From assembly GCA_003647275.1 (NCBI GenBank), contig QMMN01000015.1:1-45503 (forward strand): a stretch of DNA of 45,503 nucleotides, in the 5' to 3' direction. Below, piece after piece: positions 1 through 45,503 of this stretch. Position numbers and translations under genes: made by a program. How positions within the stretch are numbered: the stretch's first letter is position 1; each line of letters begins with the position of its first letter. The notes under the pieces were generated by a model, which searched no databases, was not told the DNA's origin, and was given only the letters and a program-made list of their open reading frames with translations. The stretch comes from Deltaproteobacteria bacterium (GTDB taxonomy: Bacteria > Desulfobacterota > Desulfobacteria > Desulfobacterales > C00003060).

Positions 1-68
1 AAACTCGGCCCAAGGGCCTCAAACAGTTTAGGATTTGCCCACTAAAGTGGGCCGTTCGCTTCGCCCGG
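1..68. repeat. Dispersed intergenic repeat, copy 1
   Basis: This copy shares the ordered blocks ACTCGG, CCTCAAACAGTT and CGCTTCGC with a second copy near 6964-7020. It also holds a short hairpin (GCCCACT and AGTGGGC, around 38-52). The rest of the stretch up to 313 shows no convincing gene or RNA. Confidence 0.45.
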
Positions 69-313
69 ATGGGTGCCCCAAAAAGCTCATAATTGCCGCT
101 TAAATGAGTTATGCAAAGGTCTCTCGGTTTACTTTTATGGTTTGAACCAATACTATACCAGAAAAACCATGTCAATTTTGCATGGCGGCCAGAGAGATCT
201 TGGTGCAAAGAGGTCGTGAAAACAGGGGTTAGATGAGGGGCCATTTACAAAACCGCCATTTTGATTGCTACTTTGTGGTGTTAGGCCGTCCCCTGCTTTG
301 TAAGCGGGGAAGT

Positions 314-1861
314 TTACGATTGGGGATCCTGCTCATTCGGTTCAGGGGCGCTGATTTGGCGGGTTGTCTTTTCAACAGGAGCGATATGCGGAATTTCTGC
401 GCCGTCCCTTTTGTTTATGCCGAGTTCACTGAATTTTCTCGCCGAGGCCAGCACCCTTCGTTCAAAAGAACCGACAACCTGATTGTAACTCGATACGCAC
501 TTTTCGATATTTCGGCCCAGCCGATCCAGGTGTTCTGCCATTGTACTGATTCTTACGTAGAGTTCTTTCCCCAGGTTACTGATGATTTCGGCATTCTCGG
601 CCATGATTTCCTGTCGCCACCCAAAGGCCACAGCCTTAAGAAGGGATATGAGAGTTGTTGGTGTGGCCAAGATAACCCCCTTGCTGACACCCTCCTCAAT
701 CAGTCCGGGATTGTGTTCCAAGGCAGAGCTGAAAAAGTTTTCCCCGGGGATAAAAAGCACGACAAATTCCGGAGTCGGTTGAAATTGGTCCCAGTAGGTC
801 TTTTGCGACAGTTTATTCATGTGGGCTTGAATCTGTTTTGAATGGAGGATCAGCTTGCGTTTCCTCTCTTCTTCGGTTTGGACCTCCAGGGCCTCCAGGT
901 AGGCAAGGAGCGGGGCCTTGGAATCCACAACAATCTGTCTGTTGTTCGGCAGCCTGACAATCATGTCGGGTCTTAACCGGCCATCTTCCGTGCCCCTGGT
1001 TTCTTGTTCAAAAAAATCGCAGTAGTTTAACATGCCGGCCAGTTCCGCCACCCTTCTCAGGGTAATTTCCCCCCATCTGCCCCGTACCTGAGGGGTCCTG
1101 AGGGCCTTGACCAGATTGGCCGTTTCCCTCTGGAGTTGGTGTTGCGTGGTGAGGAGCGATTGCACCTGTTCTGAGAGGCCGCCATAGGCCCTGTTCCGAA
1201 CCCTTTCCATCTCTTGAATCTGCCTGTCGTATTTTTCCAGAGATTCTTTGATCGGCGCCACAATCTCTTTTACCTCTTTTTGTCGCAGTTCCAAATCCTT
1301 CTTTGCCTCTTCCTGGTATTTGGAAAGCGTTACCTTGGCAAGCTCGAGGAAGGATTCATTACTGTTTTTCAGGGTTGCAGCGGAAAGCGCCTTGAATGTG
1401 TCGGTGAGTTTTTCCTTGGCTTCTTCAAGCAATTTCAGTTTTTCTTCGGCAGCGGTACGCTCTTGCTCAACGATGGTTTCAAGTTCGGCCTTTTTTTCTC
1501 TAAAATCTGCTATGGTTGTGTTCAGTTGCCTTACTTCTTCTGTCTTTTCTTCAAGGGCTTTTTGCACGTCCTTCATCTGCTCAAGCTTGGCCTTGGCTGC
1601 GGATCGCTCTTCAGAGATCTTCAATATGTTTGCTTCGGCCTGTGTCAGTTTGGTCTTCAGATCAGCGATCGTATTATTTTGGTTTGCAAGTTCGGCCTCT
1701 TTACCGTGGATCACTTCCTGGAGCCTTGCAATCTCAGCACCACTTTGGGTAAGGCATCTTGTCAACTGTGCACCCATTCTTGATTTTGCCACTGCCCAAG
1801 CGACTAAACCACCCAGGGTGCAGCCAAGGAAAAATATGAGGATATAGATCAGATGATCCAT
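314..1861 (-). CDS. rmuC: DNA recombination protein RmuC
   Basis: RmuC family proteins carry a nuclease-like fold and are linked to limiting inversions and rearrangements at short inverted repeats. The 515-aa product starts with one membrane segment (about residues 4-26, ending before KSRMG). A long charged coiled coil follows (about 30-215), then the conserved RmuC domain (about 225-450) with the stretches GRWGEITLRR, RPDMIVRLP and VDSKAPL. Length and order fit the family. The short tail after 470 is polar and probably disordered. The gene is last in a minus-strand run after the DRTGG protein, with a 121-bp gap. Function is by family; the family call is firm. Confidence 0.93.
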   Translation of the reverse strand: MDHLIYILIFFLGCTLGGLVAWAVAKSRMGAQLTRCLTQSGAEIARLQEVIHGKEAELANQNNTIADLKTKLTQAEANILKISEERSAAKAKLEQMKDVQKALEEKTEEVRQLNTTIADFREKKAELETIVEQERTAAEEKLKLLEEAKEKLTDTFKALSAATLKNSNESFLELAKVTLSKYQEEAKKDLELRQKEVKEIVAPIKESLEKYDRQIQEMERVRNRAYGGLSEQVQSLLTTQHQLQRETANLVKALRTPQVRGRWGEITLRRVAELAGMLNYCDFFEQETRGTEDGRLRPDMIVRLPNNRQIVVDSKAPLLAYLEALEVQTEEERKRKLILHSKQIQAHMNKLSQKTYWDQFQPTPEFVVLFIPGENFFSSALEHNPGLIEEGVSKGVILATPTTLISLLKAVAFGWRQEIMAENAEIISNLGKELYVRISTMAEHLDRLGRNIEKCVSSYNQVVGSFERRVLASARKFSELGINKRDGAEIPHIAPVEKTTRQISAPEPNEQDPQS

Positions 1862-1982
1862 GTACTTTTCTTCTTGCTGGTTCTTTTCTTTTGCATGAGA
1901 AAAATTCCCTCCTCATGCACAGAGATCTTTAACACATACTTTGGGTTAATTTTTCAGGTCTTTGTTTTCAAGGTTGTTCGGC

Positions 1983-3050
1983 TCAGACATGGAGGCCAAA
2001 GGCTTCATACAACCTTTTAAAATTGATCTCTTCTTCGATCAGGCGAATACCGCAATAGACCTTCTCCTTTTCCTTAAGGCGAAGTTTGCATGAGAGCGCT
2101 TCCACCTTTTTTGCCACTGAATACGTGTCGTCCCGGACCACGACAATCGGTATACCTCTAATTTCAGCTCTGGAGATCACGATTTCATTCGGATAAAGGT
2201 TGCCGGTCAGGATGAGGCACTGGGTCATGGCTTCAATGGCGGCAAGTTGGACATCGGCCCGATCACCTCCCACAATCACGGCATTGTTTCTTGCCTTTCT
2301 GATATACTCAAGGGCACGGTCCACCTGCATCCCCCCGATCAAAAAGTGTTCGATCAGGCCATCAAGCTTATTACGGCAGCAAAGTACATCTCCGGCAAGG
2401 GCCTCCACAATATCTGCAATCATCACTGAGCCAAGCACGGCATCGTAGGGAAGTGAACCAAATACCGGAATACCTTTTCGCTCAAGAAATGGGATGATTA
2501 ACTCCTGGACATTCTCAACAGAACCTGCCTTGATGCTGTTCAGGATGACCCCAGCGAGGCGTTTTCCAAGGCGCCCGTGGGCATCCAAAACAGCGTCCAG
2601 ATAGAATTCCTTATCGTATCGGTCCACAAGAAGCACACGGGCATTGATTTCATCTATGAGGTCAAATCCGGAAATGTCAAAAGACTTGCCTGACTCCAGG
2701 GTGCCAGCGCCGCCAATAAGGACCACATCTTTTCCTTTTGACACGACCTCGAAGGCATTTAGGACCTTTTCCTGCAACCCCTGGACGCCGGTTCGGCATC
2801 CTTCAATCATCAAGTCGTGGGTCATCACAACAGGGCAAAGGGTTTCTGGGGGGTCTTTCAACATGAGCACCCTGTGAATGAACCAGGCATCCTTGTCGGT
2901 CAGCACCCCGTCTACCTTGATTGGAAGGCGCCCAAAGGGCTTGAAATAGCCGACCCTTAACCCATCCTTGAGAAATCGCTGGCCGATTCCCATAATCGTC
3001 AGGTTTTTCCCTGAATATCCCCTGGTGGACCCTACATAGATAGAAACCAT
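1983..3050 (-). CDS. Phosphotransacetylase-N-type (BioD-like P-loop plus DRTGG domain) protein
   Basis: The 355-aa protein begins with a P-loop of the BioD/phosphotransacetylase N-terminal type (STRGYSGKN, residues 8-16) and continues with a BioD-like fold to about 220. A DRTGG domain follows, seen in VGGDRADVQLAAIE and CLILTG (about 258-285). The catalytic phosphate acetyltransferase domain of full-length Pta is absent, so it is not itself a transacetylase. Such stand-alone proteins are thought to sense or regulate acyl-CoA/acetate metabolism, but the role is not settled. Its position 123 bp downstream of an ADP-forming acyl-CoA synthetase on the same strand supports a link to acetyl-CoA and acetate conversion. 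Confidence 0.82.
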   Translation of the reverse strand: MVSIYVGSTRGYSGKNLTIMGIGQRFLKDGLRVGYFKPFGRLPIKVDGVLTDKDAWFIHRVLMLKDPPETLCPVVMTHDLMIEGCRTGVQGLQEKVLNAFEVVSKGKDVVLIGGAGTLESGKSFDISGFDLIDEINARVLLVDRYDKEFYLDAVLDAHGRLGKRLAGVILNSIKAGSVENVQELIIPFLERKGIPVFGSLPYDAVLGSVMIADIVEALAGDVLCCRNKLDGLIEHFLIGGMQVDRALEYIRKARNNAVIVGGDRADVQLAAIEAMTQCLILTGNLYPNEIVISRAEIRGIPIVVVRDDTYSVAKKVEALSCKLRLKEKEKVYCGIRLIEEEINFKRLYEAFGLHV

Positions 3051-3087
3051 TGTTTTGCCCCCTCATTACTTCTATAGCGATTCAGCG

Positions 3088-3130
3088 AAGTGCCTAAAGT
3101 GAGCCAAAGTGAACTAAAGTGCCTAAAGTT
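3088..3130. repeat. Imperfect decanucleotide tandem repeat
   Basis: Four to five units of about 10 bp with core AAAGTG (variants AAAGTGAGCC, AAAGTGAACT, AAAGTGCCTA) lie between the synthetase and the DRTGG gene. They are followed by short AATCC/CAATC-type repeats to about 3168. Repeats of this kind are presumably non-coding. Confidence 0.6.
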
Positions 3131-3173
3131 GAAAATTCGAAATCCACAATCAAAAATCCGCAATCGAGTCACT

Positions 3174-5267
3174 TTACTCCTGTATGGTTATTCTGGCATC
3201 CACGGCCACTGCGCCCTGGCCCTCAGGGCAAACCAGGAGTGGATTGACATCCGCCTCAACGATCTCTGGACAGTCAATGGCCATCTGAGACAACCTTAGC
3301 AAGGCATCTCGTATGCCTTTGATATCGGCAGGTAGCTCGCCGCGTACCCCGCGGAGCAGCGGAAACGATCGGATATCACGGATCATCGCATCTGCTTCCT
3401 CCACACTCAAAGGGGCGATCCGAAAGGCCACATCTTTTAAAACCTCCACATAGATTCCCCCGAGGCCGAACATAATGATTGGGCCAAATTGCATGTCCCG
3501 TGTAATCCCCAGGATGACTTCCCGGCCCTGGGGTATCATTTCTTGAACCATCACGCCCAGGATACGTGCGCCTGGTTGCCGTAGCTGGATGTTAGAGGTT
3601 ATATGAAAAAAGGCGTCTTCTGCCATGGCCTCATTCTCAACTCCGACGCGAACACCGCCCATATCGCTTTTATGGAGCACATCAGGCGAGGCAATCTTCA
3701 TGACGACCGGATACCCGATCTCTGAAGCCATTTTTACGGCCTCCTGGGTGGTCCTGGCAATGCGACTCTCAGGGAGCCTGAATCCATATGCCTTTAATAT
3801 TTGGCGAGCCTCGCTTTCAACCAGATCCTGCCGGTGCTGCTTGACAACCGAGGCAAAGACCTCACGCACCTTAGACGTGTCTACATCAAAATGCCGGTAC
3901 TGTCTTTCAGGCTGTTCCCGCCACCGACGATAGGAAAGCATCGCATCCAAGGCCCCGACAGCATCTTCTGGATAATCATAGGCAGGGATGGCATGATCCT
4001 GGAAGATCTTGCGAGCATGCCTCACCCGCTTTCCTCCCATAAACGCGGTCATGATCGGTTTGTCAGTATCCTTGGCCAGGCTCACAATTTCCCGGGCAAC
4101 AGCCTCTGCGTCCACGGCTGCCGTGGGGGTCAGGAGAATGAGAACCGCATGGATGAATTCGTCATTCAGGATGACCGCCAGGGTCTTTTGATACCGCTCA
4201 TGAGTGGCATCGCCGATGATGTCGATGGGGTTATAGACCGAAGCTGTGGGCGGAAGAAACTCGCGGAGGCGATCTGCTGTTTCTCTTCGGATCGGCGTGA
4301 GGTGAAGGGAACTCCGGTCACAGGCATCTGCGGCCAAGATGCCCGGTCCACCTGAATTGGTAATGATGGCAAGACTCGGGCCTTTTGGGGGGGCTTGGTT
4401 GGCAAAGGCCATAGCATATCCAAAAAGGGCCTGCATCGATTCGGCATGGATGATGCCCGATTGCTTGAAAGCAGCACGATAGGCATGATCAGACCCTGCC
4501 AAGGCCCCGGTGTGAGAAGAAGCGGCCTTGGCTCCTGCGCTGGTTGTCCCCGACTTGATAATGATAATAGGTTTTGTTTTGGAGACCTCACGAGCCGCCT
4601 TCATGAAACGCGGACCGTCCTCAATGCTCTCCAGATAGCCTAGGATCACTCGTGTATTTTCATCCTGGCCCATGGAGAGCATGATCTCTGTTTCTGAGAT
4701 GTCCATTTTATTTCCCAGGCTTACAAACCTTGAAAAACCGACATTTTCCCCCAACGCCCAGTCTAGGATGGCCACACACAGGGCCCCGGATTGGGAGAAA
4801 AAGCCGATATGCCCGGCAAGGGGCATACCGGCTGCAAAAGAGGCATTCAAGGCGCTTGCCGTGTCGATAATCCCCAGGCAATTGGGGCCTACAATCCGTA
4901 TGCCGAGCTCCCTGGCCCTCATGGCCAGCTTGTTTTCCAGGCGCGCCCCCTCTGGCCCGATTTCCCTAAAGCCAGCTGTAACGACAATGACAGAATCAAC
5001 CCCCTTCTTGCCGCACTGCTCCAGAACATCCATGACCGCTGTTGCAGGCACGGCAACCACGGCAAGATCTATATCTGAAGGGACTGAAGCCAGATCTGGA
5101 TATGCCTTATGTCCCAGGATCTCTTGGGCCTTGGGGTTTATTGGGTAGACCGTACCACCATAACCGTACTGGAGGATATTGTTCAAAATGTCATAGCCGA
5201 TTTTGGCAGGGTTTTGCGAGGCCCCGATCACAGCCACGGAGGATGGATTAAAAAAGTGTTGTAGCAT
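3174..5267 (-). CDS. Acyl-CoA synthetase (ADP-forming), fused alpha-beta chain
   Basis: Enzymes of this family interconvert acyl-CoA + ADP + phosphate with acid + CoA + ATP and act in the cytoplasm. The 697-aa chain has a CoA-binding Rossmann domain (about 1-130, with FNPSSVAVIGAS near the start), a succinyl-CoA-ligase-like region with the phospho-His motif SSHTGALAG (about 250-258), a second flavodoxin-like ligase region (to about 450), and an ATP-grasp domain (about 475-697; GYPVVMKIASPDVLHKSD, MVQEM and EADVNPLL). Length and order match single-chain family members. The substrate (acetate, aryl acids or others) cannot be read from sequence. It is first in a minus-strand run with the DRTGG protein. 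Confidence 0.92.
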   Translation of the reverse strand: MLQHFFNPSSVAVIGASQNPAKIGYDILNNILQYGYGGTVYPINPKAQEILGHKAYPDLASVPSDIDLAVVAVPATAVMDVLEQCGKKGVDSVIVVTAGFREIGPEGARLENKLAMRARELGIRIVGPNCLGIIDTASALNASFAAGMPLAGHIGFFSQSGALCVAILDWALGENVGFSRFVSLGNKMDISETEIMLSMGQDENTRVILGYLESIEDGPRFMKAAREVSKTKPIIIIKSGTTSAGAKAASSHTGALAGSDHAYRAAFKQSGIIHAESMQALFGYAMAFANQAPPKGPSLAIITNSGGPGILAADACDRSSLHLTPIRRETADRLREFLPPTASVYNPIDIIGDATHERYQKTLAVILNDEFIHAVLILLTPTAAVDAEAVAREIVSLAKDTDKPIMTAFMGGKRVRHARKIFQDHAIPAYDYPEDAVGALDAMLSYRRWREQPERQYRHFDVDTSKVREVFASVVKQHRQDLVESEARQILKAYGFRLPESRIARTTQEAVKMASEIGYPVVMKIASPDVLHKSDMGGVRVGVENEAMAEDAFFHITSNIQLRQPGARILGVMVQEMIPQGREVILGITRDMQFGPIIMFGLGGIYVEVLKDVAFRIAPLSVEEADAMIRDIRSFPLLRGVRGELPADIKGIRDALLRLSQMAIDCPEIVEADVNPLLVCPEGQGAVAVDARITIQE

Positions 5268-5353
5268 CTGCTTCTGTATAACCTGATTTCTTTCAAGTCA
5301 TGATAGCGATTTGGGTTTCTTTATAACACGTTCCAGTTCCAGCGCAATACCAA

Positions 5354-5459
5354 AATAGGGTCAATAGGGTGTGTTGCTGCAGGCCATTTGCCCGCAGGTT
5401 CACCGCGTTATATTGTCGCTATCCAAAAACGCTTGCACCAGTTTTCCCTTGACCCTATT
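5354..5459. repeat. Element bounded by 11-bp inverted repeats
   Basis: AATAGGGTCAA at 5354-5364 is the exact reverse complement of TTGACCCTATT at 5449-5459, with 84 bp between them. It lies in the divergent gap upstream of the radical SAM gene. It could be a small non-autonomous element or a paired operator. No target duplication was recognised. Confidence 0.4.
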
Positions 5460-5486
5460 CTCTCTATTTTCTAATACATTAGCTCG

Positions 5487-6770
5487 ATGAACATCCTTCT
5501 GATTGAAATAAATCCCTTTGCCCCGGCGTCGACCCCGATCTCACTGGGATACATTGCAGCCTTCCTGCGATCCCAGGGATTCACAGTCAAGATGTTGACC
5601 CTGGCACAAGACACGACCGTGTCGCTTTCCAGCTTTCGCCGACTCATCAACAGCTTTAAGCCTGCATTGGTTGGTCTCTCGGCCTACCAGAGAACCATGC
5701 TCTATGTGATCGGTTTTGCCAGATTTATTAAATCGATAGACAGCAACATCAAGATCGCCATTGGCGGTCCACAGGCGACCTTCATGCCGTCGGCCGCCTT
5801 TGCTGAAATGCCTGATATTGACTATATCTGTCGTTCTTCTGGTGAAGTGACGCTGCTCAGGATCGCACAGGCCATCCAAGGAGGGGAACCCTTTGTAGGC
5901 CTTGCAGGTGTCAGTTACAGGGCGCCTGATGGTGCTGTTTTTGACACCCCCGAGCTTCAAGGCTTTAGAGACCTGGATGCCTATCCTTCACCATATCTTG
6001 ACGACGTTTTTGACTACTCGAACATGAAAGAGGCTATCATGCTGACGTCTCGGGGGTGTCCGCATCAGTGCATATACTGTTACACCCCCCACGCATTCAA
6101 GCACAGGATAAGCTTCCATTCTGTGGACCGGGTGATTGAGGAGATAAGGTGGACAAAGAAAAAGGGCGTGCCCAGGCTCTGGTTTGCTGATCCTAATATT
6201 TCATTTAAGCCGGAGCGCCTTGTGGCGATTCTTGACAGGATGTCCACCCAGGGCCTGGAAACCCCTATGTGGTTACAGACCAGGGCGGATCTTGTGAAGC
6301 CTGAGTTGATCAAGCAGATGAAAAGGGCAGGGGTCAGCACCATTGCCTTTGGGCTAGAATCTGCCTCAGAACGGGTCATGGCCAGGCTAGGCAAGGACCT
6401 ATCTCTTGAAACGGTGACCAAGGCGATCCAGCTTGCCCAGAGCCAGGACATAGAAGTCGAACTTTTTACCATGTTTGGACTTCCTTACGAAACTTTTGAC
6501 GATGCCATGAAGACGCTTGCGTTTGTGAGGAAAAACAAAGTCAAGATCATGGGCAATACAAACTCCCAGCAGATGCAGATCTATTTTGGGACACATGTGG
6601 CCCGACATTACGAGGACTATCATATACGCCCGATGAACAGCAAGCGCCCGGGCTATCTCTCGATTGGCTGTCAGTACGAGACCGACCACATGAGTCATAG
6701 CGATATTCACAGGATCCAGGACCTGTGGCGGGCTCATTCTCTTGACGGCGGGAAGCGAATCGTTTCGTAG
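5487..6770 (+). CDS. B12-binding-domain radical SAM protein
   Basis: The 427-aa protein has an N-terminal cobalamin-binding-like Rossmann domain (about 1-140) that lacks an obvious DxHxxG lower-ligand motif, as is common in this class. The radical SAM core carries the [4Fe-4S] motif CPHQCIYC (Cys191, Cys195, Cys198) inside TSRGCPHQCIYCY. Later core blocks include FGLESASERV and MFGLPYET. Relatives act as methyltransferases, cyclases or in lipid and tetrapyrrole chemistry; the substrate here is unknown. It stands alone, divergent from the synthetase run, and is followed by a 380-bp repeat-rich gap. The ribosome-binding site is weak. Confidence 0.88.
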   Translation: MNILLIEINPFAPASTPISLGYIAAFLRSQGFTVKMLTLAQDTTVSLSSFRRLINSFKPALVGLSAYQRTMLYVIGFARFIKSIDSNIKIAIGGPQATFMPSAAFAEMPDIDYICRSSGEVTLLRIAQAIQGGEPFVGLAGVSYRAPDGAVFDTPELQGFRDLDAYPSPYLDDVFDYSNMKEAIMLTSRGCPHQCIYCYTPHAFKHRISFHSVDRVIEEIRWTKKKGVPRLWFADPNISFKPERLVAILDRMSTQGLETPMWLQTRADLVKPELIKQMKRAGVSTIAFGLESASERVMARLGKDLSLETVTKAIQLAQSQDIEVELFTMFGLPYETFDDAMKTLAFVRKNKVKIMGNTNSQQMQIYFGTHVARHYEDYHIRPMNSKRPGYLSIGCQYETDHMSHSDIHRIQDLWRAHSLDGGKRIVS

Positions 6771-6778
6771 AACTACAA

Positions 6779-7078
6779 GCTATTTCAAAACCCTTTTCCT
6801 TGGTCTGTTCAGCCATTTTTGACCGGCCTGCTTCCCGCTACCCCCGACCATTAGGGCGGGGTCAAGGGGAGCTATTTCAAAACGTTTATCTTCTTTACCG
6901 GGAGGCCCTGCCCTTTAGTGCGGGCGGGGGCTTAAAGTTCTAAGCTCGCTTCGCTAAAATTGTAAGACTCGGGCTTACGCCCTCAAACAGTTACAATTTT
7001 TTGACGCTTCGCTTCACTAAGAACTTTTTACAAAAATGGCCAAAATGAGTCGTCAAAGAGTTTTGAAATAGCTTCTAA
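6779..7078. repeat. Composite repeat region with inverted copies
   Basis: GCTATTTCAAAAC occurs at 6779-6791 and again at 6871-6883. Its reverse complement GTTTTGAAATAGC is at 7060-7072. The right part (7018-7078) matches a second copy near 18293-18348. The 380-bp gap between the radical SAM gene and the TPR gene is otherwise without genes. Confidence 0.55.
6964..7020. repeat. Dispersed intergenic repeat, copy 2
   Basis: Shares ACTCGG, CCTCAAACAGTT and CGCTTCGC, in the same order, with the first 68 bases of the window. It is nested in the composite repeat region upstream of the TPR gene. Confidence 0.45.
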
Positions 7079-7152
7079 ACATTCTGATTGCTCTGAGATC
7101 TCAAGCGACCGAAAGGAGCGGGCGAGAGAACCTCGTTGCCGGAAACAACACG

Positions 7153-8694
7153 ATGGATAAGGTGGCCTTACAAAAAATATACGTGATACTGGACAAACTT
7201 GACGAGGGACAGCTTGAGCGGCTTTCCCGGGCGCTGTTCGAGCTCTTTTCACATGTCAACCTAACCTCGAATCTTTATCTGGTGACAGGCAGTCTCCCCG
7301 ACAGCATGCATCAGGTAGAAACGCTCCAGGCGGCGGTGAGCCGATTTCTCAAGAATTATCTCTTTGCACGGCTTTATGTTCATATTGTTCATCCTGCCTT
7401 CCCCAGGGACATAGATGAGATAAGGCTTTGCTACCAACATCTGAAGCGGATGACTGCCCAATTTGACCAGGAGGGCTACATGCATCAGGAGGTGCCAAGG
7501 CTCATGCTGCTGCCGGTTATTGCCCCTGATAACCAAGTTCAGCCCACTTCGCTCATGGGCCTCCTTGATGCGCTGAAAAGCACTTTTTTGTTACCTATCC
7601 TCTACTTGGACAAGGGCACCTTCTTTCTGGCACAAGATGAAGAGATCCTGGCCAAGGTAGAAAAGGTTTACTACGGCGAAGGGAATGCCATAAACATAGC
7701 TGCTGAGATCGTTTGCAATCTGTATCATCAAGACATCCTCGATGATTCATGTGCGATATTAGAGTCTGACGCCGTATTCATGACCCATCCATGCCCTGGT
7801 GCGCTTATTGTCTCGGCGCAAGACGGCATGATTTATGCCTGTATGGATGCATTTCGCAACAAAGAGGGCCTGGCAGATATTTACGGAAAGTTCAGTGTGG
7901 ATACTGTGATGGATCAATACGATGCGTACCGCAAATCGAAAAAAGGCTGCCTTGCGTGCAGGGGACGGGCGGTTAAATCCTTTGCAGATTTGCCCATGCC
8001 GAAAGCAACAAGAGAAGAGATTGGGACGTTGCTTTATCATTTTGGCACGTTACAACAGGAGGCAGAAGACGATGTTCAGGCCATAGAAAACTACGAGAAA
8101 TCGTTGAAGCTATCTCCAATTGAAGAGGCCGATGCCATATATTTCAGGCTGGGCCTCAGCTACACAAAGACGGGCCGCCATGACCAGGCCATAGAAGCCT
8201 TTAACAGAGCTGAACGTGCATATCACGACCATGACTATTTTCACTTCTACGTGGGGTTTTGTTACTTTGACAAGGGGGATTATCACAACGCCCTTGAGGC
8301 ATTCTCACAGGCCCTGAACCTAGACCCCCAACAGGACGACTTGATGAGAATCCTCATATACATGGGCACGTGTTACAACAGCCTCGGTCACTATAAACAG
8401 GCCTCTGTCACATTAGAGAGGGCCAAGGAAATCGGCAGCCATGTTAAAGAGATTTACAACGCCCTTGGTTTTTCATACTTTCAGCTCAAAGACTATAATA
8501 AGGCCATTGAGAATTTGAGCCGGGCTGTTGAAATAGACCCTAATTCCGCGATAGACTATGCCAGCCTTGGTGCCAATTACCGGGAAAAAGGCGACGTCAA
8601 AGAGGCGATCGCCATGTATGAGCGGGCCCTGAAGTTGGATCCGGGCATGGTGGTTGCGAGGGAGAACTTAGAAAGGCTAAAAATGAAACGATGA
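7153..8694 (+). CDS. TPR protein with SPASM-like cysteine motif
   Basis: The 513-aa protein has two parts. Residues 1-285 form a domain I cannot name with certainty. It contains Cys214, then DGMIYAC (Cys230), EGLADIYG (238-245) and GCLACR (Cys266, Cys269), a spacing that resembles the SPASM/auxiliary-cluster region of radical SAM proteins. No CxxxCxxC radical SAM motif is present. Residues about 295-510 form roughly six tetratricopeptide repeats, such as DYNKAIENLSRAVEIDPN. The stop overlaps the rnc start (ATGA), so the two are translationally coupled. It may be a degenerate radical SAM protein or a metal-binding scaffold; the function is unknown. No signal peptide is seen. Confidence 0.75.
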   Translation: MDKVALQKIYVILDKLDEGQLERLSRALFELFSHVNLTSNLYLVTGSLPDSMHQVETLQAAVSRFLKNYLFARLYVHIVHPAFPRDIDEIRLCYQHLKRMTAQFDQEGYMHQEVPRLMLLPVIAPDNQVQPTSLMGLLDALKSTFLLPILYLDKGTFFLAQDEEILAKVEKVYYGEGNAINIAAEIVCNLYHQDILDDSCAILESDAVFMTHPCPGALIVSAQDGMIYACMDAFRNKEGLADIYGKFSVDTVMDQYDAYRKSKKGCLACRGRAVKSFADLPMPKATREEIGTLLYHFGTLQQEAEDDVQAIENYEKSLKLSPIEEADAIYFRLGLSYTKTGRHDQAIEAFNRAERAYHDHDYFHFYVGFCYFDKGDYHNALEAFSQALNLDPQQDDLMRILIYMGTCYNSLGHYKQASVTLERAKEIGSHVKEIYNALGFSYFQLKDYNKAIENLSRAVEIDPNSAIDYASLGANYREKGDVKEAIAMYERALKLDPGMVVARENLERLKMKR

Positions 8695-9419
8695 GCAGGG
8701 AAAAGCTTTCGTCTTTGGAAGATGCATTGGGCTACCGGTTCAAAGATATCGACCTTCTTCGAACGGCGCTCCGACACAGTTCCTATGTAAACGAGCACCG
8801 CGATCCTGCTTTGAAAGACAATGAACGGCTTGAATTCCTGGGTGATGCCGTGCTCGATCTTGTCATCAGCCATCTCTTAATGAACCATTTTCCGGATCAT
8901 CGCGAAGGCGACCTGTCCAGGATGCGTGCCACGATCGTTAACGAATCGCAACTTGCCGCGGTAGCACACAAACTGAATCTTGGCCAGCACCTCCTTTTGG
9001 GAAAGGGAGAAGCGTTGAGCCATGGACAAGAAAAACGCTCAATCCTTGCTGATACCCTTGAGGCAGTCATTGCGGCTGTATACCTGGATGGTGGTATTAA
9101 GGCTGCCTTTGAGGTGATTGAAAGACAGTTTTCTCAAATCATTCCCCAGGTTGGAGAAAGGCTTGCGGCCGAGGATTTCAAGAGTCGACTTCAAGAACTT
9201 GTGCAGGTCCAATTCAAAACAATACCTCACTATGAAGTGGTGGCCGAAAATGGTCCTGACCATGACAAGACCTTTGAGGTTCGCCTTAGCATTGGCACCT
9301 CTTTGACAACTCATGGGACAGGCAAGAGTAAGAAGGCGGCTGAGCAGGCAGCCGCATGTGTGGCCCTTCAAAAGCTCAAGGACACATTAAATACCAGCCT
9401 GTCTCCAGTAAAGGAATGA
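8691..9419 (+). CDS. rnc: Ribonuclease III
   Basis: RNase III cuts double-stranded RNA during rRNA maturation and mRNA/sRNA processing. The 242-aa protein has the catalytic signature ERLEFLGDAVLDLVI (residues 45-59), further acidic residues in LADTLEAVIAAVYLDGG, and a C-terminal double-stranded RNA-binding domain (about 170-235) ending with GKSKKAAEQAAA. Length is normal for the family. Both ends overlap neighbours by an ATGA junction, with the TPR gene upstream and the Elp3-like radical SAM gene downstream. Confidence 0.97.
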   Translation: MSREKLSSLEDALGYRFKDIDLLRTALRHSSYVNEHRDPALKDNERLEFLGDAVLDLVISHLLMNHFPDHREGDLSRMRATIVNESQLAAVAHKLNLGQHLLLGKGEALSHGQEKRSILADTLEAVIAAVYLDGGIKAAFEVIERQFSQIIPQVGERLAAEDFKSRLQELVQVQFKTIPHYEVVAENGPDHDKTFEVRLSIGTSLTTHGTGKSKKAAEQAAACVALQKLKDTLNTSLSPVKE

Positions 9420-10450
9420 GATTCAAACCTTTCATCATTCCTGTTTTTATCCCCAACATGGGCTGCCCCCACCGATGTGTATTCTGTGACCAGGTCTCGA
9501 TCACGGGTCAAAAGGATGGCGGGCTTTCACCGCTCCAGGTCCGCGAGAGGATTTCTCGGTTCTTAGACTTTAAGGGGGGGCAACGGGGTCCGGTGGAAGT
9601 CGCCTTTTATGGGGGAAATTTTCTCGGTCTTCCAACATCTTACAGGCAGCCCCTTTTAGATGAAGCCCAAATGTTTGTTGAAAAGGGCCTTGTGGACAGC
9701 ATCCGATTTTCCACCCGACCGGATACCGTCACCCATAACACGCTGAAGGCCATAGCCCCATACTCGGTTCAAGTGGTGGAGGTGGGGGCCCAGTCCATGG
9801 ATGAAACCGTTCTTTCCCTGAGCCGGCGGGGTCATACCGCAGAGGACACCGGAAATGCGGTCAAACTTCTGAAAGGCTATGGTCTGAGGGTGGGCCTTCA
9901 GATCATGCCCGGCTTGCCGGGAGACACCACAGAATCGATCCTTGAGACCGGCCGGAGGGTGGCGGAACTCAGGCCCGATTTTGTCCGCATCTACCCTACG
10001 GTGGTGGTGAAAGACACCGTGCTTGAAAAATGGTACCATGAAGGTCGATTCATCCCCCTTTCTCTGACAGATGCCATAAAGGTAACCAAAAGGCTCTATC
10101 TCCTTTTTAAGGCACGCGGTATATGGGTGATCCGGATGGGTCTGCAGGTCACTGAGAGCCTGTTAGAGCCGGGTGCTGTGATTGCAGGTCCATTTCATCC
10201 GGCATTCGGGCACCTGGTTTATTCAGCCGTTTTTTTTGACTTTGCAGCCCGAGAGCTTGAGATGCAAGAAATGCTATCTAAGAGAGTGACCCTGAAAGTT
10301 CATCCCCACGACATGTCGAAGCTCAAAGGGTTCAAGAATCGCAACATCATGCAACTCATTCAGCGATTTAACCTGGAAGAACTTCAGGTCCTTCCGGATC
10401 CTGATGTTCCTCAAGACATGGTAACAATTGTGAATAATGGGTATTCTTGA
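9416..10450 (+). CDS. Elp3-like radical SAM protein (no GNAT domain)
   Basis: The start at 9416 is chosen because it forms an ATGA overlap with the rnc stop; an upstream in-frame start would extend into rnc. The 344-aa product carries CPHRCVFC (Cys17, Cys21, Cys24) near its N-terminus, then GGNF and the core block VEVGAQSMDETVLSLSRRGH. The C-terminal half (HPAFGHLVYS and following) resembles the Radical_SAM_C region of the Elp3/YhcC group, without an acetyltransferase domain. A homologue beside rnc is a known arrangement in other bacteria, which hints at RNA or tRNA modification, but no substrate is established. Confidence 0.85.
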   Translation: MRFKPFIIPVFIPNMGCPHRCVFCDQVSITGQKDGGLSPLQVRERISRFLDFKGGQRGPVEVAFYGGNFLGLPTSYRQPLLDEAQMFVEKGLVDSIRFSTRPDTVTHNTLKAIAPYSVQVVEVGAQSMDETVLSLSRRGHTAEDTGNAVKLLKGYGLRVGLQIMPGLPGDTTESILETGRRVAELRPDFVRIYPTVVVKDTVLEKWYHEGRFIPLSLTDAIKVTKRLYLLFKARGIWVIRMGLQVTESLLEPGAVIAGPFHPAFGHLVYSAVFFDFAARELEMQEMLSKRVTLKVHPHDMSKLKGFKNRNIMQLIQRFNLEELQVLPDPDVPQDMVTIVNNGYS

Positions 10451-10496
10451 CCCCGAAATGGAAAGACTAGCCGAACCCGTTGGGAGGATTGCTTTC

Positions 10497-11156
10497 ATGA
10501 AAGTGACGGATAACCTCCATGCCTTCATCTGGCGCGATATCACCACCAATAATTGCAATACGTATCTTATCGATGGGCCTCAGAAAATCCTGATCGACCC
10601 CGGCCACCGACATCTTTTCAGCCATGTGCGGCAAGGATTGGCAGATCTGAGCCTCTCCCCGGATCAGATTGATTTGGTGATTGTCACCCACGGCCATCCT
10701 GACCACCTGGAGGCGGTGCAGATGTTTGAAAAACCAACACTTGTGGCTATAAGCTACGAAGAAAATCGGTTTATCAAAGACCTTGTCGGGCCTTACGCCC
10801 CAGCCATGGAGCTGGATAGCTTTAAGCCAGACTTCTTCTTGCAGGAAGGGGACCTCACTGTCGGCGACTGCACTTTTCAGGTTATCCATACCCCCGGGCA
10901 CTCACCTGGTTCCATATGCCTTTACTGGCCAGACTACAAGGTGCTGTTTACCGGAGATGTGGTTTTCAGTCAGGGAATCGGACGGACCGACTTGCCAGGA
11001 GGCAACAGCAAGCTTCTCAAAGAGAGCATTCAGAGAATCGCAGCTCTTGACGCAACATACCTTCTGGCAGGCCACGGGGAAATTGTTAGCGGCAGGAAGT
11101 CAGTTAAAGCTAACTTCCGAATGATTGAAAGCCAATGGTTTGGTTATCTGCTATGA
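10497..11156 (+). CDS. MBL-fold metallohydrolase (glyoxalase II-like)
   Basis: The start at 10497 follows a good ribosome-binding site (GGGAGG, 9 bp upstream); in-frame starts at 10437 and 10461 are possible. The 219-aa product has the metallo-beta-lactamase metal motif THGHPDH (His65, His67, Asp69, His70), then HTPGHSPGS, LFTGDVVF and LLAGHG, the remaining ligand positions. The fold hydrolyses thioesters, lactones or related bonds; the substrate is unknown. It follows the radical SAM gene by 46 bp and its 3' end overlaps the convergent minus-strand gene by 47 bp. Confidence 0.88.
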   Translation: MKVTDNLHAFIWRDITTNNCNTYLIDGPQKILIDPGHRHLFSHVRQGLADLSLSPDQIDLVIVTHGHPDHLEAVQMFEKPTLVAISYEENRFIKDLVGPYAPAMELDSFKPDFFLQEGDLTVGDCTFQVIHTPGHSPGSICLYWPDYKVLFTGDVVFSQGIGRTDLPGGNSKLLKESIQRIAALDATYLLAGHGEIVSGRKSVKANFRMIESQWFGYLL

Positions 11157-11658
11157 TACTCAATTGCTGTTTACTGTCCTTTATCGATTTTTCATAAAAC
11201 GGATCCCAGTTTCCATCAAGTGTCAGATTGGGAATTACGGCAGAGCCGGATATCCTTCTTTTTGCTAATTGTCTCCGGAGGATGTCCAACCTTATAGCCT
11301 TCTCACTGGCCACTTTTTTCTGAAATTCCGCTATCACCTGTTTGAATGGGTCTGCGTTCACGCTCAGAACCTCTTCTAAGAGTTGAAATATTCTTTCGTT
11401 ATGACCATCGGGCTCCAGGCGCCCCATCAGTTCTTTTCCCAGAAGCTCTCTAATCTGAGACGCGCTCTCCTGTCCTTTGGCTTCAATGACCGACTTGATG
11501 TCCTGCACATCGGTCAGGCCATCCAAGAATTTTTGAACCAAGCCCTTTACCTTTGCCGCTAATTCCTTTTTGCAGAGTTCTTCTTTTTCCTCCTCTGTCA
11601 TGGTCAGGTGCTTGGTCCTTTCCATGATGATATCCAAGGTGCTCCGTATTTCTCCCAT
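11110..11658 (-). CDS. Conserved-looking protein of unknown function
   Basis: The start at 11658 has a clear AAGGAG site 6-7 bp upstream. The 182-aa product is soluble, highly charged and mostly helical by composition (for example MTEEEKEELCKKELAAKVKG), with no signal peptide, membrane segment or cysteine cluster. I do not recognise a family. It lies 56 bp downstream of the YqgE/AlgH gene on the same strand, so the two may be co-transcribed. Its last 47 bp overlap the end of the convergent MBL gene. Confidence 0.65.
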   Translation of the reverse strand: MGEIRSTLDIIMERTKHLTMTEEEKEELCKKELAAKVKGLVQKFLDGLTDVQDIKSVIEAKGQESASQIRELLGKELMGRLEPDGHNERIFQLLEEVLSVNADPFKQVIAEFQKKVASEKAIRLDILRRQLAKRRISGSAVIPNLTLDGNWDPFYEKSIKDSKQQLSIIADNQTIGFQSFGS

Positions 11659-11714
11659 TTTCAGCTCCTTGTTTTGATAAATTTTTTTATATGGGCCAGG
11701 GAAGCCTGTTCCCG

Positions 11715-12290
11715 TTAAGCATGGCCCGCTGTATCTGTTAGGCGTCTTGGATCGATCCCCATGAGGTTGGCGGCTTTCTCCCACCGCTTTTCAACAGGGG
11801 TTTCAAAAAGGATGGTTTCACTGGCAGGACAGGTCAGCCAGGCATTGGCCATAATCTCAGATTCCAGTTGGTTCGGAGCCCAGCCTGCACAACCCAGAGT
11901 GATGATAAAAGGTTCAGGCCCTTGCCCTTTGGCAAGCGCCTCCAACAGGTCCTTTGAATTGCTCAGGGCAAGTGAAGGCGTCACAGGACGGCAGGCTTCC
12001 CAGTCAAAGGGCGGCCCATGCAGTATGAAGATTTGTCCTGGATGTACGGGTCCTCCCAGGTGGATGGGAAGGGAGGCCCTCTCGGGAATAAATTCCAGAT
12101 TCAGTTCCTTAAACACAGCCTCCATGGTTAATTCCTGATGGATCCGGTTGATCACCAGACCCACGGCCCCTTCTGTGGTGTGTTCGCAGATATAGGTCAC
12201 GGCCTGGGAAAAATTCGGATCGGCGAGGCTGGGCATGGCAATCAAAAACTGTCCTTTAAGGGATGCTTGGTATTCCTTTTCCTGACTCAT
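11715..12290 (-). CDS. YqgE/AlgH family protein
   Basis: The start at 12290 is preceded by GGAGGT at a 4-bp spacing, so it is preferred over an upstream ATG at 12329. The 191-aa protein fits the usual length of the family and has its typical blocks: KGQFLIAMPSLADPNF, ICEHTTEGAVGLVINR, HLGGPV and LGCAGWAPNQLE. The family fold is known but its function is not settled; AlgH was first linked to alginate control in Pseudomonas. It leads a two-gene minus-strand unit with the unknown 182-aa protein. Confidence 0.93.
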   Translation of the reverse strand: MSQEKEYQASLKGQFLIAMPSLADPNFSQAVTYICEHTTEGAVGLVINRIHQELTMEAVFKELNLEFIPERASLPIHLGGPVHPGQIFILHGPPFDWEACRPVTPSLALSNSKDLLEALAKGQGPEPFIITLGCAGWAPNQLESEIMANAWLTCPASETILFETPVEKRWEKAANLMGIDPRRLTDTAGHA

Positions 12291-12419
12291 TTGACCTCCA
12301 GGAGTTGCTTTTTTGCGAAACAGGCTCAAAAAACAAGGTTATTTATGACAGTCTGTTGCCCAAACAGCCGTGTATGGCATGAGGCAAGCTCACAAATACC
12401 TGAAGAGGGCTGAAACTTA

Positions 12420-12470
12420 AAAATGCACAGCGAGCGCTAACTCCGCAGCTTGCTGCAGGGAGCTTCAATT
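12420..12470 (+). repeat. Palindromic dispersed repeat, copy A
   Basis: Core CCGCAGCTTGCTGCAGGGAG followed by CTTCAA, preceded by TGCACAGCGAGCGCTAAC. A near-identical copy lies inverted at 19976-20027 and a core-only copy at 35436-35465. CAGCTTGCTG can form a small hairpin. It sits in the 483-bp divergent gap between the yqgE-like gene and dksA, in which I see no gene. Confidence 0.7.
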
Positions 12471-12773
12471 GTTCGTGATTTGGGCAACCGCCTCATGAGG
12501 TCAAGTACTTTTAATTCAGGAACTACCCGTTGTCAACCATTCCAACCTTCTGTATGTGTGGCAAATTTTTCTTTACAAGGCGGTTTTTTGATGCTATCAA
12601 ATTCAATTTTCAGCGGTTTAGCTTTGTTCCCCGCCAATAGGGAGGGGGCAAACTTGTTATGTTATTTCTTTTTAGGTTATTTCCTCTCTCATTGGAGAAG
12701 GTGAGTTAGAGAGCCCTCTTTTGCTATGCTTTATGCCTGACGACGCTAATTCATTTGTTGAGTAGGTTTTACA

Positions 12774-13136
12774 ATGAAAAAAAAGGACCTTGAGTATTTC
12801 AAAAAACTTTTGAGCAAACGCGTGGAAAATCTGCTGGCAGAGGCCGACCAGACAGTATCCGGCATGACGGATGAGAATGCGATTTTTCCCGATCCTACAG
12901 ATCGAGCTTCTCATGAGGCCGACCGAAACTTTATGCTCCGGATACGAGACAGGGAACGGAAACTAATCATGAAGATCCAGGAGGCCCTTGAGCGAATCGA
13001 GAATGGTACATACGGGATTTGTGAGACCTGCGGCTCAGAAATCTCAATTAAACGCCTGAAGGCTCGGCCAGTAACCACACAATGTATTGACTGTAAGACC
13101 AAGGCAGAGGCAATGGAAGATGCCCTTGGGATTTAA
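12774..13136 (+). CDS. dksA: DksA/TraR family RNA polymerase-binding protein
   Basis: DksA-type proteins enter the secondary channel of RNA polymerase and, with ppGpp, adjust transcription initiation, notably at rRNA promoters. The 120-aa product has the coiled-coil region with the tip motif DPTDRAS (residues 40-46) and the C4 zinc finger CETC (Cys83, Cys86) and CIDC (Cys104, Cys107). GTYGICETCG is typical of the family. It is preceded by a long repeat-containing gap and followed 17 bp later by the PHP gene, so the two probably form an operon. Confidence 0.93.
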   Translation: MKKKDLEYFKKLLSKRVENLLAEADQTVSGMTDENAIFPDPTDRASHEADRNFMLRIRDRERKLIMKIQEALERIENGTYGICETCGSEISIKRLKARPVTTQCIDCKTKAEAMEDALGI

Positions 13137-13153
13137 ATCCCGGTAAGTGTTTT

Positions 13154-14032
13154 ATGCAGATACCTCTGCAAGACTCCGCCTATATTGACCTCCATATCCA
13201 CTCCACGGCCTCTGATGGTTCGCTCACGCCCGTAGAGATTATCGAAACTGCCAAAAAGGCGGGCCTTCGCGCCATAGCCATTACAGATCACGATACCCTT
13301 GATGGCTCGGTTGAGGCCTTGCAGTACCAGCATTCGTCTGGCATTGAGATCCTGCCCGGAATTGAGATCAGTGCCAACTTTGACTTTGGTACAATGCATA
13401 TATTGGGTTACCTAATCCGCTTGGATGACGTTTCTTTGAGACAGACCCTAAAGGTCATCCAAGAAGGACGGGCCAGCAGAAACATCCAGATCATAAAAAG
13501 GCTTCAAGGTCTCGGAATTGATATAAGCCATGATGAGGTCTCAGAGGCTTCGGGCGGGGGCCAGATTGGAAGACCCCATATCGCTCAGGTGCTGGTCAAC
13601 AAAAGGATTGTTCAAAATATTGATGAGGCCTTTAATAAGTTTTTAAGAAAAGGTCGTCCCGCCTATGTCAAAAGATACCGACTTGCGCCTGCGGAGGCAA
13701 TCCAGGCGATTTTGCGGGCCGGAGGCGTCCCTGTGCTGGCTCACCCCTTTACCCTGAATGAAAAGACCGAGGGGGGGCTGGATAGAATACTTGCTGACTT
13801 GAAGCAGGACGGGTTAAAAGGCGTGGAGGTCTACTATCCAGACCATGGACCTGATCTCACTGCCCAATATCAACGCCTTGCCCATCGCCACGAGCTCCTT
13901 ATGACAGGCGGAACGGATTTTCACGGAACAGCAAAGCCGGGGGTGTATATTGGGATCGGAAAAGGGGAACTGAGGATACCATACCGGCTCGTGGAGGCGC
14001 TCAAGCAAAGCGCTAGCCAAACACCATCTTAA
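13154..14032 (+). CDS. PHP domain phosphoesterase (YciV/RNase AM-like)
   Basis: The 292-aa protein begins with DLHIHSTASDGSLTP (about residues 12-26) and ITDHDTLDG, the first two metal-binding motifs of the PHP superfamily. GIEIS, a mid-chain GRPHIAQ and LAHPF continue the set, and TGGTDFHG gives the C-terminal motif. Relatives hydrolyse 3',5'-nucleoside bisphosphates or trim short RNA 5' ends. Length and motif order fit the YciV group. It lies 17 bp downstream of dksA. The call is firm at family level; substrate is by homology only. Confidence 0.9.
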   Translation: MQIPLQDSAYIDLHIHSTASDGSLTPVEIIETAKKAGLRAIAITDHDTLDGSVEALQYQHSSGIEILPGIEISANFDFGTMHILGYLIRLDDVSLRQTLKVIQEGRASRNIQIIKRLQGLGIDISHDEVSEASGGGQIGRPHIAQVLVNKRIVQNIDEAFNKFLRKGRPAYVKRYRLAPAEAIQAILRAGGVPVLAHPFTLNEKTEGGLDRILADLKQDGLKGVEVYYPDHGPDLTAQYQRLAHRHELLMTGGTDFHGTAKPGVYIGIGKGELRIPYRLVEALKQSASQTPS

Positions 14033-14049
14033 GAGGCGTGTTGATTCTT

Positions 14050-14166
14050 GCCTTCATGACCGCCTTTTCAAGATGATGGACCAAGCCAAAATTTGTGCGC
14101 GTGAAAAGCCGCTGACGCCTTTTCACTTTTGGCGCAATCGCCTTATCTTGGCCCTTGACGAAGGCC
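14050..14166. repeat. Long imperfect palindrome after the PHP gene
   Basis: Nested complementary blocks run outward from the centre: GTGAAAAG (14101-14108) with CTTTTCAC (14119-14126), CCAAG with CTTGG, AAGAT with ATCTT, and GCCTTC (14050-14055) with GAAGGC. The whole can fold into one hairpin of about 117 nt. It may be a small MITE-like element or an RNA structure ending the dksA-PHP transcript. Confidence 0.5.
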
Positions 14167-14183
14167 CTCGAACTTACTATTGA
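14155..14183 (+). promoter_or_regulatory. Candidate sigma-70 promoter of the metal-uptake operon
   Basis: TTGACG (14155-14160), a 17-bp spacer and TATTGA (14178-14183) would start transcription about 120 nt upstream of the first operon gene. The -10 match is moderate. The predicted leader holds two hairpins. Confidence 0.35.
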
Positions 14184-14194
14184 GGTTACAAAAT

Positions 14195-14299
14195 CAGGAG
14201 CTGAAGCTCCTGGGCGGTGTTAAAGGTTTTACATAAAGAAACATTGTGCCACGAAGGCAAATGATCATCAGAAGATGGTAGGCCTCGTGGCTTTTTTTT
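14195..14299 (+). terminator. Leader with intrinsic terminator (possible attenuator)
   Basis: The leader contains the hairpin CAGGAGC-TGAA-GCTCCTG (14195-14212). Then comes a strong stem formed by GCCACGAAGGC (14248-14258) and GCCTCGTGGC (14282-14291), directly followed by eight T (14292-14299). The terminator ends 14 bp before the start codon of the NikK-like gene, just ahead of its AAAGGGGG ribosome-binding site. It would block the operon unless relieved, which suggests attenuation or a metal or cofactor riboswitch. I could not match a known riboswitch consensus. Confidence 0.6.
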
Positions 14300-14313
14300 G
14301 AAAGGGGGCATAG

Positions 14314-15096
14314 ATGAAAAAAGGTTGTTTTATTGCAGCAGCATGGCTGGGGGTGCTTATTCTTTCCCTTGCGGTGGCAGGTCCGGCTTCAGCGCACTTT
14401 GGGATGGTCATCCCGTCAGATCAGATGGTGATGCAGGGGGAGGATACAGTCATTAAAATAGATCTCATGTTCTGGCATCCCTTTGAGGGTATTGGCATGG
14501 AACTGGTTAAACCTGCCAAGTTTGGCGTGGTGATCAATGGTAGGGAGACAGACTTGCTAGGCTCCCTCAGACCTACCAAAACAAAGGGACATCAGACATG
14601 GACCACAAGCTACAAGATAAAGCGACCTGGTGTTTACATGTTTTATATGGAGCCTCAGCCTTACTGGGAACCGGCAGAAGACTGCTACATCATCCATTAC
14701 ACAAAAGCGGTGGTAACCGCCTGTGGTGATGATGAGGGTTGGGATGAAGAGATTGGGCTTGAGACCGAAATCGTTCCCATATCCAAACCTTATGGCCTTT
14801 ACACCGGTAATGTCTTCCAGGGGATCGTAAAACTAAACGGCAAACCTGTACCCTATGCAGAAGTTGAGGTCGAGTACTACAATAAGGATGGCAAATGTAG
14901 CGCTCCTACCGATTACATGGTGACTCAGACCATCAAGGCAGACCAAAACGGGGTGTTTACCTATGCCGCGCCCAGGGCTGGCTGGTGGGGCTTTGCTGCC
15001 TTGAACACCTCGGACGCCAAGATGAAGTATAACGGACAAGACAAGGACGTTGAGTTGGGGGCTGTCCTCTGGGTCAAATTTCACGACATGAAGTAG
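14314..15096 (+). CDS. DUF4198 periplasmic protein, NikK-like
   Basis: The 260-aa product has a clear signal peptide (hydrophobic core about 6-24, cleavage after GPASA) so that the mature protein starts with histidine (HFGMVIPSD). An exposed N-terminal His is typical of NikK-like metal-binding partners of ECF importers. The body is a beta-rich DUF4198 fold with a repeated Ig-like segment (VKLNGKPVPYAEVEVEYYN, about 175-193). It is the first gene of the cluster, behind the terminator-bearing leader, and probably hands nickel or cobalt to the membrane component CbiM/NikM. Confidence 0.85.
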   Translation: MKKGCFIAAAWLGVLILSLAVAGPASAHFGMVIPSDQMVMQGEDTVIKIDLMFWHPFEGIGMELVKPAKFGVVINGRETDLLGSLRPTKTKGHQTWTTSYKIKRPGVYMFYMEPQPYWEPAEDCYIIHYTKAVVTACGDDEGWDEEIGLETEIVPISKPYGLYTGNVFQGIVKLNGKPVPYAEVEVEYYNKDGKCSAPTDYMVTQTIKADQNGVFTYAAPRAGWWGFAALNTSDAKMKYNGQDKDVELGAVLWVKFHDMK

Positions 15097-15317
15097 CGTA
15101 AGAATATCATCATTTACACTTTGAACGGTCATAATTTGGAGTTCCTTAATTCTCAGGCGTGATCATGATCGTCAGTTGTCGGTGGTCCGTTGTTCGTTGG
15201 AAAAACCACTAACCACACAGAATTTGAGGGATTAGGGATCCCAGAAAACAATCCGAAATCCGAACATTCATCTTAATGCTACGGACTCCGCACAACTGTG
15301 ACAATGGACAATAAATC

Positions 15318-15965
15318 ATGCATATCTCGGAAGGGGTTTTATCTCCAGGCGTTCTCATAGCAGGCGCAGGCCTCACAGCAGCAGGCGTTGCTGTTGGTTT
15401 AAGAAGGCTTGAGAATGAAGAAATACCATCCGTAGGAATCCTATCTGCGGCCTTTTTTGTGGCCTCACTGGTCCATGTACCTGTTGGCCCTTCTTCGGTC
15501 CACCTGATCTTGAACGGCCTGTTAGGCCTGATCCTAGGCTGGAAGGCCTTTCCCGCTATCTTGGTTGGCCTGGCTCTCCAGGCCCTTCTGTTCCAGTTTG
15601 GGGGGATCACAACGCTTGGTGTCAACACCCTGAACATGGCTCTTCCTGCTGTCGTATGCCACTATTTGTTCAGTTGGGGTGTGGGGATTGGTGCTAGGCG
15701 GCTTGTCTTCATCCTCTCTGCTTTTGCGGGCGGCTGTTGCGCAGTTTTTCTTAGCAGCATGCTAGTGGGGTTTTCTCTATATTTGACTGGCGAGGCTTTC
15801 TTGCCTGTGGCCAAAGTGGTGGTTGCAGCCCATTTACCCGTGATGGTCATTGAGGGGGGCTTGACAGCTGTTTGCGCCCTGTTTCTCAGACAGGTAAAAC
15901 CGGAATTATTGGAGGGAGCATATGTGCCAAAACTGTCATCGCAGCCACAGAATGGCTCGGGGTAG
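15318..15965 (+). CDS. cbiM: Nickel/cobalt ECF transporter substrate-specific component (CbiM/NikM)
   Basis: The 215-aa integral membrane protein starts with MHISEGVLSP; in this family the N-terminal Met-His pair forms part of the metal site, with more ligands from helix loops (His53 and His62 are candidates here). Five to seven hydrophobic helices follow, including GITTLGVNTLNMALPA, a family hallmark. It lacks a fused CbiN/NikN domain, consistent with separate K and L type partners nearby. The 220-bp gap before it contains short GTTGTT-type repeats. The metal is inferred as nickel or cobalt. Confidence 0.92.
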   Translation: MHISEGVLSPGVLIAGAGLTAAGVAVGLRRLENEEIPSVGILSAAFFVASLVHVPVGPSSVHLILNGLLGLILGWKAFPAILVGLALQALLFQFGGITTLGVNTLNMALPAVVCHYLFSWGVGIGARRLVFILSAFAGGCCAVFLSSMLVGFSLYLTGEAFLPVAKVVVAAHLPVMVIEGGLTAVCALFLRQVKPELLEGAYVPKLSSQPQNGSG

Positions 15966-16596
15966 GCGTCTGTTTTTTTGCCTTCTCTTTACAGCCTTAT
16001 GGCTCGTATTTTTCAATGCACCTGCATTGGCCCACAAGGTTATGATCTTTGCCTGGGTAGAGGGAGATACGATCCACACTCAGAGCAAGTTTAGCGGAGG
16101 CAAAAGGGTCAAGGGGGCTCAAGTGCTCGTTTTCGATTCAGAGGGAAACCAGCTCCTGGAAGGGAAAACCGATGAACAAGGGGCATTTTCCTTTAAGGTA
16201 CCCAAAAAGACCGACCTCAAGGTTGTCTTGAGGGCCTCCATGGGCCATATGGCAGAGTGGAAAATACCGGCCGAGGAGATCACCGCAGTGGGTGACGTGT
16301 CCGGAGGCAGTCTCCCTGAAGTTGGGGTTAAAGTCGCCACTGAAGAGGCTGCCCATTCAACAGACGTCAGGTCAAGTGGGGGGCTGTCTGTTCCAGAGAC
16401 GATGGGCCTGTCCCGGCAGGAGGTCGAGGAGATCATCAATAAGTGCTTGGACAGAAAGCTCACGCCAATCATCGATATGCTGGTTAACGCCATGGATCGT
16501 GGCCCCAAAGTGACCGAGGTGATAGGTGGCATAGGCTATATCTTCGGCCTTGTGGGGGTGGCCTTGTATTTTGCAAACCGTCGAAAAAGGGAATAG
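15922..16596 (+). CDS. NikL-like periplasmic/membrane component of the ECF importer
   Basis: The start at 15922 has a strong GGAGGG site and lies within the last 44 bp of cbiM. The 224-aa product has a signal anchor (about 16-36, ending in APALA) so that the mature part begins with HKVMIFAW. A carboxypeptidase-regulatory-like beta domain follows (GAQVLVFDSEGNQL, about 55-68), then a linker with a predicted helix (LSRQEVEEIINKCLDRK), and a C-terminal membrane helix (about 198-218) followed by NRRKRE. This matches NikL-type partners that stabilise or load the CbiM/NikM component. Confidence 0.82.
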   Translation: MCQNCHRSHRMARGRRLFFCLLFTALWLVFFNAPALAHKVMIFAWVEGDTIHTQSKFSGGKRVKGAQVLVFDSEGNQLLEGKTDEQGAFSFKVPKKTDLKVVLRASMGHMAEWKIPAEEITAVGDVSGGSLPEVGVKVATEEAAHSTDVRSSGGLSVPETMGLSRQEVEEIINKCLDRKLTPIIDMLVNAMDRGPKVTEVIGGIGYIFGLVGVALYFANRRKRE

Positions 16597-16605
16597 CTCA
16601 ACCAA

Positions 16606-17364
16606 GTGATTGTGAAAGAATTTGCCGCTGGTGATTCCTTGATTCAGCGCCTTGATCCTCGCGTCAAGATTGTCGTCGCAACCCTTTTCTCTGTTGTCGT
16701 GGCCGTTTCGACTCAATGGGTGGTTCTGGTATTGGCCCTGGCTTTGGGGTTTTGCATTGTACAGGTGGCTGGCGTGCCGATGAAGGAACTCATCCGCCGA
16801 CTGGTTCCGGTTAACGGGCTGATCACTTTTTTGTGGTTTTTTCTCCCCTTCACCTTTGAAGGTGAATCCCTCTTTTCAATAGGTCCACTGGTTGCAACCC
16901 GTGAGGGGGTATACTATGTCGCCCGGATCAGCATCAAATCTAACGCTATCATGGTCGTCTTGATTACACTGATTGCCTCAACCTCCATCTTTACCTTGGG
17001 CCATGCCATGTATGAACTAGGAATTCCCAAAAAGATCACTCACCTGTTTTTCTTTACTTATCGCTATATTCATGTCATGCACCATGAGTATCTCCGGCTG
17101 GTGAACGCCATGAAAATTCGGGGCTTCCGGCCAAGAACCAACATGCATACCTACAAGGCCCTTGCCTATTTAGTCGGGATGCTTTTTGTCAAGAGTTACG
17201 AGCGGGCCGAAAGGGTTTACAATGCCATGCTGTGCCGGGGGTTCAGAGGAAGACTTTATAGCCTCAGTCAGTTTTCCATGAAGACCATTGATATCATTTT
17301 CCTCATTTTGATGCTGGCTGTCATTCTGGGATTGGTGGTATTGGAGTGGACAAGAATAGCCTGA
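16606..17364 (+). CDS. cbiQ: Energy-coupling factor transmembrane protein (CbiQ/NikQ)
   Basis: The 252-aa protein (GTG start) is the T-component that links the substrate-binding part to the ATPase. It has RLDPRVKIV near the N-terminus, four to six membrane helices, and the cytoplasmic coupling motifs AMKIRGFRPR and AMLCRGFRG, both of the A-R-G type typical of this family. The gene starts 9 bp after nikL and overlaps cbiO by 19 bp. Confidence 0.94.
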   Translation: MIVKEFAAGDSLIQRLDPRVKIVVATLFSVVVAVSTQWVVLVLALALGFCIVQVAGVPMKELIRRLVPVNGLITFLWFFLPFTFEGESLFSIGPLVATREGVYYVARISIKSNAIMVVLITLIASTSIFTLGHAMYELGIPKKITHLFFFTYRYIHVMHHEYLRLVNAMKIRGFRPRTNMHTYKALAYLVGMLFVKSYERAERVYNAMLCRGFRGRLYSLSQFSMKTIDIIFLILMLAVILGLVVLEWTRIA

Positions 17365-18098
17365 TTATAAATCTGATGGATGTAACTTTTGCCTATCCGG
17401 GCGGCGCCCCTGTGCTCGATGAACTCAACTTGCAATTACACCAGGGGGAGCGCATGGGCCTGATGGGACCCAATGGGAGCGGCAAGACTACCCTGCTTCA
17501 TATTATCATGGGGCTTTTGAAACCCTCGTCGGGCAATATCGAAATTTTCGGCAAAACCGTCAGGCAGGAGAAAGACTTTCGAAGTGTCCGGCAAAGAATT
17601 GGCCTTCTTTTTCAGGATGCGGATGACCAGTTGTTTACGCCCACGGTCTTGGAGGATGTGGCCTTTGGTCCCCTGAATTTGGGTAAATCTCAGGATGAAG
17701 CCAGGACCGTTGCCCGAAAGACATTGGCGTCCCTGGGCCTGACGGGATTTGAGCACAGGATGACTTATAAGCTCTCCGGCGGGGAAAAAAAACTTGTGGC
17801 CCTGGCCACAGTTCTTGCCATGGAACCAGAGGTTCTGCTCCTGGACGAACCAACTGCTGGTCTGGATGAGACAACGGAAAAAAGGATCATCGACATCCTA
17901 AAAGGCCTTGACCTTGCCTATATCCTTATTTCACATAACATTGATTTGCTAATGGAGGCAACCCACCGTATCGGTTACATGATAAGGGGCAAGGTTTCAG
18001 TTGATGAGGAAAGAATCCCGCACACCCATATTCATATTCACGAGCATGGTAGATATGCCCATAAACATGGTCTCAAATGGCCAGACAAAAAATATTAG
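17346..18098 (+). CDS. cbiO: Energy-coupling factor ATPase (CbiO/NikO) with His-rich tail
   Basis: The 250-aa ABC ATPase (GTG start) has Walker A GPNGSGKT (41-48), the Q-loop region LLFQDADDQLF, signature LSGGEKK, Walker B LLLDEPTAGLD and the H-loop ISHN. After about residue 223 it carries a histidine-rich tail (HTHIHIHEHGRYAHKHG), a likely metal-binding or storage segment. It powers the importer and is last in the operon. The gap after it (18099-18408) holds no gene and one dispersed repeat. Confidence 0.95.
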   Translation: MDKNSLIINLMDVTFAYPGGAPVLDELNLQLHQGERMGLMGPNGSGKTTLLHIIMGLLKPSSGNIEIFGKTVRQEKDFRSVRQRIGLLFQDADDQLFTPTVLEDVAFGPLNLGKSQDEARTVARKTLASLGLTGFEHRMTYKLSGGEKKLVALATVLAMEPEVLLLDEPTAGLDETTEKRIIDILKGLDLAYILISHNIDLLMEATHRIGYMIRGKVSVDEERIPHTHIHIHEHGRYAHKHGLKWPDKKY

Positions 18099-18292
18099 AG
18101 CAATTTGCTTTTTCCTGCTTAGCCATCCGTGCAATGAAACGAGCCAAGCAGGCCATCCAGTTGACAAAACTCGTATCTTTCACATTCCTCCTTTCTTTGG
18201 TTTTTTGCTTAGCCTAATTTTAGCCTATATTAACCGGATACCTCAAGACAAAATATACACGGGGAGCCTTCTCCCTTATCAGATAAGAGGGC

Positions 18293-18348
18293 TTAGAACT
18301 TCTCAAAATGGTCAAACAAGCGAGAGGAGGGTTTTGAAACCGCTTCTA
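18293..18348. repeat. Dispersed repeat shared with 7018-7078
   Basis: Contains TTAGAACTT, CAAAATGGTCAAA, GGGTTTTGAAA and GCTTCTA in the same order and spacing as the copy upstream of the TPR gene (there TAAGAACTT, AAAATGGCCAAAA, AGTTTTGAAA, GCTTCTA). It lies between the convergent cbiO and rlmD genes. Confidence 0.55.
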
Positions 18349-18408
18349 GTCCTTTCCAAACACCCACAGGGGCCTCTAACGTCTTATTCGGGTTTGTTCG
18401 ATGCTGGA

Positions 18409-19800
18409 TTAAGGTAATTTTTCGAGTCTTGCTACAGATTCTATGTGATAGGTGTGAGGAAACATATCAACGGGCTGGACTTCCACGACGTGATAGTCTT
18501 CTTTTAGCATGGCGAGGTCCCGTGCAAGTGTCGTTGGATTACAGGAGATATAAACGATTCTCCCAGGAGACAGGCTGCGAACGATGTTTACAACATCTTT
18601 GTGCATGCCTATTCTTGGGGGGTCGATGACCATCACGTCAGGTATGTCTGTAACATCCTTGAGGCCTTTTTTGATGTCTTTGCATATAAACTGGCAGTTC
18701 CGAATGCGGTTTTCCCGGCAGTTTTTTTGTGCGTCCTGCACAGCCCCTTCTGAAATTTCAATGCCTACAACTTTTCTTGCGCCATCAGACAAAAATATCG
18801 GAATCGTACCGGTTCCGCTGTACAGATCCACCACGATTTCCCTGCCTGTGAGGCCGGCATAAGCCTTCACGGTTTCATAGAGACGTGCAGCCCCGGCCGT
18901 ATTCGTTTGAAAAAAGGAATTGGCTGATATCTCAAACTCAAACCCTGCAATCTTGTCTGAGATGAAGGGCTCGCCTGAAAGGCATATCTCCCACTGGCCG
19001 ACAGCGATTCCAGCCTTCCTCGTATTGATATTGTTCACAACTGAGGTAATGTTTTGATACTTTTCGTACAGCAGATCGGCTAAGGGTTGAACCCAGGACC
19101 TTTGCTCTTCTGATGTAATGATATTGACCATCCATTGGTTATGGCTTGAAGCGTGCCTGAGCATCAAAAATCGCCAAAACCCCTCGTGGGACCTTAGTCC
19201 ATAAGGGGCTATGCCGCTTTTCCTAACATGGTGTCGCACATCACGCAGGATATTGTTTCCTGTATCCGGCATTAGCAGACAGGACTCAGTATCGAGAACC
19301 TTATCAAAGGTGCCCGGCACGTGAAGCCCCAGGGCAAAGTCCTTCTGGATATCCTTCCTGGGAAGTTCCTCTGGCAACAGCCACCTCCGGTCAGAAAAGG
19401 AAAATTCCATCTTGTTACGGTAGCCAAATCTTTTCTCAGATGGAATAATGGGATGTACTCGGATGTTTCTGAGTTGGCCAATGTGCTCCAGGGCTTCGAC
19501 CACGTGTTCCCTTTTGAAAAAGAGCTGCTTTTCGTAATCAAGAAATTGCCACGTACATCCGCCGCAAAAGCCGCTATAGCGGCATGGCGGCTCTATCCTG
19601 AAGGGCGACGGGGTGATCAATTCAATAACCCGCGCTTCAGCGTGATTCTTTTTTTTCTTAAATACCCTGACTCGTACCTCATCGCCGGGCACGGCCCTTT
19701 CCACGAATATGGCCAGGCCATTCACCCGCGCAAGACCTCTGCCCCCGAAAATCAACTTTTCGATCCTTAAGTCCAGGATCTGTCCATTTCTCACGGTCAT
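18409..19800 (-). CDS. rlmD: 23S rRNA (uracil-5-)-methyltransferase, RlmD/RumA family
   Basis: The start at 19800 is chosen because the sequence before it shows no family similarity; the open frame reaches 19929. The 463-aa product has an N-terminal TRAM domain (about 5-60; GRGLARVNG), a [4Fe-4S] set CRYSGFCGGC, and a methyltransferase domain with DLYSGTGTIPIFL (SAM site), DPPRIGMH and the catalytic-cysteine motif YISCNPTTLARD. It methylates a uridine in 23S rRNA; the exact position (U1939 or U747) cannot be assigned from sequence alone. It is convergent with cbiO. Confidence 0.92.
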   Translation of the reverse strand: MTVRNGQILDLRIEKLIFGGRGLARVNGLAIFVERAVPGDEVRVRVFKKKKNHAEARVIELITPSPFRIEPPCRYSGFCGGCTWQFLDYEKQLFFKREHVVEALEHIGQLRNIRVHPIIPSEKRFGYRNKMEFSFSDRRWLLPEELPRKDIQKDFALGLHVPGTFDKVLDTESCLLMPDTGNNILRDVRHHVRKSGIAPYGLRSHEGFWRFLMLRHASSHNQWMVNIITSEEQRSWVQPLADLLYEKYQNITSVVNNINTRKAGIAVGQWEICLSGEPFISDKIAGFEFEISANSFFQTNTAGAARLYETVKAYAGLTGREIVVDLYSGTGTIPIFLSDGARKVVGIEISEGAVQDAQKNCRENRIRNCQFICKDIKKGLKDVTDIPDVMVIDPPRIGMHKDVVNIVRSLSPGRIVYISCNPTTLARDLAMLKEDYHVVEVQPVDMFPHTYHIESVARLEKLP

Positions 19801-19975
19801 GGTGTGGCCTATATACGAACTTAAGGGCTTCGCTCCAAAATTGGAATAATGGACACGTAGTGGATGGCACAAACTGGCCGTCACCAAAAGCGGTTGATTT
19901 TCCGCCGTAGATAATGCCATATGACACAATTATAGGCGGGTAGTCCAAAACGTTATAAAAGCAGTGATTCGGCCG

Positions 19976-20027
19976 AATTGGAGCTCCCTGCAGCAAACTG
20001 CAGGGTTAGCACTCGCTGTGCATTTTC
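19976..20027 (-). repeat. Palindromic dispersed repeat, copy B
   Basis: The reverse complement reads TGCACAGCGAGTGCTAAC, then CTGCAGTTTGCTGCAGGGAG and CTCCAA, matching copy A at 12420 base for base apart from a few changes. Its left edge touches the stop codon of the ChaN-like gene. Confidence 0.7.
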
Positions 20028-21246
20028 AAGGTGATGCTTCCTTACTTGCGGGATCCGTCTTGTTGATCTGAATCATCAACTCCATGAGCTCTCCCTGCCG
20101 GTCAATCTTGAACAAATAGGTCGTCGAGGCCCCTTCTGCTCCAGCGATGGCATTATGAATGTCAGATAGGCGAGATACAGGGTTTCCATCAATAGCCACC
20201 AGGATGTCCTGTGGTTTAATTCCAGCCCGTGCGGCCGGGCTTTTTGGCAAAACACCTACAATGAGCACGCCTTTGCCCTGATCCAAGGTCTTAAGTCGAA
20301 TCCCTACCAGAGGCCTTTTGGGCCCTCGATGGCACAGTCGGCTCCGGTCCGCCTGCTTTTTGGCAGGCGTTACCCAGAAATAGTCTGCCATATCGCGATC
20401 CACCTCTGTGCCGACTGCTACGGGCATGACCGTTTGAAATGAGGCCTTTGTGCGCTTGAATGCACGGTCGGGGATGCCGAACTTGTATGCTATATGGCCA
20501 TTTCCGGTGAGCACGACCATCCGTTTGTTGTTCAATGCCCGCGAGATCGCCTCTGCCATGGAATCCTCCCAAACACACTGGGCCTCGTAGAAGGATTCAA
20601 ATATGCTTATTTCATCGGACTCATGGGTGCCAAAAACGGTTTTAACATAGGCCTTGTGTTCCTCATTTGAGGTATCAATCTCCTGTGCAATTTGCTTCCG
20701 CTCCTCATCTGAAAGGGCATCCAAGCCCTCCCTGGCAACCTTCTCGACAATGGCGTGCGGAATATTGAGGCCCACCAGCTTTAATGACGCTTCCCTGATG
20801 AAATCGAGAACAGCACGGTAAAGGCTGAAATCGAATTTCCATGTGTTTTCCCAGTCCACCTCCTTCAAGAAGGTCTCCTGATCCAGCTTGCCAGCACGCC
20901 ATTGATCCAGCACGTGCTGGTCGGCATTGACAAACATCTCCATGCCGACTAACAATCTAGGGTCTTTTTCATAAAGCGCCTTGAGTATCTTGAGCTGTAC
21001 GTTATGGTGTGCTTCATTGCTATGTTTCTCCCCAATGTACACAATCCGAACATGTTCAAGGTCAGCCATGAGTTCCTCAAAGGAAACGACCTCACCGGTT
21101 GCAGTGCGAACAATGGCTCCTATCTCAAACGTCTCTGGCAACCCCTTGATGCGTACCACGGTTGGCATTTTCAGCTTCTGTATCACGGCACACCCAGACA
21201 CATACAGACACAAAAAGACGGAGGCCGCCATGATTAACAATCGCAT
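20026..21246 (-). CDS. ChaN-family lipoprotein fused to a C-terminal PDZ domain
   Basis: The start at 21246 has a GGAGAGG site and begins a lipoprotein signal with lipobox LYVSGC (lipid-modified Cys19). The 406-aa product then has a ChaN/DUF399 domain (about 50-290) with IGEKHSNEAHHNVQ, VGMEMF and GNGHIAYKFGIP, motifs tied to haem or iron binding in relatives. Residues about 310-395 form a PDZ domain (GVLIVGVLPKSPAARAGIK, then DILVAIDGNPVS). It is probably membrane anchored and periplasmic. The fusion with PDZ suggests a scaffold or peptide-binding role. The call is firm for domains, open for function. Confidence 0.85.
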   Translation of the reverse strand: MRLLIMAASVFLCLYVSGCAVIQKLKMPTVVRIKGLPETFEIGAIVRTATGEVVSFEELMADLEHVRIVYIGEKHSNEAHHNVQLKILKALYEKDPRLLVGMEMFVNADQHVLDQWRAGKLDQETFLKEVDWENTWKFDFSLYRAVLDFIREASLKLVGLNIPHAIVEKVAREGLDALSDEERKQIAQEIDTSNEEHKAYVKTVFGTHESDEISIFESFYEAQCVWEDSMAEAISRALNNKRMVVLTGNGHIAYKFGIPDRAFKRTKASFQTVMPVAVGTEVDRDMADYFWVTPAKKQADRSRLCHRGPKRPLVGIRLKTLDQGKGVLIVGVLPKSPAARAGIKPQDILVAIDGNPVSRLSDIHNAIAGAEGASTTYLFKIDRQGELMELMIQINKTDPASKEASP

Positions 21247-21414
21247 GTGAAGCCTCTCCCGTCCTAAAGGCCAAGGGTTTTGCCTTACGGCAGAGCTTCT
21301 TGAGCGGGGATCGAGCCGGTCAGGGTGCGGCCTCCGGCAGGTTTGGGGTTGTCGGCTCACGTTACTGTATGCACACTTGATTTCTTGCCCTGTATTTGTG
21401 TAATATTTTCTTCT

Positions 21415-21678
21415 ATGAAATTGCACAGGAATCCATCATTTCGAAAGGTTGTCACGCCTTGGTATGATTCGGACCTCTTTTGTCTTGTGATCTCAATCTT
21501 CGCAGCATCTGTGTTTTATTTTAGCACGATAGGAATCAGTGTTGCCCTGGAGCACCAGCAATATCAGCGTTACTGCTGGGTCCCCATCGTGCTGATGCTT
21601 TTGAGCGGCATACTGCTGGTCACCAACCTTTTTCTTATATTGAGCCGTATGGTCCATCGTCGTGCCGAAGAAGAATAG
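21415..21678 (+). CDS. Small two-helix membrane protein, unknown
   Basis: The 87-aa product, taken from the ATG at 21415, has two membrane helices (about 17-40 and 52-74) separated by a short loop with HQQYQRYC, and a charged tail (RMVHRRAEEE). No family is recognised and the ribosome-binding site is weak. It is divergent from the ChaN-like gene and nearly abuts the convergent dodecin gene, 3 bp away. Codon use and the hydrophobic pattern support a real gene. Confidence 0.5.
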   Translation: MKLHRNPSFRKVVTPWYDSDLFCLVISIFAASVFYFSTIGISVALEHQQYQRYCWVPIVLMLLSGILLVTNLFLILSRMVHRRAEEE

Positions 21679-21681
21679 GGC

Positions 21682-21888
21682 CTAATCTTCCAGAACAAAG
21701 ATGATTTCCATCCTTACACGATATTCCACCATCTTGTTGTCGTCCACCTTAATGCGTTGTTCAAGGATGCGGATGCCTGTGATACTGCGAAGAGTCTTGC
21801 AGGCTCTTTCAAAGCCTGCCTTGATGGCGTCATCAAAACTAACCGGTGATCCGGCAATGACCTCTGTGACTCGGGCAACACGTTTCAT
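21682..21888 (-). CDS. Dodecin family flavin-binding protein
   Basis: Dodecins are small proteins that assemble into hollow 12-mers and store or buffer flavins. The 68-aa length is typical. MKRVARVTEVIAGSPVSF, then DDAIKAGFERACKTL and a beta-hairpin ending in YRVRMEIIFVLED match the family. The usual flavin-stacking Trp in the middle is replaced by ITGIRI, as in some bacterial members. A perfect AGGAGGT lies upstream. The gene stands alone. Confidence 0.9.
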   Translation of the reverse strand: MKRVARVTEVIAGSPVSFDDAIKAGFERACKTLRSITGIRILEQRIKVDDNKMVEYRVRMEIIFVLED

Positions 21889-22033
21889 GGCTTTTTACCT
21901 CCTTTTTTCTCCTTTTCCGCTTTTGCTAAGCGTGGGCTTTCTCGTTTATATAAGTTGCGGATTTTATGTATAAGCCATTTATTTGATGATGTCCACATCT
22001 AGTTTTTTCGCATAATCTGTTTCCCGTAAGCAT

Positions 22034-22283
22034 TTGAGAAAACTCCAGGAAAGGAGAGAGCCCGATGGACGAAGTGCTCAAGATAAAGGATCCCTTGGAT
22101 CCCCAACTTTTGGAGAGGGATATGATCCTGGAAATAGATCATTCCAGGCGGGTGGATTCAAACAGATCGGCATCCCTGTGAAATTTTCCGAAACGCCTGG
22201 GTCGATCAGGCTTGCCTAGTCAGACCACGGTGAGCATGCCGCAGATGAAGGGATTATTAGGATACGAGGATGGAAAAAGAGGG
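22034..22283 (+). pseudogene. Decayed C-terminal fragment of a family III (CaiB/BaiF) CoA-transferase
   Basis: Pieces of the C-terminal part of a CaiB/BaiF CoA-transferase are spread over two or three frames. They are LRKLQER (from 22034), then MDEVLKIKDPLDPQLLERDM and ILEIDH in another frame (from 22065). The first frame resumes with FKQIGIPVKFSETPGSIRL (about 22158-22214), where an in-frame TAG follows, then come GEHAADEG and LLGYEDGK. Family members end with exactly this series (vnsidEVL, dPql, R.M, GiPvkfSeTPgsiR, GEHt, lLGY). The N-terminal 80 percent is missing. It is a relic, not a working gene. Confidence 0.7.
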
Positions 22284-22299
22284 GGTAATATAAGGCCAA

Positions 22300-22827
22300 T
22301 TACAGAATCTCTGGAAGCTTTTCTATGTGTTCTTCGGGAACGTTTACCGCTGCATACTGCCCCAAGGCATCAATGGCTACCACCACGCGGCCGTAACCAC
22401 GATACCGCATAAAGGTGCCTACTACACCTGCAAAGGGCCCCTCCACGACCATGACGCGATCCCCTTTTTTGAAGCGGGTACCGGTTTCCACAGGGCCGCC
22501 CCCTGCAACCATGATTCGAAGGGAATCAATCGCTTCATCCGGTACGGGGACCGGGCCGTCCTTGTTTCCAACAAAACGGACAACGCCCACGGTTTTCACG
22601 ATCTCGAGGCGCTCGTGCACGTTGAGATCACTTTTTATAAAGACATAGCCAGGAAACAGAGGGACCCGAATCTTCATACGCCGGTCGCGGCGCTTGCTCA
22701 TGACCGTTATCTTTGGAAGAAAGACCTCAAGGGATTTGCCCTGAAGACCATCAGAGACGACCTGTTCAAAACGGCTCCGAGTGTGAAGCACGTACCAGGC
22801 AGGACGCATGTCAATTGGCGCTGTCAT
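22300..22827 (-). CDS. NusG paralogue (UpxY/RfaH-like antiterminator)
   Basis: The 175-aa product has an NGN domain (WYVLHTRSRFEQVVSDGL, then FPGYVFIKSD, about 10-100) and a KOW domain (KKGDRVMVVEGPFAGVVG, about 118-135). Specialised NusG paralogues load on RNA polymerase at the start of long surface-polysaccharide or secondary operons and stop premature termination. Here no polysaccharide locus is present; the gene lies 223 bp downstream of lptD on the same strand and is bordered by the CoA-transferase relic. The main housekeeping nusG would be beside secE and rplK, which are not here. Confidence 0.87.
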   Translation of the reverse strand: MTAPIDMRPAWYVLHTRSRFEQVVSDGLQGKSLEVFLPKITVMSKRRDRRMKIRVPLFPGYVFIKSDLNVHERLEIVKTVGVVRFVGNKDGPVPVPDEAIDSLRIMVAGGGPVETGTRFKKGDRVMVVEGPFAGVVGTFMRYRGYGRVVVAIDALGQYAAVNVPEEHIEKLPEIL

Positions 22828-23050
22828 CTGTGTTGCCTTTAAACCAGAATGTTCTATTCGTAGAGACCTGATTTAACCACCACACCTGTAGACAAAGACC
22901 AGATCAAATAAAAGGCCGCCTGCATAGTCAGCGGCGTCCATTGCCTGCAGCAGAAATCCCGGGATGAATGGCTGCCTCAGCTGCTCGTTCATTTCACTGG
23001 CCGCGTCAGTTGATTGCACATAAAATCCACCAGCCGGTCCTCCCTATAAC

Positions 23051-25351
23051 CTATCCTTTCTTCCATGTCTTCTCCCCCTTACCAGGTCTGTACTTACCCA
23101 GCTCGAACTCACCCAGTCCGTACAGGCTTATCTCAAAAAAGTACTCTCGCACATCCATTGTCCTGTCATGGGTGTAACTGACACTCAAAGACCAGCACTG
23201 GCGCTCATACTTGAATCCCACAACCGATTTTATTTCCTGCCCGTCCTTGAGGTTTCGTTCGTGCTCCCAGTAGGCAGAAAAGGGATCAAAGAGCTTGACA
23301 GAAATCTCGGTTAAAATACTTTTGCCACTGTCCTGTGTATATCGGTAATCCACCGACCCCCTGTCTCCCCGATCGTCGCTCAAGGCCAGGATTGCATTAT
23401 AGCTCTTGTATTCACCATCATAGGGTGACCATGCAGCATCTGCTTCCAGGTCCAGATAGCGGGATGGTTTGAATTCGATCTCCCCTGTCACATTAGAAAA
23501 AGGCCGTCTCCCTCCGGCCTTCTTGTCCTGGCGTGCCTCAATTATATCATAGCTTTGCGTGAACTTGATCCGACAGAAATCATAGTAACGGTATTTGGGC
23601 AAAATGGATGCTTGATCAGACCCAAGTTGTTTTTCTGTGCCTGGTTTCTGCGGTTCGGTCACCCTAGCAGTAAAGTTGTTCGTGACCGAATAAGTCACAA
23701 GATTCTTTCTATCTATGGTGCCAACAAAATCAGGGAGGTCTTCCTGTTCCAAGGTAGGGACATACTCGTACACCACCTGAGGCCTGATCGCATGTCTTAT
23801 TTTGTCGATTCTTCCGGCCCTCAGGTTGAATAGTCTTGAGACCTCTGTGGACAGATCCCCTTTCAAATCGTATATTTCCCGCGATTGCAACTGATCCTCT
23901 GTTTTCGCGCTTTTGGGTTCATATTCTTCGGCCTGCCACAGCGTCTCGCGCATGCCGACAGAGGGTTCAAAGTCAAAATATTTGAAGATACTTATGGGGT
24001 AGTAAACCCTTGGATAAAGATCTGTACGGTATCCCCGCGTTCCAACATCCCGCCAGAAATGGTCAAAAGAAGTTGCTACATCAAAATACAGGGGGGAATC
24101 AGAAATCCTTTGCTTGGAACCGGTAAAGGCCACTGATGGCAAATTCTGTTGGGTTCCATCAGGCCGGTCATGTTTTCGGGTAATCACGTCATCATACCAG
24201 CGAATGTCGGCGTTCAAGCTGTAATGGTCCCAGTTCCTGTTGAGGTTCAACTGATTCAGCCGAACCAGATCGGTTTGATCATCGAGTCCTCTGCCAAATT
24301 CTTCAAGGAAATAAATATCAGAGTCTTCATAGCTTGAATAGCCGCTGTCAAACTCGCGTAGATAATCCTGGTCGCTCACAAGATCGACATCCAGCTTTGC
24401 CTTAAATCCGGCCGGAAGGTCTTGATCGCTTTTCATCCTGAACCACCACCGCTTTCTATTCAGACGGTTCTCGTCATCTCCCCGAAATCCCTCATAGTGA
24501 TACCCGGTTGAGTTTTGCGGAATCGTGCCATCATCAATCTGCCGGTCGTAAAGGAAATCGTACATCACAGTGCCTTTGCTTTCAGGCGCCAATACGAACC
24601 GATATTCGACCCCGTGCTTGAAACCGCGGTGGGCCATGTAGTGTTCATAAAAGGTGGCATCAGAACTTTCACTTATGGCCCAGAAAAAGGGCTGATTGTA
24701 CTCAAAACCGTCTCGATTTGAATACGACACCTGGGGCACAAGGAGACCGGTCTGGCGCTTTATTTTTACTGGAAAGACCAAAAACGGTGCATATAAGACG
24801 GGAACCGACTTTGCCCAAAGGGTGGCATGTTTGACCGTGCCGTAACCCTCTATCGTGACATCCAAGTCTTTGCCGGTGATTTCCCAGGCCGGAGAATCCC
24901 CGTCGCAGGTGGTAAGGCGACCGTCATCAATATAATAGGTGTCTTGGCCTACCTTTTCTATCATGTTTCCCTTGATGTAAAAATGGCTCTCCTGAATAAA
25001 GAGTGTTCCGTCATATAGGGTGCCGATACCTGCATCCATGTTGATTTCAATTCGGGTCCCGGTGAGCCAATCCTCACCCGAGGTAAAGTATACCTGGCCC
25101 CAGGCCACAGCCTCCCCGGTTTCTGTGTTTAAATCAACAGCATCTGCCTGCAAAGACTGATCACCTTTTGTAACAGTTACATGCCCCCTGGCCCTGTAAG
25201 TCTTGGTGTTATCATCGTAGGCCAATGAGTCTGCCTTGATGTGATAGGGAAGATCCGTCGGCGCATCATTGGACAGGAGCCCTGCAGACGTTGATGAAGC
25301 CCACAGAATCCATGTAAAAAAAATGATCCAAAAGGAATATCGGGACAACAT
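23051..25351 (-). CDS. lptD: LPS-assembly protein LptD
   Basis: LptD forms, with LptE, the outer-membrane translocon that inserts lipopolysaccharide. The 766-aa protein has a signal peptide (about 1-23), an N-terminal OstA/LptA-like jellyroll (about 35-190; YHIKADSLAYDDNTKTY and RARGHVTV), and a large beta-barrel domain with many alternating aromatic strands to the end. TTCDGDSPAWEI is the usual block that carries a disulfide cysteine; two other cysteines lie in the barrel (FCRIKF and RQCWSL). Length fits the family. It shows that the organism has an LPS-bearing outer membrane. Confidence 0.95.
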   Translation of the reverse strand: MLSRYSFWIIFFTWILWASSTSAGLLSNDAPTDLPYHIKADSLAYDDNTKTYRARGHVTVTKGDQSLQADAVDLNTETGEAVAWGQVYFTSGEDWLTGTRIEINMDAGIGTLYDGTLFIQESHFYIKGNMIEKVGQDTYYIDDGRLTTCDGDSPAWEITGKDLDVTIEGYGTVKHATLWAKSVPVLYAPFLVFPVKIKRQTGLLVPQVSYSNRDGFEYNQPFFWAISESSDATFYEHYMAHRGFKHGVEYRFVLAPESKGTVMYDFLYDRQIDDGTIPQNSTGYHYEGFRGDDENRLNRKRWWFRMKSDQDLPAGFKAKLDVDLVSDQDYLREFDSGYSSYEDSDIYFLEEFGRGLDDQTDLVRLNQLNLNRNWDHYSLNADIRWYDDVITRKHDRPDGTQQNLPSVAFTGSKQRISDSPLYFDVATSFDHFWRDVGTRGYRTDLYPRVYYPISIFKYFDFEPSVGMRETLWQAEEYEPKSAKTEDQLQSREIYDLKGDLSTEVSRLFNLRAGRIDKIRHAIRPQVVYEYVPTLEQEDLPDFVGTIDRKNLVTYSVTNNFTARVTEPQKPGTEKQLGSDQASILPKYRYYDFCRIKFTQSYDIIEARQDKKAGGRRPFSNVTGEIEFKPSRYLDLEADAAWSPYDGEYKSYNAILALSDDRGDRGSVDYRYTQDSGKSILTEISVKLFDPFSAYWEHERNLKDGQEIKSVVGFKYERQCWSLSVSYTHDRTMDVREYFFEISLYGLGEFELGKYRPGKGEKTWKKG

Positions 25352-25441
25352 GGCCCATCCCTATAGCATAAGATCCTATGAAATTGTATCGTTAAAATGC
25401 TAAGATGGGACCTGCCAGTGAGGTTAAGAGGAAGGATTGGA

Positions 25442-25469
25442 CAAAAAGAGCCCGGTAAGACCCGGGCTC
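25442..25469 (-). terminator. Intrinsic terminator of rpsU
   Basis: On the minus strand, GAGCCCGG and CCGGGCTC form a stem around a short loop, followed by TTTTTG. It lies 12 bp after the rpsU stop. Confidence 0.85.
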
Positions 25470-25481
25470 ACCGAATAAAGT

Positions 25482-25700
25482 TTAACTCCAATACCTGGCT
25501 TTTTTTAGTCGGGATAATCTGCATCTTCTTTCAGATTCGCGACGTTTCCGGCGACGGTACTCGCTCGGTTTTTCATAGCTCTTTTTAAGCTTAAGCCGTC
25601 GGAACAGGCCATCATTTTGAATCTTCTTTTTCAGCAGTTTTATGGCCTTTTCAAGGTCGTTGTCAACGACCTTGACTTCCAAGCTACTGAATTCCCTCAA
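25482..25700 (-). CDS. rpsU: 30S ribosomal protein S21
   Basis: The 72-aa product has the S21 pattern EVKVVDNDLEKAIKLLKKK near the N-terminus and YEKPSEYRRRKRRESERR later, with a basic C-terminus. It binds 16S rRNA near the anti-Shine-Dalgarno region. The first seven residues before EVKVV are a little longer than usual. It stands alone with its own terminator. Confidence 0.95.
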   Translation of the reverse strand: MREFSSLEVKVVDNDLEKAIKLLKKKIQNDGLFRRLKLKKSYEKPSEYRRRKRRESERRCRLSRLKKARYWS

Positions 25701-26148
25701 ATTTATCTCCCCTTTCTTTCCATCGCAGGTTTTGTAGAAAAAGTTTGGAAACCTGGATGTTCAATAGTTTGGTTCCTTGTATTTATTGTTTCAAGGACTT
25801 GTCTATAAAGCAAAATTATATGCCAAACAAGGAATTTTTTAAACAAAGATTTTTGAAGCGATGGAATCCCTCCTTTTCGATTATATTTTATCATGGCAAT
25901 AAGCAAATGTCAAACTGAGGACATCGAGTGTTCGAAGCGATCTTGCTTCATCGATGAATCTTATCTTGAGCCTTAAGCGTTATGCTCGAAAAGGCTGAAA
26001 AATCATTTTGTTGAGAAGCCCCCCGCCCCCCGTGTAGCTACCGCAGCAGGGCAAGCAGAGCGGGAATTCGCGTCACGGGCTTACGGAACCCGGAAAGGAA
26101 AGAGGTCTTTTTTAGGCCAGTCAAGAGGGCTCCGAGGGGGTACTTTTC
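25701..26148. other. Intergenic stretch without recognised genes
   Basis: The 448 bp between rpsU and the GAF kinase are AT-rich near rpsU (probable promoter and leader) and GC-rich with a C-run near 26020. No protein with family similarity, tRNA or clear repeat was seen. Confidence 0.4.
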
Positions 26149-27411
26149 CTACCTTTTGGGACGACCTGCCTCCTTATGTTCTAAGGGCAGGACAAACCAA
26201 AAGCGACTGCCCTTCTGGGTCTCACTTTTGACACCAATTTTCCCTCTATGGGCCTCTACAGCCATCTTGCAGAAGGTCAATCCCAGACCCGTGGTGTACA
26301 TTCGGCCATTTTTTTTCTTTTCAAGCTGTATGTATTTGTCAAAGATGGCTTCCTGGGATTCAGCAGGGACGCCAGGACCGTGGTCCTTGACAAAAAATTC
26401 GATTTCCGGGGATTTCAGGTAATGAAAACCTACCTCAATTGTTTCTCCAGGGGGGGAATACTGGATGGCATTGGCCAAGAGGTTTTGCAGGACCCGGAGC
26501 AAAACACCCCGATCTCCCCAGAAAAACCCCCCGGTTTCAGCGGGTGAAAACTTCTCTACAAAACGCAGTTCTTTCGTCTTGCACAATCCGAACAGCCGGG
26601 CCAGGGCCTCCTTTATGAGGTCTTTCGGATCTATCTTTTCGTATAACAGTTTGAGGTTGCCTTCCTCAAGTCGGGCAAGATCTAAAAGGTTTGATACCAT
26701 CCTGTACAATGTGTCGCACCCTGTTTGGGCCGATTCGACATACGGGCGATTTTCATCAGAGACCGTGTAGGAAAGAATGTCAAGATTGGCGACCAACTCG
26801 GAAATCGGCCCTTTTAAATCATGGATCAGCATATTGAAAAGATCTGTTTTGAGCGCCTCCAGCTTCATCAGTTCACGGTTTTTTTTCTGCACGGTCCGCC
26901 TGCTTTTTCTTAAAGATTCGATTAGGCGTTGGTTTTCAAGGGCGCTGATAACCTGACCGGCGACACGTAAAAGCATTTCTTGTTCCTCTTTTTCAAATAT
27001 GTCTGCACCAATTTTCTCGGTCACGTTCAGTACGCCGATGACCTTGTTGTTACTGATTATGGGCACGACAAGAAAGGCGTCTTTCTCATAGTGATCAAAC
27101 CTCTTTTGCAGATTTTTACTTTCGGTCGTCCTGTCCGTGTAAAAAGGGGCTTTGTTTCTCACGACCCAGGAAGAAGGCGATTCTTCATCAAGGCGTTGTT
27201 TGACACCGATCAATTCGGGCCTCGTTGAGGCTACCACTTCGAGGGTCTTGCGGCCTTTCAGAAGCATGATCGACCCACTTTTGGCCTGCATGCAATTTAC
27301 AACCTCACGAAGGATCCGCTCAAGTTTTTGCCCAAACCCAAGCCGCCTGTCATTGGAGATATTGCCGATAGCGACCAAAACTTCAAGAAGTCTTTTGTCA
27401 TTTGTCATCAA
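26149..27411 (-). CDS. GAF-domain sensor histidine kinase
   Basis: The 420-aa soluble kinase has a GAF domain (about 20-160), a coiled linker, a HisKA dimerisation helix with phospho-acceptor His197 in MLIHDLKGP, and an HATPase domain with NLLANAIQYSP (N-box), KDHGPGVP and TGLGLTFCK. There is no membrane segment, so it senses a cytoplasmic signal. It starts 12 bp after the REC-TPR regulator on the same strand and is very likely its partner. Confidence 0.93.
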   Translation of the reverse strand: MMTNDKRLLEVLVAIGNISNDRRLGFGQKLERILREVVNCMQAKSGSIMLLKGRKTLEVVASTRPELIGVKQRLDEESPSSWVVRNKAPFYTDRTTESKNLQKRFDHYEKDAFLVVPIISNNKVIGVLNVTEKIGADIFEKEEQEMLLRVAGQVISALENQRLIESLRKSRRTVQKKNRELMKLEALKTDLFNMLIHDLKGPISELVANLDILSYTVSDENRPYVESAQTGCDTLYRMVSNLLDLARLEEGNLKLLYEKIDPKDLIKEALARLFGLCKTKELRFVEKFSPAETGGFFWGDRGVLLRVLQNLLANAIQYSPPGETIEVGFHYLKSPEIEFFVKDHGPGVPAESQEAIFDKYIQLEKKKNGRMYTTGLGLTFCKMAVEAHRGKIGVKSETQKGSRFWFVLPLEHKEAGRPKR

Positions 27412-27423
27412 TCATCTCCCGAG

Positions 27424-28584
27424 TTAAACGCACTTTTTCAAAAGCTCCTTTGCCTTTTTGTTTTTCGGGTCGACCTTCAGTACCTCCTTCAATATTTTTT
27501 CAGCCCGAATCGGTCTGCCCAGCGCTAAATTGACTGTGGCGAGATGCATCTTGATTTCGAGATTGTCCCTGTCCTCTTTCCCCGCATTTGTTAGATAAGA
27601 TAAGGCCTTAGAGTGTTTGCCAATCTCTTCTAAGGCGACGCCTAGTTTAAACAACAGATCCTTTCGCTTCGGATCTGCCCTTACAATAGACTCCAGAAGT
27701 TTGGCGCCGTATCCCTTTGCCCCTGTCTCGATACAAAAACTGGCTATTTCTTCTCGCAACTTAAGGTCGTTTTTCGACAGTGTGAGTGCTTTTTCAAATA
27801 CCTGAATGGCCTTTTCGATTTTCTGCTTTTGAACCAAGATTTTCCCGAAATGAATCCCTCGAGTCAGGTGGCGAGGACTGATGCTCATAGCCTTGTCAAA
27901 GTATCGGGATGCCTTGTCTATGTCATTGCGTTTCAGGTATAGCTCTCCTAGATAGTGAAAGGCAAAGACGTCTAAAGAATTCATCTGGGCGGCCTTTAAT
28001 AGCCACTTTTCGGCCTCTTTCAAATCGTTTTTCTTAAAATAATAATAACCCAATTCACGCAAGGGTCTTGACGACTTTGGGTTGGCCTTCATGGCCAGTC
28101 TGGCTTCATCGATAGCAGCATCTATATCCCCAACATCCTCAAATCTCCTCGCTTGTTGGAGATGATAAACCATCGGAGGCGGGTTATTGGCGTTTTCCAC
28201 CACATGTAAGACTTTGTCGCCCAGAACCTTGACGGTAACGGGTTTTAATATATAGGCATCTATTTCTGATTCAGCAGCCTCCGCCACAAATTCTTGGTGC
28301 GAGTGGGCCGTAACCATGACCACCGGAAGATCTCTCAAATCCCTGTCTTCCCGTATGCGACTTAATACCTCCACGCCGTTCATAACGGGCATGTTATAGT
28401 CCAGTATAGCTATGTCTACCGGTTCTTTTTTCAATATCCGCCAGGCTTCTTGTCCGTTGGTGACAGGTATGAATTTTTTCCCGTATCCGAGTACCTTCAT
28501 GATGCTCCGGATCGAGCTAACCATGCCCGGCATGTCATCTGCTATCAGGACTGTCATCTTCACGATATCTATCATAAAGGCCAT
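27424..28584 (-). CDS. Response regulator with TPR output domain
   Basis: The protein has a receiver domain (about 10-130) with acidic pocket IADD, phospho-acceptor Asp62 in LDYNMPVMNG, VTAHS and KPVT. About seven tetratricopeptide repeats follow (145-380). There is no DNA-binding domain, so the output is probably protein-protein contact. The start at 28575 is equally possible and better spaced from GAGGA; the annotated ATG is 9 bp upstream. It leads a two-gene operon with the GAF kinase. Confidence 0.92.
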   Translation of the reverse strand: MAFMIDIVKMTVLIADDMPGMVSSIRSIMKVLGYGKKFIPVTNGQEAWRILKKEPVDIAILDYNMPVMNGVEVLSRIREDRDLRDLPVVMVTAHSHQEFVAEAAESEIDAYILKPVTVKVLGDKVLHVVENANNPPPMVYHLQQARRFEDVGDIDAAIDEARLAMKANPKSSRPLRELGYYYFKKNDLKEAEKWLLKAAQMNSLDVFAFHYLGELYLKRNDIDKASRYFDKAMSISPRHLTRGIHFGKILVQKQKIEKAIQVFEKALTLSKNDLKLREEIASFCIETGAKGYGAKLLESIVRADPKRKDLLFKLGVALEEIGKHSKALSYLTNAGKEDRDNLEIKMHLATVNLALGRPIRAEKILKEVLKVDPKNKKAKELLKKCV

Positions 28585-28700
28585 TCCTCGTCGTTTATTT
28601 CATGAAGGATATCAGCGGTTAAACTCACTGTTGCTACCTCTTAAGAACCCTGAAAAACCGTCCAAGAGAGATGGAATTTCTTGATACCCATAGAAGTGGT

Positions 28701-28718
28701 CCAATATCCACATATTGG
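28701..28718. promoter_or_regulatory. Perfect short palindrome upstream of the REC-TPR gene
   Basis: CCAATAT-CCAC-ATATTGG is a 7-bp inverted repeat about 120 bp upstream of the regulator start, in a 391-bp gap (28585-28975) that otherwise shows no gene. It could be an operator or a small hairpin. Confidence 0.3.
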
Positions 28719-28975
28719 CGGCGTATCTGGTGTATTTTTTGTCAGATTATTTATAATCGCCAAAATAAATTGCGGAGATTAATAGAACCAACAAACAGAA
28801 AGGAGGTCACACCCTAAAAGCCCAAGGCGTCCGTCACCACACCACCAAAAAAAATATCATACCCGAAATCTTGGAAAACTTTCAAGGGATTATTTGGCGC
28901 AAGATCGCTTTAGACGTAAAGTTATCAGAACGTTCATTGAGAATGTACTGGAAGCGGTTTCAAGGCTTAATGGAC

Positions 28976-29263
28976 TTAAATCACTTGGTATCTCGGTTCA
29001 TCGATGCGTTCCTTTTTGCAACAAGGGCAGCGGCTGGGCCTGGCAAACCGTTTTCGGTTGTCGAATACATACCCGCACACAAGGCATCGGGATGGGCGTA
29101 TCACCAGCTGTTGCTTTTGTGAGGCAACCGAACGTGCGATATGGGGAAGATGGCCGTAGACCTCTTTTTCTTGGATGCCCAGCATCTGTGAGAGATCTCG
29201 GGCACTACACATGGCTTTAGACAACAGCGTTATCATTTGCTGTCGAATGGTTTGCATTTCCAT
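28976..29263 (-). CDS. Winged-helix regulator with C-terminal zinc ribbon
   Basis: The start at 29263 follows GGGGGA and overlaps the end of the M3 peptidase gene by 47 bp. The 95-aa protein has a helix-turn-helix (TIRQQMITLLSKAMCSARDL to about residue 40; HTH in SQMLGIQEKEVYGHLPHI) and a zinc ribbon with CLVC (about 66-69) and CPCC (about 82-85). Small proteins with this layout occur in many anaerobes as predicted transcription regulators. The target is unknown. Confidence 0.8.
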   Translation of the reverse strand: MEMQTIRQQMITLLSKAMCSARDLSQMLGIQEKEVYGHLPHIARSVASQKQQLVIRPSRCLVCGYVFDNRKRFARPSRCPCCKKERIDEPRYQVI

Positions 29264-30743
29264 GTTCCCCCAATATCTTGCTACGCCACCTGTCCACGAT
29301 ATCTCTGCAGTCAATGGATCCGATCCCCTTAACGGTGAAGAATTCATCAAGTTCATATTGATTGCCGCATTGCCACCAATCTTTGAGAATTTTGCCGGCT
29401 TCCGACTTGAACATCCAGTCATGCCCCAGCGTTTGTGCCAGCGTTTTTTCCAGCGTAGCCTCGGCCATCCATGAGACAACATAGTCCAGGGCGTAAAACT
29501 CCGGTACAAGATCAAAGAGGTGCGTTTCAGGTCGATAGGAGAACCCCGTATGTTTTTCTAAAAGATCGGCATAAATCTCTCCGTTTTCGACTTCGTTTTT
29601 TTTGAACATCTGGTATTCAGCCAGAAATTTACTCACATATCTTCTGAAAACAGACAGGTCCTTTAGGCCCTTGTAAAAAGATATTTCTTCTATTGCTTTG
29701 GATGAAAGTCCCAAGTGTCTTTCAAGAAAGGGTAGAGAAAGGCTCATGTTTTGGAGCAAGAACGCATATGTTTCTGAAAGTGTATTTGAGGTAAAGAAAT
29801 CTTTCTCGACTGAAGAGAGCTCTGGCGATGTGAACGCATGACTGAGGGCATGACCCATTTCATGGAACAGGGTTTCAAGGTCGATCCAGCCGCCCTGTGG
29901 GTTCATGACAACATAGATTTCGCTTGGTATCCTCAAAGCAAAACTCATGGCCTGAGCGCCTTTTTTGTGCGAATGGTTTATGTCGAGAGAGAGGCCCGGA
30001 ACGTTTTGCACTTCTATCCCCCATTCATTGAAAAAGTCGAGATGCTTACTTAAAGGGGCATGCTCTGGAAAAAGGGGGTCAAATTCACCCAGGCCGAGCA
30101 GGTAGATCGCATCAAATCGGTTTAGTTCACACAACGATACCCCCAAGCTCCTTTGGGCCCAGGCTTCCATAGCTTCAAAGTATAGTGTGTCGGTCTGCTG
30201 CAATAATGACTGCAGCCTGATCACGTAGGCATCGTAATCAACCTGCTTCTTGTCTTGACAATACGCTGCATAGTCCTTGTAGCCAAATTCATCTTCAAGC
30301 AGCTTGAGAAAGAATTCCCAAAAGCCCAGCGCAAAGGGTTTCAAGAACTTGCAAAGACTACTTGTCTCTTTTTCAACGATCCTGCGCTTTGCCAAATCGC
30401 TTCGCTTTTGGCACCACGAGAGAATGTCTTTGAAGTAAATCTTTTCTCCATCAACATGGGCGGCAGCGCCTTTCATCCAGGTAAACAACTCATTTTCGTA
30501 CGGAGAGACGCGGTATTGTAAATAATGACTTAAAAGAGAATGAAAAAGCCTTTGTCTGTGCTTGGTCCATGGTCCAGAGCCGCGTATCCTTTTTATTGTG
30601 GTCGGATTAAGGATTTCATAGAATCCATCATAAGTGTTATGATCAAAGGTTCGGGAGTTGCCCCCCTTCCACAAGTTCAGGGCCCTGGCGCTCACACGGT
30701 AGTTCAGCGTCAAAAGCGCCCTTTCAATTTGTTCTATATCCAT
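29217..30743 (-). CDS. M3-type (oligoendopeptidase F-like) metallopeptidase
   Basis: The start at 30743, 10 bp after the Yip1-like stop, has AGGGA upstream and is preferred to 30773. The 508-aa cytoplasmic product carries the zinc motif LFHEMGHALSHAF (His294, Glu295, His298) and a downstream Glu324 in TLSETYAF, the gluzincin arrangement of M3 enzymes. The C-terminal part (FYALDYVVSWMAEATLEKTL) resembles oligoendopeptidase F. Such enzymes cleave short peptides. It is a somewhat divergent member; substrate unknown. Confidence 0.85.
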   Translation of the reverse strand: MDIEQIERALLTLNYRVSARALNLWKGGNSRTFDHNTYDGFYEILNPTTIKRIRGSGPWTKHRQRLFHSLLSHYLQYRVSPYENELFTWMKGAAAHVDGEKIYFKDILSWCQKRSDLAKRRIVEKETSSLCKFLKPFALGFWEFFLKLLEDEFGYKDYAAYCQDKKQVDYDAYVIRLQSLLQQTDTLYFEAMEAWAQRSLGVSLCELNRFDAIYLLGLGEFDPLFPEHAPLSKHLDFFNEWGIEVQNVPGLSLDINHSHKKGAQAMSFALRIPSEIYVVMNPQGGWIDLETLFHEMGHALSHAFTSPELSSVEKDFFTSNTLSETYAFLLQNMSLSLPFLERHLGLSSKAIEEISFYKGLKDLSVFRRYVSKFLAEYQMFKKNEVENGEIYADLLEKHTGFSYRPETHLFDLVPEFYALDYVVSWMAEATLEKTLAQTLGHDWMFKSEAGKILKDWWQCGNQYELDEFFTVKGIGSIDCRDIVDRWRSKILGEHGNANHSTANDNAVV

Positions 30744-30753
30744 GAACCCATCC

Positions 30754-31290
30754 CTATTGACCTGAAATTTCATACAGAAAAGACAAGGGGCCGCTAAAGA
30801 TCATGAAGGTCATTGTCCAGAGGGTCAAGGCAGACATCAGAACAGTAAAGGTGGCCTTGCTCCTGGTTAAGTGATAAACCTCCTGGGCCGCTACAATGGC
30901 AATCACAACACTCCATATTGTAACAAACAGGCCAGCAAACGGTATGATGACCGCCCAATCGACAATACCACTTAAGGCTATAATCCGCACAAAACCCATA
31001 AATTCTTCTTTTCCCTTTGAGTAGCCGCAGAAAAGGTGGACAAAACCTGCGAACAGAAAAAGTGTGAGAATAGAAAAAAGGGCACCAACCAAAACCCCAA
31101 CAGGGTCTTTGCCCGGAATAAAAGCCAGTGCTCCGCCTATAGCGGTTACAGTGATGCCAAACCTGATGGCGTTGGGGTCTGTGGCCACTTGTGCCATTGC
31201 AAGTTTGTTAAGCTTTACAACTTCAATGGCTTTCTTGAAATAACCGAGTGTACTGGCAGGTTCAAATTGTCCGGTATCCCGGTCTTGCAT
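30754..31290 (-). CDS. Yip1-like membrane protein
   Basis: The start at 31290 has AGGAGG upstream and is preferred over 31317. The 178-aa protein has about five membrane helices after a soluble N-terminus (TLGYFKKAIEVV), with DPNAIRFGITVTAIGG and a C-terminal FSGPLSFLYE. Pattern and length fit bacterial Yip1-domain proteins, whose role is unknown. It sits directly upstream of the M3 peptidase in the same direction. Confidence 0.7.
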   Translation of the reverse strand: MQDRDTGQFEPASTLGYFKKAIEVVKLNKLAMAQVATDPNAIRFGITVTAIGGALAFIPGKDPVGVLVGALFSILTLFLFAGFVHLFCGYSKGKEEFMGFVRIIALSGIVDWAVIIPFAGLFVTIWSVVIAIVAAQEVYHLTRSKATFTVLMSALTLWTMTFMIFSGPLSFLYEISGQ

Positions 31291-31641
31291 GCCCTTGCCT
31301 CCTGTTTCCCCATCCATAAACGGCTCATCAAAAAAACCTCATTTATGAACTGGAGATCTTATTTAGTACCCATTCTTTTACAGGTTATTTATGGATGGAA
31401 ACTGGCTGTTACCCCTAAACCTTTCATCTGCTTTTACCTTGTCTTTCTCATGAACTCACTGCCCAGGCCCGGCATTTGTCTATGCCTTAAGCAACTCGGT
31501 GTCATCATGGGCATATGGTGGAGAGCAGCAACATAGGAGCTTAATGGGGGCCTTTTCCGTATTCTGAATCTTGTGGGTATCTCGCTTCTCAAGGAGATCG
31601 TTGTGGAAATCTTCACTGAAAGCTTTTGGATGGGCGGGTTC
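31291..31641. other. Intergenic stretch without recognised genes
   Basis: The 351 bp between the MinD-like and Yip1-like genes show no convincing coding frame, RNA gene or repeat. Confidence 0.35.
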
Positions 31642-32400
31642 TCATAACACCCACCCGGAAATCGCCCTGGCAATACTGGAACAGTTGATCGCAACCCTAC
31701 TCTTTGGAGAGGCGTGAACCAGGATTTCGCGGTTCAGGATCGACCTTGGAACCGCATCGTCATGGACAACGTAACCAAGATAATTCAATGAAAGGCCTAA
31801 GAATTCCCTGCACACGGCATTCATATGGTCGAAAGTCCGGCCCGCCTCCTTTTCATCCTTGGCTGGATTGACGATGATGCCAAAGGCGTGTCTACCAAAC
31901 CTCTGGTGCATAAGCTTGATGACAGCATAGGCGTCGGTCAAACTGGTCGGTTCCTTATTCAGCACAATGATATTTTTGGCGGCAAACAGATTAAACTGCA
32001 GGACAACCTCCGAGATACCCGCGCCGGTATCAAAAAGGACTTGATCGTATTCGGCGAAAATCGGTCTAAGCATGCTTTTTATAAGCTGAATCTTTTCATA
32101 GAACAATTGGGCCATCTCCTTAACACCGGAGCTGGCCGGAATCAGGTCAAAGCCTGCCTTTGTGGAAATAATCACATCCCGAACAGTCTGGTCTCCGAAA
32201 ACGACATCCTGCAAAGTGAACTTGGGATTAACCGCTAGCAACACATCCATGTTGGCCAGGCCCAAATCACAGTCCACCACCAAAACCCTTTTCCCATCCC
32301 TGGCAAAAGAAGCGGCAACGTTTGCGGTAATGAATGTTTTCCCTACGCCCCCCTTCCCACTTGCAATGGCGGCAATTTCAGGCGTTTCAGGCGCTGTCAC
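31642..32400 (-). CDS. MinD/ParA family ATPase (FlhG/YlxH-like)
   Basis: The 252-aa protein has a deviant Walker A GKGGVGKT (15-22), VDCDLGLANMDVLL (switch region), FDTGAGIS and NKEPTSLTDAYAVIK, the latter typical of FlhG/YlxH and related MinD-like ATPases that position surface machinery. A C-terminal membrane-targeting helix of the MinD type is not evident. No flagellar genes are near; instead a diguanylate cyclase lies 57 bp upstream, so they may be co-transcribed. Confidence 0.87.
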   Translation of the reverse strand: MTAPETPEIAAIASGKGGVGKTFITANVAASFARDGKRVLVVDCDLGLANMDVLLAVNPKFTLQDVVFGDQTVRDVIISTKAGFDLIPASSGVKEMAQLFYEKIQLIKSMLRPIFAEYDQVLFDTGAGISEVVLQFNLFAAKNIIVLNKEPTSLTDAYAVIKLMHQRFGRHAFGIIVNPAKDEKEAGRTFDHMNAVCREFLGLSLNYLGYVVHDDAVPRSILNREILVHASPKSRVAINCSSIARAISGWVL

Positions 32401-32457
32401 GAATACCTGCCTTTCCAGTTTGCGGTTCAGTGTTTAGCCTCATTTCACGACATGCTT

Positions 32458-33348
32458 CTACGATTTACTGTTCGGTTTAAGCAGCGCCTCTCTCTCCATC
32501 TGGCTGACCGGTTCTGTCTCAACCGTTTTTTGCGGTGGGGCTTCAAAGCAAATTTTGTTCTTACCACTTTTCTTTGCCTTGTAAAGGGCCCGGTCAGCCA
32601 TGTCCATAAACTCGCTTACCCCCTGTTCAGTACTGGGGTCGTATTCCGCTAATCCTATGCTTGCGGAAACAGGGTGGTCTAGTTTCCATGGTATGCGGGA
32701 CACGGACTCCCTCAGTCGTTGCCCGATGTGCATGGCATCAAACAGGCCTGTCTCTGGCATGATAACCGCAAATTCATCGCCCCCGTAACGGCACAGGATA
32801 TCTGTCGGTCTCACTTTCTGACTAAGGGTTTCGGTGACCTTTACCAGGAATTTGTTCCCCTCTACATGGCCATAGGTATCGTTCAGTAGCTTGAAATTGT
32901 CGAGGTCTATCATCATGAGGGAACATGGATGCAAGGTCCGCCTGGTTCGTGCCATCTCGATCTCGAGTTGTTTGGAGAAGAACCGATAGTTATAGAGACC
33001 GGTAAGGGCATCGATCAGGCTCAAAGATCTCAGGTGCTTGTTTTCGTTCTCAACCTCGGCAAGCCTTTTGATCAGATCACCATGGATGTCAATAACGATA
33101 TCAGTGGTCTGCAGCAAGGCATCCCTTTCGGCATCAGACAGCCGGTCAGCCAGCAAGATAAATACCTCTGGCTTCTGGGCCTTATTCAAATTTAGCCAGG
33201 CCGATATGGTGCTGTGATTTTTAAGGATCTGTCCGATGGTTGGGGGGTGTTGCGTGTTTGACATTGAGGCCTGGAGCTCAGGTGTCACCGGATTGGATTG
33301 ACCGGCAGAAGTGACGTCTCGATGCAACTTGGGTTTTGAGGCAGACAT
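32458..33348 (-). CDS. Diguanylate cyclase (GGDEF domain)
   Basis: The enzyme makes cyclic di-GMP from two GTP. The 296-aa protein has an N-terminal helical region (about 36-105) of unknown sensing role, then a GGDEF domain (about 108-275) with IDALTGLYNYRFF, IDLDNFKLLND and the intact active-site motif GGDEF (189-193). RPTD (180-183), five residues before it, is a product-inhibition I-site (RxxD). No membrane segments are seen, so it is cytoplasmic. It leads the minus-strand group with the MinD-like ATPase. Confidence 0.94.
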   Translation of the reverse strand: MSASKPKLHRDVTSAGQSNPVTPELQASMSNTQHPPTIGQILKNHSTISAWLNLNKAQKPEVFILLADRLSDAERDALLQTTDIVIDIHGDLIKRLAEVENENKHLRSLSLIDALTGLYNYRFFSKQLEIEMARTRRTLHPCSLMMIDLDNFKLLNDTYGHVEGNKFLVKVTETLSQKVRPTDILCRYGGDEFAVIMPETGLFDAMHIGQRLRESVSRIPWKLDHPVSASIGLAEYDPSTEQGVSEFMDMADRALYKAKKSGKNKICFEAPPQKTVETEPVSQMEREALLKPNSKS

Positions 33349-33796
33349 CTATACCTTTTTGGGCAAAGAAATATCCATTAGGCTGGCCATCCCTATCGCC
33401 GTGCGATTCTATATGGCTAGGGGATCATGCATCAATGAATCGATGAAGCCATTTGCACGTATGCCATGGAGTCGCAGCTTAATCTGTTATTGGCTTTGAG
33501 ATCAAGAAAAAACCCCATTTTGTTGCTATTAACCGGTTGGTGTACAGGAAATAGCAAAACCTATGAAAGCAACCTACCCCATAAATGTATATATTGAACA
33601 AGGAGCCATGGGTCAAGGGGAAACAGGTGCCCTCAACCAATGGGGAAATACGCCCCTCTTTTAAGACAGGTTGAAAAGCTGGCAGAAGGAGAACCGAGAC
33701 GCAGGTGATCTCCATGCTCAAAAAGGCTCTATCAGAACCCTGAATCCACCATATCCCAAAATGTGTCCAACATTTAGGGGGCATTTGGATTGTCGC

Positions 33797-33832
33797 GAAG
33801 CAAACCCCCGTGCGGAAGTACGGGGAGGCTTC
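33797..33832. other. GC-rich hairpin in the 790-bp divergent gap
   Basis: GAAGC-(4)-CCCCGT-(8)-ACGGGG-(2)-GCTTC gives a two-part stem. It stands in the stretch from 33349 to 34139 between the diguanylate cyclase and the PilZ-type gene, where I see no gene. Toward the PilZ-type gene the sequence becomes very AT-rich and has TATAAT at 34113-34118, a probable -10 box. Confidence 0.4.
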
Positions 33833-34139
33833 ACAGACGAACTCAGTGGCACATACCGGTCAAAGAAATTTTTTCACTTAATAGGAAACTTTTTCACTTC
33901 ATTGACATAACGCCGTTGGTCCATGTGTGAGATATGTGGTTTTGAGTTGGCAGCTAAGTCATTAAACTAGTTTGATATCTACATTTATATGAAATTTTTT
34001 TATTGATTTTTCATATTTCGGCATGATGGATGCACATACCTTTTTGTAAATTGATTAAAACCTAAAAAGTGTAATTCTTAATGATCGGGCGTTTATAAGG
34101 TAAATTTTTCTATATAATATCTTGGGGGTACGGCAAAAA

Positions 34140-34850
34140 ATGTGGGAACCAACAAGAATGAACAGTATAGAAAATTTATCTGCACCTCATATTAGACAGA
34201 ACAGCTCGTCCAGGTCGCATGTGAGAGCGGATGGATTTATTATATTAAAATATATGAGGCTTACAGGAGAAGAATATATAAGAAGAAGAGAACAATATCT
34301 AAATGAGAATCCAGAACATGCCGCTGAGCTTTCTGACCCAGGCTTTTATTTGGGCCTTGAAAGTGACACTGACACAGGTACCATTCCTGTGGAGATTCTC
34401 AATGAGATCTATCGCATTCATAAAAAGCTTGACCATCTTCGAAAACTCATGAGTAGCTCTGAAAAAGTTGATCTTTTTGTACAGAAACCGATGAAAGTCA
34501 ATCTCAGTGGAGCAGGTGTTAGGTTTAATACTAGCGATTGTTTTCAGGTAGGTGATTTGCTTGACATAAAAATGACTTTGCCAACCTCCCCATTTTTGGT
34601 CATACAGGCTGTTGGTAAAGTTGTTCGTTTTGGTAAGTTGTCTGAACAAGGACCAACCCTAGAAGAACCGTCTAATTATGTGGCGATAAAATTTATTGCG
34701 ATTAATGAAGATAATAGGGAAGCTATTATTCGATGCGTATTCACGTGGCAAAGGAAAGCCTTGAGAGAAAGAAGTATGCGTCGGAAGGGAAAGAGGATAT
34801 CCTATATTCCGCTTGGCAGAAGGAAAGCTAATAGCCTGCTCTTTCATTAG
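34140..34850 (+). CDS. PilZ-type protein with helical insertion
   Basis: The start at 34140 is preferred (GGGGG about 10 bp upstream); 34158 is possible. The 236-aa protein has an N-terminal RSHVR, which can serve as the c-di-GMP-binding RxxxR motif, strand FIILKYMRL, then a charged helical insertion (about 45-115) containing EILNEIYRIHKKLDHLRKL. It returns to VNLSGAGVRF, the N/DxSxxG motif, and a typical PilZ beta-barrel. A basic C-terminus follows (RKALRERSMRRKGKR). It is probably a c-di-GMP effector; the diguanylate cyclase is the nearest upstream gene, in the opposite direction. Confidence 0.75.
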   Translation: MWEPTRMNSIENLSAPHIRQNSSSRSHVRADGFIILKYMRLTGEEYIRRREQYLNENPEHAAELSDPGFYLGLESDTDTGTIPVEILNEIYRIHKKLDHLRKLMSSSEKVDLFVQKPMKVNLSGAGVRFNTSDCFQVGDLLDIKMTLPTSPFLVIQAVGKVVRFGKLSEQGPTLEEPSNYVAIKFIAINEDNREAIIRCVFTWQRKALRERSMRRKGKRISYIPLGRRKANSLLFH

Positions 34851-34895
34851 GACGCGTGGCAGGGCGACCTTTACGGATGAATATGGAGGCAGCAG

Positions 34896-35159
34896 ATGTT
34901 TGGTGAAAAGGTTACCCGCGGAGCCAAGCAGTCGGATGAGATTGCGTATCTGAAAATCATACTTGATAGTTTGGTTCAAGGACAGTCCCTGTTTGAAACG
35001 GGCGATGTTGATCCTAACAAACAATTCCTTCAGGAGCTTAAGTGCTCTGTGGACTCGATGCTCAGGATCGATTCTCGGATTCAAGAAGACGTTCGTATCA
35101 AGGTGCTGAATGCCTTTGATGTGCTCATTGACAATTATGCGAAATACATTGAGGTGTAG
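34896..35159 (+). CDS. Small helical protein, unknown
   Basis: The 87-aa product starts after a GGAGG site 45 bp downstream of the PilZ-type gene, on the same strand. It is acidic and mostly helical (DEIAYLKIILDSLVQG and DVRIKVLNAFDVLIDNYAKY), with one Cys, no membrane segment and no family I recognise. The close spacing suggests an operon with the PilZ-type gene. Confidence 0.65.
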   Translation: MFGEKVTRGAKQSDEIAYLKIILDSLVQGQSLFETGDVDPNKQFLQELKCSVDSMLRIDSRIQEDVRIKVLNAFDVLIDNYAKYIEV

Positions 35160-35435
35160 GCACAAAAAGCGACACGACGACGCGGTCACCACCGCATGAT
35201 ATAAGGGATGGGTAAGGTATAAGGAAAAGAAACCAGATGATGCATGCTTAAGATTCAGCAAGATATGCGTGTCAATTAAAAGGAGTTCAAGGCAAGAAAA
35301 ACCGGATTTCACATCTGGCCGAATCGATCTTTTGGCCCAACCGTGATGACACCATCCCAAATGGCAACTTTCCATACATATACCACCTCAATCACATTGA
35401 ACCACAAATTGCAGGTAACTGTTGGCCATCGCATG

Positions 35436-35465
35436 CCCTGCAGCTTGCTGCGGGGAGCTTCAAAA
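35436..35465 (+). repeat. Palindromic dispersed repeat, copy C (core only)
   Basis: CCTGCAGCTTGCTGCGGGGAG followed by CTTCAA matches the core of copies A (12420) and B (19976). It lies in the 626-bp gap 35160-35785. A GCTTCAA-TTGAAGC palindrome overlaps its right edge. Confidence 0.6.
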
Positions 35466-35539
35466 GTTGAAGCGGATTCATGCATAAGCTCTTCGGGTGA
35501 CAAAAAGCATGTCGAAGCATAACCAAAGGCAAGGGGAGG

Positions 35540-35559
35540 GCCCTTATCGGGCTTTTTTT
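35540..35559 (+). terminator. Weak intrinsic terminator
   Basis: GCCC-TTATC-GGGC followed by seven T. The stem is short; it could end a transcript from the PilZ-type operon. Confidence 0.35.
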
Positions 35560-35588
35560 GTTTTTTGGGGCGAGGGAAGGATATTTTG

Positions 35589-35714
35589 ATGGCTGATAAA
35601 CATACCTGCGAAAAACCGGAATAAAGGGTCAACGAGCTGGGGGGAAAAGCCGTTGAACACAAGCGGAGGCAGGAGACATTGTATGTGTACCTGGCGGTGA
35701 GAGCGGAAATATAG
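35589..35714 (+). pseudogene. Possible small gene interrupted by a stop
   Basis: ATG at 35589, with GGAAGG upstream, opens a frame that reads MADKHTCEKPE, meets TAA at 35622-35624, and stays open for 29 more codons (RVNELGGKAVEHKRRQETL and onward) to TAG at 35712. The composition after the stop is protein-like, but there is no recognised family. It may be a nonsense-mutated small gene or chance. Confidence 0.2.
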
Positions 35715-35785
35715 TGACAAACTGATTGTGAGCAGCTTGACCACGGTGCCGGGTGCATAAACATGTATGAGAAAGGATACATGCA

Positions 35786-37660
35786 ATGTCGCTAAGATCA
35801 AAGATTTTACTTATCCTGTTTGTCGTTGTTTCTTTATATGCGGTTTTGGATTATGGAATCCAGCGCTTGGTTGTTTTTCCGAGTTTCATTACACTCGAAC
35901 GGCATGAAGCGAAAAAGGATATGGAACGCTGTGTTGAGGCGCTTCGCAGAGAGATACATCACCTCGACACGTTCGCCAATGATTGGGCGGCGTGGGACGA
36001 CACGTACCGGTTTGTTCAGGATGGAAATAAGGACTACATTGAATCTAACCTGGCCGTGGAGACCTTTACGGGCAACAATCTCAATATCATCTATGTTTGC
36101 AATGTAAAGGGCGAGGTGGTGTGGGGTGAGATCCGAGATTTAGAGACAGGGGGAACCATGCAGGTATGGGAATTTCCCGCGTCCTCTTTACCTGAAACGC
36201 ACCCCTCGCTTCAGCATGAGAGCGTCGATAGCTCCATCGCGGGTGTCTTCATGACGGAGTGCGGACCCATGCTGGTCGCTTCCAGGCCTATTATTACAAC
36301 CGAGAACAAGGGCCCGAGCCGAGGGTCTCTCATCATGGGACGATTCCTCAATGACAATGTTGTCAAAGCACTTGTTGAGCAGACACGGGTTGACTTTCGA
36401 TTCTGGCCCGTCAAAAAAGGGTCAATCTCGGCAGACGAGATGGACGTCCTGAACCATATCACAGCTGATGCGCCGTTTCTTATCTCTGAACTTGACAACG
36501 ACCTGTTGCAGGTCTATACGACCTTTCCCGATATTCAAGGATTCCCGGCCCTTTTAATGCGGGCCGACATTTCAAGAGAGATCAGTGCCAAGGGCGGTGT
36601 CGCTATGCGGTTTGCCTTTGTTTCGATCATGGTTGTCGGAATAATCGTGCTGATTGTTTTGTTGGTATTGCTGCAGCAAACGGTTGTCGGCCCGATTGCG
36701 AAGTTGACCGGCCATGCCACGGCCATCGGCAAGAGCGACGATTTGTCTGCACGTCTGTCTCTTAAACGTCGCGATGAGATAGGTGCGCTGGCCCGAGAAT
36801 TCGACTGCATGGTGGAACAACTGTCTGAGGCTCGGAAGAAACTCCTGGAGCAGTCCTACCATTCAGGCATGGCAGAAATGGCCTCTGGTGTTCTCCATCA
36901 TATGCGCAACGCACTCAGTCCGATGATCGGGGATATCGGCGCCTTACGCCAGGATCTTCGTACAGTTCCCATTGAAAAGCTGGAAATGGCCCAAAGGGCG
37001 TTGGTCGAAGGAAATCCTGACCCAGAGCGCAGAAAAGATCTGACCCAATATTTAGTTTTGGCTATCAAGAACCTTGTCCGCCTGGTACGGGAGATGAAAG
37101 GCAAGTTGGACGATATCGCGGGGCAGGCCGCGCAGATTGAAGAGATACTTGCTGTGCAGGATAAGTTCGCCCGTGCGGAACGACCCGTCGAAAAACTCAA
37201 ATTGGATGAGCTGGTTCGTGCATCAACGGCTTTGCTGTCGGATGATTTTTGTGGTACAATATCAGTTAAAATAGACTCCAGTTTGGCGGAAATGGGACCG
37301 GTCACGACGCATAGAATTTCTCTATTGCAGGTGTTTGCCAATATATTGCAAAATGCGGTGGAGTCGATCCGGAGGGCCGGGTCGACTTGCGGAGAGGTAC
37401 ACATTCGGGCAAAGGCAGAACAGGTAAATGGCATAGATATGATCCACATCCGAATTCGCGACAACGGAGAAGGGATCGAGCCGGGTAATCTTAATCAAAT
37501 TTTCCAGCGAGACCTTTCCAAAAAACAGCAAGGCGCTTCAGGAATTGGTTTACACTGGTGCGCCAACACCATTAATGCAATGAAAGGGCAGCTCTATGCG
37601 GAAAGCGAGGGAATAGGGCATGGGGCTTGCCTGCATCTGTTGATTCCCAGGAATCCGTAA
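35786..37660 (+). CDS. CHASE4-domain sensor histidine kinase
   Basis: The 624-aa kinase has a membrane helix (about 7-25), a periplasmic CHASE4-type sensor region (about 35-265; DTFANDWAAWDDTY is the typical block), a second helix (about 275-298), a HAMP domain (about 299-350), a phospho-acceptor helix with GVLHHMRNALSP (His371 or His372), and an HATPase domain (NILQNAVESI, RDNGEGIEP, GIGLHWCANT). It probably senses an extracytoplasmic ligand. The hybrid kinase gene follows 28 bp later. Confidence 0.92.
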   Translation: MSLRSKILLILFVVVSLYAVLDYGIQRLVVFPSFITLERHEAKKDMERCVEALRREIHHLDTFANDWAAWDDTYRFVQDGNKDYIESNLAVETFTGNNLNIIYVCNVKGEVVWGEIRDLETGGTMQVWEFPASSLPETHPSLQHESVDSSIAGVFMTECGPMLVASRPIITTENKGPSRGSLIMGRFLNDNVVKALVEQTRVDFRFWPVKKGSISADEMDVLNHITADAPFLISELDNDLLQVYTTFPDIQGFPALLMRADISREISAKGGVAMRFAFVSIMVVGIIVLIVLLVLLQQTVVGPIAKLTGHATAIGKSDDLSARLSLKRRDEIGALAREFDCMVEQLSEARKKLLEQSYHSGMAEMASGVLHHMRNALSPMIGDIGALRQDLRTVPIEKLEMAQRALVEGNPDPERRKDLTQYLVLAIKNLVRLVREMKGKLDDIAGQAAQIEEILAVQDKFARAERPVEKLKLDELVRASTALLSDDFCGTISVKIDSSLAEMGPVTTHRISLLQVFANILQNAVESIRRAGSTCGEVHIRAKAEQVNGIDMIHIRIRDNGEGIEPGNLNQIFQRDLSKKQQGASGIGLHWCANTINAMKGQLYAESEGIGHGACLHLLIPRNP

Positions 37661-37688
37661 ATCTTTTACCGAATATGCAGAGGTACTC

Positions 37689-39593
37689 ATGAGTGGAGTT
37701 CAACCGGAGCGCTTTCGTATCCTTGCGGTCGATGATGAGCTAGATACCTTGAAGTTATACAAGGAAATCCTCTGCCCTGCAGGGAATTTTCGTGAGTCAG
37801 AATCCAAATTGGCAGATCTCGAGGACAAGCTTTTTGGTAAGAGGTCTCCGAGTCCTTCAGGCGCTTCATTTGACCTGGTACTTTGCCGTCAGGGAGATGA
37901 AGCGGTGGAGGCGGTCCGGGCAGCGAACCGGGAAGGCCGGCCGTTTGCTGTGGCTTTCATCGATGTACGCATGCCGCCGGGGCGGGATGGCGTGGCCACA
38001 GCAGAGCAGATCCGAGCGCTGGATCCGTACGTAAATATCGTGATAGTGACAGCCTATTCCGACGTCGATCCTTCAGAGATCGCTATCCGTGTCCCGCCTG
38101 TGGACAAGTTGCTCTATGTTCAGAAGCCTTCCGTCCCCGAAGAGATCCGGCAATTTGCCACGGCGCTGGGTGCGAAGTGGCAAGCAGAGGCGATGGTCCG
38201 AAAGGCTAACGCGGAGCTGGAAGCACGAGTTAAGGAACGGACTGCTGAACTGGTAAAGGTAAACGAACAGCTGAAACGCGAAATTGCCGAACATAAGCGG
38301 ACAGAGGAGGCATTGCAAAAAACTCATGATGAGTTGGAACACCGCGTTGAACAGCGCACCACCGAGCTTGCCAGAATAAACGAACAATTGAAGTTAGAAC
38401 TTACTGAACGGAAGCGAGCAGAAGAGGCAAAGGCAAAACTCCAGGCCCAACTCCAACAAGCTCAGAAGATGGAGGCCATGGGCACTCTGGCCGGAGGCAT
38501 TGCCCACGACTTCAACAACATCCTGTTTGCGATCCTTGGGTTCGCTGAGATGACCAGGGACGATATGCCCGAGGGAAGTCTGGCGCGAGCCAACCTGGAG
38601 GAAGTGATCACGGCGGCAAAACGCGCCAGAGATCTGGTACAGCAAATGCTCACCTTCAGTCGTCAGGTAGATCAGGAACGTAAGCCGCTCCAGATTCACC
38701 TCATCGTTAAGGAGGTGCTGAAGCTGCTGCGGGCATCGTTGCCAACGACTATCGAAATTCGGCAAAACATCCAGAGCCAGTCAAGCACAATCCTAGCCGA
38801 TCCAACGCAAATTCACCAGGTGATGATGAATCTTTGCACCAATGCGTACTATGCCATGCGCGAGCGCGGGGGTGTGCTGGAAGTCAGCCTGAGTGAAATA
38901 GATGTCGATCTTGACGCTGAGGCTTTGCCCCAACATCTGGACATGAAGCCGGGGCCATACGTGAAGCTGACAGTGAGCGACACGGGCCCTGGTATGGAGC
39001 CCGCGGTCCTGGAGCGCATTTTCGACCCCTACTTTACGACCAAGGGGTTGGGCGAAGGGACCGGGATGGGACTTGCCGTGGTCCACGGAATCGTCAAGGG
39101 CCATGGCGGCGGGATCACGGTGCACAGTAAGCTGGGTCAGGGGACCACGTTCCATGTCTATTTGCCTCGGTTTGAAAGCGCTGTTGCGCCCGAGGCCCGA
39201 ACAGCCGAGCCGATCCCGAAAGGTAAAGAGCACATCCTGTTTGTGGATGACGAAGAGCAGCTCGTGCGGATGGCACACCAGGCACTGAAACGCCTTGGCT
39301 ATGAGGTCACAGTGCGGACCAGCAGCGTGGAGGCCCTTGAGGCGTTCCGTGCACAACCGGACAAATTCGATATCGTGATCACTGACCAGACCATGCCCAA
39401 TATGACCGGTATCGGCTTGGCCAAAGAACTCTTGCGGATCCGGCCCGATATTCCGATTATCCTTTGCACCGGATTTAGCGAGGCGATCACGCCGGAGAGG
39501 GCCAAAGCCATGGGCATTCGGGAGTTTATCATGAAACCGATTGTTACCAGCGACATAGCCAAAAGCATCCGGCGGGTGCTGGACATGAATTGA
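37689..39593 (+). CDS. Hybrid kinase: receiver, coiled coil, histidine kinase, receiver
   Basis: The 634-aa soluble protein begins with a receiver domain (about 8-160; AVDDE, phospho-acceptor Asp92 in FIDVRMPPGRDG, Lys146) that carries an insertion of about 30 residues after its first helix. Two similar heptad segments of about 40 residues follow (KERTAELVKVNEQLK and EQRTTELARINEQLK). Next are HisKA (His273 in GGIAHDFNNIL), HATPase (NLCTNAYYAM, DTGPGMEP, GTGMGLAVVHG), and a C-terminal receiver (LFVDDE, Asp in ITDQTMPNMTG). A good AGAGGT site lies upstream. Together with the CHASE4 kinase it can form a phosphorelay. Confidence 0.93.
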   Translation: MSGVQPERFRILAVDDELDTLKLYKEILCPAGNFRESESKLADLEDKLFGKRSPSPSGASFDLVLCRQGDEAVEAVRAANREGRPFAVAFIDVRMPPGRDGVATAEQIRALDPYVNIVIVTAYSDVDPSEIAIRVPPVDKLLYVQKPSVPEEIRQFATALGAKWQAEAMVRKANAELEARVKERTAELVKVNEQLKREIAEHKRTEEALQKTHDELEHRVEQRTTELARINEQLKLELTERKRAEEAKAKLQAQLQQAQKMEAMGTLAGGIAHDFNNILFAILGFAEMTRDDMPEGSLARANLEEVITAAKRARDLVQQMLTFSRQVDQERKPLQIHLIVKEVLKLLRASLPTTIEIRQNIQSQSSTILADPTQIHQVMMNLCTNAYYAMRERGGVLEVSLSEIDVDLDAEALPQHLDMKPGPYVKLTVSDTGPGMEPAVLERIFDPYFTTKGLGEGTGMGLAVVHGIVKGHGGGITVHSKLGQGTTFHVYLPRFESAVAPEARTAEPIPKGKEHILFVDDEEQLVRMAHQALKRLGYEVTVRTSSVEALEAFRAQPDKFDIVITDQTMPNMTGIGLAKELLRIRPDIPIILCTGFSEAITPERAKAMGIREFIMKPIVTSDIAKSIRRVLDMN

Positions 39594-39914
39594 CGTTAAA
39601 AAACCCGACCACGTGCCCCTGCAACCGGAATACCTCGAACCACCATAAGTTGTGACACCTTTCTTCCTGACATACAAGCCCATTGATTCCTATTGTATCC
39701 CCATAAAAAGGAACTTCTTACAATTAGAAGATTTAGCTGGTGATGCAAACATTTTACCCTAAACTCTTGAAGCATTAGAATGTTGTACAAAAAGAAATAG
39801 CAATATGATTTCCTACAATCGGCCTTAATTAACTGCAACTTTTCCCACCCTTTTGGGACAAACCTCTCTGAGGTTATAGTAGCAACTATAGAAATCGAAA
39901 ACAGCATTTTTTGC
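39594..39914. other. Intergenic stretch without recognised genes
   Basis: The stretch after the hybrid kinase becomes progressively AT-rich and leads into the promoter of the small Cys-rich gene. No RNA gene or repeat was recognised. Confidence 0.35.
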
Positions 39915-39943
39915 TTGACAAATTTCATATAATATTATATTAA
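39915..39943 (+). promoter_or_regulatory. Sigma-70-like promoter for the small Cys-rich gene
   Basis: TTGACA (39915-39920), 17-bp spacer, TATTAA (39938-39943), in a very AT-rich stretch about 65 bp upstream of the gene start. The -35 box is a perfect match. Confidence 0.55.
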
Positions 39944-40008
39944 ATTTATTAAAACTACAAATAATTGATACTTAATTATATTTAATACACTTAATACAAA
40001 GGATGACA

Positions 40009-40209
40009 ATGGAAAATTATATTGTTTGTGAAGAAAGGGCAAATCACTCCAGGATTCATGTGCAAATATGCCGGCATCGATGTAAAAATGCCGAGACCTG
40101 CCAAGCCTTTCAGGACTATATAAAGACCCACCCGACCGAGACAGTGGTCCAGGGACCTGACGCGGTTTCCTTGCCGCAGGAAAACTTGGTTCCACCAAGG
40201 GCCGCTTAA
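40009..40209 (+). CDS. Small Cys-rich protein, unknown
   Basis: Starting at 40009 (AAAGGA upstream; 40003 also possible), the 66-aa product has four cysteines spaced C-x14-C-x3-C-x5-C (YIVCEERANHSRIHVQICRH, then CKNAETC), which could bind zinc or a cluster. The rest is polar. A strong promoter lies upstream. It is followed by gyrA after 238 bp. I do not recognise a named family. Confidence 0.55.
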   Translation: MENYIVCEERANHSRIHVQICRHRCKNAETCQAFQDYIKTHPTETVVQGPDAVSLPQENLVPPRAA

Positions 40210-40447
40210 GGCTTTCCAAAACCCGAGAGCACGAGGCTTCCAGCTCCAGCCATTTTAATTCTTGACTAAAGGGTTAAGAGTTTTTAAAATTACCTTTTTA
40301 TAGCTATAGCTCCGATTTTTTGGGGAGACCTATCAAGGTTCTTGTGTTTGACGGGGCAAGCAGAATCGACACCCACGAGAAATCGCCAGCCAGCCAGGTC
40401 CCTTCTGCTGCATTTCCGAGGACGCAAAGGAGTAAACAAGAGTTTCC

Positions 40448-42883
40448 ATGAATGCGAATGCATCGGATAGACACATCGACGTCAAAATCGAAGACGAAAT
40501 GAAGCGGTCCTACCTGGACTATGCCATGAGCGTCATCATTGGCCGGGCTCTGCCCGACATTCGCGATGGCCTGAAGCCGGTTCACCGACGAATTCTATAT
40601 GCCATGCGCGAACTTAAGAATGACTGGAACAAACCGTATAAGAAATCAGCTCGTGTTGTGGGCGATGTGATCGGTAAATACCACCCCCACGGCGACATGG
40701 CGGTTTACGATACCATCGTGCGCATGGCCCAGGATTTTTCAATGCGTTATCCACTCGTAGACGGTCAGGGGAATTTTGGCTCGGTGGATGGCGATGCAGC
40801 AGCAGCCATGCGGTACACTGAGGTCAGGCTGACGCGTCTGGCCCATGAGATGCTGGAAGACCTTGACAAGGAAACAGTCGATTTTGTCCCCAACTATGAT
40901 GAAACCCTATTGGAACCTTCTGTGCTCCCGGCAAAGGTCCCGAACCTCTTGATAAACGGTTCTTCGGGGATCGCTGTGGGGATGGCAACCAATATTCCCC
41001 CACACAATCTCTGTGAGGTCATTGATGCGACGGTGGCCCTCATTGACAACCCGGACATGTCCTGCGAGGAGCTGTTGGCTTACCTGCCCGGACCCGATTT
41101 TCCTACCTCGGGCATTATTCACGGTCGCAAGGGAATACATGATGCATACAAGACAGGACGCGGGATCATCAAACTCCGGGCCCGGGTCATGATCGAAAAG
41201 GACCGGAGAACCGGACGCGAGAGCATTATCGTGACCGAGATTCCCTATCAGGTGAACAAAGCGCGGTTGATTGAAAAGATCTCGGAGTTGATTAAAGATA
41301 AACGGATCGAGGGTGTTCAATACGTCCGGGATGAGTCAGACCGAGAGGGGATGCGGATCGTGCTTGCTCTCAAAAAGGACGAGATCGCAGGCGTGATCAT
41401 CAATCAGCTTTACGCCTATACCCAGATGGAGGCTTCATTTGGCATTATCCTGCTTGCCATCGTTGACAAGCAGCCCCAACTCCTTACCCTAAAAGAACTC
41501 CTCAGCCACTTTGTAGCGCACCGAAAAGAGATCATCACCCGTCGCACGCGTTTTGACTTGGACAAGGCAGAGGCCCGTGCCCATATTTTGGAAGGGCTCA
41601 AGATCGCCCTGGATCATATCGATGCTGTGATTGATATTATACGCGCCTCAAAGACGCCGGCTGAGGCCAAGGAGCGCCTCGTTTCGCAGTTTGAACTGAC
41701 CGAAACACAGGCTCAGGCTATTCTGGAAATGCGCCTGCAGCGCTTGACCGGCTTAGAACGAAACAAAATCGTAGAAGAATACAAAGAAACCATCCAGGCG
41801 ATCGCCCGGTATCGTGAAATCCTGGCCAGTGAACACTTGGTGTTGAACATCATCAAGGAGGAACTCACGGACCTTAGAGGGCGATATGGGGACGAACGCC
41901 GCACCGAGATCGTGGAGGAGACCGAGAATATCAGCATAGAAGACATGATTGTTGAAGAGGACATGGTGGTCACGATCTCGCATACCGGTTACATCAAGCG
42001 CAATCCCATAACCCTGTACAACAGCCAGCGGCGTGGGGGTAAAGGAAAAACAGGCATGGGCACCAAAGAAGAAGACTTTGTAGACCGGCTATTTGTGGCC
42101 TCTACCCATGACACATTTCTCTTTTTTACCAATCTTGGGCGTGTTTACTGGCGCAAAGTCCACGAACTGCCCCAGGCCGGTCGACTGGCACGCGGCAAAG
42201 CGATTGTTAATCTCCTTGCCCTTGGGGATGGAGAAGAACTGGCTACCGTGCTTTCCGTGCGGTCCTTTGAGCCGGGCTACACCGTTCTCATGGCCACCAA
42301 GGGTGGCATGGTGAAAAAGACAGACATTATGGCATACAGCCGTCCAAGATCAGGCGGCATCATTGCTGTGAATCTGCTCCCAGGGGACGAACTCATTGCC
42401 GCCCGCATCACCGACGGTACGCAGAATGTATTCCTTGCATCCAGGTACGGGCAGGCCATCCGGTTTCATGAATCGAAAGTGCGGCCTACGGGTCGGGCCA
42501 GTCAGGGGGTACGCGGGATGCGCCTTGCCGAAGGCGATTACATCGTGGGCATGGAGGTGCTCACAAACGGCAAGACTCTCATGGCTATCACTGAAAACGG
42601 GTACGGCAAGCGAACCTCCATCGATGAGTATCCCATACGAAACCGGGGCGGCAAGGGCGTGATCACTATCAAAACCACAGAACGAAACGGCATGGTGGTG
42701 GCCATCCTCCTGGTGGTCGATGAGGATGACCTTATGTTGGTGACCGATCGCGGCAAGATCATACGAATGTCAGTAAAAGACGTGTCAGTCATTGGGCGAA
42801 ATACCCAGGGCGTGCGGTTGATCGCCATGGCGCCAGGGGAACGGGTGGCCAGTGCTGCCCGCTTGGCAGAAAAGGATATATGA
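40448..42883 (+). CDS. gyrA: DNA gyrase subunit A
   Basis: GyrA cuts and rejoins DNA during ATP-driven negative supercoiling, with GyrB. The 811-aa protein has [20 protein letters not shown], the quinolone-contact region (78-95), catalytic Tyr123 in [10 protein letters not shown], and a C-terminal beta-pinwheel with the GyrA box QRRGGKG (527-533), which separates gyrase from topoisomerase IV. The residue matching E. coli Ser83 is Met84 ([10 protein letters not shown]); Asp88 (E. coli Asp87) is kept. GyrB is not in the window. The stop overlaps gpsA (ATGA). Confidence 0.98.
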
Positions 42884-43902
42884 GGAGAGCAGGTGTGAAA
42901 ATTGGTGTGATTGGAGCTGGTGCATGGGGAACCGCACTGGCCAACCTGCTGGCCAATAAAGGACTTGAAGTGGCCCTGTGGGTGTTTGAACAAGAGGTGT
43001 GTGCGGATATACTTGAGGCGCGGGAAAACAAGATTTTTCTGCCGGGGATTCCCCTTTCTGAGAACATTCAGCCCTCAAACGATCTTGATCAAGTGGCTGC
43101 AAACAAAGACATGCTACTCCTTGTGGTCCCTTCACATGTCTTTCGGTCTGTGGCTGTACGGATGGTGCACCACCCTACGGAAAAGACCCTCATCGTCAGT
43201 GCCACAAAAGGGATAGAAAACAAGAGCCACCTGACCATGTCGGGCGTCCTGAAGCAGCTTCTTCCCCCAAGACTTGAAAACCGGATCGCGGTTCTGTCCG
43301 GCCCGAGCTTTGCCAAGGAGGTGGCCAGGGAGATGCCAACGGCCGTCACCGTGGCTGCCCGTGATCCAGAGGTAGCACGAGAGGTCCAGACCGCTTTTGC
43401 CACCCCTTATTTTAGGGTTTACACAAGCTATGATGTGGTTGGCGTAGAACTGGGTGGTGCCGTAAAGAACGTGATGGCCATTGCAGCAGGCATTTCAGAC
43501 GGCCTTGGACTCGGGTATGACACCAGGGCGGCCCTCATCACCAGGGGGGTAACCGAGATCCAGCGTCTAGGGATCAGGCTCGGGGCCAACCCAAAAACCT
43601 TTATGGGTTTGGCGGGCATTGGTGACCTTGTGCTGACCTGCACTGGAACGTTGAGCCGCAACTGGATGGTTGGTTATAAGCTCGGTCAGGGAATGCGGCT
43701 TGAGACGATCCTCTCTGATATGCGCACGGTGGCCGAAGGCGTCAAGACCACGAAGTCGGTTTACAATATGTCCCAAAACATGGGGGTGGAGATGCCGATC
43801 ACAGAACAGGTCTATCGCATATTGTACGAAGATCTTGGCCCGCGAGAAGCACTTCAAGCCCTCATGGGCAGGGACCTGAAACATGAGATCGATGAAGAGT
43901 GA
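42880..43902 (+). CDS. gpsA: NAD(P)-dependent glycerol-3-phosphate dehydrogenase
   Basis: GpsA reduces dihydroxyacetone phosphate to sn-glycerol 3-phosphate for phospholipid synthesis. The 340-aa product has the nucleotide motif [21 protein letters not shown], and the catalytic-lysine region [20 protein letters not shown], with TCTGTLSRN near the end. The ATG at 42880 overlaps the gyrA stop; a GTG at 42895 has AGGAG at better spacing and may be the true start. Confidence 0.96.
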
Positions 43903-43911
43903 AGCTTTTGG

Positions 43912-44640
43912 ATGGTTGAAGGAAAGAAACCCCACAAAGGTGAGGGCCACCGAAGAAGACTCCGGGAAAAATTTCTGACTTCCGGACTGGATGGATTCCA
44001 CGATTATGAAGTGATTGAACTTCTCTTCACCCTGGGGACCCCCAGAAAGGACTGTAAAGACCAGGCTAAGGCGGCCTTGAAACGCTTCAAGACCTTGCAG
44101 GCAGTGATTGAAGCGCCCCCTGAACAACTCCAGGAGATTAAGGGCGTCGGCCCCAAAAACATCTTCGGGATCAAGCTTGTCCAGGCTGTTGCCGAGCGCT
44201 ACCTCAAAAAAAGATTGATCAAAAAGGATCCGATCCGGTCTTCCAAGGAACTTTTCGATTATCTCTACCACGCCCTTCGAGACAAGAAACGTGAAATCTT
44301 CAAGCTCGTCTTCTTGGATGCCCAAAACAAGATTATTGCTATAGAAGACCTTTTTGAGGGTACACTGACTGCCAGCAGTGTTTACCCAAGGGAGGTCGTG
44401 CAGATGGCGCTCAGGCATCATGCGGCTGGCCTTTTTTTGGTACACAACCACCCCTCAGGAGAGCCAAAGCCGTCCCGTGAAGACAGGCGCATTACCCGGG
44501 AGTTAATCCATGCCTGCCGAGTCATGGGCATTACGGTCCATGAGCACCTGATCATTGGCGACAACACCTATTTCAGTTTTGCGGATCACGGCTACATCGC
44601 GGAGATGAACCGCGAGTACGAGGCCAGTATGCGATCATAG
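43912..44640 (+). CDS. radC: RadC family JAB-domain protein
   Basis: The 242-aa product has helix-hairpin-helix elements in the N-terminal half (EIKGVGPKNIFGIKL, about 75-89) and a C-terminal JAMM metalloprotease-like domain with HNHPSGEPKPSRED (His178, His180, Asp191). The family was named for DNA repair, but its molecular role is not established and a repair role has been disputed. It follows gpsA by 9 bp and probably belongs to the same transcript. Confidence 0.93.
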   Translation: MVEGKKPHKGEGHRRRLREKFLTSGLDGFHDYEVIELLFTLGTPRKDCKDQAKAALKRFKTLQAVIEAPPEQLQEIKGVGPKNIFGIKLVQAVAERYLKKRLIKKDPIRSSKELFDYLYHALRDKKREIFKLVFLDAQNKIIAIEDLFEGTLTASSVYPREVVQMALRHHAAGLFLVHNHPSGEPKPSREDRRITRELIHACRVMGITVHEHLIIGDNTYFSFADHGYIAEMNREYEASMRS

Positions 44641-44679
44641 GGTTAATCCGCCTCAGGCGAATCTCGCCCGTTCCTCTTG

Positions 44680-44776
44680 GCCTGTTAAATGGTGGGAATG
44701 GAGAGCAGCACAATCGTTGGGCGAAGCGCACTGGTCGTAATGGAATCTCCTCGCTGGAGCAGATTATTTAACAGGC
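44680..44776. other. 97-nt element closed by an 11-bp inverted repeat
   Basis: GCCTGTTAAAT (44680-44690) pairs perfectly with ATTTAACAGGC (44766-44776). Inside, GGAGA and TCTCC can form a second stem, and GCG-GCGC pairs are possible. The layout suits a folded RNA between radC and the Cys-rich gene. No known RNA family was recognised. Confidence 0.4.
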
Positions 44777-44807
44777 TGAATCGCTCGAGCTCTCAGGGCG
44801 ATTAGAG

Positions 44808-44848
44808 AAAAAATTTGTCTGATTTTTTGAGATGAAAAACCAGACAAA
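44808..44848 (-). terminator. Hairpin with T-tract on the minus strand
   Basis: TTTGTCTG (44814-44821) pairs with CAGACAAA (44841-44848), extended after one mismatch by TTTTT/AAAAA. Read on the minus strand it is followed by six T (44808-44813), so it may terminate minus-strand transcription arriving from the response regulator. On the plus strand it lacks a T-run. Confidence 0.45.
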
Positions 44849-44921
44849 ACTCTTATCCCTGTAAGGAGGAACCACTGTACCGGGGTGAGAGACAAAAATA
44901 TTCCCCTGACCACGTATCAAG

Positions 44922-45215
44922 ATGATTGATAACGAGACAGATCCGCCAGAGTGCTTTGGTCAGCTTGACACGGTTTTTCCTGTGGGCGAGGAGGGAATAC
45001 GCACAAGCCCGCCCGAATGCATGAAGTGCCCTCATGCCAAGTCGTGTCTGCAGGCAGCCATGCGCAGTCCTGAGGGCCTCAAGCTCCAGGAACAAAAGGT
45101 GGACCAGGCCTATGAATATGGCCTGATCGGGAAGCTCGAGCGCTGGTCCAGAAAGAAGCTGATCCGTCAGGAGATAGAGGCCCTGGCTTCAAAGCGCAAA
45201 TCAAAACACAAATAA
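44922..45215 (+). CDS. Small Cys-containing protein, unknown
   Basis: The 97-aa product has an N-terminal segment with three or four cysteines (PECFGQLDTVFP, then SPPECMKCPHAKSC, CxxCxxxxC), likely a metal site, and a basic helical C-terminus (KLERWSRKKLIRQEIEAL, about 66-83). No signal peptide or membrane helix. The ribosome-binding site is weak. No named family is recognised. Confidence 0.6.
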   Translation: MIDNETDPPECFGQLDTVFPVGEEGIRTSPPECMKCPHAKSCLQAAMRSPEGLKLQEQKVDQAYEYGLIGKLERWSRKKLIRQEIEALASKRKSKHK

Positions 45216-45313
45216 GGGGACGCATTCGACTTTGCGGCTTACGCCTTGAGAAGCTTCTATTTTAAGTGACGCGGTGCATTTTGCTTCTGACAAGCAAGAT
45301 GCACTTACGCTTG

Positions 45314-45503
45314 TTATTTGTTTTCCACTACTTTGATGGCGTCATCAATGGCCTTATCCACCTCGCTGATATCATCAAACGGCTTTAAGAGGTACCCCAG
45401 GGCCCCATCCTGCATGGACTCTGATGCTCTCATCAGTGTTGTCTGTCCAGTCATCATGATGACTTGAATACCCGGATTTACATCTTTGATACGTCTTAGA
45501 AGT
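45314..45503 (-). CDS. Response regulator receiver domain, partial
   Basis: The window cuts the gene; the last 62 codons are present and end at TAA. They show the second half of a receiver domain: IQVIMMTGQ (conserved Thr), then DGALGYLLKPFD with the conserved Lys, and a final amphipathic helix ending in VENK. The phospho-acceptor Asp and any other domain lie beyond the window. The protein ends right after the receiver fold. Confidence 0.88.
   Translation of the reverse strand, partial: LLRRIKDVNPGIQVIMMTGQTTLMRASESMQDGALGYLLKPFDDISEVDKAIDDAIKVVENK

Follow-up and report, generated by a model that had tools for sequence, protein, structure and literature searches.

A conserved leader RNA, very likely acting by antitermination, ahead of the nikKMLQO importer operon in Desulfobacteria

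Introduction

The window analysed here, the whole 45,503-nt stretch of contig QMMN01000015.1, carries a nickel/cobalt importer operon whose first gene is preceded by an intrinsic terminator, which raises the question of how the operon is transcribed. The window's genome is 96% complete, and about 4% of it may be missing. A sequence-only reading had concluded that expression must occur by antitermination or through a ligand-sensing RNA. This is supported by the present comparison, in which a trans-acting factor is favoured and direct binding of a ligand is not settled. The explanation as a whole is considered likely: the region 14155-14313 is the antitermination leader of a widespread and unrecorded family, which would be read by a factor under nickel shortage. 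No experiment has been performed, and the factor, the metal and the direction of the response are inferred.

Organization of the leader and the operon

The downstream genes had been described in the sequence-only reading as a nickel/cobalt importer operon, and this held; the importer is identified by Pfam and NCBIfam as NikK-M-L-Q-O. A PHP gene located upstream on the same strand ends at 14032. The features of the leader and the operon are as follows.

14155..14160, + strand: -35 box TTGACG, with TTGACA-like counterparts in the class (see below)
14178..14183, + strand: probable -10 box TATTGA, with a 17-nt spacer from the -35 box (read from the sequence; counterparts in the genus)
14194..14213, + strand: HP1, promoter-proximal hairpin with an 8-bp stem, a UGAA loop and a C-G closing pair
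14214..14247, + strand: variable linker between HP1 and HP2
14248..14258, + strand: HP2, GCC-ACGAA-GGC, putative antiterminator hairpin formed from the 5' arm of the terminator (folding and comparison)
14248..14299, + strand: intrinsic terminator (stem 14248-14291, T8 14292-14299)
14263..14279, + strand: HP3, inner hairpin of the terminator with an AGAA loop, compatible with both states
14301..14308, + strand: Shine-Dalgarno sequence of nikK (read from the sequence)
14314..15096, + strand: nikK (DUF4198; Pfam)
15318..15965, + strand: nikM (CbiM family; Pfam, NCBIfam)
15922..16596, + strand: nikL (NikL family, NF058648; NCBIfam)
16606..17364, + strand: nikQ (CbiQ family; Pfam, NCBIfam)
17346..18098, + strand: nikO (ECF-type ATPase; Pfam, NCBIfam)

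The general layout of the leader comprises a TTGACA-type promoter, the 5'-proximal HP1, a variable linker and a terminator that contains HP2 in its 5' arm. HP1 has the apical form C-(N)NGAA-G. The leader is described as having two look-alike hairpins because the 5' arm of the terminator, GCC-ACGAA-GGC, folds alone into an HP1-like form; the general form of HP2 is [A/G]CC-A(C/U)GAA-GG[U/C], with a loop of the same kind as that of HP1. The claim that a strong hairpin followed by eight T lies 14 bp before the start codon held exactly (14248-14299; ATG at 14314), the intervening 14 nt being 14300-14313. The further hairpin that had been noted upstream as 7 bp long also held, as HP1 with its 8-bp stem, and the plausible promoter held as likely. 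Transcription is inferred to start near 14190; the start has not been mapped.

HP2 and the terminator share bases and are mutually exclusive, as judged by sequence and folding only. The fold energy of 14160-14300 is -46.8 kcal/mol, compared with -32.6 ± 3.9 kcal/mol for shuffled sequences (z -3.65), and none of 200 shuffles was as low. During stepwise in silico growth of the leader, HP1, a linker hairpin and HP2 made up the best fold at 70-85 nt. HP3 was added at 90 nt, the linker rearranged at 95 nt, and the terminator stem emerged at 100 nt and was complete at 105 nt. HP2 together with HP3 has an energy of -9.2 kcal/mol in the window, versus -22.2 kcal/mol for the terminator; the median energies at the 59 loci that pass the strict test described below are -1.7 kcal/mol for HP2 and -21.3 kcal/mol for the terminator. 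No conserved leader peptide was seen by eye, the only way in which one was sought.

A plain consensus scan of the region gave 8 promoters (8.4 expected by chance) and 12 terminators (9.2 expected); it did not list the nikK promoter of the window and listed only the inner part of the nikK terminator. Since such a bare scan does not exceed chance, weight is placed on conservation.

Conservation within the genus

NikK was found in 19 of the 22 genomes of the genus (E 1e-15). With some exceptions, close nikK orthologues with upstream sequence share a TTGACA-type promoter, a hairpin like GGGGCUGAAGCUCC, a variable linker and a terminator that starts with GCCACGAAGG. Insertions of more than 150 nt between HP1 and the terminator are found at two loci (L015 and L016). 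The leader was not seen by eye ahead of second nikK copies in the genus, which are 46-51% identical, and the upstream sequence of L013 was too short to judge. The pattern GCCACGAAGG-N10-35-CGTGGCTTTT occurs 27 times in 17 of the 22 genomes, with no occurrence in the backward control, and precedes nikK, cbiM, TonB-receptor-like and porin-like genes and others. A covariance model (R1) built from 32 terminators matches 20 of the 22 genomes (E 0.01). The window's genome has two R1 matches, the second ahead of an LbtU-family porin gene.

Individual genus loci deviate from the common arrangement. A repeat-like sequence replaces the stretch before the terminator, up to the contig end, in L011; a sequence is inserted between the terminator and nikK in L010; and HP1 is doubled in L019.

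Conservation across the class

NikK was sought in 291 genomes of the class Desulfobacteria and found in 201. An unselected set was formed from the upstream regions of the 100 best NikK matches outside the genus, taken in rank order with the motif ignored. In a strict test for HP2 plus terminator, 59 of these 100 regions pass, any other loop triplet is found at most once, and 20 rounds of shuffling give none. The HP2 loops of the 59 strict leaders are ACGAA (52) and AUGAA (7). In 37 class leaders the HP1 loops are AGAA, UGAA and similar, and the HP1-HP2 linker measures 26-58 nt. The remaining 41 regions fail the strict test; 25 of them were inspected by eye, and some failures are variant leaders, bulged or with a different terminator arm, while others (L295, L299 and more) have no leader by eye. 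R1 matches 172 of the 291 class genomes (E 1e-3), but the model alone cannot exclude look-alike terminators among the weak matches.

When the demand for a third HP2 pair was dropped, 72 cores were obtained in 65 loci. The third pair is kept in 70 of them (A-U 40, G-C 16, G-U 14), is unpaired in two and is never A-C. This conservation supports HP2 itself, because the third pair lies outside the terminator pairing; the related sequences behind these counts are not independent. An alignment (A5) combined the leader of the window with 53 of the 59 strict ones, leaving out L248, L262, L313, L315, L318 and L319. The covariation of HP2 in A5 is 0.191, versus 0.122 for shuffles and at most 0.090 at slid positions. 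The A5 sequences had been pre-selected for three HP2 pairs, which flatters the score of the third pair, and HP2 pairs four and five are mostly not kept. The terminator is 95.5% paired in A5. HP3 is 84.8% paired, each of its five pairs showing changes on both sides, and its GAA loop occurs in 33 of 65 leaders, with seven other triplets at no more than 5.

Strict HP1, with a GAA loop, is present in 45 of the 65 nikK leaders (next triplet, 9) and in 60 under a relaxed rule that allows one mismatch and has no control. In 42 of the 45 strict-HP1 leaders a TTGACA-like box (at least 5/6) precedes HP1 by 36-46 nt, which should place HP1 right at the 5' end of the RNA. In the interval 38-55 nt before HP1, TTGACA was found in 41 of 45 leaders, four permuted hexamers in 0-4 and CATTGA in 32; the last score is attributed to overlap with the real -35 box.

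Other arrangements were also observed in the class. Four nikK leaders (L255, L258, L305 and L306) have an HP1-like hairpin, less clear in L305, and a terminator of the type AACCGCA...UGCGGUU without the ACGAA hairpin; these might have another specificity. The loci of genus g18 (L247, L254, L256, L260, L264, L266, L269, L271, L285 and L289) have an HP1-like hairpin and, in most of them, an HP2-like CAGCCAAGAAGGUUG; the scan finds no clear terminator after these hairpins, and NikR is encoded in six genomes of g18. L290 and L307 contain a second ACGAA/AUGAA hairpin within the terminator.

Distribution in other phyla and downstream genes

A scan of public species genomes gave at least 118 stretches, 80 of which are listed as loci. 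Some pattern matches in these genomes are surely chance terminators; from terminator numbers, chance matches on the order of one hundred would be expected among 85,000 genomes. HP1 was used as a separate check, under a rule of at least 5 bp, C-G closing and an (N)NGAA loop. The 80 loci contain 84 motif instances, which had been found without reference to HP1; 40 of these instances have HP1 in the upstream 152 nt, compared with a mean of 0.45 in shuffled sequences (never more than 2 in 100 rounds) and no more than 3 for each of the other 63 loop triplets. The other 44 instances lack a strict 5-bp HP1. Over all 118 stretches, HP1 is found at 59 of 122 instances.

The leaders precede TonB receptors, cbiM, nikA-like and larE/larB genes in genomes of Desulfobacterota, Nitrospirota and Clostridia. 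Phylum names were taken from record titles, mostly of metagenome-assembled genomes, and single cases may be misbinned. The Pfam tally of downstream open reading frames at the listed public loci (74 of 75 scanned, that of L109 being dropped for length) gave TonB plug 13, DUF4198 9, CbiM 5, methyltransferase 5, Phenol_MetA_deg 4, FmdE 3, ExbB 3, periplasmic-binding 3, FecCD 2 and TonB 2. Among loci with Clostridia-type titles, the pattern lies ahead of larE and larB in L106, larB and larC in the near-identical L155, larB in L141, and a methyltransferase gene followed by nikA- and nikB-like genes in L103. No HP1 was found under the strict rule at L106, L155 or L103; an HP1 closed by U-A is present at L103. 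Strict HP1 is present at L120, L146 and L150, which are titled Nitrospira, Nitrospirae or Thermodesulfovibrionales.

Within the Clostridia, the class of the L103 genome, leaders are followed by cbiM, larE, nikA-like genes and the gene of an ECF S component, and a second model (R2) matched 24 of 196 genomes (E 1e-4). The clostridial HP2 is mostly 5 bp long (AUACC-ACGAA-GGUAU and variants), and its pairs 3-5 are formed in 63 of 69 cells, versus 8-46 when slid (n = 23; L359 and L363 were left out, the core not being at the expected place, and L322 and L339 were added). All 14 genomes reached through motif loci, mostly non-Desulfobacterota by title, match at E 0.01, as expected by construction.

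Several observations concern the genes near these leaders. Many clostridial genomes encode, downstream of the leader, a small ECF S component that contains an MHIP motif in its interior (L350-L372, e.g., L361:946-1482). One such component, scanned at full length, is Pfam ECF_trnsprt, and none of five compared with NCBIfam reached the cut-off. From the leader, a nickel (or cobalt) substrate is inferred for this component. A protein of about 300-360 residues without a Pfam match is encoded near it (L363:1733-2644; 14 of 20 large clostridial loci). Tandem leaders precede a single TonB-receptor-like gene in L331/L345. FmdE-family genes directly follow the motif in L128, L152 and L161, which is unexpected in a nickel regulon.

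An alternative is that the hairpin merely terminates transcription of the PHP gene or a small RNA and that nikK is transcribed independently. The position of the PHP gene, on the same strand and ending at 14032, is in favor of this. Against it, a conserved promoter and HP1 lie between the PHP gene and the terminator, the T run leads straight into the Shine-Dalgarno sequence, and unrelated metal genes are preceded by the same leader. This alternative is practically ruled out. Read-through of the terminator should be the way in which nikK is reached, since its Shine-Dalgarno sequence directly follows the T run. Comparison of the leaders of homologous operons, whose lack of conserved structure would have refuted the sequence-only reading, revealed a conserved structure, and a real conserved antitermination leader is very likely.

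Comparison with known regulatory RNAs

No Rfam 15 family reached the gathering score in the window or in 20 + 12 further loci. The NiCo riboswitch model was unmatched in the window at gathering and absent from a permissive scan of 14000-14340; the cobalamin riboswitch model was unmatched in the window at gathering, in the same permissive scan and in 32 further loci; and the guanidine-II model gave no gathering-score match in the window and 32 further loci. The sole permissive match in 14000-14340 was the Moco riboswitch, at 17.8 bits (gathering score 36) with an E of 0.084 and on the minus strand, and it was rejected. Because of the absence of Rfam matches at gathering, the leader cannot be counted among the recognised NiCo or cobalamin riboswitches; the sequence-only reading, which could match neither, had suggested that it may be of another class.

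Searches of the open-access literature, outside which lie most subscription journals and all bioRxiv preprints, brought up no title or abstract opening that dealt with this leader, and the relevant sections of PMC545781, PMC11247825 and PMC13056359 do not mention RNA control of nickel genes. The leader family is thus unrecorded in the sense of being absent from Rfam 15 and the literature searched.

The NiCo (czcD) riboswitch has a four-way junction and precedes export genes. The nickel leader resembles it as a leader RNA at metal genes and differs in that it has no Rfam match, no four-way junction was seen and the genes are for uptake. Guanidine-II (mini-ykkC) RNAs consist of two hairpins with matching short ACGR loops and a variable linker, an arrangement shared with the nickel leader, whose loops, however, are NGAA and not ACGR, which has no Rfam match, which carries HP2 inside a terminator arm and which precedes nickel rather than guanidine genes.

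The hairpins of guanidine-II RNAs dock with each other. A riboswitch in which HP1 and HP2 dock and bind a metal or a metabolite without a protein can likewise be considered. It is supported by the conservation of the loop sequence and closing pair in both hairpins while the linkers vary, and by the fact that neither protein family tested accompanies every leader. On the other hand, conservation in the loops is confined to a few bases, insertions of more than 150 nt are tolerated in the linker, and an uptake operon should go off with metal, whereas a ligand that stabilises HP2 would turn the operon on. The riboswitch reading is therefore unlikely.

Another known arrangement is the dual-hairpin antiterminator bound by ANTAR-domain proteins (EutV, NasR and AmiR), in which two hairpins with like loops are also present and the second shares bases with the terminator. 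The logic is the same, with two small conserved-loop hairpins of which the second excludes the terminator (PMC3369931), and ANTAR domains are found in 162 of the 291 class genomes. The exclusion of the terminator by the second hairpin is met in the nickel leader, by sequence and folding only. However, ANTAR proteins need hexaloops with A1 and G4, and eut leaders space their hairpins 5-12 nt apart (PMC3369931). The nickel leader has (N)NGAA loops of 4-5 nt and a linker of 26-58 nt and more. The spacing of HP2 and HP3 is close, but HP2 alone excludes the terminator. A search at E 1e-5 detected no ANTAR domain in the window's genome, in G018, G020, G078, G146 and G197, or in some other strong-motif genomes. 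The hexaloop, the hairpin spacing and the ANTAR-domain protein are all not met, and this rival was rejected as all but impossible.

Nickel as the signal and the occurrence of NikR

The leader is likely nickel-related. Nickel is favored over cobalt because lar genes and NikA are among the downstream genes; these genes do not separate the two metals cleanly.

NikR represses nik operons in deltaproteobacteria (PMC545781) and likewise exerts nickel control over nikMQO/nikKMLQO, but it is a DNA repressor, unlike an RNA leader, and membership of the NikR regulon is not met in the window's genome, where NikR_C was not found. A NikR-box-like sequence at 14217-14244, which departs from the deltaproteobacterial NikR box at 3 positions, is set aside as probably due to chance, since no NikR was found in this genome.

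NikR_C was detected in only 8 of the 291 class genomes. These are G012, a member of the genus without an R1 match, and seven genomes whose nikK fails the strict HP2-terminator test. NikR thus occurs with none of the 59 passing and seven of the 41 failing regions (Fisher p 0.0014), six of the seven being from one genus. R1 does match other loci in four of the NikR genomes (G131, G148, G220 and G223), and NikR and the motif can therefore coexist. Replacement of NikR by the leader is merely suggested by these data and remains a possibility.

Candidate factors: DUF3842 and CooT

Recognition of the leader by a trans-acting factor is favored over direct ligand binding by the RNA, as the more likely of the two. 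Clustering of the open reading frames of the 80 loci gave, besides transport families, DUF3842 in 9 loci and a 64-residue CooT protein in 6; other families recur too, including FmdE-like (8) and response-regulator (6) proteins. By pattern, the order leader-DUF3842-CooT is found in L129, L137, L140, L154 and L169, where a second leader then precedes cbiM (L129 and L154) or a Phenol_MetA_deg gene and cbiM (L137). DUF3842 is present in 18 and CooT in 17 of the 118 public-genome loci (861 kb), versus about 0.25 expected if one copy of each per 3.5 Mb is assumed. In clostridial loci, DUF3842 adjoins the leader in 8 of 23, and clustering found it in 8 of 20 larger, overlapping ones, in which a regular expression had found 1.

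In many class genomes the genes for DUF3842 and CooT are tightly paired, the DUF3842 stop lying just before cooT; the pair in the window's genome lies on contig C107 at about 2929-3438. The structure model of DUF3842 (pLDDT 77) is Rossmann-like, and its Foldseek matches are generic Rossmann-like folds. No paper on DUF3842 was found in the open-access literature searched. DUF3842, often paired with CooT, is the best located candidate factor, a status that rests on its location alone.

Each CooT dimer binds one nickel via Cys2 with a Kd of 9 nM, and the function of CooT is unclear (PMC6006190). CooT was found in 262 of the 291 class genomes, and it lies directly behind leaders in G007 and G020 and behind leaders in several loci. 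The reading in which this nickel-binding dimer is the antiterminator of the whole family is supported by its association with R1 matches in the class (165 of 262 CooT-positive versus 7 of 29 CooT-negative genomes, Fisher p 9e-5). This association is uncorrected for kinship or incomplete genomes, and nine of the 29 negatives were identified by elimination. Against this reading, CooT was found in just one of the 24 Clostridia genomes that carry the motif (whole-sample association p 0.48), and CooT is therefore not a general reader. Furthermore, among 70 cooT upstream regions (60 fetched and 10 from search loci), HP2 plus terminator was found only at L383 and L384, most of the other flagged regions that were inspected having hairpins within the DUF3842 coding sequence. 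The seven fold matches at E 0.001 or better are CooT structures. As the sole factor, CooT was a good fit in Desulfobacterota and failed in Clostridia, and this role is very unlikely. CsrA was considered as another possible reader; it needs GGA.

Proposed mechanism

A trans-acting factor that acts at low nickel is favored because HP2, which is weaker than the terminator, needs help to win. Transcription would start near 14190, and HP1 would form first, followed by HP2 and HP3. By default, the 3' arm would displace HP2, the terminator would form and nikKMLQO would be off, a step supported solely by comparison and by folding energies. Under nickel scarcity, a factor acting in trans, probably a protein, is inferred to recognise the C-(N)NGAA-G loops that HP1 and HP2 have in common, and perhaps HP3. 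The factor would hold HP2 and block the terminator, which would allow RNA polymerase to reach nikK. When nickel is plentiful, the factor would let go. The same device would coordinate nickel uptake and use through nikKMLQO, cbiM, TonB receptors, porins, nikA-like and lar genes.

Implications

A bolder reading, which is no more than possible, is that nickel-starvation antitermination is common to Desulfobacterota, Nitrospirota and Clostridia, where DUF3842, alone or with CooT, reads the NGAA hairpins and replaces NikR. If true, this would provide a function for DUF3842 and a regulatory one for CooT, and the clostridial ECF S component would be a nickel carrier. The presence of NikR in only 8 of the 291 sampled class genomes leaves the control of nickel uptake open in most of these Desulfobacterota. 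The common RNA leader would define a nickel regulon across phyla, would allow TonB receptors, porins and ECF S components that are so far unassigned to be attributed to nickel, and supplies concrete candidates, DUF3842 and CooT, for a new RNA-based metal sensor.
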